Of a stretch of DNA of 64,000 nucleotides, positions 1 to 64,000 are shown in pieces. Position 1 is the first letter of the stretch; each line of letters starts with the position of its first letter. The position numbers and the translations under genes are program-made. Origin of the DNA: an uncultured Bacteroidota bacterium (lineage in GTDB: Bacteria > Bacteroidota > Bacteroidia > NS11-12g > UBA9320); NCBI GenBank assembly GCA_937124965.1, contig CAKZLB010000074.1, positions 1-64,000 of the forward strand. The letters run 5' to 3'. Below the pieces are notes generated by a model. That model saw only the letters and a list, made by a program, of their open reading frames with translations, searched no databases and was not told where the DNA came from.

Positions 1-80
1 GTTGTTCATGTATTTAACTGTTTGATAACCAATTAAATAACGCTATATTTTAGCACTTGAACAACTTCTTTTTTCCACGT

Positions 81-284
81 TTAATCAAATGCACTACGGG
101 TAGTACTACTATTTACATGGTATTTGACATAATGTTCGATTGGGACAGCTTTGTCAGTTGACCCTTTAATTTCTTTTTCGCAACCGCCGAACCCAAGACA
201 AATAGTTAGCATTAATCCGAAATGGCGACTTGAGTTCCAATGCTGAAATTTGTATTCTGATAGGATATCTTCATTTTGTTTCAA
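81..284 (-). CDS. possible small hypothetical lipoprotein
   Basis: A 67-codon reading frame starting with ATG. The middle holds a hydrophobic run ending in Gly-Gly-Cys followed by acidic and basic residues, which loosely resembles a lipoprotein signal. The Phe at -3 is poor for a lipobox, and 24 polar residues precede the hydrophobic run, so an in-frame internal Met just before it is an equally likely start. No family is recognised. The surrounding sequence is gene-poor, so this may be a remnant or a chance frame. Bases 285-533, between it and the next gene, show nothing I can name. Confidence 0.25.
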   Translation of the reverse strand: MKQNEDILSEYKFQHWNSSRHFGLMLTICLGFGGCEKEIKGSTDKAVPIEHYVKYHVNSSTTRSAFD

Positions 285-533
285 TTATTACTTTAACATT
301 GTTTTGTCCTAGTATCAAAATTCGTATTTTGAAATTATTCCAACGAAACATACCATATCATTAAATTCTGGTGAAGTGGTAATTAAACCAGATAAGTAAA
401 GTAGCTCTTTAAGCAATTCCACCATTATCCTTCGAAATATTTACAAAGGTGCGTCGAGCGACGTGCATTAACATGTCCTAAAAGTATTAGTTCAACCAGT
501 ACCTGTTTTCAAGACCTTTGTTAAAGCAGAAAC

Positions 534-2045
534 CTAATTATTACCACCCTCTCCATCATACTTCCATACCCTAATAGCCCCACCAGGGCTTTCTATTTCC
601 TTAATTACTTTATACGAGTTATTCAGAAACGACGTGAGGTCTTCATAAACATCTAATGTTGATTGAGTTTCAGTCGTAACAATGTACTCATTTGGGTTAA
701 CTTTAAGAGACTCCCGAAATGTAGTAACCCTCTTTTCAAAATTTGGATCTCCAACCATAAAAAAGTGAAAAACAGGAACGGGTATATACGATGTTGTATG
801 ATAACCATTCAAAAGATAAAGCCGACTTAAGTTAACGTCATCAACATATACAGTGGAGTTGGGTGGTAAGCTCTTTGCGACTAAATCAATTGGTGCGTCA
901 AGATTGTTGGATGATGACAGATTCTTTCTGAAGTTTTTGGAATGAGAAATAAGTGCTAAGGTTGTGAAAACGACTATCGTCGCAGGCATTACGAATTTAC
1001 TTAATACTATGTTTCGTGTATATTTTTTGATAACAGATGCAATGCTCGAAACTCCAATAAATGCAAGTATTGTGTACGATAATGCTAATAAAATATAGTA
1101 ATGTGGAAATGGGTAACCTGAGATAGAACACAAGGTGATATCTAGTAAAAACTGACATGCCGCAATTATTCCTAATATTCTAAATCGTTTTGGTAAATGA
1201 GGAATCGACACGATACCAACAATAGGTAACGCCATAAAAAGCCATTTGGGTTCTGGTAAAAAAGTTAAAATCGTAGTCCAACCCACTGTTAATTTTTGAG
1301 CGTAGGATAGGTTCAGAAATTTTGAATATGCGAAGCTATATTTTACATACTCCAGATATTCTTGAAAACCTCCGAATAGGTGAAGTAGAATAAAGGTTAA
1401 AATGACTGACAAGATTAAACCACCTGCAAATACGAAAAGATTTTTACGCTTTAACAGCAAATATAAAATCCATGGACTTAAGCCGATTAATAATGGCTCT
1501 TTGGTTAAAGCAGCAATGAAAAATGTTGTACCACTTAAAAAAAGATAGGTATTGGAATTTTTGTTCACGCTGAGGATTGAAAAAGCAATGAATAAAGTTT
1601 GAAGGAATACACCATATTCTTCCGAGTAGTTTCCTAGTCCATACGTTGTAGGAAAATAAAAAAACAGAACAAATAATGCTACAAATAAATATTGAAAAAG
1701 CTTTGAGATAGAAAGTACTCGCAGTATTTTAATTATAAAAAAGATACTAAGATTGCCTAATACAAGTTCAAACATACGATAGGGAAACAACCTTGATATC
1801 CAGGTAAAAAAGTATACATAAGGAGACTTACTTACCCATATTTCACTGTATAATTTAAAACCATGATTCAGTTGATTTGCTGCAACCTGATAGATGGTTT
1901 GGTCAAACCCGAACCTTTCTAAACCAGTTCTAAAGGAGAGTAGATAAAATACTGAGAAAACAAAGCATGAAACAATATACACCTGATAATTATGAATAGG
2001 CTTACTTTGATTTCCTTCTGTACTCATGATTGTTAACGTGTTCAA
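534..2045 (-). CDS. GT-C type membrane glycosyltransferase-like protein (GT39/ArnT-like)
   Basis: Integral membrane protein of 503 residues with about ten hydrophobic segments and a soluble C-terminal region of roughly 110 residues. Near residues 45-75, just after the first membrane helix, is an Asp-containing loop (GFDQ, then SKSPYVYFF). This is the arrangement seen in GT-C enzymes of the dolichyl/polyprenyl-phosphate-mannose and ArnT type, where the first-loop acidic residue is catalytic and the donor is a lipid-linked sugar. Such enzymes act on the periplasmic face of the inner membrane. The acceptor cannot be told from sequence. The start could also be the in-frame ATG six codons later (2027). 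It stands alone, with no neighbour suggesting a polysaccharide cluster. The GT-C fold is fairly likely; the exact family is uncertain. Confidence 0.6.
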   Translation of the reverse strand: MNTLTIMSTEGNQSKPIHNYQVYIVSCFVFSVFYLLSFRTGLERFGFDQTIYQVAANQLNHGFKLYSEIWVSKSPYVYFFTWISRLFPYRMFELVLGNLSIFFIIKILRVLSISKLFQYLFVALFVLFFYFPTTYGLGNYSEEYGVFLQTLFIAFSILSVNKNSNTYLFLSGTTFFIAALTKEPLLIGLSPWILYLLLKRKNLFVFAGGLILSVILTFILLHLFGGFQEYLEYVKYSFAYSKFLNLSYAQKLTVGWTTILTFLPEPKWLFMALPIVGIVSIPHLPKRFRILGIIAACQFLLDITLCSISGYPFPHYYILLALSYTILAFIGVSSIASVIKKYTRNIVLSKFVMPATIVVFTTLALISHSKNFRKNLSSSNNLDAPIDLVAKSLPPNSTVYVDDVNLSRLYLLNGYHTTSYIPVPVFHFFMVGDPNFEKRVTTFRESLKVNPNEYIVTTETQSTLDVYEDLTSFLNNSYKVIKEIESPGGAIRVWKYDGEGGNN

Positions 2046-2683
2046 ACAAAGTTAAGTAAAGAATCGAGTGATTTGCTGATTGCTTTTTCATTGTAAAAGC
2101 TTCTATTTTTTGATATGAATAGCTATCACATTCACACGTTTAGAATAACATCATTTTGGTATGTTTTCGGAAATAACCACCTACAAGTCTTTTAATTTCA
2201 TGCGACTGAAACAGGGGGATCCGTGATTTGACACATAGGTGGTTTAAAGTATTTTCAAGAAGGTGGTGATAGTTTCATTCGATACTCTAACGAGTATTAT
2301 GTTGCTGCAAACATCAGAGGTGTGCCTAAGAATGGGCAACCCTCGTCGTTTTATGCAATAGATATCTTGTGTCTGTCATCCTATTCTCTGATGCACAGTT
2401 ATTTTTATATGGAACCAAGTTAGAAGTGTATACTCTTAATTTGTAACGTATAGAAGTAATTTTGTGGAATTGAGTTTACAAAATGCATCAATAGAAATTT
2501 GCGCACGTTGTACGAAATGTAGTTCATCATTTAAGTAATATAAGTAGGTGTCTAAGTGGGTACGATTATCGTACCATTAAAAAAAACAAGAACTAATTGT
2601 CTTGTAATAAGTGAGTTACGATTTGAGTGGGAATGTCAATAATCTAATATTTGGAGGAAAGGGTCAAAATGGGACAGATTTAA
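2046..2683. other. gene-poor intergenic stretch with one possible coding remnant
   Basis: These 638 bases separate two minus-strand genes and contain no full gene. The only structure noticed is a start-less plus-strand open frame at 2232-2423, described separately. The remainder is AT-rich with no convincing hairpin or repeat. Confidence 0.5.
2232..2423 (+). pseudogene. possible decayed gene fragment (63 codons, no start)
   Basis: An open frame bounded by stops at 2229 and 2421. Its first 45 or so codons read like real protein, with a normal mixture of aromatic, charged and small residues (for example SNEYYVAANIRGVPKNG), whereas the end looks random. There is no plausible start codon or upstream domain. 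It could be the surviving core of a gene lost by deletion and frameshift. I could not assign it to a family, and chance cannot be excluded. Confidence 0.2.
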
Positions 2684-3196
2684 TTACCAGTCATCGTAAT
2701 CTTTGGCATTTTTTAAAATGGTTGGTTTAAGCAAATTATGAATCTGCCATATTTGATCGTGCCCTAGCTTTTTACCAGATTTTCCAATAAACCACAAAAC
2801 AAAAATTCCGCTTAGCGCAAATGGAATTGACCAAAGTATATAAGCATGTAAGCCTAAATTTAAACGGGACAACCCCACAATCAAAACAACTAATACTATA
2901 AAACCTAAGAAAAAATATATAAACATGAACAACAACCAAACATTAGGATGGGGGCCATATAGTCCGCGTACGATTGTTCCTTCTTCTTTTTGCTCTATGG
3001 TTAAACTCAGCTGGGGAGACCAAAAGTGCAATTGATCATCGGGAATTTTAATTGTAACGTGTTGATTCAGACGTGAACCGTTGATTTTCGTTTTTTGTGT
3101 CTTAAACAGTTCATCTAATTGGTTCATTAATTCTTCCGAAGAATCTGGAGTGATTTTTTTAAATCGTGGCCTAATCTCAAAAAGTTCATTCGACAT
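2684..3196 (-). CDS. small membrane protein of unknown function
   Basis: 170 residues. The N-terminal 75 residues are soluble and end in a beta-rich section (FWSPQLSLTIE, then a Gly-Leu-Tyr-Gly-Pro turn). Two strong membrane helices follow at about residues 87-110 and 118-138, then a short polar tail rich in Lys and Asp. The Gly-Pro-His-Pro-x-Val-Trp linker before the first helix suggests a conserved fold rather than a chance frame. No signal peptide is present. I do not recognise the family. It is flanked by non-coding stretches on both sides, so it is probably monocistronic. Confidence 0.6.
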   Translation of the reverse strand: MSNELFEIRPRFKKITPDSSEELMNQLDELFKTQKTKINGSRLNQHVTIKIPDDQLHFWSPQLSLTIEQKEEGTIVRGLYGPHPNVWLLFMFIYFFLGFIVLVVLIVGLSRLNLGLHAYILWSIPFALSGIFVLWFIGKSGKKLGHDQIWQIHNLLKPTILKNAKDYDDW

Positions 3197-3540
3197 TTCG
3201 AAGGGAATATCGGACTAATATAGAACTTGGTTTATGATGTAAATCAGAAAATCATTTTTTTTGGTTTTTGATGCAACATTTTCCAACCTTAAACGTCTAA
3301 CAGATATATTGTAAATGTAAAATTTGATTAATGTGTGGAATAGCCAACAATTTCAGACTTGAAACGAAATAAGAAATAAGCCTCTTAATCAACACTTTTT
3401 ATACTTAATTACACACTACAGATTGGTCTTTTGCAGTGATGCTCAAAGACATGTGACGATACTAAGGGGCTTTTTCTTTTAAACAAAAAAAGCTGTTTGA
3501 GAATTTTCAAACAGCTTTTTTATTTATTCTAGATTTCCTT
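3197..3540. other. intergenic region containing a terminator
   Basis: 344 bases between two minus-strand genes. Apart from the strong terminator hairpin at 3486-3521, I see no gene. The part next to 3197 is the likely promoter region of the small membrane protein, but no perfect TAnnTTTG box was found there. Confidence 0.5.
3486..3521 (-). terminator. Rho-independent terminator
   Basis: A perfect 15-bp stem (3486-3500 with 3507-3521) around a 6-base loop, with A-runs on one side and T-runs on the other, so it can work on both strands. It lies 20 bases after the stop of the minus-strand lipoprotein gene, its most likely client. Confidence 0.85.
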
Positions 3541-4056
3541 TTATCCTATAGTGTATGAGGATGTAACCTTAACAATATGCTCAACTGGAATAATTTCTTT
3601 AGTGGTTGTTTCAAACTTGAATATGTATGAACCTTCTTTAAGAATTTCAATTAATTCCTTATCAACTGGAACGATAATCTCATCTATGTCAGCATCTACA
3701 TTGTCTATCCTAGCAAGCTCAACAATTGGCTGATCCGGTAAATCTACACGCTCTAATGTAATAACGCCACTTTGTGCCCAGTTGAAATTACCAGCATCAG
3801 GAGTTATAATTTTTAATGTCATGCTATTTAACATGGCTGTGTTAAAGACAGATATATCATGACCATCTTCATTAAGTTTTACTGAAGGAGCTATGGTGTC
3901 TGATGTCACTATATACGTTGAGTCGGCAACGGTAGTAGCTGGAACTGTAATATCTACAGTTTGATCCCAATTAAATTTAGCAATCCCATCTAATTCGTCA
4001 CAAGAGGTTACAATTGCCAACAAGCACACTGCTAAAACGGTCAATTTTAATTTCAT
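3541..4056 (-). CDS. hypothetical lipoprotein
   Basis: 171 residues with a clear lipoprotein signal: a Lys-rich start, a hydrophobic run, and lipobox IVTSC with the lipidated Cys at 19. The mature part begins Asp-Glu-Leu-Asp and is rich in Asp, Thr, Val and Ile with alternating hydrophobic residues, which suggests a beta-sandwich exposed in the periplasm or on the outer membrane. No catalytic motif is visible. It has its own terminator and is divergent from the S9-like gene at 4213, so the 156 bases between them should hold both promoters. Confidence 0.7.
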   Translation of the reverse strand: MKLKLTVLAVCLLAIVTSCDELDGIAKFNWDQTVDITVPATTVADSTYIVTSDTIAPSVKLNEDGHDISVFNTAMLNSMTLKIITPDAGNFNWAQSGVITLERVDLPDQPIVELARIDNVDADIDEIIVPVDKELIEILKEGSYIFKFETTTKEIIPVEHIVKVTSSYTIG

Positions 4057-4212
4057 ATTATTTATATTTTTTACAAAAGTTACCCTTTATACCTTATTAA
4101 ACAAGTATAAAATAGAGTTTATATATATTTGGGCGAGATTGTAACAAACGGTTTTTGTAACCCAAATTATGCAATCATGGTATTTATTTAAAGGCCATGA
4201 GATATTAAACTT

Positions 4213-6114
4213 ATGACAGAGAGTAAAAGGAACAACGTTTGGCTTATGCTTGTTTTATTGACGTTATTCGGTTGTTCCAAAAATCCTGATACGTACTCAG
4301 AACGGCCCATACTTTCAGTTGAGCAATTGTTTCAACCTACAAATCAATTATCGTTTTCAATTTCTCCAGACGGTAATCATATAGCGTACATTTTAAAGCG
4401 GAAGTTTAGAGATTATGCGGTATATAAAAACCTAACAACAAATGATTCAACTGTTTTATCCATTACAAACGTTACTGATCTTTCATTTTTAACATGGAAG
4501 GATAATCAACAACTTGTTGGCGTCGGAAATGATAACACATTGGATCGAAACCGAATATTTGTTATTGACCGCAAAAAGTCTATTGAAAAAGGGTTTACAT
4601 TTTTTAATCAAAATATTATCTCTGTTAATAGTAAGTTGGACTTAGATTCATTTTCTCTGATAATTCAGTCCACCACACCTAAAAATTATTCCTCCCTTTA
4701 TAAATTAAACGTAATTTCAGGAAGTTTTCAGCCCATTACAGATGGATTCACAAAAATCAAACAATGGCTAGTTAATGAAAATGGAGAACCTTTGTTAGCG
4801 ATTGAATCGCAAGATTCTATAAACAGATTACTAAGAATTAATTCGAATGGAACTGTTGGTGACACAGTTTATGAGTGGAGGTTTCCAGATTTTTTTCAAC
4901 TCGCTTACGTAGATGAATCAGATTCTACAAAGGTCTACGGAATTACCAACGTAGGCACCGATAAAAAATCATTAGTTCAGTTCGATATACAGAAAAGAAA
5001 CGTGTCTAAAACCGTTTTTAATGCTGATGGTTACGACATTTCCGATGTATTCAAACTTGGAATCTGCAACAAGTGTGTCGTAATAAATTGGTATGATCGG
5101 AAGAAACAATCTGCACATTTAGAACCTATAATTCAATCGGCTTTTGAAAAGTTTAAGACACGTTTTGAAGATGAAGAGGTTAGCTTAGTTTCAATGGATG
5201 CAAATAGGTCAAAGCTTATTTTTAAGGTAGTTAGTGATCGGCAACGTGAAGAGTACTTTTTATATAGAAATCAACTAGACAGCATTGAGCAGATTTCTAA
5301 CAACAATCAGAATCTTTCTAAAGACTTTCTTAATGAACAAACGTTCGTAGAGTTTACAAGTAGAGACGGCATAACTTTGCGTGGATATTTAACTTTACCG
5401 ATAGGTGATGACGAAAAAGGTCTACCGGTGGTAATATTGCCCAATTCTAACCCATGGTCAAGTATTAAGTGGGGGTACAATCCTGTGGTTCAGTTTTTAG
5501 CTAATCGTGGTTACGCAGTGCTACAGATAAACTGCAGAGGAAGTTTATCCCTAGGTAAAGAGTATTATAAGTCTTCATTTAAGGAGTGGGGTCGAGGAAT
5601 GCAAAACGACATAAGTGATGGTGTAAGATATTTGGTTAAAAATGGTATCGTCAACCAAAATAGAATTGCGATAATGGGTGAGAAATATGGTGGATACTCA
5701 GCACTTGCCGGGATTACTTTTACACCTGATTTGTATTCATGTGCCATTGCCATAAACCCAATTGTTGATTTAAAAAGAGTTTATACTCATAAGGTTGATT
5801 TCTTACTTGAGAACCACTCCAACCTCGGTAACCTTGTAGGAGATCTTGAATTAGATAAAAACATCCTTGATAGATATTCTCCAAACTCACATACAGAACA
5901 AATAAAAACTCCTTTGTTGTTGTTTTCGGATTCCACAATCAACAATTTGTATTCAAAAGAGATTGGTGAATTTGTTACCGAATTACGTTGGGAAAGGGTT
6001 GATGTTGCAAGTTTTCCAATTGGAAGTTCAACAAGCTCATTAACTGAAACAAAAGCGTATATGGAGCGAATAGAAACATTTTTAAATGATCATTTACAGT
6101 CGGGTAATAAATAA
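4213..6114 (+). CDS. S9 prolyl-oligopeptidase-like lipoprotein lacking catalytic residues
   Basis: 633 residues. The N-terminal signal ends in lipobox LFGC (Cys21), so this is a lipoprotein. Residues about 45-370 resemble the beta-propeller of S9 acyl-aminoacyl/dipeptidyl peptidases (SISPDGNHIAYI). Residues about 375-630 are the alpha/beta-hydrolase half, with family landmarks NRGYAVLQINCRGS and WGRGMQNDISDG. The nucleophile elbow, normally G-x-S-Y-G-G-Y, reads GEKYGGY here, so the catalytic Ser is Lys491. The usual HGGP oxyanion motif reads NSNP, and the Asp loop and the Gly-His near the C-terminus are also absent. Activity as a peptidase is therefore unlikely; a binding or scaffold role is inferred. 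The next lipoprotein gene follows after 6 bases and probably shares its transcript. Confidence 0.8.
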   Translation: MTESKRNNVWLMLVLLTLFGCSKNPDTYSERPILSVEQLFQPTNQLSFSISPDGNHIAYILKRKFRDYAVYKNLTTNDSTVLSITNVTDLSFLTWKDNQQLVGVGNDNTLDRNRIFVIDRKKSIEKGFTFFNQNIISVNSKLDLDSFSLIIQSTTPKNYSSLYKLNVISGSFQPITDGFTKIKQWLVNENGEPLLAIESQDSINRLLRINSNGTVGDTVYEWRFPDFFQLAYVDESDSTKVYGITNVGTDKKSLVQFDIQKRNVSKTVFNADGYDISDVFKLGICNKCVVINWYDRKKQSAHLEPIIQSAFEKFKTRFEDEEVSLVSMDANRSKLIFKVVSDRQREEYFLYRNQLDSIEQISNNNQNLSKDFLNEQTFVEFTSRDGITLRGYLTLPIGDDEKGLPVVILPNSNPWSSIKWGYNPVVQFLANRGYAVLQINCRGSLSLGKEYYKSSFKEWGRGMQNDISDGVRYLVKNGIVNQNRIAIMGEKYGGYSALAGITFTPDLYSCAIAINPIVDLKRVYTHKVDFLLENHSNLGNLVGDLELDKNILDRYSPNSHTEQIKTPLLLFSDSTINNLYSKEIGEFVTELRWERVDVASFPIGSSTSSLTETKAYMERIETFLNDHLQSGNK

Positions 6115-6120
6115 AGAAGC

Positions 6121-6726
6121 ATGAATCGACAAGTTTTGCACTCATTTAAGTTATTATGTGTTGCCACATTGATTCTGTGTTATTCATCTTGTGGTAGCAC
6201 GAAGTCGTTTACAATTCAAGATACTACATCGTTAGATTATAATTTGGTGGTGGGACAAGAATCACTAAACCTTAATATCAAAGTATTAAAGAATTTGCAG
6301 GCTAAAGCCTTTCAATATTTTCTTGGTAATACAGATTTAAGCGGTCAAATTGAAATGACACCTGAGGCTTGTGCCTCTGCTACTGAGCTTTTTCATACAT
6401 TTAATGGACAGTCGAAAAAACTAAGTAAAGCCACGTCTATTTGGTTAAGTGATTCTGCATATAACTCACTACGTCAGGGACGTAAAACAACCATCTCCTA
6501 TCGTACTGGTTTTGTTAAAAACAGTCTTATTTTTAACGTTAAAGAACGTCAAGTCATTGAATATGTAGTCAACAACAAACGAACAAAACTTTCCGTCTTA
6601 TACTGTGAGGACGCCAGCGAAAAAAATTACAAATTGTGGGTGTGGGACAATCAGTCAGATCCATTAATATTGAGGGCGAGCATGGGCTGGGAAATGGCTT
6701 TAAACCGAATTACGACGGAGTTTTAA
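6121..6726 (+). CDS. hypothetical lipoprotein, operon partner of the S9-like protein
   Basis: 201 residues with an N-terminal hydrophobic stretch ending in YSSC (Cys24), compatible with a lipoprotein signal although Tyr at -3 is unusual. The mature part is mixed alpha/beta with several Lys- and Asn-rich loops and a C-terminal section containing LYCEDASEKNYKLWVWD. No known domain is recognised. It starts 6 bases after the S9-like gene and ends overlapping the convergent GNAT-like gene by 27 bases. Its position suggests that the two lipoproteins work together. Confidence 0.65.
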   Translation: MNRQVLHSFKLLCVATLILCYSSCGSTKSFTIQDTTSLDYNLVVGQESLNLNIKVLKNLQAKAFQYFLGNTDLSGQIEMTPEACASATELFHTFNGQSKKLSKATSIWLSDSAYNSLRQGRKTTISYRTGFVKNSLIFNVKERQVIEYVVNNKRTKLSVLYCEDASEKNYKLWVWDNQSDPLILRASMGWEMALNRITTEF

Positions 6727-7695
6727 AAGTTGATTTACCAAAGTTGGCATTTTGTTAAAGTGATACTCTGAATAGTTTTGTTCATAGGAGCCAAAGCTCA
6801 AGAAGTATGACTTCACGCCAGGTATATCCGAACCTTCAAAATCAAAGACTTTTTCTAAATTACTGTGAATGAACATAACTTCACTTAAAAGTTTGGTCAT
6901 TGCATTTGGTTCGGAACTATTATTTGCAGCAAACACGTTAATAACCCGATTGAAACACTCGTAAAACGCACCTCTAGCAACAATTTCTCCATCCTTTTCT
7001 AGTACGTATATTTTACCTGCATTTTTTTCAATTACCTTTTGAAATAGTTCGAATGCAAGATCATACGTTGAATTGTTTAAGTTTACTTTATGACCAAGTT
7101 CGTTGCGATATAAATCAATTAAACCACTAACATCTTTTGATTCAAATATTGAATAGCCATCCATTTTTCTGAGACGCTTACGCACTGAGGATGAAAAATT
7201 TGCAACTATCGACTCACGCGATAGGTTTAAGTCTACCACAAGATTTGTCCGTTGGGTGCTTTCTGCTAAATGATTCGAATGGTTTAATGCAATTTGACGC
7301 TTTCGAAATTTTTCTGGAATTGCTTGAATAAAAGTCTCAACATCTATTTTTGACATTTGACTAAAAACACCAAGTTGTTGAGTAAAAGGTGGTTGATATA
7401 ACTGTGGAATGCCAAATAGTTTGGTGTTAAAAGGTAAAGGCATTATGGCTTGATAATCATCTAAAATGATTGCATCCCAGTTCTTATTGGTAACACAATC
7501 AAGGTACCACGATAGCCCATAAATAAATGGCGATCGTGAATTTTTAATGACTTCGTCCCATCTTTTACAATCAATATCTTTTCGTTTTATATATCGTAAA
7601 GTCACTGATACAAGAATACACTTTTTGTTGATTCTGAATGAAAGGAACCTATGTTTTTTGTGGGCAACCGCGAATAGATAATCATCTTTCTTCAA
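6700..7695 (-). CDS. FemAB/GNAT-like acetyltransferase-fold protein
   Basis: 331 residues. The central part (SVRKRLRKMDGYSIFESKD, then a Tyr-Val-Leu-Glu-Lys-Asp-Gly-Glu-Ile-Val-Ala-Arg-Gly strand pair) matches the GNAT-like half found in FemAB and BioF2-type proteins, which transfer acyl or aminoacyl groups. The substrate is unknown. The first 30 residues are basic and atypical. A GTG at 7605 would give the more family-like start MTLRYIKRKDID, so the true protein may be about 301 residues. The gene is convergent with the lipoprotein pair and overlaps it by 27 bases. It is cytoplasmic by appearance. Confidence 0.65.
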   Translation of the reverse strand: MKKDDYLFAVAHKKHRFLSFRINKKCILVSVTLRYIKRKDIDCKRWDEVIKNSRSPFIYGLSWYLDCVTNKNWDAIILDDYQAIMPLPFNTKLFGIPQLYQPPFTQQLGVFSQMSKIDVETFIQAIPEKFRKRQIALNHSNHLAESTQRTNLVVDLNLSRESIVANFSSSVRKRLRKMDGYSIFESKDVSGLIDLYRNELGHKVNLNNSTYDLAFELFQKVIEKNAGKIYVLEKDGEIVARGAFYECFNRVINVFAANNSSEPNAMTKLLSEVMFIHSNLEKVFDFEGSDIPGVKSYFLSFGSYEQNYSEYHFNKMPTLVNQLLKLRRNSV

Positions 7696-7809
7696 TTTGC
7701 CAAAAGAGTGTTATGAAATTCTAAACGTTCAAAAATGAATTTACGTAAGGTACTTAGTGAACGGTGCATTCCAACTAGTTATCGATAAGTAATTTGCTCA
7801 AACATTCTA

Positions 7810-7817
7810 TACCTTTG
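7810..7817 (+). promoter_or_regulatory. Bacteroidetes -7 promoter box (TACCTTTG)
   Basis: A perfect match to TAnnTTTG located 29 bases before the ATG of the DUF4139 gene. A TTTG lies upstream at 7793-7796, but the 13-base spacing is shorter than the usual 19-21, so only the -7 element is convincing. Confidence 0.5.
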
Positions 7818-7846
7818 GCACAATAAACTATTTCAGAGTACGATAT

Positions 7847-9379
7847 ATGAAATTAAAACAGTCAATTCAAGTGATAATGGCATTTTTTGCAATGACGTCC
7901 TTCGCTTACGGGCAATTAGAAGCAAAACATGTTACGATATTTAAAAACGGAACAGCATTTATACAAAAGTCAGGCGATGTAAAAGCTACAGACGGGGTTT
8001 ATAAATGGACGAATAACTTGCCACAAGCAATTTATGGTACGTTTTGGTTTTCCTCTCCAACAGGTGAAATCTTATCAGTAAAGAGCAAAAACGATACTTT
8101 ATCGTTTGCGCAGGAATGGATGTCGTTTTTTGATTTATTAAAAGCAAATAAAGGAAATCAAGCAGATATATTACTCAAATCTGGTGAGACCATTTCAGGG
8201 GAAGTAATCGGTGCAAAAGGAGGAACTGTTTATGGTGCAATACTTGTCAAAACGTCAACAGGACATACACTTGTGCAAGTACCTGAGGTAATTCAGGTGT
8301 CAATTAAAGAGGGTTTAAAAGAAACGTTTGATGTAGAAAAATTTCAAACCACCATTTCTGTCGTTTTTAAGGGTTCAAAATCAAATCAAACGTTGAATAC
8401 CTCGTATTTGTCAAAGGGATTTAATTGGACTCCAATGTATAATTTGGTTTTGACAGACGAAAACAACGGGAATCTCACACTAAAAGCATCTATTAAAAAT
8501 GACGCTGAAGCAATAAAAAATGCCAACTTAAAATTGGTTGTAGGAAACCCTAATTTTTTAACAACTACTCAGCTTAGTGATTTAATTGATTTTAATTTTA
8601 ACAGTTTCAACGGGTTTAATGGTGACATTCGTTTCAAAAATACGGCAGGTACTTTTTATGAAAGTGGTGCTGTAGAAAAACGCGATAACTCGAACGATGC
8701 CAGCGCAGTAAGCTTATCCGATTTGTACTTATTTAGTATTAAAAATTTCTCGATGGAAAAAGGTGAAAGGGCTTTTTATCCTTTAATGGAAACAAACGTA
8801 AAACTTGAGCATAAATACGTATGTAACCTTACTCCGAACGGATCGGTAAATAATTCAACGATCATGAAAAAGTATTCCTCTTTCACTGAAGGGTCGCAGT
8901 TTTATCACCAACTGAAAATATGGAATAAATCGAAAAGTCCTTTTACCGCTGGTACGTTAATGATTACTAAAAAAGTAGATGGTGTACAACAGGCGCTGGC
9001 TACTGGACAACTTAACTATACGGCAATAGGTAACTGCTCCTACGTTACTTTATCAAATTCTCCTGATATCGAGATAAAGGAGGAGGAAAATGAAATAGAA
9101 AGAACAAACAACACAAAGCTTTGGAATAAGAATCGATATGTTGCAGTAAAGGTGCAATCGACCATTACAATAAAAAATTATAAAAGCTCTAAAGCACATT
9201 TGGAAGTAAAAAGACTTGTTTATGGAACCATGGAAAAAAGTGATACCGATTACGAGAAAACTAATGTAATCAATCAGTACTATGTGAATGAAGGAGCTAA
9301 TGTTACGTGGTTGTTAGACCTAGGTCCTAACGAAGAAAAGAAGATCAATTACTCTTACACAGTCTACATTAGAGGTTAA
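7847..9379 (+). CDS. DUF4139 domain-containing exported protein
   Basis: 510 residues with a cleavable signal peptide (about residues 1-22, ending FAYGQ). The section from about residue 185 (YLSKGFNWTPMYNLVL, then NDAEAIKNANLKLVVGNP) matches the DUF4139 pattern, a beta-rich domain of unknown biochemical role in predicted periplasmic or surface proteins. The N-terminal half also looks beta-rich (an RNA-polymerase-independent reading: VTIFKNGTAFIQKSG then paired strands). No enzyme motif is visible. It has its own promoter box and is separated from the following flippase gene by 126 bases, so it is probably transcribed alone. Confidence 0.75.
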   Translation: MKLKQSIQVIMAFFAMTSFAYGQLEAKHVTIFKNGTAFIQKSGDVKATDGVYKWTNNLPQAIYGTFWFSSPTGEILSVKSKNDTLSFAQEWMSFFDLLKANKGNQADILLKSGETISGEVIGAKGGTVYGAILVKTSTGHTLVQVPEVIQVSIKEGLKETFDVEKFQTTISVVFKGSKSNQTLNTSYLSKGFNWTPMYNLVLTDENNGNLTLKASIKNDAEAIKNANLKLVVGNPNFLTTTQLSDLIDFNFNSFNGFNGDIRFKNTAGTFYESGAVEKRDNSNDASAVSLSDLYLFSIKNFSMEKGERAFYPLMETNVKLEHKYVCNLTPNGSVNNSTIMKKYSSFTEGSQFYHQLKIWNKSKSPFTAGTLMITKKVDGVQQALATGQLNYTAIGNCSYVTLSNSPDIEIKEEENEIERTNNTKLWNKNRYVAVKVQSTITIKNYKSSKAHLEVKRLVYGTMEKSDTDYEKTNVINQYYVNEGANVTWLLDLGPNEEKKINYSYTVYIRG

Positions 9380-9505
9380 TGCGGTATCTACAGCATTATT
9401 AAATGTCTGATTATTTGAATAGTTTATCTAAAACGTTGATAATCAAATATGTTGTTTTATGGTTGAAGAGTTAACTAAGTGTAGTTTTACATTTCATTAA
9501 GTACG

Positions 9506-10984
9506 TTGAGCAATTCTATTGTAAGGAAATTAGCAGGTGAAACTGCAGTTTATGGCATCACTCATACGCTAGGGAGACTAATTAATTTTCTTTTAGTTCC
9601 ATTTTATATCAAACTATTTACTGTTGCAGAGTATGGGGTAGTTAATACCTATTATTCTGTTGCCGGTTTTGCAATGGTTGTGCTGATGTATGGCATGGAA
9701 ACGGCATTTTTTAACTTTTCAAGAGAAGAAAAGCCTGAAAAAGTTTTTTCAACTGGACAGCGGTCACTTTTAGTAACAACATTGTTTATTGTTTTAATTG
9801 GTTTACTCTTTCAACAACAAGTTGCCAATTTTCTTGAACATCCCGAGCAAACTGTTTTTGTCAGAATTTTTATTTTTATAGTAGCTTTTGAGGCGCTCTC
9901 CAACCTTCCACTTGCTTGGTTAAGGCTTAATAAGCGGCCAATGCGTTTTGGTGCGGTTCGAATTATAAACATTCTAGTAAATGTCGGTTGCAACTTACTT
10001 TTCTTATTAGTATTTCCTTGGTTGGAGTCCAAAGGGTATTCTATTCCTATGTACAATCCTAATTTTGGTATTGGATACATATTCGTTTCAAACCTGCTCG
10101 CCAGCATTGTAATGTTTCTTTTATTACTTCCAGAATGGAAGGGGATTACTGAGGGTTTTGACAAAGAGTTGTGGAATAAAATGTGGAAATATGGCAGGCC
10201 ATTAGTTATCATTGGACTGGCTGGTATTGTTAATGAAATGATTGATCGTATTTTACTCTTGAAACTATTGCCAAGGTCCATCGCAGACTATGAAATAGGT
10301 GTGTATAGTGCGTTTTATAAGCTAAGCATGTTTATGACGATCTTCGTTCAGAGCTTTAGATTTGCCGCTGAACCCTTCTTTTTTGAACAGTCAAAAGGCG
10401 AAGAACCTAAAAAAATATATGCTAAAGTAATGCACTACTTCGTCATAGCTTTATCGGGAATATTTTTAACGACACTAGTGTTTTTAAATCAAATAGGGCC
10501 ACTTTTAATTACCAAAAAAGAGTATTGGGAGCACCCGTCAGCACTTTATCTAACACCAATACTACTCATGGCTAACCTATTTTTAGGAGTAATGTATAAT
10601 CTTAATATTTGGTATAAACTTAACGATAAAATGTATTTAGGAATGCGAATTTCCATCGCTGGTGCGTTAGGTACAATTTTGCTGAATGTTGTTTTAATTC
10701 CTTTAATAGGTATCGTCGGGTCCGCACTTGCTACACTTTTAGTATATTTTTCGATGGCGGTAGGTAGTTACCTTTTAGGTCAAAAGCATTACCGCGTACC
10801 ATACAACCTTAGAATTATTATATTTTACTTGGTATTGAGTGTTGTTTTGTATTTTATTTTCATGATAGTAAGCAGATATTTAGATAGTTATGAGTTATTA
10901 CTAGGCATCTTCACACTGTTGATATTTGGGGCAATTGTGTATTATATAGAACGTCCAACGAAAAACCGTAAGTTTGCCGCTTAG
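9506..10984 (+). CDS. oligosaccharide flippase / lipopolysaccharide biosynthesis protein (MATE/Wzx-like)
   Basis: 492 residues with 12-14 membrane helices. The opening (a Thr-x-x-Tyr-Gly helix, then [18 protein letters not shown]) is the classic N-terminus of the polysaccharide-transporter family that flips undecaprenyl-linked sugars across the inner membrane. The start is TTG at 9506; no ATG fits the family alignment better. The dUTPase gene begins one base after its stop, and the next four genes follow within a few bases, so this is the first gene of an envelope-biogenesis operon. The substrate is not predictable from sequence. Confidence 0.8.
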
Positions 10985-10985
10985 T

Positions 10986-11432
10986 ATGAAACCATCACTC
11001 GAGATATTAACTATTTGTGATTCTGATTTGCGCCTTCCAAAGCACGAAACAGAGTTTTCAGCTGGTGTAGATTTAAGAGCAAACATTTCGCAACCTATGG
11101 TTTTAGAAAGATTTGAACGAGGGCTTATTCCTACAGGTTTAAAGTTACAAATACCCGAAGGCTATGAAGCTCAAGTTCGACCAAGAAGTGGATTGGCGTT
11201 TAAACATGGAATAACGGTATTAAACTCGCCAGGTACTATCGATAGTGACTATCGCGGGGAAATAAAAGTATTGCTAATTAATTTAGGAAGCGAACCATTT
11301 ACTATTGAGCATGGCGATAGAATTGCTCAAATGGTTGTAGCCAACTATGAGAAAATAAAATTAAAAAAAGTTGAAGTATTACCCAAAACTGAGAGAGGTA
11401 GTGGAGGATACGGAAGCACAGGAAAAGGTTAA
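10986..11432 (+). CDS. dut: dUTP diphosphatase (dUTPase)
   Basis: 148 residues from the ATG at 10986. A longer in-frame TTG reading at 10974 would overlap the flippase stop and is not needed. All five trimeric dUTPase motifs are present in order: [25 protein letters not shown] (with the catalytic Asp and the Tyr that reads uracil), RIAQMVV and the C-terminal P-loop-like [10 protein letters not shown]. It hydrolyses dUTP to dUMP, keeping uracil out of DNA and supplying thymidylate synthesis. Length is typical. It sits between the flippase (1-base gap) and the nucleotidyltransferase (10-base gap), an arrangement I recall as common in Bacteroidetes although its metabolic logic is unclear. Confidence 0.95.
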
Positions 11433-11442
11433 AACAAAAACG

Positions 11443-12453
11443 ATGAATATTATAATTCCAATGGCCGGAATGGGTAAAAGAATGCGGCCACACACATTAA
11501 CAACTCCAAAACCACTATTGCCAATCGCTGGGAAGCCAATCGTAAGAAGGCTTGTTGAAGACATAGCAAAAGTGTGTGATGAAAAAATCGATAACATTGC
11601 TTTTATCATCGGACCGACATTTGGAAAAGAGGTAGAAGCAGACCTACACAATATAGCAGAGTCTTTAGGAGCAAAAGGGCACATTTGCTTTCAAGATGAG
11701 GCTCTAGGTACCGCACATGCTGTTTATTGTGCGAAACAAGTACTTGACGGAAACGTGATAGTTGGCTTTGCCGATACATTGTTCCGCGCTGATTTTACCA
11801 TTGATCCATCGAAAGACGGAGTTATTTGGGTGAAGCAAGTTGATGATCCTAGCGCGTTTGGCGTGGTGAAGTTAACCGAGGATAATGTAATTTCTGACTT
11901 TATTGAAAAACCAGTAGATTTCGTTTCGGACTTAGCAATCATAGGTATCTATTATTTTAAGGACGGTGCACGACTTAAGAAGGAAATTGAATACTTGTTG
12001 GAGAATGATATTCGTGAGAAAGGGGAGTATCAGCTCACAAATGCTCTCGAGAATATGAAAAGTGATGGGCTACAGTTTGTACCAGGAGAGGTTATAGAGT
12101 GGATGGATTGTGGTAACAAAAATGCTACGGTACATACAAATCAACGTGTTCTTGCAAACACAAAAGATGAGGTCTTAATTGCTTCATCGTCAAAATCAAA
12201 TGGTTCGACGATAATTGAACCTTGCTACATAGGTGAAAATGCTGTGATTGAAGACTCAACTATTGGCCCGTACGTTTCCATTGGAGATAATACAGTGGTT
12301 AAAAGATCCGTTATATCAAATAGCATCATTCAATGTCATACACAAATTGAAAATGCGAACTTTAAAAACTCAATGGTTGGAAACCATGTGATATACAATG
12401 GTGAGTCTGACCAATTGAGCATTAGTGATTACAGTACAATTAAAAATGATTAA
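11443..12453 (+). CDS. sugar-phosphate nucleotidyltransferase with C-terminal left-handed beta-helix
   Basis: 336 residues from the ATG at 11443; a longer frame from 11371 would overlap dut by 62 bases and adds a non-conserved tail. The N-terminal Rossmann-type domain carries the nucleotide-binding signature MAGMGKRMRP followed by TTPKPLLPI, as in glucose-1-phosphate thymidylyl/uridylyl transferases. The C-terminal part (from about residue 245) has hexapeptide-like repeats such as IEDSTIGPYVSIGDNTVV, typical of the left-handed beta-helix. It should form an NDP-sugar from a sugar-1-phosphate and an NTP in the cytoplasm. Its stop overlaps the next start (TAATG), which indicates translational coupling. 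The sugar specificity is not clear. Confidence 0.85.
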   Translation: MNIIIPMAGMGKRMRPHTLTTPKPLLPIAGKPIVRRLVEDIAKVCDEKIDNIAFIIGPTFGKEVEADLHNIAESLGAKGHICFQDEALGTAHAVYCAKQVLDGNVIVGFADTLFRADFTIDPSKDGVIWVKQVDDPSAFGVVKLTEDNVISDFIEKPVDFVSDLAIIGIYYFKDGARLKKEIEYLLENDIREKGEYQLTNALENMKSDGLQFVPGEVIEWMDCGNKNATVHTNQRVLANTKDEVLIASSSKSNGSTIIEPCYIGENAVIEDSTIGPYVSIGDNTVVKRSVISNSIIQCHTQIENANFKNSMVGNHVIYNGESDQLSISDYSTIKND

Positions 12454-14120
12454 TGATTAAACGATCTCTACTTTTTGGCTTGTATGTATTAATAGCACTT
12501 GCTGTTACTTCTTGTGCAAGTAAAAAGGGGGTTGCTACTAAATCTGATCTCAGTTTTTCAGATAAAGCACGCTTTGATGATTTTTATTTCAAGGCTTCAA
12601 AGGAAAAAGTATTGGGGAATTACACCCAAGCCGCAAAATATTTTGCAGAGGCTCTAAAAGTAGATCCTAAAAGCCACGCTGTAATGTACCAAATGGCGAA
12701 TTTAAATATGGCTGTATCAGGGTTTAATGACGCTGTTTATTGGTCGGAAAAGGCCATGTTGACCAATCCAGATTATAACTATTGGTATGCTGGTCAATTA
12801 GCTCAAGCATATAGTAAGGTTGGTCAATATGAAAAATCAGCACAGGTTTTTGAAATAATGATTGATCAGGAACCAGCTAAAAGCATGAGCTATGAAGAAG
12901 CTAGTAAACAATATATAAATGCACGAGAGTTCAAAAAGTCAATAAATGTACTTGAGTCTTATGTCTCACAGTTTGGGATAAATGAGGATGTTGCTAGACT
13001 TCTGGAAGGACTAAATTTTGAGATAGGTAAAAATAAAGAAGCCATTCAATGGATGGAAAAACTACTCGTCACAAAACCAGATGACAATCGTTTCAAAGGA
13101 TTGTTAGCCGAATCGTACATGCGTGATGGTCAAATGTCAAAAGCTAAGTCTATTTATTTACAAATTTTAAAAGAAACCCCTGCAAATGGTTATGCTAATT
13201 TCGGTTTGGCTGATTTGTACAAAAAAGAAAGATCTGAAGACAGTAGCTTCTACTTTCTGGGAACAGGGTTTAAAGATGTTGAAGTGCCTATTTCGTTAAA
13301 AATGAAAGTAATAGGAAGCTTTCTGCCGTATTTAAGAACTGATCCCAAAATGCTTGATAGAGCGCTTGAATTAACCAAAACATTAGTGGAGGTTCACCCT
13401 CAAGAAGAAAAAGCATACCTAACATACGGAGACATCTTACATGCATCAGGACGTTTTGTTGAAGCACGATCAGAAATTCTTAAAGCCGCTGAAATTGACC
13501 CAAGTAATATTAATATTTGGAGAAAACTTCTGAGTATCGATGATGAAATGAAAAACGACTCATTTTTAGTCTCAGATGCAAAACAAGCGTTAGACTATTT
13601 TCCGAACCAACCGTTTTTATACATCGTTCATGCTTTTGGAAGTTACCAGTTAAACAAGTTCGAAGAAGCTATTGCCTCTGCGGAAGAAGGACTCGAAATT
13701 GCGTACTTAAAGTCAGATAAAATTGATCTTTTAACAACAGTAGGAGACGCCAGTTACGAGTTAAATATGTTTGAAAAGTGTTTCGAAACGTATGACGAAA
13801 TTCTTGAACTAGATGGCAACAACGATGGTGCGCTTAATAATTATGCATATTACTTGTCGGAACAATCTGCCAATTTAGACTTAGCATTGGAGATGATTAA
13901 TAAAGCATTGGAGAAAAACCCCAATAGACCAACCTACCTAGATACCAAAGGATGGGTACTGTTCCAACTTGGAAAATATGATGAAGCGATTGTATTCTTG
14001 GAAAAAGCACATGGATTTTTTACTCGTGATGCGGAAGTGACTCGTCATTATGCCGAGTGCTTAATTAAAGTGGGACAAGTGGAAAAAGGGCAAAAACTTC
14101 TCAAAGAATTAAATAAATAA
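12453..14120 (+). CDS. TPR-repeat lipoprotein
   Basis: 555 residues with lipobox VTSC (Cys21). The mature protein is almost entirely tetratricopeptide repeats; recognisable units include YTQAAKYFAEALKVDPKSH near residues 57-75 and several near the C-terminus (for example LGKYDEAIVFLEKAHGF). TPR solenoids are protein-binding scaffolds, so this one probably organises envelope proteins at the outer membrane or in the periplasm. It overlaps the previous gene by one base and is followed after 6 bases by the DUF4292 lipoprotein. The partner is unknown, but the position next to an EnvC-like activator suggests a role in cell-wall or outer-membrane assembly. Confidence 0.85.
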   Translation: MIKRSLLFGLYVLIALAVTSCASKKGVATKSDLSFSDKARFDDFYFKASKEKVLGNYTQAAKYFAEALKVDPKSHAVMYQMANLNMAVSGFNDAVYWSEKAMLTNPDYNYWYAGQLAQAYSKVGQYEKSAQVFEIMIDQEPAKSMSYEEASKQYINAREFKKSINVLESYVSQFGINEDVARLLEGLNFEIGKNKEAIQWMEKLLVTKPDDNRFKGLLAESYMRDGQMSKAKSIYLQILKETPANGYANFGLADLYKKERSEDSSFYFLGTGFKDVEVPISLKMKVIGSFLPYLRTDPKMLDRALELTKTLVEVHPQEEKAYLTYGDILHASGRFVEARSEILKAAEIDPSNINIWRKLLSIDDEMKNDSFLVSDAKQALDYFPNQPFLYIVHAFGSYQLNKFEEAIASAEEGLEIAYLKSDKIDLLTTVGDASYELNMFEKCFETYDEILELDGNNDGALNNYAYYLSEQSANLDLALEMINKALEKNPNRPTYLDTKGWVLFQLGKYDEAIVFLEKAHGFFTRDAEVTRHYAECLIKVGQVEKGQKLLKELNK

Positions 14121-14126
14121 ACAATC

Positions 14127-14897
14127 ATGGAAGGGAATAGTCGAATAGTAATCCTCCTTTGTTTATTCTCATGCTTAAGTGCGGTTAGTTGTAAGTCGCG
14201 AAAACGAGTAACGGATTGTTCCGTAGTTCAAATCAACCTTGCCAAGAACGCAACAGAGCTATTAGAGGAGAGCCAATTAAACTTTGATGACCTAACTCTC
14301 AGAATAAAGGCTAACTATAAATCCGGATCAACGAATCAAGGATTTGCGATGAACCTTAAAATGAAAAAGGATTCGTTTGTTTTTGTTTCAATTCAAGTAA
14401 TGATTGAAGCGGCTCGTGCCTACATTACTAAAGATAGTTTTACAGTATTGGACCGCATCGGTAAAAAGTACTATCAAGGTGCAATATCTGATTTAAGCCA
14501 ATTCACAGGTCAAGAATTAACTTTGACTCAACTGCAAAACGTAATCGTTGGAAACCCAATGTACGCTGCAAGTTTATTTGCACTTAGGAACGATGAACTT
14601 AGGAATGATTTTCTTCAACATAACTCGAATGGTTTGAACAATAACATCCATTTAAGTGGTTGTTATAAATTGTTAGAGTCTGAGTTTAAATCCGTTCAAA
14701 GCACATCAAGCGCGACAATCCGTTACAGTAATTTTGCAAAGATTAAAGACCTTGGATTTATGCCTCAGTTACTTCAGTTTGATGGTACTAGTAAAGGTAA
14801 AGATATTCAAATGACGATGGAATACACTTCCGTTATAACAGATCCCATAACACCTTTCGTCTTTAAAGTTCCATCTAAATATGAAAAGGCGAATTAA
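14127..14897 (+). CDS. DUF4292 lipoprotein
   Basis: 256 residues with lipobox AVSC (Cys22). The body shows the LolB/LppX-like pattern recalled for DUF4292: a beta-sheet rich domain with FDDLTLRIKANYKSG, MNLKMKKDSFVFVSI and a long C-terminal strand pair (GKDIQMTMEYTSV). Such folds bind lipid or hydrophobic ligands. It probably sits at the outer membrane. The last 17 bases overlap the start of the EnvC-like gene, so the two are translated together. This TPR/DUF4292/EnvC order is one I recall as conserved across Bacteroidetes, which supports joint function in envelope maintenance. Confidence 0.8.
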   Translation: MEGNSRIVILLCLFSCLSAVSCKSRKRVTDCSVVQINLAKNATELLEESQLNFDDLTLRIKANYKSGSTNQGFAMNLKMKKDSFVFVSIQVMIEAARAYITKDSFTVLDRIGKKYYQGAISDLSQFTGQELTLTQLQNVIVGNPMYAASLFALRNDELRNDFLQHNSNGLNNNIHLSGCYKLLESEFKSVQSTSSATIRYSNFAKIKDLGFMPQLLQFDGTSKGKDIQMTMEYTSVITDPITPFVFKVPSKYEKAN

Positions 14898-16038
14898 CCT
14901 TGGTTTTTTATTTTTTTGCTTAGTATTTGTTTCAAATGCACAGAATACTAACGACTTAGAAAACAAATTACAAGATAACAAACGTAAACTTGCGCTTTCA
15001 AAAAGAGTTTTAAAAGAAACCAAATCTCAACAAAGATCAACTCTAAAGACACTAACTATTTACGAGAATCAGATTCGTTTAAGGAATGAGGTTTTGACTG
15101 AGTTAGAGAACGATTTACAACGCTTGGAATACTCCGTTGAAAGCGCAAAGGAGGAAATAAGTGGCATTACCAGTGAAATTTCTAGGATTAAACATGAATT
15201 CTCTGAATCAGTGATTGCAGGATATAAAAGCAATAAAAAACTCAGTAAGTTACATTACATTTTTCTCTCAAGCAGCTTTAACGACTTAATTCGACGCATT
15301 AACTACTTAGATCGTATTTTAGATTTTAGAAAACTGCAACTGGGCTTAATTGAAGAAAAAAAGAAAGAAAACTCGGTAAAAATTAATCGATTGATTAAAA
15401 CGCAAAAAGAACTTGCATCTTCTCGAGTAAAGAAGGCAGAGGAAATAGAACAACTAGCCCTCGACAAAGAAAACTATACGAGATTAATTAAAAATTTAAA
15501 ATCGAAAGAAGCTCAACTTGTTTCAGAAATTCAGCGACGCGAAAGATTGTCGCTAGAATTGCAAAACAAGATCAAAACTGCCATTTCAGAAGCTAAGTCA
15601 AAACGGGTCGAATCATCTAGCACAAGTGAAATAGTTAGTGGTTTTTCGCGTAAATCTCTACCATGGCCTGTAAATAATGGATACATATCTGAGAGATATG
15701 GTCGACACAAACATCAAGATTTTAAAAATGTCACTACTCAAAACAACGGTATAAATATACTGTGTGAGGAAAACACTAGTGCAACAGCGGTTCATACTGG
15801 TATTGTCAGTGCTATTATTGAGGTTCCTGGAATGCAGACAACGGTATTAGTTAAGCATGGGGAGTACTATTCAGTTTATGGTAACCTTTCATCGGTTGAA
15901 GTAGAAAGAGGTCAAACAGTAAAACTGAATGATATTATTGGTGTAGTGGGATCCAATGGAAATGGAATCACAGAATTACACTTTGAAATATGGAAGGGGA
16001 CAACAAAACTCAACCCTGAAAACTGGATTCAAGAGTAA
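14881..16038 (+). CDS. EnvC-like murein hydrolase activator with degenerate LytM/M23 domain
   Basis: 385 residues with a signal peptide ending at SNAQ (residue 21). Residues about 22-240 form long coiled coils rich in Lys, Glu and Leu. From about residue 258 comes a LytM/M23 domain (LPWPVNNGYISERYGRHKH). In active M23 enzymes zinc is held by HxxxD and HxH motifs; here the positions read NNGIN and VYGNL, so metal ligands are missing, as in E. coli EnvC, which activates amidases rather than cutting itself. A periplasmic activator of peptidoglycan amidases at division is therefore inferred. It closes the operon begun by the flippase. Confidence 0.85.
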   Translation: MKRRINLGFLFFCLVFVSNAQNTNDLENKLQDNKRKLALSKRVLKETKSQQRSTLKTLTIYENQIRLRNEVLTELENDLQRLEYSVESAKEEISGITSEISRIKHEFSESVIAGYKSNKKLSKLHYIFLSSSFNDLIRRINYLDRILDFRKLQLGLIEEKKKENSVKINRLIKTQKELASSRVKKAEEIEQLALDKENYTRLIKNLKSKEAQLVSEIQRRERLSLELQNKIKTAISEAKSKRVESSSTSEIVSGFSRKSLPWPVNNGYISERYGRHKHQDFKNVTTQNNGINILCEENTSATAVHTGIVSAIIEVPGMQTTVLVKHGEYYSVYGNLSSVEVERGQTVKLNDIIGVVGSNGNGITELHFEIWKGTTKLNPENWIQE

Positions 16039-16149
16039 CCTGTCTTTGTCATTATATTGTCTTGACGTTTAAATTCCATTATTTTCGTTTACTTCAGTCA
16101 ATGCTTAAGAATAGACGGTAAGTGAAGTATTTAAAATTAGAACGTTCAA

Positions 16150-17613
16150 ATGAATAAAGCAAGGGTATATAAGTTAGGGTTATTGGTATTGTGTATACTA
16201 TTTGGTCTACAAAACACAAAAGGGCAGTCGCTTCATATCATATACGATTTTCTAAAAGATGATATAACATTTTACCGAACTAAACCTGGAGAAGCTGAGC
16301 GAAAAGAAATTGCTAGTCCAGTGGTTGGACGAAATAAGTTGGTTACGGTTGAAGTAGTTAATTTCAATAAGTTCGTGTATGCTGCTGATGCAACGTATGT
16401 CTCAAAAGTTGTTGAAACGCAGTCAGATATGGGTTTCTTAGATATCGTTAGTCCTTTGGTTAATCCTTTGGGTTCTTCAGGATTCTTTTCGGCCTTAGGT
16501 GGGCAACTACCAACTGAAATTGGTCGTGGGGGAGTTTTAGCAAGCAGAGGAGCGAGTACAGCTTACGACGATATTCTGGATGCTTACAACAAACTGTCTG
16601 CTGTTGAACAAAGTATGAAATCAGTCCATTTTGCCATTGACAAGTTAAATAAATTGAAGTACAACCCGTATTTACCTACAGACACTATTGTGCGATTATC
16701 GAGTACAATTGTGTCTCAAATATTTAATAAGAACGTGATGAACCCTAGTGATTTTTCTGAAGTCATCAGTAGATTTAACACACAGTATACAAACTCTATG
16801 GCCAGCTTTAAAATGGCCTCAACGTCTTTTCTCAGAGAGTATAGTAATTACGCAAAATCTAGAGACGGGAGTTTCGAGGGAATTGGTTTGGACGAAACTG
16901 TTCGGGGGTTTAGTAAGGAAATTGAAACTGTATCAAAATCGTTTAACATAGATTATATAACGAACCAAATAGATTACTTGGAGACAGTCTATACTTCAAT
17001 TATCTCTACCAGCTTTAGTTTCAATAGCAGTCATGCGGCAAAAGATGATGAAATTGATTTAACGTTGAACTTTTATAAACTACCTCAAAATGAAAAAGGA
17101 GAATTTCAGGCTGCAAATAGAAACGGTTTAGATGCATTGTCAAAATTGAAGGAAAAAAGCATCAACATTATTGTTCGTGGAGACATTAAAGTTTCAACAA
17201 GCATAGGTATGGCGTTTCCGACGTTTGGTGCGAGTAAAGAATATATTTATCGTGATAGTTCAATTCGAGAAATCGACGGAAGCACGTTTAGCCCGAATTT
17301 AGGAGCATATGTGAACGTTTATCCGTATACTGGTAGAACATTTCAATTAGGTGGAAGTTTTGGAGTTGGTGTACCGCTTCAAGAAGAGCAGAAAAACGTT
17401 AACATGTTTATGGGCTTTTCTATGCTGTTTGGATCAGATAGTCGCGTAGCACTTCATGGTGGTGCCAGTTTAGGACAAGTAAAGGTATTGGGCGCAGGCT
17501 ATAGCTTAGGAGATCGGCTTGACCCAACTGACGCAGTTATTCCATTAAGAAATGTTTGGGAATGGGGTACTTTTATTGGCGTTTCTTTTAATATTGCTAA
17601 AGCTGGAAATTGA
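16150..17613 (+). CDS. exported protein with outer-membrane-type C-terminal region, unknown function
   Basis: 487 residues with a signal peptide (about 1-25, ending TKGQ). The middle (about 140-300) is helical and Ser/Asn-rich. The last 150 residues contain alternating strands with Gly and aromatic residues (VSTSIGMAFPTFG, NLGAYVNVYPYTG, LGGSFGVGVPL), which look like outer-membrane beta-barrel hairpins. The C-terminus does not end in the usual Phe. No known family is recognised. The stop codon overlaps the ATG of the next small gene, so both are co-transcribed. It has 111 bases of its own upstream region, separating it from the envelope operon. Confidence 0.65.
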   Translation: MNKARVYKLGLLVLCILFGLQNTKGQSLHIIYDFLKDDITFYRTKPGEAERKEIASPVVGRNKLVTVEVVNFNKFVYAADATYVSKVVETQSDMGFLDIVSPLVNPLGSSGFFSALGGQLPTEIGRGGVLASRGASTAYDDILDAYNKLSAVEQSMKSVHFAIDKLNKLKYNPYLPTDTIVRLSSTIVSQIFNKNVMNPSDFSEVISRFNTQYTNSMASFKMASTSFLREYSNYAKSRDGSFEGIGLDETVRGFSKEIETVSKSFNIDYITNQIDYLETVYTSIISTSFSFNSSHAAKDDEIDLTLNFYKLPQNEKGEFQAANRNGLDALSKLKEKSINIIVRGDIKVSTSIGMAFPTFGASKEYIYRDSSIREIDGSTFSPNLGAYVNVYPYTGRTFQLGGSFGVGVPLQEEQKNVNMFMGFSMLFGSDSRVALHGGASLGQVKVLGAGYSLGDRLDPTDAVIPLRNVWEWGTFIGVSFNIAKAGN

Positions 17614-17855
17614 TGAGTTGGATTTGGTATATCTTGTTAGGCGCGTTTTCGGGTTGGTTGACACAAAAATTGTTAAAGCGTGAGCCAAAGGGCTTTTTGA
17701 CTAATTTTATTCTAGGCGCTGTAGGCGGCTTTGTTGGTTCATGGGTTTTTAAATTACTTAAAATCAGTCCATCCTCAGGGAAGTTGGGCTTTATAATTAC
17801 AGCAGTTGTTGGAGCTGCAATAGTAGTTTGGGTTGCTGACAAACTTAGAGATTAA
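17613..17855 (+). CDS. small membrane protein, GlsB/YeaQ/YmgE (transglycosylase-associated) family
   Basis: 80 residues from the ATG at 17613, which overlaps the TGA of the preceding gene. Three short membrane helices carry Gly-rich faces: LLGAFSGWLTQKLL, FILGAVGGFVGSWVF and a final GFIITAVVGAAIVVWVAD. The G-x-x-G-W-L and GxxGGxxG patterns match the family linked to general stress in enteric bacteria. The biochemical role is unknown. Translational coupling to the outer-membrane-type protein suggests co-expression rather than a known complex. Confidence 0.75.
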   Translation: MSWIWYILLGAFSGWLTQKLLKREPKGFLTNFILGAVGGFVGSWVFKLLKISPSSGKLGFIITAVVGAAIVVWVADKLRD

Positions 17856-17891
17856 CGATAAAGGTAATTCAAGGAAATTTTTAATTTATGT

Positions 17892-19853
17892 TTGCATCAA
17901 ATCCCTGATGTGAAACTTTCCGTAATCATAGTTAACTATAATGTCAAGTATTTTCTTGAACAGTGTTTAATATCAGCCCAAAAAGCGTTACTAAACCTTG
18001 AAGGAGAGATTTGGGTAGTTGATAATGATTCTGTTGATGGTTCTGTTGAAATGGTTCGAGAGAAGTTTCCTTCCGTTCACTGCATTGCAAATAAAACCAA
18101 TACAGGTTTTTCCGTGGCAAATAATCAGGCCATTAAACAAGCTAGGGGTGAATATGTTTTACTTCTTAACCCAGACACCGTAGTTCAAGAAGACACCTTT
18201 GCAAAGTGCGTGCAATATATGGATGCTCATACGGATGTTGGAGGCTTAGGTGTAAAAATGATTGATGGAAAAGGAAATTTTTTACCTGAATCTAAGAGAG
18301 GACTTCCTACACCCGAAGTGGCTCTGTATAAGATGATAGGACTCAATAAGTTATTCCCAAAATCACAAAGATTCGGGAAATACCATTTGGGTTTTATTCA
18401 CGAAAATGAGACAGCCGAAGTCGACGTGCTGGCTGGTGCGTTTATGTTAATGAGATCAAGTGTATTAGAAAAAGTAGGGTTACTTGATGAAACTTTTTTT
18501 ATGTACGGCGAAGATATTGACTTGAGCTACAGAATAACCAAAGCAGGCTATAAAAACGTGTACTTTCCTGAAACTTCTATAATTCATTATAAAGGAGAGA
18601 GCACAAAGAGAATGTCGGTAAATTATGTTTTTATTTTTTATCGAGCGATGGTCATTTTTGCTAAAAAACATTACACCGGAGGGACGGCAAAATTGTTTAC
18701 CAATCTAATAAATATATCAATATATTTTCGCGCACTTCTTGCAATAATCCAGAGGTTTATCCTAAAAACGTGGCTATATGTTATGGACACGGTCTTGATT
18801 TTAATTGGTTTGCACCTGATTAAGGATTATTGGGAGGAACATATTAAAAATTTTGAAGGATATTTTTCTCCTGTTTACGCAAATACTCACTTCCCTGCTT
18901 ATACGATGGTGTGGTTGCTAATGGTTTTTTGGAGTGGGGGTTATCAGAAGCCCTATTCAGCCTTGAAGGTTATTCGAGGGGTAATCGTTGGTACCGTTTT
19001 AATCTCAGCAATTTTCGCATTTTTACCAAATGAGCTACAATACAGTCGAGGTATAATTCTAGCAGGCACTGCTTTGACCAGCTTGTCGATGATATTGCTT
19101 CGTGTTATTTCACATTACAAACAGTTTGGAAACCTAAGACTAGGTGAGGCATCAAATGTTAAAACAGTTATAGTAGGACACAAAAAGGAAAGAGAGAGAG
19201 TTCTGCGGCTAATTCAAAAATCAAACAAGGCGGATAAATTTCTAGGCTTCATAACCATCGATGACGAAGAAGACGATGATATTCTTGGAAATGTTGGGCG
19301 CTTGGATGAATTGTGTAATTTATATAAAATTGATGAAGTAATATTTTGTTCGAAAGATTTAAGTAGCTCGTACACAATGGATTGGATGGTAAAAATGTCA
19401 ACATCTTCAGTAAGCTTCAAAATAGTACCTGACGATAGTGGATTTATCATTGGAAGCAATGCCAAGGACATTAATGGTGAGTTATATACTGAGGAGGTTC
19501 GGTTAGCCCTCATGGATAAAAATACGCTTCAAAAGAAGCGACTAATTGACATAATTATTGGTCTGTGTTTAATCCCAGTTGGACTTTTTATTGGCTGGTT
19601 TGGAAAAGGTGTCGTGTCATATTACAAAAACATATTTGAAGTAATTATAGGCGTAAAAACTTGGGTTTCTTATGATTACACTGTTGATGTTAAAGGGTTA
19701 CCTTATCTGCGAAATGGTGTTTATCCAGTTTCAATAGAGTCTAAAAACCAAGACTTAAGTGACTCCATAAAAAAGCGATTAAATTACTTTTATGCAAAAA
19801 ACTACACCGTAGGTTCAGATTTTGGAATCGTGTTGAAACGCCTTTTAAAATAA
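17892..19853 (+). CDS. family 2 glycosyltransferase fused to a degenerate polyprenyl-phosphate sugar-transferase-like half
   Basis: 653 residues. Residues 1-270 are a GT2 domain: LSVIIVNYNV, VDNDSVDG, LLLNPDTV (a DxD-like metal site) and a late GEDIDLSYRI, as in rhamnosyl-type enzymes using NDP-sugars. Then come four or five membrane helices (about 285-410), a Rossmann-like section (NVKTVIVGHKKERERVLRLI; about 425-540), and KKRLIDIIIGLCLIP, which resembles the first membrane helix of WbaP/PglC-type phosphoglycosyl transferases. Their catalytic loop (KFRSM and Asp-Glu) is missing, while the tail YFYAKNYTVGSDFGIVLKRL resembles their C-terminus. TTG at 17892 is used here; GTG at 17910 (MKLSVIIVNYN) is equally likely. 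Confidence 0.8.
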   Translation: MHQIPDVKLSVIIVNYNVKYFLEQCLISAQKALLNLEGEIWVVDNDSVDGSVEMVREKFPSVHCIANKTNTGFSVANNQAIKQARGEYVLLLNPDTVVQEDTFAKCVQYMDAHTDVGGLGVKMIDGKGNFLPESKRGLPTPEVALYKMIGLNKLFPKSQRFGKYHLGFIHENETAEVDVLAGAFMLMRSSVLEKVGLLDETFFMYGEDIDLSYRITKAGYKNVYFPETSIIHYKGESTKRMSVNYVFIFYRAMVIFAKKHYTGGTAKLFTNLINISIYFRALLAIIQRFILKTWLYVMDTVLILIGLHLIKDYWEEHIKNFEGYFSPVYANTHFPAYTMVWLLMVFWSGGYQKPYSALKVIRGVIVGTVLISAIFAFLPNELQYSRGIILAGTALTSLSMILLRVISHYKQFGNLRLGEASNVKTVIVGHKKERERVLRLIQKSNKADKFLGFITIDDEEDDDILGNVGRLDELCNLYKIDEVIFCSKDLSSSYTMDWMVKMSTSSVSFKIVPDDSGFIIGSNAKDINGELYTEEVRLALMDKNTLQKKRLIDIIIGLCLIPVGLFIGWFGKGVVSYYKNIFEVIIGVKTWVSYDYTVDVKGLPYLRNGVYPVSIESKNQDLSDSIKKRLNYFYAKNYTVGSDFGIVLKRLLK

Positions 19854-19859
19854 CGAGCT

Positions 19860-21143
19860 TTACTTTTCTTGAAACATCAAAGCATTTACAAAATCTCTGA
19901 TTAGTCTGAAACTACCGTTATAAGGTTCGAGTTCTAGCGTAAGATTTTCACGAGTATCGTCAACGTCATGATAGTGACTATAAGGTCCCATTAAATAGAA
20001 AAAGAAGGAAGGAACTCCTGCTTCGGTGAAAAAGTAGTGATCACTATTTGCCGCTTTGCCCCTTTTTTTTGTCTGAGGCAAATATTTATTCGCCTCGTTA
20101 ATCGACTCCAAGAGTTCATATTCTTTTGTAAATACTGCACCATTTACCGCCATGATACCTTCTTGGCCAGATCCCATTAAATCCATATTAACAACGAAAC
20201 GAATACTTCCAAGTGGTGTGCTTTTAGCTAAATCTTGTACAAAGAAATAACTACCCACCAATCCTGCTTCTTCAGCTGCAAAAGCAATAAATACCATGGT
20301 ATACTTTGGTGGATTATCAACATAATAGCTCGCTAAATCTAAAATCATTGCAATTCCACTCGCATTATCATTGGCACCAGGCATGATGCAAGCTTCACCC
20401 ATCCTACCAAGATGATCATAATGACCAGTCACGAAAATGATTGAATCTGGTTGTTCCGTTCCTACTATTTTACCCACTACATTTCGTGTTTTGTAATTAT
20501 TAATCAACTTGGCTTCGATGTTCACCGTTATTTCATCTTTATCTGACAAAACATCCGGTAATACACTGATAGTAACCTTGTCGTTCTGAATTCGACTTAC
20601 CGACCATGTCAGTTTCTGCATTACTCTTATTGTAATAGGATTTGTATACTTTTTTAGAAGTTTATCATATCGTTTTTGAGTGGTTTTGTCATGGGTAATG
20701 TCGTCGAACATGAGAAGATTCGTTTCCCAATCGAGTTTCAAAAGTTTCTTATAGCCCGTTTTATCCAAAAGAACTTCTTTCGTAACATGGTTAACTGTTA
20801 AAGGTTTAGATTGAATTGATGGCGCATCTGGTGAGATAATAAATTCATGGCCAGGAGACAAAGACTTTTTACTCGTTGTAATTGAAACAATGCCTGGAAA
20901 TGTGTTTACATTTAAACTGAAGTTATGATAATAGCTATTTTTGTAATATGGGTCTAAGCCAATGTTTTTGAACTGTTCTGAAATGAATGAAGCAGCTCTT
21001 CTATCTCCTGTGTTGAAATATCCCCTCCCATCATAATAGTCACTACAAAGCGTATCAATTATCTGTTGAGACGCATTCATGTTCTGACTAAAACCTACAC
21101 AGCATAGACAAATAGTAAAAATAGATAATATAGCTCGTTTCAT
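19860..21143 (-). CDS. exported M28 family zinc aminopeptidase
   Basis: 427 residues with a signal peptide ending GFSQ (residue 20). The M28 metal-binding set is complete: GHYDHLG (His241), GANDNASG (Asp259), AAEEAGLVGS (Glu291/292), NMDLMG (Asp321) and YHDVDD (His392), expected to bind two zinc ions. Residues about 70-215 form an inserted region before the catalytic core, as in PA-domain-containing or related aminopeptidases. It should trim N-terminal residues from peptides outside the cytoplasm. It converges with the GT2 fusion gene (6-base gap) and is separated from the next minus-strand gene by a terminator, so it is transcribed on its own. Confidence 0.9.
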   Translation of the reverse strand: MKRAILSIFTICLCCVGFSQNMNASQQIIDTLCSDYYDGRGYFNTGDRRAASFISEQFKNIGLDPYYKNSYYHNFSLNVNTFPGIVSITTSKKSLSPGHEFIISPDAPSIQSKPLTVNHVTKEVLLDKTGYKKLLKLDWETNLLMFDDITHDKTTQKRYDKLLKKYTNPITIRVMQKLTWSVSRIQNDKVTISVLPDVLSDKDEITVNIEAKLINNYKTRNVVGKIVGTEQPDSIIFVTGHYDHLGRMGEACIMPGANDNASGIAMILDLASYYVDNPPKYTMVFIAFAAEEAGLVGSYFFVQDLAKSTPLGSIRFVVNMDLMGSGQEGIMAVNGAVFTKEYELLESINEANKYLPQTKKRGKAANSDHYFFTEAGVPSFFFYLMGPYSHYHDVDDTRENLTLELEPYNGSFRLIRDFVNALMFQEK

Positions 21144-21155
21144 CCTTCGAAAATA

Positions 21156-21190
21156 AAAAAAGCCTTGGATTAAATGAGACCAAGGCTTTT
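21156..21190 (-). terminator. Rho-independent terminator of the caspase/trypsin cluster
   Basis: Complementary arms AAAAAGCCTTGG and CCAAGGCTTTT surround an 11-base loop, with a T-run on the minus strand. It sits 25 bases after the stop of the trypsin-ankyrin gene and just before the M28 gene, thus ending the minus-strand cluster. Confidence 0.8.
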
Positions 21191-21214
21191 CGTTCTGATA
21201 ATTAATTGAAGTTT

Positions 21215-22876
21215 TTACAATTTTCCCTTTTCAGCTTTTTTCAGATATTTAGCCGCATCCTTAAACTTAATAGCCTTCGCTTTTTTGCTTGGAGTTTTAC
21301 CTGAACTATCAGTAATTTTAGCATTTGCACCATTCTGAACTAGCGTTTGAATGAGGCTGAAACTCCATTGTCCAACAGCAAGATGCAAAACTGTTTCACC
21401 GTTTGAGTTTTTCTTATTCAAGTCAGCTCCGTTTTTTATGATTTCCTTAACAATGTTTATATCACCTTTTTTAACTGCCCAATGAAGTGGAGTATTCTTT
21501 TGATCATCAGACATGCTCAAATCATATCCCTGTTTCAAAATATATTTTACAGCTTCAAGGTTACTCTTATCAATAGCATGGTATAACATTGTTTTGCCCT
21601 CACCTAAGTCTAATTCGGTTTTCATTCCCAAATCAATCATTGATTTAAACATTTCCGTTCTGCCATTTTTTAAAGCAACTACGCCCAAAGGATCTTTACC
21701 TGGTAGAGCATCTTTAAGAAAGCTTGCAGTATCATTATTATATGCCCACTTGTAGATATTCCATTTGTCGAATCGTGAGGTGTTGTTTTTGCGGATAGCA
21801 TATTCTAAGTTCGAATAAATTGCCATAACCTTTATATTCAAAGGAATAGTTGTTATTCGCTGAACCTCAGTACTAATTTGCTGTAATGGAATGTTATAAT
21901 CATCAAAAACCGAATTAGCTTCATCGTTGCCATATCGTACTTCTTTAACACAGTTACACGTTGAATCAACATAAAAACCTTTAAGTCCTTTATCGACTCT
22001 ACCTCTCACAAGTATTCCTTCGATCATGTTTAGGCCAGCGGTGTTATATACCGGGCCTCCAGAATTTCCACCAAAAGCGTCTAAGTTGGTTCCGAACCAG
22101 GAAGTAGCTGAATTTATAGTAACCTTTGCTCCGTCTGATAATTTAAGAGGTAATCCAGAAGGAGTACCAATCATTGCTAAACCATCACCTTTAGCAATTT
22201 TAGCACCTGTTCTGAATCGAAACGGGTCGCGATCTGTTTCGCGATCTAGAAGCACAACAGCGTAGTCAAGATCTGCTTTATTGTCCAATACGCTGGTTAG
22301 AACTGTTTTAATTTTATATTGCTTCGACGTTGGTATTTGTGCAACATAGTAGTTACCATATTTTTCATGATATTTCTGAGTCATCTTTATATCATTGGTA
22401 TAATCCAATACCCATTTTTTACTTGAATAGGTAAATTGGCCATATTTGTTGGAATATGGCGTGTGTGACAGAACTTTATCATTATTGATTTTATGTGGGT
22501 CTCCAGAGATGCAATGCCCTGCGGTTACCATAATATTGGGAGCAATTAAAAATCCCGTACAACCACCAATTGCAGGTTGCTCCTTAAATCGCACTGTAGA
22601 GTGCACGTCATCAACCTTGAAATAGTTTTTTAATGCACCTTCCAACGTTAGTCCAACTACCTTGTCACCTGAAAAATCTGCAGCATTCATCGACGTCATT
22701 ACAGCTTTGGTGTATCCGTTGTAGTCGTACTGCTTGGCCTCTCGCCTACTGTCGTATCCATAGATGTCTCTTGTTGTGGATGTATCGTTTTCTTCGATAC
22801 CAAACGGATTTTGTGCAAAAACACCTATTGGGCTTAATGCAAGGCATCCGATAACCAGTTTTTTAAAATACTTCAT
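21215..22876 (-). CDS. exported trypsin-like serine protease with C-terminal ankyrin repeats
   Basis: 553 residues with a signal peptide ending GVFAQ (residue 22). The S1-type triad is intact: TAGHC (His121), ADLDYAVV (Asp204) and GGNSGGPV (Ser272). A predicted disulfide-forming Cys106/Cys122 pair flanks the His. Residues about 390-540 form four or so ankyrin repeats (KNTPLHWAVKKGDINIVKE, then NGETVLHLAVGQ), which bind proteins. An exported protease with ankyrins is unusual, since ankyrins are mostly cytoplasmic. It begins 17 bases after the pseudo-caspase gene, so the two are almost certainly one transcript. Cleavage by, or of, the neighbouring caspase is a reasonable but untested idea. Confidence 0.85.
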   Translation of the reverse strand: MKYFKKLVIGCLALSPIGVFAQNPFGIEENDTSTTRDIYGYDSRREAKQYDYNGYTKAVMTSMNAADFSGDKVVGLTLEGALKNYFKVDDVHSTVRFKEQPAIGGCTGFLIAPNIMVTAGHCISGDPHKINNDKVLSHTPYSNKYGQFTYSSKKWVLDYTNDIKMTQKYHEKYGNYYVAQIPTSKQYKIKTVLTSVLDNKADLDYAVVLLDRETDRDPFRFRTGAKIAKGDGLAMIGTPSGLPLKLSDGAKVTINSATSWFGTNLDAFGGNSGGPVYNTAGLNMIEGILVRGRVDKGLKGFYVDSTCNCVKEVRYGNDEANSVFDDYNIPLQQISTEVQRITTIPLNIKVMAIYSNLEYAIRKNNTSRFDKWNIYKWAYNNDTASFLKDALPGKDPLGVVALKNGRTEMFKSMIDLGMKTELDLGEGKTMLYHAIDKSNLEAVKYILKQGYDLSMSDDQKNTPLHWAVKKGDINIVKEIIKNGADLNKKNSNGETVLHLAVGQWSFSLIQTLVQNGANAKITDSSGKTPSKKAKAIKFKDAAKYLKKAEKGKL

Positions 22877-22893
22877 AATCCTTTTTTGTTTTT

Positions 22894-23952
22894 TTAGTTA
22901 TTAGCCATTTTTATATTTTCAAACTCGACTTTTTTAGAATTTGGTCTCTTTTTATCTTTAGTACCTTCTTCTTTAGTTCTGATAATAAGGTCTTCAATTT
23001 GCACTGCCTCTTCTTCTGTCATTACACTATTCCCACGAGTAACATTTGTGTCTAAATAAGATAAGCTCTTAACGTGCTTAAATACGTTTCTATCAAGATT
23101 GCCTTTTACCAATGGTCGTTGATTTTCGTCAATCAAACTACAAACCTCATTTATACTTTCATAAAAATCCTGATACGATGTAGAATCAGTTATCTTGTCA
23201 AAACTTTGAGCAACGGCAAATGTAAAAAGACCGTTTTCGTGGTAGTCTACTGCTCCGCCTAATGCATTTACTGCTACAATCTCAACAAGTGGTGCTCTAT
23301 TTTCATTTGGTTTGTCATATGGAACGTCATCAATGATACCGTTGATTGCTTTTTTCAATTTTAAATTCTTTAAGTCATCCGAATACGGATCTGAATCTCC
23401 GCGGCTTATGCCTTTTGTTACTGCCTCATTGTTATGTCCAAATCCGGCGTCAATTAATACCATTAACTCTCCTTCTTCACCTAATTTGTTTTGAATATCA
23501 TTTAACAAGTTGCTTAACTCTTCGTCTAAAAGATGATTCTCCATACCATAAGAGGAACTGTAGTATTTTGGAGCTCCATATAGAACTAAAGATTCATCAA
23601 AACGATCATATTCATCAGCATTTTGATCTTTTACTAATTGACCATGTCCCGAAAAATAAAACAAAAACACATCCCCTGTATCAAGAATGTCTACAAACTT
23701 TTTTAGGGTTGAAATTACATTCGTTTTCGTTGCTGCTTGATCAGTCAAACTTTTCGTATAATGAAATCCGTTTTTTTCTACGGTTCGATTCATTAATAAA
23801 ACATCATTACCGGCTTTGGTCTTGCACCAATCGGAGTCATCTCCATAATTACCTACACCAATTAAAAGGGCTTTTTTCTCTGCGCCTAAGGAAACAGTTC
23901 CAATCATCATTGTGATTGATAGACCAACTAATAACTTTTTAAATACTTTCAT
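22894..23952 (-). CDS. exported caspase-like (C14) protein with catalytic Cys replaced by Gly
   Basis: 352 residues with a signal peptide (about 1-24). The caspase p20-like core is clear: ALLIGVGNYGDD, an LFYFSGHGQ block with the catalytic His103, the acidic NADEYDRFDESLVLYGAP segment and VLIDAGFGHN. In active members the last block reads DACHSG; here the Cys position is Gly170 and the following HSG is FGH. The DNA codon there is GGA, not a sequencing-prone run. The same blocks occur in the next gene with the Cys intact, so the two are paralogues. An inactive partner or regulator, like pseudo-caspases elsewhere, is inferred. It lies between the active caspase (59-base gap) and the trypsin-ankyrin gene (17-base gap). 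Confidence 0.85.
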   Translation of the reverse strand: MKVFKKLLVGLSITMMIGTVSLGAEKKALLIGVGNYGDDSDWCKTKAGNDVLLMNRTVEKNGFHYTKSLTDQAATKTNVISTLKKFVDILDTGDVFLFYFSGHGQLVKDQNADEYDRFDESLVLYGAPKYYSSSYGMENHLLDEELSNLLNDIQNKLGEEGELMVLIDAGFGHNNEAVTKGISRGDSDPYSDDLKNLKLKKAINGIIDDVPYDKPNENRAPLVEIVAVNALGGAVDYHENGLFTFAVAQSFDKITDSTSYQDFYESINEVCSLIDENQRPLVKGNLDRNVFKHVKSLSYLDTNVTRGNSVMTEEEAVQIEDLIIRTKEEGTKDKKRPNSKKVEFENIKMANN

Positions 23953-24011
23953 AATTTTTCTTTAGTATATATATCGTTATCAACTACTTAGGTAAATGGA
24001 TTTAATGTAAA

Positions 24012-25991
24012 TTATTGTTTTATTTCAAAAGTGAATGAAGATGTTGAAGCTTCCATGCCCGAGCTTTTTATTTTACTAGTTGTTCCACCACGCGTAGACT
24101 CCTCATATCCTGTTTCAAAAAGAGCTTCCAATGGTGATATGTAAGATCGCGTTCTAGGTTTTTTTGTAATAATTGGTGTAAAGTCAATTGGTTCTTTGCT
24201 TGCAAAAAGTTTAAAAACTTCGATTCCATACGGTTCGCTAAATGTTACTAAACTACCGTCTACGATAACTGATTGACCGGCTCCTATAAAAAAGTCTTCA
24301 GGGTTTTGATTTAATGTCGGATCTTCGGCTGGAAGAATTCCATTAATTTTTCCATCGGGTTGAATGTCAATCACACTAAAATAGGCGTCTTGATCTCCAT
24401 GATTTATTACTTGTACTAACGCTCCAACTGTTTCTGAAAACACAATTGTACCGTTTATTGAAATATCTTCGATCGACAATGTGTCTGTGATTCTACCCTC
24501 GGAGTCAAACCTAACGGGTATTAGATTTAATGTAACTTGATATCTAGAATCAGTCAGTTCTAAATTTTTCATATAAATACCTCGCGAAAAGGAGGTTAGT
24601 GCATCAATAACGTTGACAAAGTTCTCTTCTGACGATATATTTTCAGCAAATACCGAACCGTCGGAAGCCCTTATAATGTCTATTGTTCCGCGACCACCAT
24701 CTTCCAAAATAAAGTCTGTTGCTGTATCACAAACATTAAATAATGGAGAATTGGATAATGAAGCCAATAAAACATCTTTATTGTCAAATCTGTCTAAATC
24801 GACTTTAATATTTAATGATAATTCACCAAAATTTTGTTCGGTTACAAAAAACCAATAGTCATCAATTGAACCAGGCAGTGTTTTGTCTAGTTTTACTTTG
24901 CACCATGTTCCTTCAGAAAATATTGTTGATCCTTCAGTGATTGGAACTTTATTTTTTATGCTTGTTGTTCCGATTGGAAACACAGCGATTTTAGTCCCAT
25001 CAAAAATCCCATTTAATTTTCCTCCGTATAAATAAACTTGATTATCTCTTAGCTTATATGCTCTGTAATAAGGATCTTGATCAATAACTTTTCCTCCAAA
25101 TAATAACCGGTCAATATCGCCTTCAATGGCTGGTTTTTGAGAAGGAGCAAGAATTGACATTTCTTTTAATATTTGAGCAAAAAATGCTCGGTAGGACATT
25201 CCAGAATTTAGCTTATCTGCACTGCGACTAATAGCAGTAGATAGTGATCCTGCACCTTCGTATTCATAATTTACTTGAGATGCTAACGATGCAGAGATTA
25301 CTACAATCGGTGAGAGTTGCGATGCATCTATAGTCGATTTTGAAGACTGGTACATTCCAACATCCTGTTTCGTTTGGTTCGGGTTATATCCTGGTCGCTT
25401 ATATGCTGGTTGTCCACCACGACTTATTGCTCCGTTTCTGCCCACAGTTCCACTATGGCATGCGTCAGCAAATACGACTAAATCACCAGTAGGACCAATT
25501 TTAAATCGAATTGCTTGTAGCAATGACTCTAACTCATCATCTCTTAAGTGTTTTGAAAAATCATAGTTAGGATCATATTTCGCAGGGGCACCATAGGCCA
25601 CAATTGCTTCATCATACCCATCAATTTCGTCATTGTTATTATCTTCAATTTGCTGGCCATGACTAGAAAAATGAATTACTACAATATCGCCTTTCGTACA
25701 TTCTTTTGATAATACCGTTAACCCTTTTACGATGTTTTCCTTGGTTGCTTCAGCATTTTTTAAAACCTTGATTTTGTCACTAGTAAAACCCTGTTTTTGA
25801 AGTGCAGATCGAATTAAAGGAATATCGTTTTCGGAACTTATGTCTCTCCAGTCTGTATCTTCTGGATAGTCACCAATTGCTACAATAAATCCACGTTTCG
25901 TCTGAGCATTGGTAAATATAAAAGAAGTTATAAGTACAAGAAACAAAGCAAGTTTCGTGTATAGATTTGTGAAGATGCGATTCGTTACCAT
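24012..25991 (-). CDS. exported caspase family (C14) protease with DUF4384-like C-terminus
   Basis: 659 residues with a signal peptide ending TNAQ (residue 30). The caspase-like core (about 33-290) has the full dyad: IHFSSHGQ (His111) and FADACHSG (Cys178), with the acidic pocket segment NNNDEIDGYDEAIVAYGAP. Metacaspase-type enzymes cut after Arg/Lys. Residues about 490-610 resemble DUF4384 (VQVINHGDQDAYFSVIDIQP, later GIEVFKLFASKEP), a domain I know as a common partner of bacterial caspases. The middle (290-490) is beta-rich and unassigned. First gene of the minus-strand cluster; 193 bases separate it from the divergent plus-strand group, where shared regulatory sites may lie. Confidence 0.88.
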   Translation of the reverse strand: MVTNRIFTNLYTKLALFLVLITSFIFTNAQTKRGFIVAIGDYPEDTDWRDISSENDIPLIRSALQKQGFTSDKIKVLKNAEATKENIVKGLTVLSKECTKGDIVVIHFSSHGQQIEDNNNDEIDGYDEAIVAYGAPAKYDPNYDFSKHLRDDELESLLQAIRFKIGPTGDLVVFADACHSGTVGRNGAISRGGQPAYKRPGYNPNQTKQDVGMYQSSKSTIDASQLSPIVVISASLASQVNYEYEGAGSLSTAISRSADKLNSGMSYRAFFAQILKEMSILAPSQKPAIEGDIDRLLFGGKVIDQDPYYRAYKLRDNQVYLYGGKLNGIFDGTKIAVFPIGTTSIKNKVPITEGSTIFSEGTWCKVKLDKTLPGSIDDYWFFVTEQNFGELSLNIKVDLDRFDNKDVLLASLSNSPLFNVCDTATDFILEDGGRGTIDIIRASDGSVFAENISSEENFVNVIDALTSFSRGIYMKNLELTDSRYQVTLNLIPVRFDSEGRITDTLSIEDISINGTIVFSETVGALVQVINHGDQDAYFSVIDIQPDGKINGILPAEDPTLNQNPEDFFIGAGQSVIVDGSLVTFSEPYGIEVFKLFASKEPIDFTPIITKKPRTRSYISPLEALFETGYEESTRGGTTSKIKSSGMEASTSSFTFEIKQ

Positions 25992-26091
25992 GTTTTTTTA
26001 ATTTGCTTTTAAATATCCAAAGTGACCTATATAGTAAACGGTTCAATGTAACAATATTGTCAAAGAAAAGGGAGTTTACCTTCAAATACAA

Positions 26092-26111
26092 TACGTATTA
26101 TTACGTATTAT
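26092..26111. repeat. two direct copies of TACGTATTAT (candidate operator)
   Basis: The 10-mer TACGTATTAT occurs twice in direct tandem (26092-26101 and 26102-26111), so the palindrome TACGTA repeats at one helical turn. It lies in the divergent region between the caspase cluster and the plus-strand group, with a further 10-base palindrome ACAATATTGT at 26051-26060. A regulator-binding function is inferred only. Confidence 0.35.
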
Positions 26112-26184
26112 GATGAATTTGAGCATTTGTTTAGTTTTTGAAATCACGGATTGTTTTTTGCAATTATTACATAAAAGAAATATT

Positions 26185-26436
26185 ATGAAAAAAATTATTG
26201 TAACATTATTCGTGGTTTTCGGTTTTACATCCAGCCTCAGCGCTCAAACAATTTTACCAAAGGATTTTAGTCAAGTTGACACTGAATGTGTACCCACTTC
26301 ATCTGATTATAAGATGGACGATTCCATTAAGAAAAATAAAGTAACTTCGGATTCATCAATTAAAGTGAACAAAAATGAGCAACCTTATAAACAACCTGAG
26401 GTTATCAAATTTATGATTATCGAAAAACGAGATTAG
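26185..26436 (+). CDS. small exported protein of unknown function
   Basis: 83 residues from the ATG at 26185, giving a clean signal peptide (MKKIIVTLFVVFGFTSSLSAQ minus its last base pair, cleaved after Ala20). A longer frame from 26110 adds a tail with no signal and is rejected. The mature 63 residues are polar, rich in Lys, Ser and Asp, with a single Cys, and look unstructured. No family is recognised. It is 5 bases before the zinc-finger gene and begins the plus-strand group opposite the caspase cluster, so an accessory or substrate role there is possible but unproven. Confidence 0.6.
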   Translation: MKKIIVTLFVVFGFTSSLSAQTILPKDFSQVDTECVPTSSDYKMDDSIKKNKVTSDSSIKVNKNEQPYKQPEVIKFMIIEKRD

Positions 26437-26441
26437 TTAAA

Positions 26442-26789
26442 GTGCTATTAGAAAATCAAAAAACTGAAATTAGGAATAAAATTGAATCAATTGTTGAGCG
26501 CTTGAATCAAGACTTGCTTAATTTAATAGAACTTACCAAGCCAATATCGCCTGAAAATGCTATTGGAAGAATCAGTCGAATGGATGCTATTAACAATAAG
26601 TCGGTGAACGAGGCATCACTTAGAAACACCAAAAATAGGTTAGAGCGCTTAAAGCGCAGTTTAAAAGAAATTGATTCAGAGTCTTTTGGATTATGCAGGC
26701 AATGTGGAACTGAAATAGAGTTCAAGAAATTACTCGTTATGCCTGACAGTTTTCGATGTGTGACTTGTGTAAAATCAAATAGAGTGTGA
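26442..26789 (+). CDS. DksA/TraR-type zinc-finger protein
   Basis: 115 residues from a GTG start. A long helical hairpin (about 1-80, rich in Glu, Asn and Lys) precedes a four-Cys zinc site with pairs CRQC and CVTC about 18 residues apart, the layout of the DksA/TraR family, which binds the RNA polymerase secondary channel. The DxxDxA tip motif of DksA is not evident at the hairpin turn (ENAIGRISRMDAIN), so it may be a family member with a different role. Its stop overlaps the SprT-like start by four bases (GTGA), implying coupling. Confidence 0.8.
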   Translation: MLLENQKTEIRNKIESIVERLNQDLLNLIELTKPISPENAIGRISRMDAINNKSVNEASLRNTKNRLERLKRSLKEIDSESFGLCRQCGTEIEFKKLLVMPDSFRCVTCVKSNRV

Positions 26790-27409
26790 AGAGTTATATC
26801 AAAATGTTAGATGAGTATTTGCCTCCTCAAACTGCCGAGAAAGTTTGGACTCTAATACAACAAGATCAAGTTCAATTTAGAATCTCAAAGCCACGAAAAT
26901 CAAAACTTGGTGATTATCGTCCACCACATGGATCCAAGGGTCATAGAATTTCGGTAAATGCTGACCTTAATCGATTTTCGTTTTTAATAACTGTATTACA
27001 TGAATTTGCGCATTTGTATGCTTGGAAAAAACATCGCAGTACTATAAAACCACATGGGGACGAATGGAAAAAAGAGTTCCAGGAAATATTAAATCCATAT
27101 CTGGATTCAAACGTATTTCCTTCTGAAATCAAAAGGGCACTGGTGTCGTATATTTCGAATCCAGCAGCAAGCAGTTGTGCTGATGAAAATTTAATGAGAG
27201 CCTTATCAACCTATGACCATGTACAAAAAACGTTAGTTGAAGATTTACCCGAAGGAGCTACGTTCGTTCTTTCAAATGGACTGATGTTTACCAAAGGATT
27301 GAAATTGCGAAAACGGTATAAATGTTTGTGTATTACTAATAAACGGTGGTACTACGTTTCAAGCACGGCTGATGTTAAAATTATTATACCCGAAACCTCA
27401 AATACTTAG
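26786..27409 (+). CDS. SprT-like zinc metalloprotein
   Basis: 207 residues from a GTG start coupled to the preceding stop; an ATG six codons later (26804) is a possible alternative. The metalloprotease motif HEFAHLYAW gives His72, Glu73 and His76, and HGDEWK gives the third ligand His90, the SprT/Spartan arrangement. The C-terminal section (YKCLCITNKRWYYVSS) may hold a small zinc ribbon-like remnant but has only two Cys. Eukaryotic relatives cut DNA-protein crosslinks; bacterial roles are poorly known. It has no signal peptide, so it acts in the cytoplasm, unlike the peptidases around it. Confidence 0.82.
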   Translation: MKSYIKMLDEYLPPQTAEKVWTLIQQDQVQFRISKPRKSKLGDYRPPHGSKGHRISVNADLNRFSFLITVLHEFAHLYAWKKHRSTIKPHGDEWKKEFQEILNPYLDSNVFPSEIKRALVSYISNPAASSCADENLMRALSTYDHVQKTLVEDLPEGATFVLSNGLMFTKGLKLRKRYKCLCITNKRWYYVSSTADVKIIIPETSNT

Positions 27410-27455
27410 TTTTGAAATGAATTGTTTACAGTGTTCTTTTGTAAAAAATAGTCTT

Positions 27456-28565
27456 ATGAAATTTTTTAGTCTCGTTTTATTGTTTTGTATCTCTTTTTCG
27501 ATTCAAGCTCAAATATCCGCTCTTCCAGAAGGGTTCAAGATTGTAAACACTTGTGAAGCAACAGAAGTCAAAAGCCAAGATAGAACTGGAACATGCTGGA
27601 GTTTCTCTACAAGTTCATTTTTAGAATCGGAGGTACTAAAAGAACATGGAAGAACTGTCGATATTTCTGAGATGTTTACGGTTAGAAACATTTATCTGGA
27701 AAAAGCGATTCTCTACATAAGATATCATGGAATCAGTAATTTTAGCCAAGGAAGTTTGGCGCACGATGTTTTGTACTCTTACGAGAAATACGGGATGATG
27801 CCAGAGTCGGCTTACAGCGGAAAAAATGGCTCCGAGTATCATGATCATAGTAACTTGGTAAAGGAGTTAAAGGCTTACCTAGACACAATACTTAGTAAAC
27901 CATTTATAGATCCACATTGGAAAGATGGTTTTGTTTCTATATTGGATAAACAACTTGGAGAAGTAAAGGCGGTATTTGAGTATGAAGGTAATATGTATAA
28001 CTCAAAGTCATTCGCCTCCCAAGTTCTACAACTTGACATGGACAACTACATTGGTCTTACATCATTTAATCATCATGAGTATTATGATGATTTTGTAGTT
28101 GAAGTACCAGACAATTTTAGTCAAGGAGAGTATGACAACATACCTCTAGATGAACTCATGGCGGTAATGAATAACGCATTACAAAATGGCTATACGGTTG
28201 AGTGGGACGGTGATGTAAGTGAAATTGGTTTTATGCGTAGAGGCGGTTTTGCTTTTTTAAATAACGATACCAACGCATTGAAAACAGTTCCAGAGGAATT
28301 GCCAATAGAAGAAACCGTGACGCAGTCTTCTCGCCAGGTGATGTTTGACAATCATTCCACCACAGACGATCATTTAATGCACATTACTGGACTTGCAGAA
28401 GGTTTTGGTAAAAGGTTTTATGTGGTTAAAAACTCTTGGGGGAGTAAAGCCGGATTTAACGGTTATTATTTAATGAGCGAAGAGTACATTAAAGCAAAAA
28501 CAGTTTCTATTGTGGTGAACAAGTTGGCTGTCAATAAAAAGATCTTAAAAAAACTAGACGACTAA
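27456..28565 (+). CDS. exported C1 (papain/bleomycin-hydrolase-like) peptidase
   Basis: 369 residues from the ATG at 27456, which gives a signal peptide ending IQAQ (residue 19). A longer frame starting at 27372 overlaps the SprT-like gene by 38 bases and is rejected. Catalytic residues of the papain fold are visible: SQDRTGTCWSFS (Gln41, Cys47), LMHITG (His about 309) and VKNSWGSKAG (Asn about 326). The large insertion between Cys and His fits the bleomycin hydrolase/aminopeptidase C1B group. Processing of peptides outside the cytoplasm is likely. It ends the plus-strand group that diverges from the caspase cluster. Confidence 0.85.
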   Translation: MKFFSLVLLFCISFSIQAQISALPEGFKIVNTCEATEVKSQDRTGTCWSFSTSSFLESEVLKEHGRTVDISEMFTVRNIYLEKAILYIRYHGISNFSQGSLAHDVLYSYEKYGMMPESAYSGKNGSEYHDHSNLVKELKAYLDTILSKPFIDPHWKDGFVSILDKQLGEVKAVFEYEGNMYNSKSFASQVLQLDMDNYIGLTSFNHHEYYDDFVVEVPDNFSQGEYDNIPLDELMAVMNNALQNGYTVEWDGDVSEIGFMRRGGFAFLNNDTNALKTVPEELPIEETVTQSSRQVMFDNHSTTDDHLMHITGLAEGFGKRFYVVKNSWGSKAGFNGYYLMSEEYIKAKTVSIVVNKLAVNKKILKKLDD

Positions 28566-28657
28566 AAAAAAAGACGTTTTTCAATATGAGGTAGATAGTT
28601 AGTTCAACTGTTCTACTTTCCTGCAGCATACTTTCGTTTAACTAAAAACGGAAATAT

Positions 28658-29065
28658 ATGTTTAAGGAATTCAAAAAATTTATAATGACTGGCAACGTCA
28701 TAGACCTTGCTGTAGCGGTTTTACTTGCTGGCGCTGTGGGGTTGGTAGTAAAAGGTTTTGTATCTGATATTATGATGCCTATAGTTGGTCAATTCTCTGG
28801 CGGGTTAAATTTTGAGGACATGAAAATTGTACTTAGTGCAGCCGTTGAGGCTTCAGAAGGTGTAGAAGCAAAGCCAGAAAATGCAATTATGTATGGTCGC
28901 TGGATAAATTCAATTATCAATTTGGTGATTGTGGGGTTCGTTCTATTCATTATTGTTAAAGGATATAACAAAACTAAGAAACCAGTAGAAGAGGCTCCTG
29001 CAGCACCTGCCGGACCGTCAGATAATGACTTATTAACTGAAATAAGAGACTTATTGAAGAAATAG
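28658..29065 (+). CDS. mscL: large-conductance mechanosensitive channel MscL
   Basis: 135 residues. The first helix carries the MscL signature (MFKEFKKFIMTGNVIDLAVAV shortened here, then Gly-rich LAGAVGLVVKGFVSDIMMP). A periplasmic loop with FEDMKIVLS and a second helix (INLVIVGFVLFIIVKGYNK) follow, and an Ala/Pro linker leads to the C-terminal helix DLLTEIRDLLKK. It forms a pentameric pore that opens under membrane tension and releases solutes on osmotic downshock. It has its own upstream region (TACTTTCG, one mismatch from the -7 box, at about 28632) and a terminator, so it is monocistronic. Confidence 0.95.
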   Translation: MFKEFKKFIMTGNVIDLAVAVLLAGAVGLVVKGFVSDIMMPIVGQFSGGLNFEDMKIVLSAAVEASEGVEAKPENAIMYGRWINSIINLVIVGFVLFIIVKGYNKTKKPVEEAPAAPAGPSDNDLLTEIRDLLKK

Positions 29066-29095
29066 ATTAGAACTAGAATTACTATTATGAAAGAA

Positions 29096-29123
29096 GCCCT
29101 GGTCAATATGACTAGGGTTTTTT
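29096..29123 (+). terminator. Rho-independent terminator after mscL
   Basis: Stem CCCTGGTCA / TGACTAGGG (one mismatch) with an ATA loop, followed by TTTTTT. It lies 30 bases after the mscL stop. Confidence 0.8.
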
Positions 29124-29170
29124 GTTGACTTCAGTTAAAACTTACATGTATTATTGCCGTTTATCATTCT

Positions 29171-30358
29171 ATGAAAAATAAGTCAGCACTAGGAGTTATC
29201 TTTTTGACAACATTCTTAGACTTGTTAGGTTTTGGGTTAATCATACCAATTCTACCAGCATTTGCCGAAGAGTTGGGAGCATCAGCAATGGAAATTGGTT
29301 TGATCGCCGCAATTTATGCTTTGATGAATTTCTCATTTTCTCCTTTTTGGGGAAGAATGAGTGATAAACATGGTAGAAGACCGATTATCATGATTAGCGT
29401 ATTAATCACTGCTATGGCCTACTTGATCTTCTCCCAAACTAGTTCAATATTGATACTAGTGATATCGCGTGTTTTTTCTGGAATTGGCTCGGCGAATATT
29501 GGCGCTGCTCAAGCATATGTAAGTGATGTTTCTACTCCTGAAAATCGAGCAAAAAGTATGGGAATAATTGGTGCCGCTTTTGGGCTGGGTTTTGTTTTTG
29601 GCCCACCGATTGGGGGATTTTTAAAGGCTGATTTTGGAATAGAAACCTTAGGTTATGTAGCCGCAGGACTCTCATTTATGAACTTCGTAGTGGCTTATTT
29701 CCTTTTGCCAGAGTCATTGAAGGAAAAAAACAAAGACTCAAAATCAAGTAACATCGTAATTTCAATTATACAGCAGCTCAAACGACCAAACATTTCCATG
29801 TTATTCTATATAAATCTGCTATTTGTTTCTGCCTTTTCTATGATGCAAGTGACTGCAGTATTATTATGGAAGGGGCATAGCTTTTTAAATGAAAAGGAAA
29901 TTGGTTTCGTTTTTATGTTTATTGGTTTAAGTAGTGCGCTGGTTCAGGGGTTGTTGGTTGGCCCCATAGCCAAAAAGTTTGGTGAGAAACAAATGTTAGC
30001 GATTGGGTTAACATTACTAGCTATTGGCTTATTTGCAATGCCATACTTTCAAGGAAAATTATTTATACCTTGGCAGTTTATTGCTATTGGACTGATTGCC
30101 TTGGCGAATGGGTTCATTAACCCAGCATTACTATCTCTGTTAACAAAAATGGATGGATCTAAAGATCTTGGAAAAGTGACTGGATTGTACCAATCGTTTG
30201 GGTCAATCGGTAGAATTGTAGGGCCCGCATTTGGCGGATTAATTTATGGCATTCACTTTCATTTGCCTTATGTCATCGGACCATTGCTACTATTAGTTGG
30301 GTTGTTCCTTTCAAGAAAAGTTGCTGTTGTTAATACAGGGTTAGCCGTGAACGAGTAA
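29171..30358 (+). CDS. MFS transporter, TetA/DHA1-like exporter
   Basis: 395 residues with 12 predicted membrane helices. The loop between helices 2 and 3 reads GRMSDKHGRRPI, the major-facilitator motif A, and helix 1 carries LDLLGFGLIIPILP as in TetA-type drug/proton antiporters. Helix 5 contains a motif-C-like GAAFGLGFVFGPPIGG, typical of antiporters. It should export a small molecule using the proton gradient. The substrate cannot be told. It has its own upstream region after the mscL terminator. Confidence 0.85.
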   Translation: MKNKSALGVIFLTTFLDLLGFGLIIPILPAFAEELGASAMEIGLIAAIYALMNFSFSPFWGRMSDKHGRRPIIMISVLITAMAYLIFSQTSSILILVISRVFSGIGSANIGAAQAYVSDVSTPENRAKSMGIIGAAFGLGFVFGPPIGGFLKADFGIETLGYVAAGLSFMNFVVAYFLLPESLKEKNKDSKSSNIVISIIQQLKRPNISMLFYINLLFVSAFSMMQVTAVLLWKGHSFLNEKEIGFVFMFIGLSSALVQGLLVGPIAKKFGEKQMLAIGLTLLAIGLFAMPYFQGKLFIPWQFIAIGLIALANGFINPALLSLLTKMDGSKDLGKVTGLYQSFGSIGRIVGPAFGGLIYGIHFHLPYVIGPLLLLVGLFLSRKVAVVNTGLAVNE

Positions 30359-30399
30359 TTTTTAGTTATTCTATAATAAACTTAGCTACAGAATCAAGT

Positions 30400-30489
30400 A
30401 TGAAAAACCTAACGCTCATAGGTATATTTCTTTTAATTTCAGAAATCTCCTTTGTAACCAGCACATTTATTGGAAAAGCAACGCTTTGA
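30400..30489 (+). CDS. possible 29-residue hydrophobic peptide
   Basis: A short frame (ATG AAA AAC start) with a signal-peptide-like hydrophobic stretch, ending in TGA at 30489. It lies between the MFS gene and the convergent GGGP synthase gene. It could be a tiny membrane peptide, the remnant of an exported protein cut off after its signal, or chance. Confidence 0.2.
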   Translation: MKNLTLIGIFLLISEISFVTSTFIGKATL

Positions 30490-30509
30490 AAACGTAAAGT
30501 AAATTTTAA

Positions 30510-31232
30510 CTAAAGACCAGACAAGAAGTTAGGATCTTCCTCTAAGCGGTTGCCAATTACAACAACATCAGCACCAGCATTCCATGCTGCATGAATCCCT
30601 TCAACACTTCTTATCCCACCACCAACAATAATCGGGTGTGTTGTGTGTTCCCTTACTGCAGAAATCATTTGAGTTGGAATTGGATTTTTTGCACCACTTC
30701 CCGCATCCATGTAAATCAACTGCTTTCCTAATTGCTCACCGGCCAAAGCCGTCATCGCCGCTAAACCAGGCTTGTCTGCAGGAATCGGTGTTGTGCCAGA
30801 AATGTATGATACCGTAGTTTGTTTACCTCCGTCTATTAATATATAAGCAGTAGAAAGGATTTCTAATTGTGACTGCCTCAACCTTAATGCAGATTCTACA
30901 TGTTTTCCGATGAGTAATTCAGGGTTTCTTCCAGACACTAAGGCAAGTAACAAAATCGCATCTGCGTCCCTAGATATTTGGTCTGGACTTCCCGGAAAAA
31001 TGATACAAGGAAGGTCGCTTTGTTTTTTTATTTCTCTAACAGTGGATTCAATATCTCCACTTGTTAAAACACTTCCCCCTACTAATATTAGATCAATTTT
31101 CTCACGATTTTTAGGCGATAAGAGATTTTGAATGTGAGAAGGCTTTGCTTTATCCGGATCGATGAGAACAGCTAACAGAGACTTATTGTTCTGTTTTGCG
31201 GATTTCAAGAAGTTTGCAATGCTTTGACTCAT
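30510..31232 (-). CDS. geranylgeranylglyceryl/heptaprenylglyceryl phosphate synthase family (PcrB-type)
   Basis: 240 residues forming a single TIM barrel. Family landmarks are LAVLIDPDK at the N-terminus, LILVGGSVLTSG, CIIFPGSPDQIS, YMDAGSGAKNPI and the phosphate-binding GGGIRSVEG, then ADVVVIGNRLE. The enzyme joins a polyprenyl diphosphate to sn-glycerol-1-phosphate, making an ether-linked prenylglyceryl phosphate. I recall members in Bacteroidetes as well as archaea and Firmicutes. Prenyl chain length cannot be judged by eye. It is convergent with the MFS gene and divergent from the ribonucleotide reductase gene. Confidence 0.88.
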   Translation of the reverse strand: MSQSIANFLKSAKQNNKSLLAVLIDPDKAKPSHIQNLLSPKNREKIDLILVGGSVLTSGDIESTVREIKKQSDLPCIIFPGSPDQISRDADAILLLALVSGRNPELLIGKHVESALRLRQSQLEILSTAYILIDGGKQTTVSYISGTTPIPADKPGLAAMTALAGEQLGKQLIYMDAGSGAKNPIPTQMISAVREHTTHPIIVGGGIRSVEGIHAAWNAGADVVVIGNRLEEDPNFLSGL

Positions 31233-31594
31233 CGTGTGTGCAAAGAAAGTAAAATAATTGCCAACTTAGTTGTTTTCAAACCGTTATAGTTTTATGCCAT
31301 TGAACTAAAAAAATATTTATCAAATCCAAGGTGTCAAAAACTAAACATGAGCGGATTTATGCTCATAATATTGGCTGTCAGTTCATTAGGTTTTACCCAT
31401 GGAATATGCACAAAAAGTTAACTAATTGTTATCAACACGAACAAGTCAGAATAAACGTACAAAAAAAATTATCTGTGGAAAAGTGTAAGCTCAAAGTCAC
31501 TAAATGTGAAGCTACTTTTGAGCAAAAACCACTACATATTTTTTCTTGTGGTGAACAAATATATTTCCTTTTAGAAGAATAAAAATCACGCGGT
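31233..31594. promoter_or_regulatory. upstream region of nrdJ with two DnaA-box-like sites
   Basis: 362 bases between divergent genes. Two one-mismatch relatives of the DnaA box face each other: TTATCAACA at 31429-31437 and TGTGGAAAA at 31474-31482. No cobalamin riboswitch core or NrdR box pair was recognised by eye. An 83-codon open frame at 31331-31582 covers it but has atypical composition and is not called as a gene. Confidence 0.3.
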
Positions 31595-34500
31595 ATGAGC
31601 CCAAAGAAAGCAACATCAAAAAACCAAACAGGACTAACTTTCGAAAGATACTTTACAAAAGAAGGTAAGAACGTTACTGACCTATTCGAATATGAAATTC
31701 GAAGTTCAGTAATTCAAAATCCTGGTGGAGATACTGTATTTAGGATGGATAATGTCGAGGTGCCAAAATCTTGGTCCCAAGTGGCTACTGATATTTTAGC
31801 ACAGAAATATTTCAGAAAAGCGGGTGTTCCTCAAGAGGATGGCTCAGATGGATCTGAAAATTCAATTAAGCAAGTTGCTCATAGATTAGCGGATTGTTGG
31901 AAAACATGGGGAGAGAGGTACGATTATTTTGCGTCTGAAAAAGATGCTGAAATATTTTATGATGAATTGGTATACAGTATAACGGCTCAACATGCTGCAC
32001 CAAATTCGCCACAATGGTTCAACACTGGATTACATAATACATATGGAATTACAGGAAAGCCTCAAGGACATTATTATAGTGACCCAGTAACTGGAAAGTT
32101 AAAAAAATCAACTTCAGCATATGAACGCCCTCAACCACATGCGTGTTTTATTTTATCTGTAAAAGATGACTTGGTGAACGATGGTGGTATCATGGACCTT
32201 TGGGTTCGAGAAGCAAGAATTTTTAAATATGGTTCTGGAGTTGGAACAAACTTCTCGTCAATCCGTGGTGCTGGTGAAAAACTAAGTGGTGGAGGAACAT
32301 CAAGTGGTTTAATGTCATTCTTAAAAATAGGTGACCGGGCAGCTGGAGCAATTAAATCAGGTGGAACAACAAGACGAGCAGCCAAAATGGTAACTCTCGA
32401 CTTGGATCACCCAGAAATAATGCAGTTCATTAACTGGAAAAAGGAAGAAGAGAAAAAAGTTGCCGCGTTAATTGATGGTGGTTATTCTTCTCACTATGAA
32501 GGAGAAGCATACCAAACAGTTTCAGGTCAGAACTCAAACAACTCTGTTCGAATTCCGAATAAATTCTTCCAAGCGTTAAAAAACAATGAGAATTGGGATT
32601 TAATTGCAAGAAGTAATGGTGAAGTAATGGATAGCATTCCTGCAGAAAAGATTTGGGATGATATTTCGTTTGCTGCATGGGCTTGTGCCGATCCAGGAGT
32701 ACAATATGATACAACAATAAATGAGTGGCACACTTGTCCTCAAGGTGGACCAATAAATGCATCGAATCCTTGCTCGGAATACATGTTCTTAGATAACACA
32801 GCATGTAACTTAGCATCATTAAACTTAAGACACTTCTTCAATGAAGCAAGTTTAGAGTTTGACGTTGAAGGTATAAAGCACTCTTCGCGATTATGGACAG
32901 TAGTTCTAGAAATTTCGGTATTGATGGCTCAGTTCCCATCAAAAGAAGTTGCTGAATTATCATACGCATATAGAACACTAGGTTTAGGATATGCAAACCT
33001 TGGTTCAGTACTAATGTTAAGTGGTATTCCTTATGATAGCGAAAAAGCAACTGCAGTATGTGGTGCAATTACAGCAATTTTAACAGGTACGGCTTATGCT
33101 ACTTCTGCTGAGATGGCAGAACATTTAGGACCATTTAGAGAATACGAAAAGAATAAAGAAGACATGTTGCGTGTAATGAGAAATCATCGCTATGCAGCAT
33201 ACAACGCATCAGACTACGAAGGTTTAAGTATTAAACCTGTAGGAATTGATCCAAAACATTGCCCAGACTATTTACTTACTTCTGCTTGCGACCAATGGGA
33301 CAAAGCGGTTATGTTAGGTGAAAAGCATGGATATAGAAACGCACAAACAACTGTAATCGCTCCAACAGGTACAATTGGACTTGTTATGGACTGTGATACT
33401 ACAGGTATTGAACCTGATTTTGCTCTAGTGAAGTTTAAAAAATTAAGTGGTGGTGGATATTTCAAAATTGTAAATCAATCTGTACCTGGCGCTTTAAGAA
33501 ATCTTGAGTATTCTGAAAAAGAAATTACTGAAATAGTTAATTATGCTAAAGGACATGGAACGCTAAAAGGTGCTCCATCTATCAATCATAAAACATTAAA
33601 AGAAAAAGGATTCACTACTGAAGATCTTGCTGCTATAGAAAGCGGATTGGTTAGTGCATTTGAGATAAGTTTTGTTTTCAACCATTGGACACTTGGTGCA
33701 GATACAATGAACCGTTTAGGTTTTGATAAGTCGAAGTATGAATCGGCTAATTTCAACTTGTTAAAAGAACTAGGTTTTACAACTAATGAGATTGCAAAAG
33801 CCAACGATTATGTGTGTGGTACTATGACAGTAGAAGGTGCTCCATACTTGAAAGATGAGCACTTGGCGGTATTTGATTGTGCAAACCGATGTGGTAACAT
33901 TGGAGAACGATTTATTCATGCTCATGGCCATATTCGAATGATGGGTGCTGCGCAACCATTTATTTCTGGAGCAATTTCTAAAACTATTAACCTACCAAAT
34001 GAGGCGACTCAAGAAGATATTAAATCATGTTATGAGTTAAGCTGGGAACTAGGTTTAAAAGCAAACGCACTATATAGAGATGGTTGTAAATTATCTCAAC
34101 CTCTAAGTAATAAGTCTGATTCTAAAGAAGAAGAAACTGTTGAAGAAAAAATCGAAGAAGTTTTAGCTGAAAAAGCGGAATTAACTCTTGAAGATATTAC
34201 TCCTGATATGGTTTTAGATGCTGCGCGAAGAATAATTGATGAAAGTAACGATACCATCTTCCAAATGCAGTTGTCTAACATTGTTGAACGTAAAAAATTA
34301 CCAAGTAAGCGAAGTGGATTTACACAAAAAGCGAAGGTTGGTGGACAAACATTGTTTATTCGAACTGGTGAATATAGTGATGGTCGATTAGGTGAAATCT
34401 TTGTTGATATGCACAAAGAGGGAGCAACTTTCCGTTCTCTTATGAATTGCTTTTCTATCGCAGTTTCCATTGGACTTCAGTATGGAGTGCCATTGAGAGA

Positions 34501-34909
34501 ATTCGTAGACAAGTTTACATTTACGAAATTTGAACCAGCAGGATATGTTGAAGGACATGACAACATTAAAAATGCAACGTCAATCATTGACTTTATCTTC
34601 CGATTGTTAGGATTTGAATACCTACACCGAAATGACCTGGTTCAGGTTCCTCCAACAACAAATACTACCCCTGAGAATACAGTACAAAGCATAACTACAA
34701 AGCAAACAACAGTTAATGTTAATACTCCACAGGCACAAACAGTTGTTTCAAGTTCTCCTGAAGCTAAAGCAGCAGGGTCTGCATCGGACATGCATTTACA
34801 ATCAATGCAAAGTGATGCACCAGCCTGTAATGAATGTGGACACCTTACCGTAAGAAGTGGAACATGTTACAAGTGTTTGAATTGTGGAAACTCATTAGGT
34901 TGTAGTTAA
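31595..34909 (+). CDS. nrdJ: adenosylcobalamin-dependent (class II) ribonucleotide reductase
   Basis: 1104 residues. The ten-stranded barrel core has HAAPNSPQWFNTG, the GSGVGTNFSSIRG loop, SGGTTRRAAKM, NPCSEYMFLDNTACNLAS (redox Cys region) and TTVIAPTGTIGLV. About residues 880-1010 form a domain with KVGGQTLFIRTGEYSDGR, as in NrdJ C-terminal TSCPD-type regions. The last 30 residues hold CxxC pairs (CNECG, CYKCLNCG) and end GCS, which deliver electrons to the active site. It reduces ribonucleotides to deoxyribonucleotides using a B12 radical, with or without oxygen. A terminator follows directly. No NrdR gene is nearby. Confidence 0.95.
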   Translation: MSPKKATSKNQTGLTFERYFTKEGKNVTDLFEYEIRSSVIQNPGGDTVFRMDNVEVPKSWSQVATDILAQKYFRKAGVPQEDGSDGSENSIKQVAHRLADCWKTWGERYDYFASEKDAEIFYDELVYSITAQHAAPNSPQWFNTGLHNTYGITGKPQGHYYSDPVTGKLKKSTSAYERPQPHACFILSVKDDLVNDGGIMDLWVREARIFKYGSGVGTNFSSIRGAGEKLSGGGTSSGLMSFLKIGDRAAGAIKSGGTTRRAAKMVTLDLDHPEIMQFINWKKEEEKKVAALIDGGYSSHYEGEAYQTVSGQNSNNSVRIPNKFFQALKNNENWDLIARSNGEVMDSIPAEKIWDDISFAAWACADPGVQYDTTINEWHTCPQGGPINASNPCSEYMFLDNTACNLASLNLRHFFNEASLEFDVEGIKHSSRLWTVVLEISVLMAQFPSKEVAELSYAYRTLGLGYANLGSVLMLSGIPYDSEKATAVCGAITAILTGTAYATSAEMAEHLGPFREYEKNKEDMLRVMRNHRYAAYNASDYEGLSIKPVGIDPKHCPDYLLTSACDQWDKAVMLGEKHGYRNAQTTVIAPTGTIGLVMDCDTTGIEPDFALVKFKKLSGGGYFKIVNQSVPGALRNLEYSEKEITEIVNYAKGHGTLKGAPSINHKTLKEKGFTTEDLAAIESGLVSAFEISFVFNHWTLGADTMNRLGFDKSKYESANFNLLKELGFTTNEIAKANDYVCGTMTVEGAPYLKDEHLAVFDCANRCGNIGERFIHAHGHIRMMGAAQPFISGAISKTINLPNEATQEDIKSCYELSWELGLKANALYRDGCKLSQPLSNKSDSKEEETVEEKIEEVLAEKAELTLEDITPDMVLDAARRIIDESNDTIFQMQLSNIVERKKLPSKRSGFTQKAKVGGQTLFIRTGEYSDGRLGEIFVDMHKEGATFRSLMNCFSIAVSIGLQYGVPLREFVDKFTFTKFEPAGYVEGHDNIKNATSIIDFIFRLLGFEYLHRNDLVQVPPTTNTTPENTVQSITTKQTTVNVNTPQAQTVVSSSPEAKAAGSASDMHLQSMQSDAPACNECGHLTVRSGTCYKCLNCGNSLGCS

Positions 34910-34935
34910 GCATTACACAAAACAAAAAGTTACTT

Positions 34936-34974
34936 AATAGCCAAGAATTTGCGTAAGCTGTTCTTGGCTATTTT
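34936..34974 (+). terminator. Rho-independent terminator after nrdJ
   Basis: Stem AATAGCCAAGAA / TTCTTGGCTATT with a 13-base loop, then a T-rich tail. It lies 26 bases after the nrdJ stop. Confidence 0.85.
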
Positions 34975-35004
34975 CGTTTTAGACTAAATCAAAGTATTCG
35001 TATC

Positions 35005-35247
35005 ATGAGCTGTTCATCGAAGAAAAAGTCATACTATGATCCAGAGAGCGCTGAACGCGCACTAATTGAAGCTAGGATACGGTTTGCTGGTAATAATGCA
35101 ATAAACGTGTACCAATGCTTAGAATGTGGTGAGTGGCACCTTACGTCAAAAGGTGTGATGAATGAGCGGTTATCAGAAATGATACAAACCGGTGAGTTGA
35201 ATGAAGAAATTAAAAAGTATGAATGGCGTGAGAAATATGGTGGTTAG
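35005..35247 (+). CDS. small Cys-containing protein of unknown function
   Basis: 80 residues: a Ser/Lys-rich start, a helix (SAERALIEARIRF), then VYQCLECGEWHLTSKG, in which CxxC is followed by Trp-His and could bind zinc. A second helix ends the protein. I recall short proteins of this pattern in Bacteroidetes but no assigned function. It starts 31 bases after the nrdJ terminator, so it needs its own promoter. A nucleic-acid-binding role is a guess from the zinc-ribbon half-site. Confidence 0.65.
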   Translation: MSCSSKKKSYYDPESAERALIEARIRFAGNNAINVYQCLECGEWHLTSKGVMNERLSEMIQTGELNEEIKKYEWREKYGG

Positions 35248-36008
35248 ATAGTATATCGTGTACCAATATCGTTCTAAACGTTTTTTTGTAACGATGTAAT
35301 ATAAATTAACAAAGGCTAGATGGATTTTTGAATGACTTTGGGGTTTAATGTTTAAACTTAATTCGATTTGGAGATCAATGGCATTTTCGCAGGTGGAGTT
35401 TCCGAGAAGGTTTTTTCGTAAAATCCATGTGAAGTCGAAAATTTGTTCGAGAATAACCCGCAGGATTCCAAAAAAAACTTGTGGAGACGAACAGCGCCAA
35501 AACAGCCTTGGTCTTTCCGTCATAAGAAGGACTATAGTTTTGTTTACTTTTTGGTTCAAGCCAGAAAGTAAAACCCCGCCTGTCTATAGGTCGGCAGACA
35601 CAGCCCAATAAACTCTTTTCACAAATACTTAGGACGGGATTGTTCTTCTAACTAACTGCAAACGTCAGTTAAAGAAAAGAACTTTTAGCAATAGAATAAA
35701 CATGTTACCAGAGTCGGTATTATCTCGTTCGACTGAATGTGGCCAATTTTGTCAAAATGTAAAATACTGACAACAAACGATTGAACTTTTTCCCAACGAT
35801 ACGTCGGTGAAAACACTGACTGAGTGCGCATGAGGATATAACCATGGATAAACGCAACTAGTGATATGGCACCGATAATTTTTTTTTTATCAAGTGCTTC
35901 TTGCAGTAACTACAAAGGACTAATAAATACCCGGATTCGAATATGCTTTTTCAGTTTAGAATTTCATAAAACGCAACATAACAGGCGGTTTTGCGAAGAT
36001 TTATCAAT
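35248..36008. other. long non-coding convergent region with a possible repeat element
   Basis: 761 bases between convergent genes, long for this compact genome. Bases about 35380-35610 are open on both strands and encode, on the minus strand, a peptide section (SKQNYSPSYDGKTKAVLAL) that I recall from many spurious Bacteroidetes reading frames. This suggests an interspersed repeat or decayed element rather than a gene. Bases 35642-35681 form an interrupted inverted repeat. The rest (35700-36008) shows no gene or strong hairpin. Confidence 0.4.
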
Positions 36009-36659
36009 TTAAATCTCTGCTAGAACTGTCTCACCACCTCGTGTGATTTGATCTAATTCAACGTTGATTTTGGTTCCGATTGGCAAGAAAACGTCAATAC
36101 GACTACCAAATTTTATAAACCCCATTTCCTCACCCTGTTTCACTGAGTCTCCAGTATCCACATAATAACAAATTCTTCGTGCTACAGCCCCAGCAATTTG
36201 TCGAAACAAAACCTCTGTACCTTCTTCGTTTTTAATAACCGTAGTTGTACGTTCATTTAAGGTGGAAGACTTTGGGTGCCAAGCTACCAAATACTCTCCT
36301 GGGTGATACTTAAAATAGCTTACAACTCCAGATATTGGGTTTCTATTAACGTGCACATTTAATGGCGACATGAAAATACTCAACTGAATTCTTTTTCCTT
36401 CAAAGTATTCTGGCTCTTCAACTTCTTCAATAACCACAACTTTACCATCTGCTGGTGCGATTACATGATGTGGGTTTAAAACAGTGTTTCGAGCAGGGTT
36501 TCTAAAGAACTGTAGAAATAATCCGAAGACTACAATACCCGCTGTTAAAGTTAGATATCGTAACCAGTTAATTCCGGAAAATTTAAATACAAGAAAAACA
36601 ATTAAACCAACAATAAGGAAGGTAGTAATTAGAATCGTATATCCTTCGCGATGTATCAT
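36009..36659 (-). CDS. psd: phosphatidylserine decarboxylase proenzyme (short type)
   Basis: 216 residues with two N-terminal membrane helices (about 8-50). Family blocks are FRNPAR, VIAPADGKV, SIFMSPLNVHVNRNPISG and, near the end, KFGSRIDVFLP. Self-cleavage before Ser186 in GSR gives the pyruvoyl cofactor. The enzyme turns phosphatidylserine into phosphatidylethanolamine at the inner membrane. Its ATG overlaps the stop of the glutamate dehydrogenase gene (TAATG), so the two are translated together. CdsA two genes upstream makes CDP-diacylglycerol, the precursor in the same pathway. Confidence 0.92.
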   Translation of the reverse strand: MIHREGYTILITTFLIVGLIVFLVFKFSGINWLRYLTLTAGIVVFGLFLQFFRNPARNTVLNPHHVIAPADGKVVVIEEVEEPEYFEGKRIQLSIFMSPLNVHVNRNPISGVVSYFKYHPGEYLVAWHPKSSTLNERTTTVIKNEEGTEVLFRQIAGAVARRICYYVDTGDSVKQGEEMGFIKFGSRIDVFLPIGTKINVELDQITRGGETVLAEI

Positions 36660-37939
36660 TAGTACGTTCCTCTCAATCGCTTAGTGCTTGCAACCTTATC
36701 AATTGCAACGATGTAAGCAGCAATTCGCATGTCGACGTTATATTTATTCGAAGCTTCATACACTGTCTCGAAAGCTTGCTTCATTATTCTATCAGCTCTA
36801 CGATTTACACGTTCTTCAGTCCAGAAATATCCTAAACGATTTTGAACCCATTCGAAGTAAGAAACAGACACACCTCCAGCATTCGCGAGAATGTCTGGAA
36901 TCACCATAACACCATTGTCGTTTAATATCTTATCTGCACCAAAAGACGTTGGGCCATTTGCGCCTTCAACGATTAGCTTTGCTTTTACACGAGCAGCATT
37001 TTCAGCAGTGATCTGATCTTCCAACGCAGCTGGAACTAGAACGTCAACGTCTAATTCTAACAATTCGTCATTGGAAATAATATCGCAATTTTGGAAACCT
37101 TCCAAGGTTCCATTATTTTCTTCGACGTACTTAATCGCCGTTAAGATGTCAATTCCTTTTGGATTGTAATATGCACCAGAAACATCTGAAATCGCAACTA
37201 TGGTTACACCTTGTTCTTCCAGTAACTTAGCGCTAATCGAGCCAACATTACCAAAACCTTGAACGGCAGCAGTAGATTGACTTGGGTTCATTTTTAATTT
37301 ACCCATTGCTGATCGAGCAGAAACCATTACACCACGTCCTGTAGCTTCGATTCTACCTTTGGAACCACCTAAAACAATTGGTTTACCGGTAACTACAGCT
37401 GGACTTGACACTCCTTTAAGTTTGGAGTATTCATCCATAATCCAAGCCATGGTTTGTGGGTTTGTCCCAACATCAGGGGCCGGTATATCACGTTCTGGTC
37501 CAAACACATTGCTCATGGAGTTAGTGTATGCACGTGTTAATCGTTCAAGTTCACCTCTGCTCATAGAACGAGGATCACATTTAATACCACCTTTTGCACC
37601 GCCGTAAGGAATACCTACAACAGCACATTTCCAAGTCATCCAAGCAGCAAGTGCTTTTACCTCATCTAGAGTTACTCCCATTGAGTATCTAATACCACCT
37701 TTCGACGGACCTAAATTGGCAGAATGAATTACCCTATGACCTTCAAAGACCTTGATGGTCCCATCGTCCATGGTAACAGGCAGGTTTACAGTAACTGATT
37801 TTTCAGGAGATTTTAAAGCGTCATAGGTAGAGTCATCTAACCCTAGGATTTTTGTTGCTTCAGAGAATCGTTCCATCATAGAATCTAATGGATTCAGATG
37901 GTCTTTTATTGGTGCAGGCTCTTTGTACTTAGAACTCAT
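36659..37939 (-). CDS. glutamate dehydrogenase (Glu/Leu/Phe/Val family)
   Basis: 426 residues from the ATG at 37939; an earlier in-frame ATG at 37951 adds four residues. Signature segments are GPSKGGIRY, VGIPYGGAKGGI with the catalytic Lys, PAPDVGTN with the catalytic Asp, and the Rossmann motif QGFGNVG for NAD(P). C-terminal VEGANGPT and ILANAGGVSVSYFEW are typical of hexameric glutamate dehydrogenases. It interconverts glutamate and 2-oxoglutarate plus ammonia. Cofactor preference is not certain from sequence. It has a good promoter (37962-37991) of its own and is coupled to psd downstream. Confidence 0.92.
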   Translation of the reverse strand: MSSKYKEPAPIKDHLNPLDSMMERFSEATKILGLDDSTYDALKSPEKSVTVNLPVTMDDGTIKVFEGHRVIHSANLGPSKGGIRYSMGVTLDEVKALAAWMTWKCAVVGIPYGGAKGGIKCDPRSMSRGELERLTRAYTNSMSNVFGPERDIPAPDVGTNPQTMAWIMDEYSKLKGVSSPAVVTGKPIVLGGSKGRIEATGRGVMVSARSAMGKLKMNPSQSTAAVQGFGNVGSISAKLLEEQGVTIVAISDVSGAYYNPKGIDILTAIKYVEENNGTLEGFQNCDIISNDELLELDVDVLVPAALEDQITAENAARVKAKLIVEGANGPTSFGADKILNDNGVMVIPDILANAGGVSVSYFEWVQNRLGYFWTEERVNRRADRIMKQAFETVYEASNKYNVDMRIAAYIVAIDKVASTKRLRGTY

Positions 37940-37961
37940 ATGAGTTAACAAATATTTAACG

Positions 37962-37991
37962 CAAAGCTATTTAATTAATTGGACAGCCAAA
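37962..37991 (-). promoter_or_regulatory. Bacteroidetes-type promoter of the dehydrogenase/psd pair
   Basis: On the minus strand TTTG (37988-37991) is followed after 18 bases by TAGCTTTG (37962-37969), close to the consensus TTTG-N19-21-TAnnTTTG. It sits 23 bases upstream of the ATG at 37939. Confidence 0.65.
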
Positions 37992-38024
37992 CATGAGACA
38001 AACAGTTTTTTTATACCTTTTTTT

Positions 38025-38867
38025 TTATGCGACCGTGAAATGATACAGATAGAAGAAACAAATCGGTCCGGCGAATATTATTGAATCCATTCGATCTAAG
38101 AAACCACCGTGCCCACCTAGCATGGTTCCTGAGTCTTTGATCCCTAGCGAACGCTTTAGTTTTGACTCGAATAAATCACCTAAAGTCCCAATTGTTCCAC
38201 AAATTATTGCAAGCACAATAAAATGTATTTGATCAAATACTGGGAAGAAATAATGCATAGCAATGGCAAAAAGAACAGAGAAAAAAACTCCACCAATAAA
38301 TCCTTCGACACTTTTTTTAGGGGATAGCTTGGGAGCTAGTTGAGTCTTGCCAAATTTGCGTCCAACCAAATACGCAAAAGAATCATTTGCCCAAATAAGT
38401 ATAAACACCAATAAGATTGGGAAACCATGATAAGGAAGCAATTCAATATTGGCCTTGTCAAATACCATATTTCCGATTCGAAGTAGTAATGCAAAAGGTA
38501 CAGATACGTAAATCCACCCAAATACCAGTTTTCCTGCGTCATTAATAAAATCGTTTACAGGATTGACTATCAAATAGATTAGAAATACAACTAGTAGGGG
38601 AATTAACAACCATACCAAGTAGCCAAGATTAACAGCTGAATCTTGGTTTGCGTAGGTCATTAAAAAAACAAAGCTGCCAATTAATAAAGGAACTATTAGT
38701 GATTTAAGTGAAGACTTCTTAATGGTAATTTTATAAAACTCGTATAAGCATAAAGCCTGTATAGCCCATATATAGAATGAAGCTGTCAACAAATTGGTTA
38801 ATAAAGCAGCGATAGTAATGACTACATATACACTTCCGACTAACAGACGCGATTGAAAATTATTCAT
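38025..38867 (-). CDS. cdsA: phosphatidate cytidylyltransferase (CDP-diacylglycerol synthase)
   Basis: 280 residues from the ATG at 38867; a longer frame from 38918 adds a non-conserved tail inside the CPBP gene. About eight membrane helices. The CdsA signature is complete: SKLKRSLGIKDSGTMLGG followed by HGGFLDRMDS, with the Asp and Lys that bind metal and CTP, preceded by SPKKSVEGFIGG. It makes CDP-diacylglycerol from phosphatidate and CTP at the inner membrane, feeding phospholipid synthesis including the psd product. Its start overlaps the CPBP gene by 8 bases. Confidence 0.95.
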   Translation of the reverse strand: MNNFQSRLLVGSVYVVITIAALLTNLLTASFYIWAIQALCLYEFYKITIKKSSLKSLIVPLLIGSFVFLMTYANQDSAVNLGYLVWLLIPLLVVFLIYLIVNPVNDFINDAGKLVFGWIYVSVPFALLLRIGNMVFDKANIELLPYHGFPILLVFILIWANDSFAYLVGRKFGKTQLAPKLSPKKSVEGFIGGVFFSVLFAIAMHYFFPVFDQIHFIVLAIICGTIGTLGDLFESKLKRSLGIKDSGTMLGGHGGFLDRMDSIIFAGPICFFYLYHFTVA

Positions 38868-39774
38868 AATCGAAGTTTGTTGATCGTGTATTTTTATTAA
38901 GGATAAAAAATAGGCCAACTAGAACCACCACTCCTACCAGGATGTATGGTGTTGGTACAACGAAATCTTCGGTTAACATGGGAGATTCTATATTTTGTTT
39001 GGTAGCCCAATCTGCGAAAACAACTAAGGCGTTATTTATTGCATGTAATATTATTGGAACCCAAAGAGACTGTGTTCTGTAATAGAGATATCCGAACAAA
39101 ACAGCCAAAAGAACCATGGGTAAAATTTTGAAAGGTTGAAAATGTATAAAGGCAAAAATCAACGCACTGGCAAATATGCCGATATGAATGTTTTTGGTCC
39201 AGTTAGCTATTACGCGCATCAGGATTCCTCTAAAGAAAATCTCTTCACCAACTGCGGCAAGAATGCTCATTAAAAGTAGATTGATAAATAAGTGGATACC
39301 CGTATTGTGCTGTAGAAACAACCCATACGTATTGTCACTTTTCTCTTCCATTTCTAATAATTGCTGTTGTGTTTCAGCTGGAAACTCAAGTGCACCATTT
39401 ATTCGCACAAGTCCATCAACAATTGGAACAATAGCAATTAACATTAAGAACGCAATTCCAAGATGTAGAATTTTTGGTTTGTTTGTTAGTCCTGAAAACG
39501 ATAAAAAATCTACTCGAAACACTTTTGAACAGATAAACGCAGCCACAATAAAGGCTAAGGCAACAATAAATTGAAAACTTTTAAGACCAAGTGATTCATA
39601 AACCGACAACTCACCAATTTTAATTTGGGTTAACTCGTCGACAACTAATCCCATCCCATTTTGTACGAAAAGGTATGCTATTCCCGTCATTGCAAAAATG
39701 GAAAGAAGAAAAATACCAATCGCAAGTAAGAAATGTGATAGACCGGTTATACGTGTTTGTGCGCTGTTTTGCAT
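38860..39774 (-). CDS. CPBP family intramembrane glutamic endopeptidase
   Basis: 304 residues from the ATG at 39774. A longer frame from 39969 runs through the divergent dusB gene and is rejected. About eight membrane helices. The Abi/CPBP motifs are visible: EEIFFRGILMRV (catalytic Glu pair and Arg), FAFIHFQPFKILPM (His) and ILHAINNALVV (His/Asn). Such enzymes cut membrane proteins, as in CAAX-type processing. The target is unknown. It leads the minus-strand pair with cdsA and is divergent from dusB by 21 bases. Confidence 0.88.
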   Translation of the reverse strand: MQNSAQTRITGLSHFLLAIGIFLLSIFAMTGIAYLFVQNGMGLVVDELTQIKIGELSVYESLGLKSFQFIVALAFIVAAFICSKVFRVDFLSFSGLTNKPKILHLGIAFLMLIAIVPIVDGLVRINGALEFPAETQQQLLEMEEKSDNTYGLFLQHNTGIHLFINLLLMSILAAVGEEIFFRGILMRVIANWTKNIHIGIFASALIFAFIHFQPFKILPMVLLAVLFGYLYYRTQSLWVPIILHAINNALVVFADWATKQNIESPMLTEDFVVPTPYILVGVVVLVGLFFILNKNTRSTNFDYE

Positions 39775-39782
39775 GGATACAG

Positions 39783-39790
39783 TATCTTTG
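39783..39790 (+). promoter_or_regulatory. -7 box (TATCTTTG) just before dusB
   Basis: A perfect TAnnTTTG ends 5 bases before the GTG start at 39796. Transcription beginning 5-8 bases after such a box would give a nearly leaderless message. A TTTG lies upstream at 39756-39759 with 23-base spacing, slightly long. Confidence 0.45.
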
Positions 39791-39795
39791 CAAAG

Positions 39796-40785
39796 GTGAT
39801 AAAAATCGGCGACATAAACCTTGGGGAATTCCCCTTGCTCTTGGCACCAATGGAGGATGTGAGTGACCCACCGTTTCGCGCAGTGTGCAAGGAACATGGG
39901 GTTGACATGATGTATACAGAGTTTATATCTTCTGAAGGATTGATTCGTGATGCAGCTAAAAGTACCCAAAAACTCGACATATTTGGTTACGAACGTCCTA
40001 TTGGAATTCAGATTTTTGGTAGTGACATAGATGTTATGAAAGAGGCTACTGAAATTGCAACAGAAGCCAAACCCGACTTGATTGACATCAATTATGGCTG
40101 TCCGGTTAAAGCTGTAGCTTGTAAAGGTGCTGGTGCAGCTCTTTTACAAGATGTTCCAAAAATGGTTGAGATGACGGCCGAAATCGTGAAGTCAACACAT
40201 TTGCCAGTAACGGTAAAAACACGTTTGGGTTGGGATAATAAATCAAAGTTTATTAAAGATGTTGCCGCTCGTTTGCAAGACGTCGGTATTCAAGCATTGA
40301 GCATTCATGGAAGAACTCGAGTTCAAATGTATAAGGGTGAAGCAGATTGGACGTTGATAGGTGAAATTGCACAAGATCCGAAAATTCATATTCCAATTTT
40401 TGGGAATGGTGATGTGAATTCTCCAGAAAAAGCAAAAGAAATGCGCGACCGATATGGTGTTCAAGGCATTATGATTGGTAGAGCTAGTATTGGGCACCCT
40501 TGGATTTTTAGAGAAATAAAACATTATTTCAAAACGGGTCAAATTTTGCCTGGCCCTACGATGAGCGAACGCATCGATACTTGTGAGCAACATTTTGAAG
40601 AAAGTTTAAAATGGAAAGGCGAACGACTGGGAATTTTTGAAATGCGTCGTCATTATGCAAATTATTTTAAAGGAATTCCAAACTTTAAACCGCATCGCAT
40701 GCGACTAGTGACTGCAAATACTCCAGAGGAGGTTCGTGATATTATGAGTGAACTACGTAACCAGTATGCGGTGGAGTTTGTTTAA
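39796..40785 (+). CDS. dusB: tRNA-dihydrouridine synthase
   Basis: 329 residues from the GTG at 39796 (start MIKIGDINLGEFPL), which fits the family; a longer frame at 39757 overlaps the divergent gene. TIM-barrel flavoenzyme motifs: APMEDVSDPPFR, the catalytic-Cys block NYGCPVKAVACKGAGA, LSIHGRTR and FGNGDVNSPEKA, with IMIGRASIGHPW binding FMN phosphate. A C-terminal helical domain binds tRNA. It reduces specific uridines in the tRNA D-loop. DusB is the most likely subtype in Bacteroidetes. Its stop touches the convergent T9SS gene with no gap. Confidence 0.92.
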   Translation: MIKIGDINLGEFPLLLAPMEDVSDPPFRAVCKEHGVDMMYTEFISSEGLIRDAAKSTQKLDIFGYERPIGIQIFGSDIDVMKEATEIATEAKPDLIDINYGCPVKAVACKGAGAALLQDVPKMVEMTAEIVKSTHLPVTVKTRLGWDNKSKFIKDVAARLQDVGIQALSIHGRTRVQMYKGEADWTLIGEIAQDPKIHIPIFGNGDVNSPEKAKEMRDRYGVQGIMIGRASIGHPWIFREIKHYFKTGQILPGPTMSERIDTCEQHFEESLKWKGERLGIFEMRRHYANYFKGIPNFKPHRMRLVTANTPEEVRDIMSELRNQYAVEFV

Positions 40786-42648
40786 TTACTCAATCACCAA
40801 TTTCCTTGTAATCGTATTCAATTCGTCTTTTAGAACCATAATATACATTCCTGAATGAAAATCAGATACGTTGATTGTACAGGTCGTATTTTCTAATTGC
40901 TGATGCGTCAAAGTTTTTCCGTTTAATCCAACAATTGTAACCGAACCGTTTGTCAAACCATGATTAATACGAATATTGTTTGAGGCTGGATTTGGATAAA
41001 TCGTGACCTCAGGAACATGAATATTTTCAACTGAAATCATTTTGTCAATGGAAACAGGAAATGAAAAAGTGTCTGAGCCACAGTCGTTGTAGGCGATAAG
41101 GGTAACGTCATAATCTCCTATAGCTGGATAACTGAAAATAGGGTTTAAATCTGTTGAGTTAGCAGAGCCCACTCCAAACAACCATTTATAGGTTTGTCCG
41201 CCAGAAGAGAAATTGTAAAACTGCACGTTTTGCGCAGTTTGATCTAAGGTAAAGATCGCATTTGGGTAACAGTTGTATTTGGCTATGACGGTTTTACCAT
41301 CATAAGTTAATGGATTGAATTGCCATTCATACGGACCAGGATCTAGGTCCATCCAACTCTTTATGTTTGTTGACAAATATTGAGCATTTGAATCGGCATA
41401 AAAATAAGGGGTGGAACCTCCGGGGCCAGCGTTTCCAGCTATGTGCGACATCCACTTAAGACTATCATTTAAGATTGGACCCCAAAACCGGAATGCTTGG
41501 TCATCTTTAAGTATGTAGGGCTTTCCTTTTAGAAAACTGATATTCACAGGTTTGTAATCAATGCTCACTGTATAACCATAAATATATAATTTATCAGAAT
41601 TGTCTAAGAAGAAATTTATGTCGTAAAGACTAGTTGTCATTGAGTCCACTAGGACTCCGTTTATCCACTTTGTTATGTAGCTTCTGCCGTTTTCAAAATC
41701 AACCCCATTCACTTTATGATTGACGGTATCAGACGATCGTTGCACTAAATAAAGTGTATCCCCCAAACTTGTAGCGCTTCTGATAGAAGTATTTTTAGAA
41801 GCAATTAATGAATCTGAAAAATCGGTTAAATCTCCATTATATAGGATAATACAGGCTGCTGAGTCATGAACACGCTTTCCATTATCTTCAATTATGTAAT
41901 TGATTTCAGCATTTGGGAAACTGAGTACAGAATTAAACGTGTAATTATTGGTCTTGACGTTTGATATTGACAAATCATTACAACTTACATGGAAGGTGAC
42001 TGTCTTTTTGGCGAAAAGAGAACCTTTGATTTTCGTTGTTGTTTCAGGAATATAGTTCGTGGAGTCTGCACAATTAAATGCTAAAGGGATATAAGTATCA
42101 ATTTTATTAGGAAAGAATAGAATCAGTGACGACGGATAAATCAAATCGTAATAACCTAAAAACAAGTGCCTTTGATATTCTCCATCTTTATTAAACTTAA
42201 TCAATGTATATAGAACATTTTCACTTCCTTGTTTTGGTTGATAGAGTTGAAAAGACTTATTATTTGATAAGATGTTGATTGTATCGGCGGCAGTTGATGA
42301 TAGAACAACAAATAAGTCCTGATTGCTTGAAACTAACAATTTTTCAATTTGCTGTGATCCAGAACCTTTAAACTGCAGGTGCTTTATATAGTTATGATTC
42401 TGCGCTTCCTGCCAAACAACATATGCATCGTTGGTATTGTCAACATACGAATTAAAATCTTGATGGTCTGGGTAGAATTTATCGCTCTCGGTCCAACTTG
42501 TTGCAATCAAATCTGTTTTGAAATCTAGTGGAACAATTGAAGTCTTATTGCCACTATACGTCAAATACAAATCTGCCAATTGCATGTTTTGAGCGAATGA
42601 ATTAACGTGCCATAAACAAGTAAGGAGTAAGAATAATCGAAGTTTCAT
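40786..42648 (-). CDS. PKD-domain protein with T9SS type A sorting domain
   Basis: 620 residues from the ATG at 42648, giving signal peptide MKLRLFLLLTCLWHVNSFAQ-type (cleaved near residue 20). The body (25-440) is beta-rich and unassigned. A PKD-like fold lies at about 470-535 (FSYPAIGDYDVTLIAYNDCG). The last 80 residues are a type A sorting domain: TIYPNPASNNIRIN and GMYIMVLKDE, ending KLVIE. It is therefore exported by the type IX system and attached to or released from the cell surface. The function of the N-terminal part is unknown. A promoter box lies 16 bases upstream. Confidence 0.85.
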   Translation of the reverse strand: MKLRLFLLLTCLWHVNSFAQNMQLADLYLTYSGNKTSIVPLDFKTDLIATSWTESDKFYPDHQDFNSYVDNTNDAYVVWQEAQNHNYIKHLQFKGSGSQQIEKLLVSSNQDLFVVLSSTAADTINILSNNKSFQLYQPKQGSENVLYTLIKFNKDGEYQRHLFLGYYDLIYPSSLILFFPNKIDTYIPLAFNCADSTNYIPETTTKIKGSLFAKKTVTFHVSCNDLSISNVKTNNYTFNSVLSFPNAEINYIIEDNGKRVHDSAACIILYNGDLTDFSDSLIASKNTSIRSATSLGDTLYLVQRSSDTVNHKVNGVDFENGRSYITKWINGVLVDSMTTSLYDINFFLDNSDKLYIYGYTVSIDYKPVNISFLKGKPYILKDDQAFRFWGPILNDSLKWMSHIAGNAGPGGSTPYFYADSNAQYLSTNIKSWMDLDPGPYEWQFNPLTYDGKTVIAKYNCYPNAIFTLDQTAQNVQFYNFSSGGQTYKWLFGVGSANSTDLNPIFSYPAIGDYDVTLIAYNDCGSDTFSFPVSIDKMISVENIHVPEVTIYPNPASNNIRINHGLTNGSVTIVGLNGKTLTHQQLENTTCTINVSDFHSGMYIMVLKDELNTITRKLVIE

Positions 42649-42663
42649 AGTTGGGCGTTTGTG

Positions 42664-42671
42664 CAAATCTA
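42664..42671 (-). promoter_or_regulatory. -7 box (TAGATTTG) of the T9SS type A gene
   Basis: A perfect TAnnTTTG on the minus strand, 16 bases before the ATG at 42648. No well-placed TTTG -33 element was found. Confidence 0.5.
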
Positions 42672-42693
42672 TGAAAAAAGAAGCACTGGTTAA

Positions 42694-44256
42694 TTAAGCA
42701 GGATTTCTTCGCTCAACCCCTTTTGTTGCCAAAAAATCTTGCCAGTTTTGAAGCGTTTTTCCTTTCATAACCCTTGGAAACTTATGCTGTGAACCTTCTT
42801 TTCCGTTGATCCGCATCCACTCCAAAAACCAATCTATCGGAATTAATTTTACATCTATATTTTTTAATGCATGACGTCTCTCAACGGCGTAATCGTCATT
42901 CAATTGGCTTAAGGCTTTATCTAAGGCATCTGAATAATCGTTTTGTACGAGAGACTCATTATGTGTTCCGATATACCATTGATGTCCAAATGCACCATCA
43001 TCATTGGTTCCGAAAACGGTGAATTCTTCAAGGTTTTCATCCAACAAATCGGCCAACTGTCTTACACCATCGGTCATATTATCGACGCTTAAATGTTCAC
43101 CAACAATGCTTAAAAAATGCTTGGTACGACCTGTAATTATTATTTCGCGCTTTTTAATATTTGAAAAACGTACCGTATCACCGATGAGATACCGCCATGC
43201 TCCAGAGCACGTGGATATTAACAAAGCATAATCAACTCCCTCTTCTGCTTCCCACATGGGAACAACTTCAGCGTCTGGTCTTAACTTATAGTTCTCGTCA
43301 AAATTCTTCTCATTGAAAGGGACAAATTCATAAAAAATGCCGTTTCGGAGAAGCATGCGCATTCCAACATTTTCGTCTTGTCGGTTTTGAAACGCTATAA
43401 AACCCTCAGAAGCTAAATACGTTTCGAAATATTTTAAAGGCTTTCCCAACAGCGAGTTAATCGCATTTTTATATGGTTTTATTGAAACACCTCCATGAAT
43501 ATACACCTCCAAGTTGGGCCACATATCATGAATATTGTTCAAGTTATATCTATCAATAATATTTTGAAAAAGTAATTGAATCCAAGCGGGAACCCCTGCC
43601 ACCATGCTAACATCCCAGTTGGGTGCTTCTGCTGTAATTCGTTCAATTTTTTCAGCCCAATTGTCGCTTGCTTTTATCTCGGGTTCAGGTTTTGAAACTC
43701 GTTGCAAAAGTGGTGGAATTTTAGAGGTTGTTATTCCACTTAAATCGCCCGCATAGTATACGCCATTATAGTTTAAGCTAGTGCTACCACCGATCATTAG
43801 CCAATGTTTGGTCATATGGTCTTTGGGCATGTCGGTTCGTGCAATTGCTAAAACCTGTCTCATACTTGCCCGCCGAATCGCTTTGACCATATCTGGCGAG
43901 ACAGGGATATATTTTGATGCTCCGTCGGAAGTGCCTGAACTAAGTGCAAAATGTTCAATTTTTCCAGGCCAAGTTACATCGCTAACTCCTTGACGGGTTT
44001 TTTCCCACCATGGTAACATCGTCAGGTAATCACCCATTGGAACCGACGATTTGAAGCTTTGATAAATTGCCGATGAATCGATTATAGATTCAAAATCGTA
44101 TTCTTTACCATACTCAGTATTTTTGGCCTTTGTCAGCAATCTCTTCAGCGTTCTTATCTGAAACTCCTTAGCACGGCTAACCGGAATATTCAAATTAAGT
44201 TTAACTCCTTTTGATCTCTCAACCAATCTTTTATATCGACTATCCTTTTCAGACAC
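42694..44256 (-). CDS. GH3-family acyl-acid-amido synthetase-like protein
   Basis: 520 residues. The ATP/AMP-binding motif of the GH3 branch of the ANL superfamily is visible near residue 105: LSSGTSDGASKYIPVS. Later blocks include the YASEGFI-like section (ETYLASEGFIAFQ), the LLISTCSGAWRYLIGDTVRF strand cut here for length, and a C-terminal hinge (ITGRTKHFLSIVGEHLS). Plant GH3 enzymes conjugate amino acids to auxin or jasmonate; the bacterial substrate is unknown. It is cytoplasmic and probably monocistronic, with the next minus-strand gene 50 bases upstream separated by a repeat array. Confidence 0.85.
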   Translation of the reverse strand: MSEKDSRYKRLVERSKGVKLNLNIPVSRAKEFQIRTLKRLLTKAKNTEYGKEYDFESIIDSSAIYQSFKSSVPMGDYLTMLPWWEKTRQGVSDVTWPGKIEHFALSSGTSDGASKYIPVSPDMVKAIRRASMRQVLAIARTDMPKDHMTKHWLMIGGSTSLNYNGVYYAGDLSGITTSKIPPLLQRVSKPEPEIKASDNWAEKIERITAEAPNWDVSMVAGVPAWIQLLFQNIIDRYNLNNIHDMWPNLEVYIHGGVSIKPYKNAINSLLGKPLKYFETYLASEGFIAFQNRQDENVGMRMLLRNGIFYEFVPFNEKNFDENYKLRPDAEVVPMWEAEEGVDYALLISTCSGAWRYLIGDTVRFSNIKKREIIITGRTKHFLSIVGEHLSVDNMTDGVRQLADLLDENLEEFTVFGTNDDGAFGHQWYIGTHNESLVQNDYSDALDKALSQLNDDYAVERRHALKNIDVKLIPIDWFLEWMRINGKEGSQHKFPRVMKGKTLQNWQDFLATKGVERRNPA

Positions 44257-44270
44257 GGGTGCAAGATAAA

Positions 44271-44301
44271 GAAGAAGTTTGAAGTTTGAAGTCAGAAGTG
44301 G
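44271..44301 (+). repeat. left heptad array (GAAGnnn units)
   Basis: Four tandem 7-mers: GAAGTTT, GAAGTTT, GAAGTCA, GAAGTGG (44274-44301), preceded by GAA. They lie between the GH3 gene and the four-helix-bundle gene. The 16-mer GTTTGAAGTCAGAAGT at 44284-44299 recurs exactly, inverted, in the right array. Confidence 0.75.
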
Positions 44302-44306
44302 TAACT

Positions 44307-44672
44307 TCAGATAATTCGGCTTGAGTTACGTTTGGCGGTTATCATACACTTTACAAATATGGCAATGAGTTCATTACATTCAACAAAAGATGTCTTTAAC
44401 AAGTCTGGTTCAGGATACATTTTACTCTTTTGGATAATTTCCAAACAAGTTAACGTTTCACGTAATTCTTTTAAAGCAATACTGAGCTTATGAAAATCTT
44501 TGTGAGATTCTGCCGACTTTGCTTCACTATAGTTTAAAGCTGGAGAAGCGCTTGATCGTATTAGTTGGTGACCAAATGATTTACTAAACTCCTGTTCAAT
44601 CAATGTTTTGCCAATTTTTATATTCAAGATTGAAAATTCAATACACCTATCGCGCAAGTTTCGTTTGGTCAT
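44307..44672 (-). CDS. four-helix-bundle protein (S23/intervening-sequence-protein family)
   Basis: 121 residues, almost entirely helical. The N-terminus (LRDRCIEFSILNIKI) and LIRSSASPALNYSEAKSAES are the hallmark of the S23 family of four-helix-bundle proteins. These were first noted inside 23S rRNA intervening sequences and are related to the Avd accessory protein of diversity-generating retroelements. Length is typical. No reverse transcriptase or variable repeat is present nearby. The gene is enclosed by inverted heptad repeat arrays (44271-44301 and 44872-44927), which suggests a small self-contained element. The biochemical role is unknown; nucleic-acid binding is the usual guess. Confidence 0.88.
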   Translation of the reverse strand: MTKRNLRDRCIEFSILNIKIGKTLIEQEFSKSFGHQLIRSSASPALNYSEAKSAESHKDFHKLSIALKELRETLTCLEIIQKSKMYPEPDLLKTSFVECNELIAIFVKCMITAKRNSSRII

Positions 44673-44871
44673 AATTTTTTCAGCAAGCTAAATAGTTGCA
44701 AGGGATTATTATTTAATTAATCTCCCAAAATACTCATTTGACAATTCAAAGTCACAAAAAAAAACTATGAATGGTGCTTTCTAACTCAATGAACTCTTTC
44801 ACTATTTATGTGGGAGTACGAAGTCGAACCTTCCACTACTCGTTTTGTAATTCTTACCCACTCCGTTCTAA

Positions 44872-44927
44872 CTTCAGCCTTCAGCCTTCAGCCTTCAAAC
44901 TTCTGACTTCAAACCTCTCCCTTCTCA
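44872..44927 (-). repeat. right heptad array (eight CTTCnnn units on the plus strand)
   Basis: Eight units with exact 7-base period: CTTCAGC three times, CTTCAAA, CTTCTGA, CTTCAAA, CCTCTCC, CTTCTCA. On the minus strand they read GAAG-type, inverted relative to the left array. The array overlaps the 3' end of trhO. Confidence 0.8.
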
Positions 44928-45931
44928 AACCGTCCTTTACTAAAAATACGAACGCCTTTGTCTTTGCCTTTTCGCAAAGCACGTTGATCTTCCTCGGGGA
45001 GTGCGGCGATAGTTTGACAAGCTTCAGAACAGCAACCGTCATACTTTTCACCACAAGATTTGCATTGAATAAATAAAAGATTACAAGCCTTGTTTTTGCA
45101 GTTAACATGTTCATCAAATGGTTCACCACACTGATGACAATTTGCAATTACATCGTCCGTGATTCGTTCATGTAAACGCTCATCGAAAACAAAATTTTTG
45201 CCTATGAATTTATTAGGAAGACCGTTCTCTTTTGCGTCGCGACTGTATTTGATAATTCCACCTTCCAAATGGTAGACATTTTCAAAACCATTGTATTTCA
45301 AATATGCACTGGCCTTTTCACACCGAATTCCTCCGGTGCAATACATCACCACGGGTTTTTCCTTTTTGTCTTCTAATTCTTCAACCACCAACGGCAACTG
45401 TTCTCTGAACGTATCAACATCTGGACACCACGCGCCTTTGAAATGACCAACTTCACTTTCATAGTGGTTGCGCATGTCGATTATTATGGTGTCTGGATTT
45501 TCAGTTAAGGCATTAAAATCCTTCGCGTCCAAATAGTCAGCTGGGGAGGTAATATCAAAAATATCGTCCTCAAGTCCGTCAGCTACAATTTTGTTTTTTA
45601 CTTTAATAGAAAGCTTGAAAAAGGATTTTCCATTGTCTTCTACGGCATAGTTTAGTCGAACATCTTCCAAAAAGGTAATATCGGACAAGTGACTTTTAAA
45701 GATATCAAGGTTTTTTGTTGGCACGCTTAACTGAGCATTAATGCCTTCTGTCGCCACGTAAATTCGACCTAATACACCTGCCTCTCCAAAATGAAGATAT
45801 ATATGATCTCTAAAAACTTGGGGATTGCCAATTTTGGCGTATTTGTAAAACGAAATAGTCGTGCGTTTTTCATTGCTCTGCTTAATTCGCTCCTTTAACT
45901 CTTCCCCATTAATAGTATTATGCAATTTCAT
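44909..45931 (-). CDS. trhO: tRNA uridine(34) hydroxylase, rhodanese-type
   Basis: 340 residues. An N-terminal ferredoxin-like domain (about 1-120, with YVATEGINAQLS) is followed by a rhodanese domain whose loop VMYCTGGIRCEK carries the catalytic Cys198. The C-terminal 75 residues hold several Cys pairs (CHQCG, CKSCG), probably a zinc site. TrhO (YceA) proteins hydroxylate U34 of certain tRNAs in an oxygen-dependent way. The last residues (EKGEV) and the TGA stop are encoded by heptad repeat sequence, which may have replaced the original terminus. A -7 box lies 25 bases upstream of the start. Confidence 0.92.
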   Translation of the reverse strand: MKLHNTINGEELKERIKQSNEKRTTISFYKYAKIGNPQVFRDHIYLHFGEAGVLGRIYVATEGINAQLSVPTKNLDIFKSHLSDITFLEDVRLNYAVEDNGKSFFKLSIKVKNKIVADGLEDDIFDITSPADYLDAKDFNALTENPDTIIIDMRNHYESEVGHFKGAWCPDVDTFREQLPLVVEELEDKKEKPVVMYCTGGIRCEKASAYLKYNGFENVYHLEGGIIKYSRDAKENGLPNKFIGKNFVFDERLHERITDDVIANCHQCGEPFDEHVNCKNKACNLLFIQCKSCGEKYDGCCSEACQTIAALPEEDQRALRKGKDKGVRIFSKGRFEKGEV

Positions 45932-45955
45932 GTTACACCCTTTTTAATGGTAATG

Positions 45956-45963
45956 CAAAAATA
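45956..45963 (-). promoter_or_regulatory. -7 box (TATTTTTG) of trhO
   Basis: A perfect TAnnTTTG on the minus strand, 25 bases before the trhO ATG. No TTTG at the expected -33 distance. Confidence 0.5.
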
Positions 45964-46035
45964 TGATAACCCAGGAAATCTTGAGAAATGATATTCTTCA
46001 TGTAACTTGTGGCCTCATTTACTGGTATTAATAAC

Positions 46036-46482
46036 ATGGGAGTATCAAATTTTTTAAAGAATCTATTTGGCAAGGCCAAAGAGACCGCAGATGAAATGGC
46101 ACATGACGCGTCAGAAGCCGCAACAAAACTGAAGACAGAAGCCTCTGAAATGGCTCACAAGGTTAGCGAAAAAGCAAAACACGTCGTGGAAGAGATAAAA
46201 GAGGAGTCCGCTGAATTAATGGAGGATGCAAAAGAGGTTGGAGGAAAAATTAAAGAAAAAGCATCAGAAGCATATGATGAATTAAAAGAAGAAACCCAAG
46301 AACTTGCAGAAGATGCAAAAGAAATGGGCGGCAAAATCAAATCTAAAGTTTCTGAAGTAGCAAACGACGTTAAACAAAAGGTGGAAGATTTTGTTGATGG
46401 TGATGAAGACCCAAAAACAAGTCCACCAGAGGAAAATGCAACGTCTGAGCCAACAACAGAATCACCAGAGACTAAACAGTAA
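46036..46482 (+). CDS. LEA-like / YtxH-like amphipathic helical repeat protein
   Basis: 148 residues from the ATG at 46036; a frame extension to 46009 lacks support. After a short start (MGVSNFLKNLFGKAKE) the protein is Lys/Glu/Ala-rich with repeated 11-residue-like helical units, such as EEIKEESAELMEDAKEVGGK and ELAEDAKEMGGKIKSK. The pattern matches late-embryogenesis-abundant-type and YtxH-like stress proteins. The last 25 residues are Pro/Glu/Thr-rich and disordered. No signal peptide. A role in desiccation or general stress is inferred from composition alone. Confidence 0.7.
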   Translation: MGVSNFLKNLFGKAKETADEMAHDASEAATKLKTEASEMAHKVSEKAKHVVEEIKEESAELMEDAKEVGGKIKEKASEAYDELKEETQELAEDAKEMGGKIKSKVSEVANDVKQKVEDFVDGDEDPKTSPPEENATSEPTTESPETKQ

Positions 46483-46545
46483 AAATTATGCTATGCAGCG
46501 ATTTTACAATTGTTGGTGTCATATAGTAACCTGAGTTAGTGTGAT

Positions 46546-49500
46546 ATGAACCATGGAATCTTAAGTAATGTACTTTTTGCATTTGCTTTCCTAAGCCTAT
46601 GGTTCTTCGTAAGCCCAAAATCACATGCACAATGTTCATCAATTTCTATTGATGTAGACACTAATAAATCCTGTGCACCAGGAATTTTTGAATTTGTTGT
46701 TAAAGGCAGTCCCTCTGGGGCAACATTTGTTTGGGATTTTAATAAAGGTGGAGCTAGTCCTGGAACGGACACGTTTCGTTTAATTGAACCGAATCCCCGT
46801 AAAATACCTGTTACGCTTTACACATATCTAACTTCTGGAGCTGTTTGCACGACCAAGGTTAACACTATTGCCGAGGTTTTCGGTCGCCCAATTCCAAGTG
46901 CATCCATCAATGATCGAGTTTTTTGCAACACGTCAGAATCATATGAACTCATTGATAAAACAGTAAATTCTGTTTTTCGAATTTGGACAATTGAGGGCAC
47001 CAACTATGGAGATACGGCAAAGTCCAGAACTGGAAAATTTACTTCCGACGGAGACAAAACTATTTCGTTGATGGTTGAAGACGTGAATGGTTGTCGAGGT
47101 GTAAAGAGTTTTCCAGATTGGGCTACAGTATTGTCGAATAAAAAGATTGAAATTGTTGGGGTTCGAAATATAGGATGTGTGAACACCGACATGAGTTTTT
47201 CGTTTAATTCTGATTTTAAACCCAGTGAACTTAGTACAGTAAATTGGAAGTTTGATCACGGGTTTCCTGCCACAAGTACAGATCTTAAACCATCGAATAT
47301 TAAGTATTCAAACGGTGGTAAGTATGATGTTTCCCTCACACTGGAATCTAAAAATGGATGCACTTATACAAGTAAGTCTGTTGGGTTAGCTCAGCCAAAG
47401 GATTCTGTTGTACTAGATGTTTTTGTGGGTGATTCTGCTATTTGTGCGACCAAGAATGTTAAGATTGTTGTTCGAAATAATGGTCTTTATGGTCCACTGA
47501 CCTTTGATGTTCCTTCGATAAAACCAGAGCAGTTTGATTCTTTATCGCCGCTTGTGCGAACTATTAACTTTACGGATGCAGGGAACTATGATTTGAGCAT
47601 AACCTACCAAGATTCGTTTTGTACCTCGAGATACGTCGAGAAAGATTTTATAGTTGCTAAACGAGTAACCGCTCAAATCAGTTCAAATCAATACTACGAT
47701 TGCGAGGTTCCTTTTTTAGCAAAGCTTAAAGACAATAGTTACACATCTGAGGTTGGAAACGTTACCTATCGCTGGCTTGTTTTTGATACGTTAGGCAATT
47801 TAATCACAGGATCTACAAAAAAAGACTTTGACTTTGTTGTAAAGGATTCTGGGTATTATGATGTTGAACTTACTGTTACCCACGAAAACGGTTGCTCTGA
47901 TTCTGTACTTCGGACTAAGTTTATACGAGCCGATTCGATTCGAATTGATTACGATCCAATATCAGAGGTTGTTTGTTTGAATCAGGAGGTTCAGATATTT
48001 AACTTTTCTTTTTCAAGCTCATATAAAGAGAGCGACTACTTTGTTTGGAAACTTTACAAACACGGCGACACATCGAAAGCAATAGATAGTTCATACAAAA
48101 GAGATCCTACTTTTATCGCTAAATACAAAGGAAGTTATGACTTAAAAGTGTTTGCGTCTAACGCTCTGGGGTGCACACAAACCGATTTTAGGGAAAATGC
48201 TTTTGAGGTTAATGAGCCAAAGGCAGGTTTTCGAGTCGAACGCACTACTCATTGTCCATCGGATACTTTTTCTTTGATATCTAGCAACTCACCAGAAAAA
48301 GGAGAGTACATAAGTCGTTGGGTTATATACAACGATAAAGACACAGTGTTTGCTGGTGGAAAAAGGCCTATAGTCGAAGTTGATAGCCCTGGAGAATATT
48401 CAGTAAATTATAGTATTTCCGTCTTTGGATTTTGCCGTGATACCGCCATAAAAAGTAATATTATATCGATTACAGGTATACAATCTCAAATAAAGACTGA
48501 ATCGAAACGAGCCTGTAAGAATTTGCCCTATAGCCCAGAAGCATCGTACCGAAATTATGTTAGTGCATCAGATGACACCACTGTTTACTTCAGTTGGACC
48601 GTTTCACCTAAAGAAGCAACGATAATTGATGAAGCTAGTAATAGGCCAAAAATCTATTTCTCAAAAGACGGTTTTTATAGAATTCAACTGATTTGTACAA
48701 ATGCTTTTGGTTGTGCTGATACATCAATAATGGACAGCGTCCAGGTGGGTTTACAACCTGAAATTGACTTTTTGGATACTGCTGTTTGCGCGGGAACTGG
48801 TCTTCGTTTTATACAGGCTACAGATAGTTTTACAAATCGTTTTTATTACCGACTGTCACCTACTGAGAATTTTACAGTTAAAACCAGCGTCTCCGACACT
48901 CAAAGCATAGTTGTGAATAAGCAAGGTGTTTATGATTTTTCAATAATTGCTAGTCGTGATTCTATTTGCTTTGACACTACTTCGACTAAAATTTATATCG
49001 TATCGCCAATAGCAGACTTTGAGGCTCTTGATAGTAATTTGTATTGTGCGCCAGTTTACCAACGATTTGTATCTACTTCACAATTTGCAGATACATTATT
49101 TTGGGATTTTGGTGATGGTAAAAAATTGAAAACAGATTTGTCGAAAGTTACAACACTCTATGAGCAAAATACGGGCAATCTAAATCCATATACAGTTCGA
49201 TTAATAGCGAAGAATCGAAGTGGTTGTTCAGATACATTGGTAAAGAATAAACTTGTGAAGGTTGATGGGCCGTCAATTCAGCTGGAATTACTCCCAAATA
49301 GGGGATGTGAACCACTGGAAGTGATGTTTACAGGGGCGACAGAAAACGTACACAAAATGTACATTGATTATGGAGATGGTGGTGAGTTTGGGTATAGTTT
49401 AGGTCAGTCTCATACGTATTTTAACAAGTGGAGAATTGTTGAAACAACATATGATCCTGTGGTTCTGGTTGTAGATAAAAACGGTTGCCAGACTGCAGTT

Positions 49501-51387
49501 AAAAGTGATTCAACAATTTATGTAAAACCTTCACCAACGGCTGAAGCTGTTGTAGACGATACGATAGCATGCTATGATCTTACAACACGCTATTACTATA
49601 TTGGTAAAGATGCAACAAAATGGTATTGGGATTTTGATGGGAACGGTACGCTGGATGACAGTAGCTCGATTGGCCTTCATTCTTATAAGACACCAGGGAG
49701 GTACGGACTAACGCTAATTAGTGAGAACAGCTTTGACTGCCATGATACCTTCGTAACCCCGGTTCATGTAGTAAAAGGTCCAGAGATAAAAATAGTAAAA
49801 AATGATGTGTTGTGCATTAACTCTATAATCGAAATCGCCGACGGAACATTGCTTGATACCACATTTAATTCACGGAAGTGGACAATCACATCTGGTTTGG
49901 ATGAATGGTTTTCCACTGATTCCAACTTTACATATCCTTCTACCAAATCAGGGATACTAAATATTAAACTAGAGGTTTCAGATATAATTGGTTGTGTTGG
50001 GAGTGACTCCACCACGGTTACGATTAAAGACTCGGCAAATTCAAATCCCGCTGAAATTAAAGTGGTAACAGTTTCTGAAGAGGGTTTTGGGGACATCACA
50101 GCTAGTAAATCAGGTTTAGGATATCAATTCACACAAATCGAAAAGAAAAATGATTTTGGTGGATTTGATAATTGGTCTTTAAAGAGCGTCAATCAAACGG
50201 GTAATGTGGATTCTTTCAGTGCAACATCAACTAAACCTCAATGTTATAAAATACAACACATCGATAGCTGTGGTTTTAAGAGTAAAAAATCTCCAGAACA
50301 TTGTACGATATATCTTAAAGTGGTTTCTGTTGAATCAGGAAAAAACGATTTGAATTGGACAAAATATATTGGTTGGAACGTCGATAAATATCAAATCATT
50401 CGAACGGTTGAAGGCGTTACAAGCATGCTTGCAGAGGTTAATGGTAATGTGCTTAATTATTCCGATACGCTGCTTTGCGATAAAAATTATTGTTACAAAA
50501 TTGTTGGAATAAATGAGTCACTAAACGTATCTAGTCAAAGTAATTCTGTTTGTTCGAGACCTGTTTATAATGGGAATACTACGTTTTCAAATATTCAGGT
50601 CGTTTCGGTTGTTGATAATAGCTACATTCAAGTCACAGCCGAAGGATCTGTTGGAGATTTTATTATCACTAAAGAAATCAACCCAACCAATCAAGTTAAA
50701 CTAACTAATAATCAAAAAGAGTATTACGATTATAATGTAGATGTATCAAGTTATAGTTATGAATACAGCATAAAGCAAATTGACTATTGTGGTGATACTT
50801 CTCAAAGCGGTCAAATTGGTAAGTCTATCTTATTTGATCTTGAAAAAGAAGGGTTGGATTTGACTATGCATTGGACGGCTTATAAATCATGGAAAAATGG
50901 GGTTAAGGAATATATAGTATATCGTAATAAGGGAGGTTCATTTGTGGAATTTAAGTCAATAACTGGATCAGATACTGCTGTTCATATAAAAGCTTCAGGT
51001 GAAGTTGGGTCATCAAACTGCTTTAAGGTAGTAGCTGTTTCTGAAAATGGCTTACGAAGTGAATCTAATATTCGTTGCATCACGGGTGAGCCAGTAGTAT
51101 TCATTCCAAATGCGTTTTCACCCGACGATGATGATTTAAATGAAGGTTTAAAACCGTACTCACTATTTATTAAAAGTCCTAAAGTGTATGAAGATGGCCT
51201 ATATATTTTCTCTGTTTACAATCGATGGGGAGAGTTATTATTTTCAACAAACGACCCAGAGTTAGGGTGGGATGGAACCTATATGAATAATGAACTTCCG
51301 CAAGGAAACTATATGTACACCTTGCGTTTGAAAGGACTTGATAACAAGATTCAAAATTTTTCAGGTCTTGTTACTTTGGTTCGATAA
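46546..51387 (+). CDS. giant PKD-repeat surface protein with T9SS type B (gliding-motility-type) sorting domain
   Basis: 1613 residues with a signal peptide ending SHAQ (about residue 29). Much of the length is PKD-like and Ig-like beta modules, such as VTLYTYL, YDVSLTLESKNGC, LFWDFGDGKKL and WYWDFDGNGTLDDSS, usually with paired Cys. Residues about 1250-1500 look like fibronectin-type modules (CYKIQHIDSCG, CYKIVGINESL). The final 95 residues are the gliding-motility-associated C-terminal domain: FIPNAFSPDDDDLNEGLKP, VYNRWGELLFST and GWDGTYMNNELPQGNYMY. It is a T9SS-exported adhesin-like protein. It converges with the SGNH-like gene, overlapping it by 17 bases. Confidence 0.9.
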   Translation: MNHGILSNVLFAFAFLSLWFFVSPKSHAQCSSISIDVDTNKSCAPGIFEFVVKGSPSGATFVWDFNKGGASPGTDTFRLIEPNPRKIPVTLYTYLTSGAVCTTKVNTIAEVFGRPIPSASINDRVFCNTSESYELIDKTVNSVFRIWTIEGTNYGDTAKSRTGKFTSDGDKTISLMVEDVNGCRGVKSFPDWATVLSNKKIEIVGVRNIGCVNTDMSFSFNSDFKPSELSTVNWKFDHGFPATSTDLKPSNIKYSNGGKYDVSLTLESKNGCTYTSKSVGLAQPKDSVVLDVFVGDSAICATKNVKIVVRNNGLYGPLTFDVPSIKPEQFDSLSPLVRTINFTDAGNYDLSITYQDSFCTSRYVEKDFIVAKRVTAQISSNQYYDCEVPFLAKLKDNSYTSEVGNVTYRWLVFDTLGNLITGSTKKDFDFVVKDSGYYDVELTVTHENGCSDSVLRTKFIRADSIRIDYDPISEVVCLNQEVQIFNFSFSSSYKESDYFVWKLYKHGDTSKAIDSSYKRDPTFIAKYKGSYDLKVFASNALGCTQTDFRENAFEVNEPKAGFRVERTTHCPSDTFSLISSNSPEKGEYISRWVIYNDKDTVFAGGKRPIVEVDSPGEYSVNYSISVFGFCRDTAIKSNIISITGIQSQIKTESKRACKNLPYSPEASYRNYVSASDDTTVYFSWTVSPKEATIIDEASNRPKIYFSKDGFYRIQLICTNAFGCADTSIMDSVQVGLQPEIDFLDTAVCAGTGLRFIQATDSFTNRFYYRLSPTENFTVKTSVSDTQSIVVNKQGVYDFSIIASRDSICFDTTSTKIYIVSPIADFEALDSNLYCAPVYQRFVSTSQFADTLFWDFGDGKKLKTDLSKVTTLYEQNTGNLNPYTVRLIAKNRSGCSDTLVKNKLVKVDGPSIQLELLPNRGCEPLEVMFTGATENVHKMYIDYGDGGEFGYSLGQSHTYFNKWRIVETTYDPVVLVVDKNGCQTAVKSDSTIYVKPSPTAEAVVDDTIACYDLTTRYYYIGKDATKWYWDFDGNGTLDDSSSIGLHSYKTPGRYGLTLISENSFDCHDTFVTPVHVVKGPEIKIVKNDVLCINSIIEIADGTLLDTTFNSRKWTITSGLDEWFSTDSNFTYPSTKSGILNIKLEVSDIIGCVGSDSTTVTIKDSANSNPAEIKVVTVSEEGFGDITASKSGLGYQFTQIEKKNDFGGFDNWSLKSVNQTGNVDSFSATSTKPQCYKIQHIDSCGFKSKKSPEHCTIYLKVVSVESGKNDLNWTKYIGWNVDKYQIIRTVEGVTSMLAEVNGNVLNYSDTLLCDKNYCYKIVGINESLNVSSQSNSVCSRPVYNGNTTFSNIQVVSVVDNSYIQVTAEGSVGDFIITKEINPTNQVKLTNNQKEYYDYNVDVSSYSYEYSIKQIDYCGDTSQSGQIGKSILFDLEKEGLDLTMHWTAYKSWKNGVKEYIVYRNKGGSFVEFKSITGSDTAVHIKASGEVGSSNCFKVVAVSENGLRSESNIRCITGEPVVFIPNAFSPDDDDLNEGLKPYSLFIKSPKVYEDGLYIFSVYNRWGELLFSTNDPELGWDGTYMNNELPQGNYMYTLRLKGLDNKIQNFSGLVTLVR

Positions 51388-52423
51388 TCTTTTTAAGACT
51401 GTTCGCTACATTTTGTCCGATTGCTTTTCTACCAGCTTCATCGTAATGTTCTGTTGGAAAAACGGCGCGATCTAAAAAATGTAAACTTCCTAATAATTCC
51501 ATATTGTCTACGACTAAGACACCACGTTCAGTATATCGATTGACAAGGAAATCCCGGTTTTGTCTCATCAACCAAACCAAATTACTCCCCACATACTGCT
51601 GTGCATCCTCAACGTTCTCTGCGAGCAGGTTGAAAACAAGATTGATGTTCTTTTGCCCTGCAACGGCAACCATCTCATCAAATGCTTGAACCATAGGATT
51701 GGATTCATCAATTTGAAAGGCGTACGCCTTAATACTTTGGTCAGCCAGCACTCTCAGTTTCATATTCTCCACGCCATTGCTATCTGGAAATTTTGTCGTT
51801 TCACACCACCGTCTGATGGTATTTGGATCGAAAGTAATCGAATCTACTGTCGATTTAAGTGTATCAGTTGTCCATGCTTTCCAAAGTAATATGTCACGCG
51901 CATGAGCATCTTTATTGTCGTAGTGGTTTAACGAAACAAACAATCGATTCAGTAAAGGTGGTTGTGGTTGGTATAATCTAGCGGTCATTTGCAAACCAGC
52001 TTCATCTTCACCATAAATAACGTCTTGATTAAACGTTCTCATGTTAAGTGTTACTATGATTGTCTTGACTGATGAAGAAGTATCTATTTGTTCTATCAGA
52101 GGAAGAAAAAGTTGAGCATGATAAGCTCCGTGATTAATTACACCAATTCGTCTAGAGGGGAAACTTAAATCTATATAATCACTAATACGAAGTTTGGCGG
52201 TGTCGTTTGGACCAATTGTAAAGTTCGAAGACTCTGCAAAGTAGAGCATGTCTGACGTATCTTGAATTGCGTGCAATTCGTCCAACATTGTGCCATGCTT
52301 TTTTAGGTCCGACGACCAGACATATTCTGTATATATACGATTGAATCCGTATAAAACTACAGCGATTACCAATAATCTTGGTACGACTTTCTTAATAAAC
52401 GATATGAAGTGGTTATCAGCCAT
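51371..52423 (-). CDS. MBOAT partner protein (AlgJ/DltD-like, SGNH-type)
   Basis: 350 residues from the ATG at 52423, overlapping the MBOAT stop (TAATG); longer frames into the MBOAT gene are rejected. One N-terminal membrane helix (about 12-30) anchors it, with the rest outside the cytoplasm. LYFAESSNFTIGPND may be the serine block I, and the C-terminal FPTEHYDEAGRKAIG resembles the DxxH block of SGNH/AlgX-type acyl transferases, although the spacing is unusual. With the MBOAT membrane acyltransferase it likely moves acyl groups, for example acetyl, onto a surface polymer or lipid. The acceptor is unknown. Confidence 0.7.
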   Translation of the reverse strand: MADNHFISFIKKVVPRLLVIAVVLYGFNRIYTEYVWSSDLKKHGTMLDELHAIQDTSDMLYFAESSNFTIGPNDTAKLRISDYIDLSFPSRRIGVINHGAYHAQLFLPLIEQIDTSSSVKTIIVTLNMRTFNQDVIYGEDEAGLQMTARLYQPQPPLLNRLFVSLNHYDNKDAHARDILLWKAWTTDTLKSTVDSITFDPNTIRRWCETTKFPDSNGVENMKLRVLADQSIKAYAFQIDESNPMVQAFDEMVAVAGQKNINLVFNLLAENVEDAQQYVGSNLVWLMRQNRDFLVNRYTERGVLVVDNMELLGSLHFLDRAVFPTEHYDEAGRKAIGQNVANSLKKIIEPK

Positions 52424-53838
52424 TAGAATTGAAAGTAAATAAATGGATGATTCGTTACCCCAGCCCAAGCTGATATGCACCATATTAAACCGCAATAAAT
52501 TATCCAACGCATAAGCATTGGTAATTTATCCATTAACCGATCAAAACGCGAATTATAAAGTAGAATCTCGAAAATGAGAAAAATTAATAGAATAATTACT
52601 AAGGCAGTTTCAATAGTTAACGTTTGACTGCCTACACTATTCATTAATGCGCTATAATGACCTGGTAAATCCGTTAGGTTATCAATTCTAAAAAACAACC
52701 ATGCGATGTTTACTGCAGCAAAAATTAATATACCTCCAACCAATTTACGTAACAGGTTTTTTTGTAAATGTTTAGATGGTTTAATGGCTCTTTCAACTAG
52801 GTAAAGAAGCCCATGAATTCCGCCCCAAATGAGGAAGGTATAATTAGCACCATGCCAGAAACCACTGATAATAAATACGGCCAAGATGTTTATTACCCAT
52901 CGAAACAAACTGACTTTGTTTCCACCTAACGGAATATATAAGTAGTCTCTAAACCACGTTGATAGTGAAATATGCCACCGACTCCAAAATTCACTAATGC
53001 TTGTGCTAAAGTATGGAGTCTTGAAGTTGTCGATCAAATTAATTCCTAAACATAAAGCAGCTCCTTGAGCAATGAGAGAATAACCTGCAAAATCAGCATA
53101 TATCTGTAAACCAAAACCAAATGTTCCAAACCAGGTACTAAAGCCATTGAAAACAGACGGATCAGCATAGACCTTATCAACAAGAGGGGATAGGTTGTCG
53201 GCGATGCACATTTTTATAAAAAAACCGTAAAGCATTAGTCGGAAGGCTTTTTGGAAATTCCGATACTTCAATCCATGATTTTCTTGAAGTTGTGGCATCA
53301 AGCTAGAGAAACGTTCAATAGGGCCGGCAACTAATTGCGGAAAGAATGTCACAAATAAAGCAAACTTACCAAGATGTCTTTCTGGTTCAATACGGTTGTG
53401 ATAAACGTCTAATGTGTAACTTAGGGTTTGAAAGGTGTAAAACGAAATACCAACAGGAATTGAGAAGTAGACTCCCTGAAGAATTAATCCTAATATTGGG
53501 TGGTCAGCGGTATATATATTTACCAGCATTGGATCCATTGCAGGAATAAAAAGCCTTAGGTATTTAAAAATAAAGAGCAATCCAATATTAGAAGCTAAAC
53601 TTAAACCAAGTAATAATTTTCGCTTGGATGAATGCGTTGTTCTAGAAATTAATTGGGCTACATAAAAGTCTACCACAGTTGAAAAAACGATTAACGTCAA
53701 GAACTCGATTTTCCATGAGCCATAGAAAAAGTAGCTTGCACCAAGAAGAAGTGCCCAACGATATTTGTTTGGCAAGGCATAGTAAAGGATTAATACTATG
53801 GGAAGAAAAATAAGAAAGTTGACCGAATTAAATAACAA
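52423..53838 (-). CDS. MBOAT family membrane-bound O-acyltransferase (AlgI/DltB-like)
   Basis: 471 residues with about eleven membrane helices. The MBOAT core is visible: FPQLVAGPIERFSSLMPQL, a conserved FWSRWHISLSTWFRDYLYIP segment and GFWHGANYTFLIWGG with the invariant His. AlgI and DltB relatives pass acyl groups across the inner membrane to an exported partner, here the next gene downstream with which it overlaps by one base. It is preceded by a promoter box 20 bases upstream and is divergent from the small outer-membrane-type gene at 53878. Confidence 0.93.
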   Translation of the reverse strand: MLFNSVNFLIFLPIVLILYYALPNKYRWALLLGASYFFYGSWKIEFLTLIVFSTVVDFYVAQLISRTTHSSKRKLLLGLSLASNIGLLFIFKYLRLFIPAMDPMLVNIYTADHPILGLILQGVYFSIPVGISFYTFQTLSYTLDVYHNRIEPERHLGKFALFVTFFPQLVAGPIERFSSLMPQLQENHGLKYRNFQKAFRLMLYGFFIKMCIADNLSPLVDKVYADPSVFNGFSTWFGTFGFGLQIYADFAGYSLIAQGAALCLGINLIDNFKTPYFSTSISEFWSRWHISLSTWFRDYLYIPLGGNKVSLFRWVINILAVFIISGFWHGANYTFLIWGGIHGLLYLVERAIKPSKHLQKNLLRKLVGGILIFAAVNIAWLFFRIDNLTDLPGHYSALMNSVGSQTLTIETALVIILLIFLIFEILLYNSRFDRLMDKLPMLMRWIIYCGLIWCISAWAGVTNHPFIYFQF

Positions 53839-53857
53839 GGCGTTTTTTCGTTACTTG

Positions 53858-53865
53858 CAAAAATA
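53858..53865 (-). promoter_or_regulatory. -7 box (TATTTTTG) of the MBOAT pair
   Basis: A perfect TAnnTTTG on the minus strand, 20 bases before the MBOAT ATG, in the 39-base gap between divergent genes. Confidence 0.5.
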
Positions 53866-53877
53866 TTTAAATAGCGG

Positions 53878-54492
53878 ATGTATCGACGTGTGAAATATCT
53901 TTTTACGTTTATCCTTTGTTTGGAGGCTTTTGTGAGTCATGCACAAATTGCCGATACGATTCAGGAGGCGATTAAATCTAAACCTTCGTTAACGCTTGGA
54001 ATAAACGGCAGATTTTCTAGTGTTTCTGGAGAACCAATTAGAACGAGAAGAGTTTTTGTTGGGGTAGATTTCAATAAAAAATTTAAAGTAGAATTGGGTT
54101 ATAATTATATGCCCAAGCCTGCTCTTGAAAATGGTGTTTATATTGCTGTGATAACTAATCGGTCGAATCAATTACGTTTCTTTGGGGTTCAGGCTGAGTA
54201 CACTTTTTTAACAAAAGGTAAGTGGAAGTTGAGTTACCCAATTCAACTAGGTATCGGTCAAAATGAGTTGTACACGTATCAAATTAATGATAATTTTTCC
54301 AGGAAAAATATGGTGGTTCCATTAGAGATGGGAGCAAATGCAGTTTATTACGTCTATGATTGGATAGGATTGAAAGGAGGGCTAGGTCTGCGATTTGCGT
54401 TTGGCCAATCTTTTAAAACGTATACAGGGCCGAATTACAATTTTGGTGTCGCACTTTTTCCAGGTGTGCTCTACGAAAGATATAAAGATTAA
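53878..54492 (+). CDS. outer-membrane beta-barrel-like protein
   Basis: 204 residues with a signal peptide ending SHAQ (residue 22). The mature part has alternating aromatic and small residues in short strands (KFKVELGYNYMPKPAL, LRFFGVQAEYTFLT, WKLSYPIQLGIGQ, GLKGGLGLRFAFGQ), the pattern of an eight-stranded outer-membrane barrel. No known family is recognised. It is divergent from the MBOAT gene by 39 bases and convergent with the first TlpA-like gene. Confidence 0.65.
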   Translation: MYRRVKYLFTFILCLEAFVSHAQIADTIQEAIKSKPSLTLGINGRFSSVSGEPIRTRRVFVGVDFNKKFKVELGYNYMPKPALENGVYIAVITNRSNQLRFFGVQAEYTFLTKGKWKLSYPIQLGIGQNELYTYQINDNFSRKNMVVPLEMGANAVYYVYDWIGLKGGLGLRFAFGQSFKTYTGPNYNFGVALFPGVLYERYKD

Positions 54493-54541
54493 TCTCCTTT
54501 ACTTAAATAGGAACAAAGTAGTTTCAACCAAATCCTGCTTT

Positions 54542-55960
54542 TTACTTGTCGAGATTGTGAGCGTCGTTGTACTCCTCTAACATCATTTCAACGATTTTAC
54601 CAACGTTTTCAGCAGGAGGATTTTTGTATTTAATGACTTTATTTTCGTCCAATAGGAACAACTCTGGTGTTTTTACTTGGTTGTAATCTTTGCGGTATGT
54701 TGCGTCGTTATATGCGTCAACCAAATTCAACCAAGTCAGCTTGTTTTCGCGAATGTATTTTTTCCAGCCATCGACGTCTGAGCCAGTATAAACAGCGTAT
54801 ACTTCAACTCCTTTATCATGTAAGGAATCGTACATTTCTTTAATTTTGGGGATTTCCTTTTTACAGTGTCCACAGGTGTGAGACCAAAAAATAGCTAAAG
54901 TTACAGGTGCGTTTATTTTGTGTAATTCATATGTACGCAAATATGTAGTGTCCTCTAAGACCATGTTTGGTGCGACTTTACCACATTGAATCAGTTTCGT
55001 TTTTTCAATGTATTCTGTCATTTTAGCTAAGGTAGAAGAATCTGCCCAATCACACTTACCAGCAACATAATAATCTTTTGCCATGTGATACAGCACTTTG
55101 TCCATACAGATACGTTCTGACTCCTCGTGGTGATTTGTATTCCACCATACCACGTATTTGTACATTTCCGAGGCTCCAGCTGCCTCAATCCTTCCTGCTA
55201 AATCATCAATCGCTTCAATTAAGGTATCGGGATCTTGCAGGACTACTTTTCCAATATAATATTCTAGTTTGCCTTGAAATATTGGAGTTCTTAAAAGCCC
55301 GTCATCACTTAAATCAAAATGATCCCAGAAGTGCTTTTTATAATATAAGTAAGCTTCATCCGAATCGCCGTTTTTAATCTCTTCGGGAATTTCAACTTCT
55401 AGTATTGGTTTAAAAAGTTTTGCAACAAATGTATTTGGATGTTCTGTGATGATCTCCATTCGTTTTACATCAACCTCCTTGTCGAGTTCGGCTACTTCAT
55501 CACGAATTCTATTTTTACACTCATCATCCTCACATTTGCGATATTCTTGGATAAGCTTGCGTTTTTTACTACCTGGACCTACTGAGAACTTATCGAAATC
55601 AAAAAAGATTTGATTTTCTAATGATCCAACTACCGACTTTGCTTGTGGTGATAAAGAAGTATCAAACGTTATTTCAAAACTTTGATCATCGTTTGGTACA
55701 ATAAATTCGATATATGTTTTTTTAGGAAGTACAATTATATAAACTCCGTTGAGGAGCTTTTCTGTGCCGCTATAACGAACTATGCCTTTTGAGTTTACTG
55801 CCGCAGTGTCAACAATCTTGTTTTGGTTGGCATAGTAATGTGCGAGGATACACTCTTCACCAGGCTGCAAGCCATTAACCTTAAATTGTATATCGTATTG
55901 AGCGTGGGCAGTTAAGGTGCCAAGCAGGAATAAAAGGAAAACAGTTGTTAGAGACTTCAT
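54542..55960 (-). CDS. exported TlpA-family thioredoxin with DUF4369- and DUF5106-like regions
   Basis: 472 residues with a signal peptide ending TAHAQ (residue 21). Residues about 22-110 resemble DUF4369 (beta domain, with YYANQNKIVDTAAV and GVYIIVLPKKTYIEF). About 120-320 is a helical DUF5106-like section rich in Cys. From about 325 a thioredoxin fold carries FWSHTCGHCKKEIP with active Cys363 and Cys366, and the cis-Pro loop VKTPELFLLDE. It probably reduces or shuffles disulfides in the periplasm. It is a close paralogue of the gene upstream (31-base gap), so the pair arose by tandem duplication. Confidence 0.85.
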   Translation of the reverse strand: MKSLTTVFLLFLLGTLTAHAQYDIQFKVNGLQPGEECILAHYYANQNKIVDTAAVNSKGIVRYSGTEKLLNGVYIIVLPKKTYIEFIVPNDDQSFEITFDTSLSPQAKSVVGSLENQIFFDFDKFSVGPGSKKRKLIQEYRKCEDDECKNRIRDEVAELDKEVDVKRMEIITEHPNTFVAKLFKPILEVEIPEEIKNGDSDEAYLYYKKHFWDHFDLSDDGLLRTPIFQGKLEYYIGKVVLQDPDTLIEAIDDLAGRIEAAGASEMYKYVVWWNTNHHEESERICMDKVLYHMAKDYYVAGKCDWADSSTLAKMTEYIEKTKLIQCGKVAPNMVLEDTTYLRTYELHKINAPVTLAIFWSHTCGHCKKEIPKIKEMYDSLHDKGVEVYAVYTGSDVDGWKKYIRENKLTWLNLVDAYNDATYRKDYNQVKTPELFLLDENKVIKYKNPPAENVGKIVEMMLEEYNDAHNLDK

Positions 55961-55991
55961 ACTTGAATATTGAACGGCTAAATTAAGATTT

Positions 55992-57407
55992 CTATTTTGG
56001 TGTTTTGTTGTTTTGGTATTCTTCTAACATAATTTCCGCAATCCTTCCTACATTATCGGCTGGAGGATTTTTAAAACGAATCACTTTATTTTCGTCTAAC
56101 ATGTACAACTGAGGAGTTGAAATAATATTATAGTCTTCTCTGTACGTTGCTTTGTTGAACGCGTCCATAACGTTAAGCCATGACAAATCATTGGCTCGAA
56201 TGTATTCTTTCCAGCCTTCCCAATCGGCCTGAGTGTATACAGCATACACCTCTACACCGCGGGCTTTCATCGAATCATACATCAATTTCAATTTAGGAAT
56301 TTCCTTTTTACAATGGCCACATTGATGATCCCAAAAGACCACAACAGTCACTGGAGAGTTTTGTTTATGCAGTTCAAAGCTTTTTGCAAACGTTGTGTCA
56401 ACTAAAGTCATGTTCGGCGAGATATTACCACATAAGGTTGGGCCAATTTTCCCAGCGTGTTCACACATTTTGGCGACTAATGATGAATCTGCCCAGTAGC
56501 ATTTTCCCGCACAGTAGTAGTTTTTGGCCATGTGGTGCAGAACCTTATCCATGCACATTAGTTTTGACTTCTCATGATGATTAGTATTCCACCAAATAAC
56601 ATATTTGTACATTTCCATTGCTCCTCCAGCTTCTATTCTTGAACACAAATCATCAATTGCTGCAATCAGTGTATCAGGCTGTTGGATGATTACTTTGTCA
56701 ATGTAGTACTCTAACTTCCCTTTAAAAACAGGTGTCCGAAGCATCCCATCATCAGAGATATCTATATTGTCCCAATAATGTGTTTTAAAATATTCATATT
56801 TCAATCCTGTTGTGTCTTTTTGAAGATTTTCAGGTATTTCAATGTCAATAACGGCTTTTAAAAGTTTTGCAGTAAAAGTGTTTGGATATTTTTCAATCAG
56901 TGCTTTACGTTTTGAGTCAACAAGATTGTCAACGTCTTTGATTTCTTTTCTAATGCGGTCTTTGCGGTCTTGACTTTCACAGGTTTTGAACTCATCTATA
57001 AGTTGGCGTTTCTTTTTGCCTGGCCCCATAGCGAATTTGTCGAACTCAAAGAATATTTCGTTATCTAGAGACCCCGAGGCCGACTTCGTTTGTGGAAGCA
57101 ATGTAGTATCAAATGAAATTTCAAATTCTTGATCATCATTTGGAACAATAAATTCGATGTAGGTTTTTTTAGGTAATACTAAAATGTAGACACCATTAAG
57201 TAGTTTGTTATCTCCTTTGAAGACAACCTTGCCTTGATTGTTAACTGCTGATGTATCAACAACTTTATTTTGATCAGCATAATAATGAGCAAGAATACAT
57301 TCTTGGCCAGGTTGAAGTCCGTTAATCGTAAAGCTAAGATTGTGTTGAGCATTGGTTATTCCAATTCCAACAAAAAGTAACAATGCAATCGTTTTAATGA
57401 ATCTCAT
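55992..57407 (-). CDS. exported TlpA-family thioredoxin, tandem paralogue
   Basis: 471 residues with the same layout as its downstream neighbour: signal peptide ending TNAQ (residue 21), DUF4369-like domain, helical middle part and thioredoxin domain with DHQCGHCKKEIPK. The cis-Pro loop reads ISTPQLYMLDE. The two proteins keep the same length and the same Cys pattern in the helical middle part (for example GKCYWADSS against GKCDWADSS), which suggests that those Cys matter. A promoter box lies 24 bases upstream; the pair is probably one transcript. Confidence 0.85.
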   Translation of the reverse strand: MRFIKTIALLLFVGIGITNAQHNLSFTINGLQPGQECILAHYYADQNKVVDTSAVNNQGKVVFKGDNKLLNGVYILVLPKKTYIEFIVPNDDQEFEISFDTTLLPQTKSASGSLDNEIFFEFDKFAMGPGKKKRQLIDEFKTCESQDRKDRIRKEIKDVDNLVDSKRKALIEKYPNTFTAKLLKAVIDIEIPENLQKDTTGLKYEYFKTHYWDNIDISDDGMLRTPVFKGKLEYYIDKVIIQQPDTLIAAIDDLCSRIEAGGAMEMYKYVIWWNTNHHEKSKLMCMDKVLHHMAKNYYCAGKCYWADSSLVAKMCEHAGKIGPTLCGNISPNMTLVDTTFAKSFELHKQNSPVTVVVFWDHQCGHCKKEIPKLKLMYDSMKARGVEVYAVYTQADWEGWKEYIRANDLSWLNVMDAFNKATYREDYNIISTPQLYMLDENKVIRFKNPPADNVGRIAEIMLEEYQNNKTPK

Positions 57408-57430
57408 ATAAAGTTCTTATCAGTTTTCTA

Positions 57431-57438
57431 CAAAAATA
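57431..57438 (-). promoter_or_regulatory. -7 box (TATTTTTG) of the TlpA pair
   Basis: A perfect TAnnTTTG on the minus strand, 24 bases before the ATG at 57407, in the 47-base gap to the divergent MGMT-like gene. Confidence 0.5.
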
Positions 57439-57454
57439 AGGTGTTGTTTGTTTT

Positions 57455-57835
57455 ATGTTTGTTACAAAGACTATGCCTACAGACAAAAGGTTGCACGAAA
57501 AGGACAAATCCATTTCATTTTTCGAAATGGTGTATGAAGTAGTGGCATTAATTCCGAAAGGGAAAGTTACTAGCTATGGTGCTATTGCGCGATATCTTGG
57601 AACTGCAAAGTCGAGCAGAATGGTAGGTTGGGCGCTAAATGCATTAAACAAGAGGCCTCATGATTTACCTGCGCATCGTGTTGTAAATCAAAAAGGTCTT
57701 TTGACAGGAAAAGCTCATTTCCATGGCAAACCCATGGAAGACTTATTGGCAGAAGAAGGAATTGAAATTAAAGATTTGCAAATACAGCAGCTTGACTCAG
57801 TCTTTTGGGATCCCAATAGTGCGTTAAGTCTCTGA
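57455..57835 (+). CDS. alkyltransferase-like (MGMT-family) protein lacking the acceptor Cys
   Basis: 126 residues; an ATG at 57473 is an alternative start. The DNA-binding helix-turn-helix and arginine finger region is clear (GKVTSYGAIARYLG, SRMVGWALNALNK). The alkyl-acceptor motif PCHRV of O6-methylguanine methyltransferases reads PAHRVV here, so Cys is Ala73. Proteins of this kind (ATL) bind alkylated bases and hand them to nucleotide excision repair instead of repairing them directly. It is shorter than full MGMT, as ATLs are. A bidirectional terminator follows. Confidence 0.85.
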   Translation: MFVTKTMPTDKRLHEKDKSISFFEMVYEVVALIPKGKVTSYGAIARYLGTAKSSRMVGWALNALNKRPHDLPAHRVVNQKGLLTGKAHFHGKPMEDLLAEEGIEIKDLQIQQLDSVFWDPNSALSL

Positions 57836-57850
57836 TTTTAAGGCATAAAA

Positions 57851-57873
57851 AAAGGAGGCGTTAGCCTCCTTTA
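57851..57873. terminator. bidirectional terminator between the MGMT-like gene and infB
   Basis: Perfect hairpin GGAGGC-GTTA-GCCTCC flanked by A-runs and T-runs, 15 bases after the plus-strand stop and 4 bases after the infB stop on the minus strand. Confidence 0.85.
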
Positions 57874-57877
57874 ATAT

Positions 57878-60868
57878 TTATTTAAGTTTCCTTTTGACTT
57901 CCACTTCCGTGAAACATTCAATTATGTCACCGATTCGAATATCGTTATAGTTTTTAATTTGCATACCACATTCAAACCCACGATTTACTTCTTTCACATC
58001 GTCTTTAAATCGTTTCAAGGCTGCAAGTTGCCCAGTATATACTACGACTCCGTCTCTAATTAGTCGAACTTGGTTGTCTCTAAACACCTTACCATCTGTA
58101 ATCATACAACCGGCAACAGTTCCAACCTTTGTAATCTTGTAAACTTCTCTAATCTCCGCATTACCTGTAATTTTCTCCTCAAATTCTGGAGCCAACATAC
58201 CTTCCATTGCTGATTTAATTTCCTCAATGGCTTTATAGATAATAGAATACAGACGGATATCGATTTCTTCAGCTTCTGCTAGTTTTCTAGCCGAGGCAGC
58301 TGGTCTCACTTGGAAACCAATGATAATCGCATCAGATGCACTTGCTAACAATACGTCAGACTCGGTAATTTGACCAACAGATTTATGGATTACGTTAACC
58401 TGAATTTCTTCGGTTGATAGTTTCAATAACGAATCAGAAAGTGCTTCTGCAGAACCATCCACATCGGCTTTTACAATTACTTTTAATTCCTTGAAATTAC
58501 CTACAGCAAGACGTCTTCCAATCTCGTCAAGTGTGATGTGTTTCGTAGTTCGTATACCTTGCTCTCTTTGTAATTGAGCTCTTCTATTAGCAACGTCTTT
58601 TGCGTCTTGTTCAGAGCTAAATACTTGAAATAAATCTCCGGCAGTTGGAGCGGATGTAAAACCAAGAATATTGACCGGTGTAGACGGATCTGCCTCTTTA
58701 ACCTGTTTCATTCTTTCATTAAACATAGCTCTAACTCTACAGAAGTGATGACCAGCTACCAATGGATCTCCCACTCGTAACGTTCCTTCTTGAACTAGAA
58801 CTGAAGCCAAAATACCTCGACCCTTATCTAGTCTAGCCTCCATTACAGAACCTTTGGCTCTTTTGTTAGGATTGGCTTTTAGTTCCAGTAACTCAGCCTC
58901 AAGTAATACTTTTTCAAGTAACTCGTCAATGTTCAACCCTTTTTTAGCTGAAATTTCTTGAGCCTGATATTTACCACCCCATTCTTCAACTAGAATGTTC
59001 ATGGCAGAAAGCTGTTCACGCAATCTATCTGCATTTGCAACTTCTCTATCAATTTTGTTGAACGCAAATACAATTGGTACATCAGCAGCTTGAGCATGGC
59101 TAATTGCCTCTTTTGTTTGCGGCATTACGCTATCATCTGCTGCAATTACAATAATTGCTATATCCGTAACTTTTGCTCCCCTTGCTCTCATGGCAGTAAA
59201 GGCTTCGTGACCAGGAGTATCGACGAATGTAATTCGCTTCTTGTTTTTCAACTCTACTTCATAAGCTGCAACGTGTTGCGTAATTCCACCGGCCTCACCA
59301 GCAATTACGTTTGCATTCCTTATGTAATCCAGTAATGAAGTCTTACCGTGATCAACGTGACCCATTACGGTAACAATTGGAGCACGATCTTCCAGGTCCT
59401 CCGGACGATCTTCTTCCTCCTCCTGAAACTCTACTTGTTCTTCAGCGTCAACGAATTCAATTTCATAACCGAATTCATCAGCGACCATTTTAATCGTTTC
59501 TGCATCAAGTCTTTGATTAATAGAAACCATCATTCCTAATGAGAAGTAAGCGGTGATAATCTCATTTACCGACACATCCATTAAGGAAGCCATTTCATTG
59601 GCTGTTACAAATTCTGTGATTTTAAGAACTTTGCTTTCCAGCTCTTGTTTTGCTTGTTCCTCCTCACGAGTAGACTTATGATCGTCTCGTTTTTGACGAC
59701 GTAATTTTTGGCGAGATTGACCTTTACCTTTTTTACCTCCAAGTTTGGCTAATGTAGCCTTAATTTTATCTTGGATTTCCTTTTCAGTGATTTCGTCTTT
59801 AGCTGCATCCTTATCCTTGTTGGATGAGAATTTACCCTTGTTATAATTTCGATTTCCACCTCCTGATTGATTTGAAGAAGATCCAGATTTAACTGTTCTT
59901 TTACGCTTTTTCCGCTGGTTATCTTCTGGCTTACCACCACTACTTGCAACCTTTTTCGGTTTCGGAGGATCTGGTAATTTTATCTTACCCATAATCGTTA
60001 AGCCACCTAATTTTTCATATTTTGGCTTGATAATTTCAGAATCTCCTTCTTTAGTGTCTTTGGATTCTACTTTGGTTGTCGAAGGTTTTTCTTTTACCTC
60101 TTTCTTTTCAGGTTTCTTAGGATCCTCTTTTTTAGATTCAGCTTTAGGTTCTTCCTTCTTGGCTTCTTCAACCTTTGGTGTTTCTTCAGCTTTTGGAGCC
60201 TCCTTCTTTTCAGGAGTTTTTTCTTCAACTTTTGGCTCTTCTTTTTGATCAGAAGGTTCGTCCTCTTTCTTCTTTTCTGGTTTGTCTAAGGATATTTTGC
60301 CTAATACTTTTAACCCAGGAAGTTCAGTTTTACTTTTTACAGGCTCTTCTGATTTTTTCTCCTCAACAGGTGGATTTTCAGCAACTGGTTTTTCCGCAGG
60401 TTTTTCTTCAACCGTTGGCTTTTCAACTTTTATCTCTTCTGATTTCGGTGGTTCGACAGGCACTTCTGGTTTCTTCTCAACTACAGGTTCTTCCTTTTTT
60501 ACAGGAGGTGTTTCTGGAGCTTTTTCTACCTTTTCTTCAACTTCAGGAGGTCGACTCAATCCAGTATCCTTAATAAGAACGATATCCTGAGCCTCGTCTT
60601 TCTTCTTTTTCGAAGGAGTTTTTTTGGTGTTAGCTGTCAACGTTTCATCTTGACGACGAATATTGATTTCAAGAGCTTGAGATTCCTCTTTCGCTTGTTT
60701 GTCGGAGCGGTACTTCTGTTCAAGAACGGCATACATTTCTTGGTCGATTTTAGCCGTCATTTTCATGTCTACCTCATGACCATTTTGGTTGAGATATTCA
60801 ATCAAGCTTTTCCAGCTAACATTGAGCTCTGCTGCAACTTTTGATATTCTGTGCGTTTTTCCAGCCAT
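57878..60868 (-). CDS. infB: translation initiation factor IF-2
   Basis: 996 residues. The N-terminal IF2_N-like helix ([20 protein letters not shown]) is followed by a long Lys/Glu/Pro-rich linker (about 85-400) with repeated hydrophobic tags ([18 protein letters not shown]). A second IF2_N-like unit lies at about 415-465. The GTPase motifs are GHVDHGKT (503-510), [13 protein letters not shown] and SAKKGLN. The C-terminal beta-barrels bind ribosome and initiator tRNA. It brings fMet-tRNA to the 30S subunit. It is the last gene of rimP-nusA-infB, 140 bases after nusA. Confidence 0.97.
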
Positions 60869-61008
60869 TAATTTTTAAAACTTTTTAATTAGCGTTGAAC
60901 TTCAGAACTACCATGTAGCGAACGTGAACCGACCATATGTATATGATTGCCCCGTTACTTCATGCTAATTGTTCCGTTGTTCATCTTTATTTGCATTATT
61001 CACTTAGT

Positions 61009-62244
61009 TTATTCAAACTCAGCTTCAAATATTTTCTTTATTTCATTGATTGTTTCTAATTCAAGTTCAGTTCTTCGAACCAAATCATCAACATCCATAT
61101 CTAACACACTTTTGGCGGTGTCTAAACCAATTGCCTTTAATTCGTCAATGATCCACTCATCAATTTCATCAGTGAACTCATCTAAGTCAACATCAACATC
61201 ATCCTCTTCAACATTCTCGCGATAAACGTCGATATTATACCCAACCAAACGGCCAGCTAATTTGATGTTAAACCCTCCTTTACCAATAGCAAGAGATACT
61301 TGATCACTTGGCAAATATACGTCTGCTCTTTTCTCTTCTTCATCTAAAGAGATGTTAGAAACCTTTGCAGGGCTCAATGCACGTTGAATGTACAATTGAG
61401 TATTTGTGGTGAAATTGATAACGTCTATGTTCTCATTTCGTAATTCACGTACAATTCCGTGAATACGTGAACCCTTCATCCCAACACATGCTCCCACTGG
61501 GTCGATACGGTCATCGTAACTTTCTACTGCAACTTTTGCTCTGTCTCCTGGCTCACGAACAACATTTTTAATTGTAATTAAACCATCTAAAATCTCTGGA
61601 ACTTCTAGTTCAAATAGTCGCTCTAAGAATATTGGTGCAGTTCGGGAAAGGATGATTCGTGGGTTGTTGTTCTGCATTTCGACACGCAAAACTACCGCTC
61701 GAACATTGTCTCCTTTTTTGAAGAAATCACGTCCTATCATTTCTGTTTTTGGCAGAATAAGCTCATTTCCTTCATCATCAAGAACCATAAGTTCTCGTTT
61801 CCAAATCTGATAAACTTCACCGGTAATAATTTCTCCTACACGATCTTTATACTTTTTGAATAACTCGTCTTTTTCTAACTCTAATATTCTAGATAGTAAA
61901 GTTTGTCGAGCTGCTAAAATTGCTCGTCTACCAAAGTCCAAGAGTTTTATTTCTTCAATAGCATCTTCGCCAATTTCATAATCATCTTCTAATTGCTTTG
62001 CGTTAACGATATTGATTTCTTGGTTTTCGTCTTCCACTTCATCAACGTCAACAATCTTACGATTACGATAAATTTCTAAATCTCCCTGATCGGTATTAAT
62101 GATAATATCGAAGTTGGAGTCATCACCATATTTTTTTCGAAGCATACTTCTAAAAACATCCTCCATTACCGCCATCATGGTGGCACGGTCGATATTCTTA
62201 AACTCCTTAAATTCCGCAAATGATTCTACTAGTCCTAAAGTCAT
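61009..62244 (-). CDS. nusA: transcription termination/antitermination protein NusA
   Basis: 411 residues: N-terminal RNA-polymerase-binding domain (about 1-130), S1 domain (about 137-200; GEIITGEVYQIWKRELMV), KH1 (about 230-280; VGACVGMKGSRIHGI with GxxG) and KH2 (about 300-345; QVSLAIGKGGFNIKLAGRL). An acidic C-terminal helical stretch replaces the two AR repeats of E. coli NusA, as is usual outside proteobacteria. It controls pausing, termination and antitermination. It follows rimP by 7 bases. The terminator-like hairpin before rimP could make it part of its own feedback. Confidence 0.96.
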   Translation of the reverse strand: MTLGLVESFAEFKEFKNIDRATMMAVMEDVFRSMLRKKYGDDSNFDIIINTDQGDLEIYRNRKIVDVDEVEDENQEINIVNAKQLEDDYEIGEDAIEEIKLLDFGRRAILAARQTLLSRILELEKDELFKKYKDRVGEIITGEVYQIWKRELMVLDDEGNELILPKTEMIGRDFFKKGDNVRAVVLRVEMQNNNPRIILSRTAPIFLERLFELEVPEILDGLITIKNVVREPGDRAKVAVESYDDRIDPVGACVGMKGSRIHGIVRELRNENIDVINFTTNTQLYIQRALSPAKVSNISLDEEEKRADVYLPSDQVSLAIGKGGFNIKLAGRLVGYNIDVYRENVEEDDVDVDLDEFTDEIDEWIIDELKAIGLDTAKSVLDMDVDDLVRRTELELETINEIKKIFEAEFE

Positions 62245-62251
62245 GTTGTTC

Positions 62252-62719
62252 TTACTTAAAAGATAATACTACGGTTGAATTTACTATTTGATCAAATGGT
62301 ATTTCTACCGGAATGACCTCTTCTTTTTGTTTCTTTTGTTTTTTTGTCAAATCGGGCAACCCAATTATTCCTTCGTCTGTAACTTCTGAAAGCTTAATTA
62401 TTTGAGTAACCTCTTGCGTTTCAACGGATAATTTTCGCCCAATATGTTTTGGGTATTGTCGGGGATGAACCAATGGTAAGTCCGCGCCAGGACTTGAAAC
62501 TTCAAGGATAAAAGGTTCGGTTTCAAATTCTTCGTCATCAACCACTTTAGAGATTGCACGACTCACACTCGAACATTGATCAACACTAATTCCTTCGTCA
62601 CCATCCAACAACACTTGCACCTTTTTACTTCGTTCACCTTTTACAATGTCAACTAGAAAAAAAGGAGTGTTTTTAACCTCTTCTTCTACAATTGACCGTA
62701 TGGTGTCTACAAGTGTCAT
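62252..62719 (-). CDS. rimP: ribosome maturation factor RimP
   Basis: 155 residues from the ATG at 62719. A longer frame from 62749 would start inside the hairpin region and is rejected. The RimP pattern is present: PFFLVDIVKGERSKKVQVLL, the VDQCSSVSRAISKVVDD helix, LEVSSPGADLPL with the conserved Ser-Pro-Gly, and a C-terminal Sm-like half with VEIPFDQIVN. It assists 30S maturation. First gene of the rimP-nusA-infB operon, with an unusually structured leader of about 55 bases. Confidence 0.93.
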   Translation of the reverse strand: MTLVDTIRSIVEEEVKNTPFFLVDIVKGERSKKVQVLLDGDEGISVDQCSSVSRAISKVVDDEEFETEPFILEVSSPGADLPLVHPRQYPKHIGRKLSVETQEVTQIIKLSEVTDEGIIGLPDLTKKQKKQKEEVIPVEIPFDQIVNSTVVLSFK

Positions 62720-62727
62720 ATTCTTGA

Positions 62728-62760
62728 GTAAAAAAAAGAGGGAATTCAAATTCCCTCTTC
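62728..62760 (-). promoter_or_regulatory. terminator-like hairpin in the rimP leader (possible attenuator)
   Basis: On the minus strand GAAGAGGGAATT-TGA-ATTCCCTC is followed by eight T residues, ending about 9 bases before the rimP ATG. Stem arms lie at 62736-62759. Because the operon's promoter is upstream of it, every transcript from that promoter would cross this intrinsic-terminator-like structure. It could alternatively end aarF readthrough. Confidence 0.65.
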
Positions 62761-62780
62761 CTTTCTCCGTTTTAACGCCG

Positions 62781-62811
62781 CAAAAATAGCGATTTTGTTG
62801 GTTTTCGCAAA
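62781..62811 (-). promoter_or_regulatory. promoter of rimP-nusA-infB
   Basis: On the minus strand TTTG (62808-62811), exactly 19 bases, then TATTTTTG (62781-62788): a full match to the Bacteroidetes housekeeping promoter. It predicts a start near 62775 and a leader of about 55 bases. This is the best-formed promoter in the window. Confidence 0.75.
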
Positions 62812-62875
62812 AAAATCATTACCCTTCCTAAATGGAGGTTTATTCTTCTAAATGTGATTTTAAGAATGAGAGCTT

Positions 62876-64000
62876 TTAGGCCTCAATCGCCTCGAAATTA
62901 TTTATCTCAATATTGTTTGCCTTTAGTGAGTGCATCAGACTATATAAGCCGAAGAAGGTGCGATTTACATAAATGAAGTGTTTAGACCCTCTGTTTCCAT
63001 TCATCTTCCGTAGGGTGGTATCTTTTGCAAACTTTTCACCTAATGTGGCTATTTCAGTAAAAAAGGCCTCATCAGAAAAATCGAAGGTAGGAGAATTTAA
63101 CGGTCTGGTGAATATTGACAACAACTGATAGAACATCTCTGTGAAGAATTCAATTTCCTCCTGAGTGTCCTCAGGCTTAATAATTTCTAGATCTTTGAGT
63201 TTTCCAAGAAACAAAGGTTTATCTTGAAACACTGCTGCATCGGCTAATTCAAAATATGGGATGTAAAACTCTTCAGGGATTTCTTTCATACATCCAAAAT
63301 CTAGGGCAATCAACTCTCCATTTTCTGTCACTAGAAAGTTTCCTGGATGAGGATCCGCATGAACTTTTTTCAGCACATGAACTTGATACATGTAAAAATC
63401 CCAAAGAGTTTGTCCAACCTTATTTGCTAAATGAGCATCTGAGTTTTGCTTCGCAAATTCTGAAAGATGTATACCAGTCATCCAGTCCATGGTAATAATT
63501 CTATCTGAAGATAGTTCAGGATAATATGATGGAAATTTTAAGTTTGGGATGTGTTCACAAGCATTTGCAACTTCTTGGCTTTGATTAATTTCATTTAAAT
63601 AGTCCGTTTCGTCAATTAGCTTCTCCTCAACTTCTTTAAAGTATTTGTCTGAGTCTTTCCCTTTGATGTTAAACATTTTCATGGCGATAGGCTTAACCAT
63701 TGCCAAATCGCTGCTAATACTTTCCGAAACCCCAGGATACTGAATTTTGACAGCAAGAGTTCTACCGTCCTTTTTCGCTTGGTGTACTTGACCGATACTG
63801 GCAGCATTGATAGAGGAAGAGTTAAACTCATCGAATAACTCGGATGGAGTTTTGCCGAAATAACGTGTAAAGGTTTTTATAACTAACGCGGGCGATAGTG
63901 GAGGAACAGAAAACTGGGATAACGAAAACTTTTCGACATATGCTTGAGGTAAGATGTTCTGTTCCATGCTCAGCATTTGAGCAACTTTAAGAGCGCTTCC
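62876..64000 (-). CDS. AarF/UbiB (ABC1) family kinase-like protein, 5' end beyond the window
   Basis: The frame is open to the right edge, so the N-terminus is missing; an internal Met at 63976 is not the start. Visible family blocks are GSALKVAQMLS (the KxGQ-like motif), SSINAASIGQVHQAKKDG (the Ala-rich loop), LAVKIQYPGV with the nucleotide-binding Lys, HADPHPGNFLV (catalytic Asp block) and ALDFGCMKEI (metal-binding DFG). UbiB-type proteins are atypical kinases or ATPases that support quinone synthesis or lipid handling. About 375 residues are seen here, roughly 60-80% of the expected length. Confidence 0.88.
   Translation of the reverse strand, partial: GSALKVAQMLSMEQNILPQAYVEKFSLSQFSVPPLSPALVIKTFTRYFGKTPSELFDEFNSSSINAASIGQVHQAKKDGRTLAVKIQYPGVSESISSDLAMVKPIAMKMFNIKGKDSDKYFKEVEEKLIDETDYLNEINQSQEVANACEHIPNLKFPSYYPELSSDRIITMDWMTGIHLSEFAKQNSDAHLANKVGQTLWDFYMYQVHVLKKVHADPHPGNFLVTENGELIALDFGCMKEIPEEFYIPYFELADAAVFQDKPLFLGKLKDLEIIKPEDTQEEIEFFTEMFYQLLSIFTRPLNSPTFDFSDEAFFTEIATLGEKFAKDTTLRKMNGNRGSKHFIYVNRTFFGLYSLMHSLKANNIEINNFEAIEA

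Follow-up and report, generated by a model that had tools for sequence, protein, structure and literature searches.

Do three adjacent protease genes with export signals, one of them coding for a caspase, form a proteolytic system outside the cytoplasm, and which of them belong to its core? Most discussion of bacterial caspases places them in the cytoplasm, with roles in stress or in defence against phages. The question is raised by a stretch of 64,000 nucleotides from an uncultured Bacteroidota bacterium (the window), whose minus strand carries all the features described below except those of protein X.

The protease locus and its surroundings

The genes code for an exported caspase of the metacaspase/orthocaspase type (C14; 24,012–25,991; 659 aa), an exported pseudo-caspase in which the C-terminal DUF4384-like part is absent (22,894–23,952; 352 aa), and an S1 protease, exported as well, with ankyrin repeats in its C-terminal part (S1-Ank; 21,215–22,876; 553 aa). 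The coordinates of the original prediction were reproduced, as were the gaps of 59 bases between the caspase and pseudo-caspase genes and of 17 bases between the pseudo-caspase and S1-Ank genes. Signal peptides had been proposed for all three proteins, and a crude hydrophobicity check together with inspection found signal-peptide-like N-termini on each, likewise in the relatives with complete N-termini. In the caspase, this N-terminus comprises residues 1–29 (25,905–25,991; ...NA↓Q), with a hydrophobic segment and an A↓Q junction that are similar in relatives.

The intrinsic terminator expected 3' of the S1-Ank gene (about 21,156–21,192) folds as a hairpin with a U-run (−16.8 kcal/mol, z −1.9); a simple consensus scan for terminators did not pick it up, and comparison with Rfam gave nothing informative. 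Hairpins occupy the same gap in five relatives (G001, G002, G003, G004, and G009; z −3.4 to −9.0), in which the structure is kept and the sequence is not. The conserved next gene past the terminator codes for an exported M28 peptidase (19,860–21,143; Pfam M28, E = 3e-36), located at the same place in these five genomes and in G005; its membership of the module is uncertain. Papain-like C1 and SprT-like peptidases are also encoded in the neighbourhood (Pfam), and the locus is syntenic within the genus, with no island.

The active caspase, its inactive paralogue and the S1 protease

The caspase matches Peptidase_C14 (Pfam E = 2e-16), its closest solved structures by fold are metacaspases and GSU0716, and the intact dyad anticipated by the original prediction, H111/C178, is present in all homologues (53/53 for each residue), which places the protein in family C14 as a caspase-fold domain with a His-Cys dyad. 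The DUF4384-like tail fared less well: a Pfam match exists, at 22.3 bits against a curated cut-off of 27. In TbMCA2, the basic-P1 pocket is formed by Cys92, Asp95, Ser156, and Asp211 (PMC4357240); motif mapping on alignments equates the last three with the invariant D56, S109, and D176 of the caspase, and puts Ser53 at the position of Cys92, the pocket residue whose loss lowers activity in characterised enzymes (PMC5756287). Metacaspases cleave after Arg or Lys (PMC4357240), and the caspase is predicted to cut after Arg. Two candidate sites are conserved, SR191↓G192 in the linker past the catalytic Cys (25,416–25,421; R191 in 52/53, G192 in 53/53), in a loop near the low-confidence segments 181–184 and 211–218 of the model, and TR634↓G635 in a disordered stretch of the tail (24,087–24,092; R634 in 51/51), where residues 631–644 have a pLDDT below 50. 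The HC dyad, the acidic residues at the mapped pocket positions, the expected Arg/Lys specificity, and autoprocessing, required by the orthocaspase MaOC1 and a candidate property here, are common to MaOC1, the metacaspases (C14B; PMC5756287, PMC4357240), and this caspase. It differs from them in being exported, in having a C-terminal beta-rich tail with a second conserved Arg-Gly site, in its genetic tie to an S1 protease, and in the Ser replacing the pocket Cys.

The pseudo-caspase also matches Peptidase_C14 (Pfam E = 1e-13) and has indeed lost its catalytic Cys, which is replaced by Gly170 (23,443–23,445) within [DE]AGFG instead of DACHSG. This substitution occurs in all six pseudo-caspases, while His is kept in five of them, so that the dyad is His-Gly or Asn-Gly; a caspase domain with no intact His-Cys dyad makes the protein a pseudo-orthocaspase, in which the Tyr-Ser substitution common in described clades is absent. 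A candidate cut site is retained in the linker (R184-G185; 23,398–23,403; 6/6). The six sequences found, each from a different genome, are monophyletic (support 100/99), and the pseudo-caspase is a later lineage-specific addition of single origin; together with a dN/dS of 0.06 for the closest pair, the single clade led us to reject a decaying copy. By analogy, the pseudo-caspase and active caspase resemble c-FLIP long beside caspase-8, in which a dead paralogue without the catalytic Cys keeps a linker cleavage site, but the likeness is convergent, extracytoplasmic, and without death domains. A regulatory role, as originally suggested, is possible in view of the single origin, the purifying selection, and the preserved Arg-Gly; as regards a heterodimer with the active caspase, the type I metacaspases described so far are monomeric (PMC4357240).

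As had been expected, the third protein is an S1 protease of the chymotrypsin-like type with a full triad (H121/D204/S272, each in 42/42 homologues; Trypsin_2, Pfam E = 1e-10), a Cys106/Cys122 pair (both 42/42), and ankyrin repeats over about residues 397–549 (21,230–21,688; Ank_2, Pfam E = 6e-35), seen as helix pairs in the AlphaFold2 model (mean pLDDT 86). Because of D266 (41/42), six residues ahead of Ser272 and at what we take to be the trypsin-189 position, a basic specificity is predicted. Whole-length searches against PDB and by fold were swamped by ankyrin matches and uninformative for the S1 part, whose best sequence match in PDB was the glutamyl endopeptidase 1p3c (S1B; profile E = 7e-7), a type of enzyme that has no ankyrins and prefers Glu. 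The alignment with mature glutamyl endopeptidases starts only at the Cys-His loop and leaves the N-terminal register unproven.

A predicted propeptide, Q22–R36 (22,769–22,813), precedes the sequence D37-I-Y-G-x-D-x-R. Q22, R36, D42, and R44 are invariant (40/40), and pLDDT falls below 50 for exactly residues 13–36, so R36 ends a disordered segment. The following residue is Gly, Asp, or Asn, with Asp, not Gly, at P1' in the window's lineage. Outgroup S1 proteases with no such caspase in the fetched flanks have Lys or Arg at position 36 in 7 of 10 cases; Lys or Arg at this position is therefore no sure sign of cleavage by a caspase, and the idea that R36 exists because of the caspase is weakened. 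It is the Arg form that is fixed in caspase-linked S1-Ank (40/40 versus 1/10 in outgroups).

A conserved caspase–S1 pair and the [ST]RG motif

The original prediction treated the three genes as one unit and proposed looking for them in other genomes. Five relatives from two genera carry the pseudo-caspase, and all five hold the same three genes, export signals included, so that the outcome named there as refuting did not arise. The unit itself did not stand, as the pseudo-caspase was found in six genomes; the core, older and wider than the three-gene form, consists of the caspase plus an S1 protease that is also exported, and protein X often accompanies them. The caspase adjoins an exported S1 protease in 14 of the 22 sampled genera, the partner belonging to one of two subfamilies, ankyrin or HtrA-like; the alternative partners lack the ankyrins that, in the original prediction, may dock a partner. 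Among 25 further S1-Ank genomes, 23 hold the caspase, and none was found in the other two, which are drafts. The linkage persists with rearranged gene order and in unrelated surroundings, and in G019 the pair is broken together.

Protein X is exported and encoded on the plus strand of the window (16,150–17,613). It matches flavobacterial X proteins (HMM E = 6e-38), whose genes lie immediately ahead of the caspase gene in operons of Flavobacteriaceae, some of which include a DUF900 hydrolase. No Pfam or NCBIfam family was found for it, a PDB search gave nothing, and its C-terminus looks barrel-like by eye. A candidate site, [ST]R133-G134 (16,546–16,551, plus strand), occurs in every X protein (23/23) and lies in a stretch rich in gaps. 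The motif [ST]RG thus stands at invariant positions in the caspase linker and disordered tail, the pseudo-caspase linker, and X, with a related site, Arg followed by Gly, Asp, or Asn, at the end of the S1 propeptide. In the 53 caspases it occurs 213 times, versus 12 in shuffles.

A putative envelope cascade and its alternatives

Given that metacaspases cut after Arg or Lys, we propose an extracytoplasmic caspase–S1 module, to which we give an even chance. Autoprocessing at the [ST]R↓G sites R191 and R634 would yield the mature caspase, which would then cut S1-Ank after R36; with the propeptide gone, the second protease would have its mature N-terminus and be active. The caspase would also clip the outer-membrane-like X at [ST]R133↓G. 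The dead paralogue inserted between both genes in the window's lineage would be clipped at its linker R↓G site and may, as a cleavable protein, regulate the caspase or serve it as a decoy. Envelope remodelling or damage signalling could be the output. The sequences themselves show the linkage, the export signals, the invariance and placement of the motif, and the loss of Cys, and from these the cuts and their order, the part played by the pseudo-caspase, X as a substrate, and the output are inferred. The HtrA-like partners have no propeptide of the S1-Ank type, so there must be more to the function than zymogen activation. Other points against the proposal are Ser53 in place of the pocket Cys, the basic residues at position 36 of outgroup S1 proteases, Asp at P1' in the window's own lineage, and the two draft S1-Ank genomes in which the caspase was not found. 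The exported proteolytic cascade of the original prediction is in this way retained as a proposal, now with candidate cleavage sites.

The direction could also be reversed or mutual, with the caspase downstream of S1-Ank, which would activate itself at R36 and cut X and both caspase paralogues at [ST]R↓G. D266 predicts the basic preference that this demands, and the outgroups keep Lys or Arg at position 36, as self-activating zymogens would. We consider it rather unlikely, as Lys, common in outgroups, never occurs at R36 in caspase-linked members, and R191 and R634 are kept in caspases with HtrA-like S1 partners or with none, so these sites do not depend on S1-Ank. Still less probable is that the [ST]RG motifs serve as signals for structure or sorting, with the proteases as co-expressed quality-control or nutritional enzymes of the envelope, acting separately on damaged or foreign protein. 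The M28, C1, and SprT-like neighbours fit such a peptidase-rich locus, and HtrA-like partners are typical of envelope quality control; the motif, however, is invariant in unrelated folds, twice in disordered stretches (ended by R36 and containing R634), and Arg-Gly persists in the pseudo-caspase after active-site loss.

Very improbable is a known anti-phage or self-killing conflict system exported by chance, even though such systems often contain caspase and trypsin domains, their caspases have alpha/beta-hydrolases as partners (PMC7159879), and some flavobacterial operons have the DUF900 hydrolase. Export signals are present on every part, and the syntenic locus is no island. The EACC1-associated caspase system was rejected (18.3 and 27.2 bits against a curated cut-off of 140), as was any defence system listed in PADLOC, for which only partial, generic matches to models of caspases, ankyrins, and proteases were obtained and no specific system protein. 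EACC1, VMAP, and NucA-trypsin systems (PMC7159879, PMC8195603) rely on peptidases of the caspase or trypsin type for activation, including a caspase with an alpha/beta-hydrolase partner, but their defining EAD, NTPase, or EACC1 partners are absent among the neighbours, which were scanned in part with Pfam.

No such exported caspase–S1 module was found in the literature searched. The QC-type pseudo-orthocaspases of Alphaproteobacteria also combine an intact-triad trypsin-like domain, caspase p20, and DUF4384, but fused in one chain, with Cys kept and His lost; a separate active caspase, ankyrins, and X are lacking there, and the part of the source covering this clade describes no export (PMC6426788). 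In nuclease–protease pairs, a trypsin-like protease is paired with a proenzyme activated by site-specific cleavage, and caspase-nuclease (canu) loci exist (PMC12799240); these systems act against viruses by killing the cell, with a DNase as effector, whereas here there are two exported proteases and the nuclease is absent.

Judged from sequence, the caspase–S1 linkage and invariant Arg-Gly sites suggest an undescribed cell-envelope protease cascade. More doubtful is the fullest version, in which a zymogen cascade of the envelope running from caspase to serine protease, with the pseudo-caspase as its cleavable regulator, an outer-membrane-like substrate, and one shared [ST]R↓G motif, would be a counterpart of initiator/executioner cascades matched by no described system. 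The predictions concern single residues (R36, R191, R634, and R133 of X) and can be tested both on purified proteins and in marine bacteria available in culture, for instance Leeuwenhoekiella and Winogradskyella. If true, caspase signalling would extend to the bacterial envelope, by way of a conserved caspase that is exported and has a fixed protease partner, candidate cut sites, and a candidate substrate in the outer membrane.

The exported protease cluster

The cluster consists of an exported C14 caspase (24012–25991, minus strand, 659 aa), a second C14 caspase, here called the pseudo-caspase (22894–23952, minus, 352 aa), and S1-Ank (21215–22876, minus, 553 aa), a Trypsin_2 protease with C-terminal ankyrin repeats. 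The original prediction for these genes is confirmed: they are co-directional and separated by 59 and 17 bases, the His111/Cys178 dyad of the first caspase is intact, Gly170 occupies the Cys position of the second, and S1-Ank retains the full S1 triad (H121/D204/S272). Folding confirms the shared terminator, and five relatives have hairpins of different sequence in the same gap. The DUF4384-like caspase tail was borne out in part, as a match exists with a score below the curated cut-off. Signal-peptide-like N-termini were seen on all three proteins and likewise in relatives; one caspase homologue (G012) has a lipobox-like IIQGC in their place. The S1-domain pair Cys106/Cys122, kept in 42/42 homologues, is presumably the usual S1 disulphide, and S1-Ank therefore fits an exported protein. 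The caspase has a single close paralogue in the 4.1-Mb genome to which the window belongs, the pseudo-caspase (31% identity). That genome also encodes, elsewhere, a WD40-caspase protein (L091:5662–9093, G000:C36).

The divergent neighbours (26442–28565, plus), conserved in the genus, encode a DksA/TraR-type zinc finger protein, a SprT-like protein and a papain-like C1 peptidase, and point to a peptidase-rich locus.

Linkage of the caspase to exported S1 proteases

The same order of caspase, pseudo-caspase and S1-Ank, then an exported M28 peptidase, was found in four genomes of the genus (G001–G004) and one of a second genus (G009). In G003 the cluster is divided between two contigs, and in G004 (L076:8019–9633) an in-frame stop or frameshift, which may be a sequencing error, breaks the caspase frame. 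The M28 gene (19860–21143, minus, in the window) comes next after S1-Ank in six genomes. In G005 (L078, 9883–11436 and 11433–12737) the start of the M28 gene overlaps the stop codon of S1-Ank, while elsewhere a terminator lies between them.

Because the wider region is syntenic within the genus, conservation of the cluster there is by itself weak proof, and linkage outside the genus is stronger evidence. In G005, G008, G028, G033, G052, G077 and G082 the caspase is followed directly by S1-Ank, without a pseudo-caspase and mostly in surroundings different from the window's. A similar WD40-caspase protein (L079:11756–15238) directly follows the pair in G008. Among Flavobacteriaceae, the order is protein X, caspase, S1-Ank in Leeuwenhoekiella, and S1-Ank, DUF900 hydrolase, X, caspase in Winogradskyella, with spacings mostly below 50 bases. 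The hydrolase is an exported alpha/beta-hydrolase (L098:9537–10955 and similar loci), and one Leeuwenhoekiella locus (L104) has a 1338-aa caspase protein downstream of S1-Ank. Protein X itself (16150–17613, plus, in the window) is exported, and its flavobacterial homologues lie directly upstream of the caspase. Fold and family searches with it gave no match; by eye, its C-terminus resembles an outer-membrane barrel.

The caspase is present in 23 of 25 further S1-Ank genomes. Counting only genomes found via the caspase, not via the protease, the pairing occurs in 14 of 22 genera, against well below one expected by chance if about 10 S1 proteases are assumed per 2500 genes. At loci lacking S1-Ank, another exported S1 protease, HtrA-like and without ankyrins, often lies next to the caspase (G006, G013, G015, G017, G037, G049, G176, G245, G275, G300 and G397; L087:6484–7953, L085:6482–7912, L086:10372–11826, and L200–L202, L206, L209, L215 and L216). 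In G019 (L218:6395–9911) caspase and S1 genes are broken jointly. The caspase homologue in G398 (L210:6384–8423) reads DFCNSGG for DACHSGT, with the Cys retained.

A shared [ST]RG motif and a possible cascade

Outside the active sites, invariant columns are repeatedly [ST]RG or near it. They include R191 (52/53) and G192 (53/53) in the caspase linker after the catalytic Cys, R634 in its tail (51/51), R133-G134 within a gap-rich stretch of X (23/23), and R184-G185 of the pseudo-caspase (6/6), despite loss of the Cys and the R185 equivalent. In S1-Ank, R36 (40/40) stands immediately ahead of GxDxR; the residue before it is in most cases Ser, Thr or Pro, and the one after it is Gly in 34 proteins and Asp in the window's lineage. 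The 53 caspases hold 213 [ST]RG (shuffled mean, 12); of the nine that the window has in ORFs of at least 120 aa, the caspase holds three, the pseudo-caspase two and X one, and the other three are elsewhere. AlphaFold2 confidence is below 50 at S1-Ank residues 13–36, stopping exactly at R36, and at caspase residues 181–184, 211–213, 215–218 and 631–644, the last containing R634. An invariant motif in predicted disorder suggests a candidate cleavage or binding site.

S1 homologues from Elusimicrobia, Bdellovibrionales (L128–L143) and others, whose retrieved flanking sequence contains no caspase of this kind, served as a control. They keep GxDxR, and position 36 is Lys or Arg in seven of ten, mostly Lys and just once Arg (Arg in caspase-linked versus outgroup proteins, Fisher P ~4e-9, ignoring relatedness). 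Processing after a basic residue at this position may thus be ancestral to the S1 group; the marker of caspase-linked members is the fixed Arg. Two outgroup proteins have a signal peptide that seems to lead directly into GxDxR, which agrees with a mature N-terminus at the motif.

Metacaspases cleave after Arg/Lys, and the TbMCA2 pocket includes Asp95, Ser156, Asp211 and Cys92 (PMC4357240); the first three correspond to invariant caspase D56, S109 and D176, and Cys92 to Ser53. The orthocaspase MaOC1 requires autoprocessing (PMC5756287). We propose that the exported caspase would cleave itself at R191 and R634, remove the S1-Ank propeptide at R36, and clip X and the pseudo-caspase. Caspases with HtrA-like partners retain their sites, which favors self-processing; however, S1-Ank, with Asp266 at the trypsin-189-like position, might itself initiate the cascade. 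The direction of the cascade is something we infer, as are the function of the pseudo-caspase and the output of the module.

The nearest described architecture is an alphaproteobacterial fusion of trypsin, QC-pseudo-orthocaspase and DUF4384 (PMC6426788). The module has a common logic with caspase/trypsin conflict systems (PMC7159879, PMC8195603) and protease-activated nuclease pairs (PMC12799240); those of their defining features that could be tested were not found at the locus. No description of the module was found in the open-access literature that was searched.

The pseudo-caspase within the pair

Among 108 genomes of the order and 395 of the class, the pseudo-caspase was found in six only, whose copies form one clade (support 100/99, in a long-branched tree whose root was not inferred). 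All six read [DE]AGFG in place of DACHSG, and the His is retained in five, with Asn in G009. Between the two closest copies dN/dS is 0.06, higher than in neighbouring genes and at high dS; with that qualification, the sequence appears clearly constrained. The proposed proteolytic cascade, with the pseudo-caspase regulating the caspase, is supported in part: the caspase is linked to an exported S1 protease, and the pseudo-caspase is a maintained pseudoenzyme within that more widely conserved pair.
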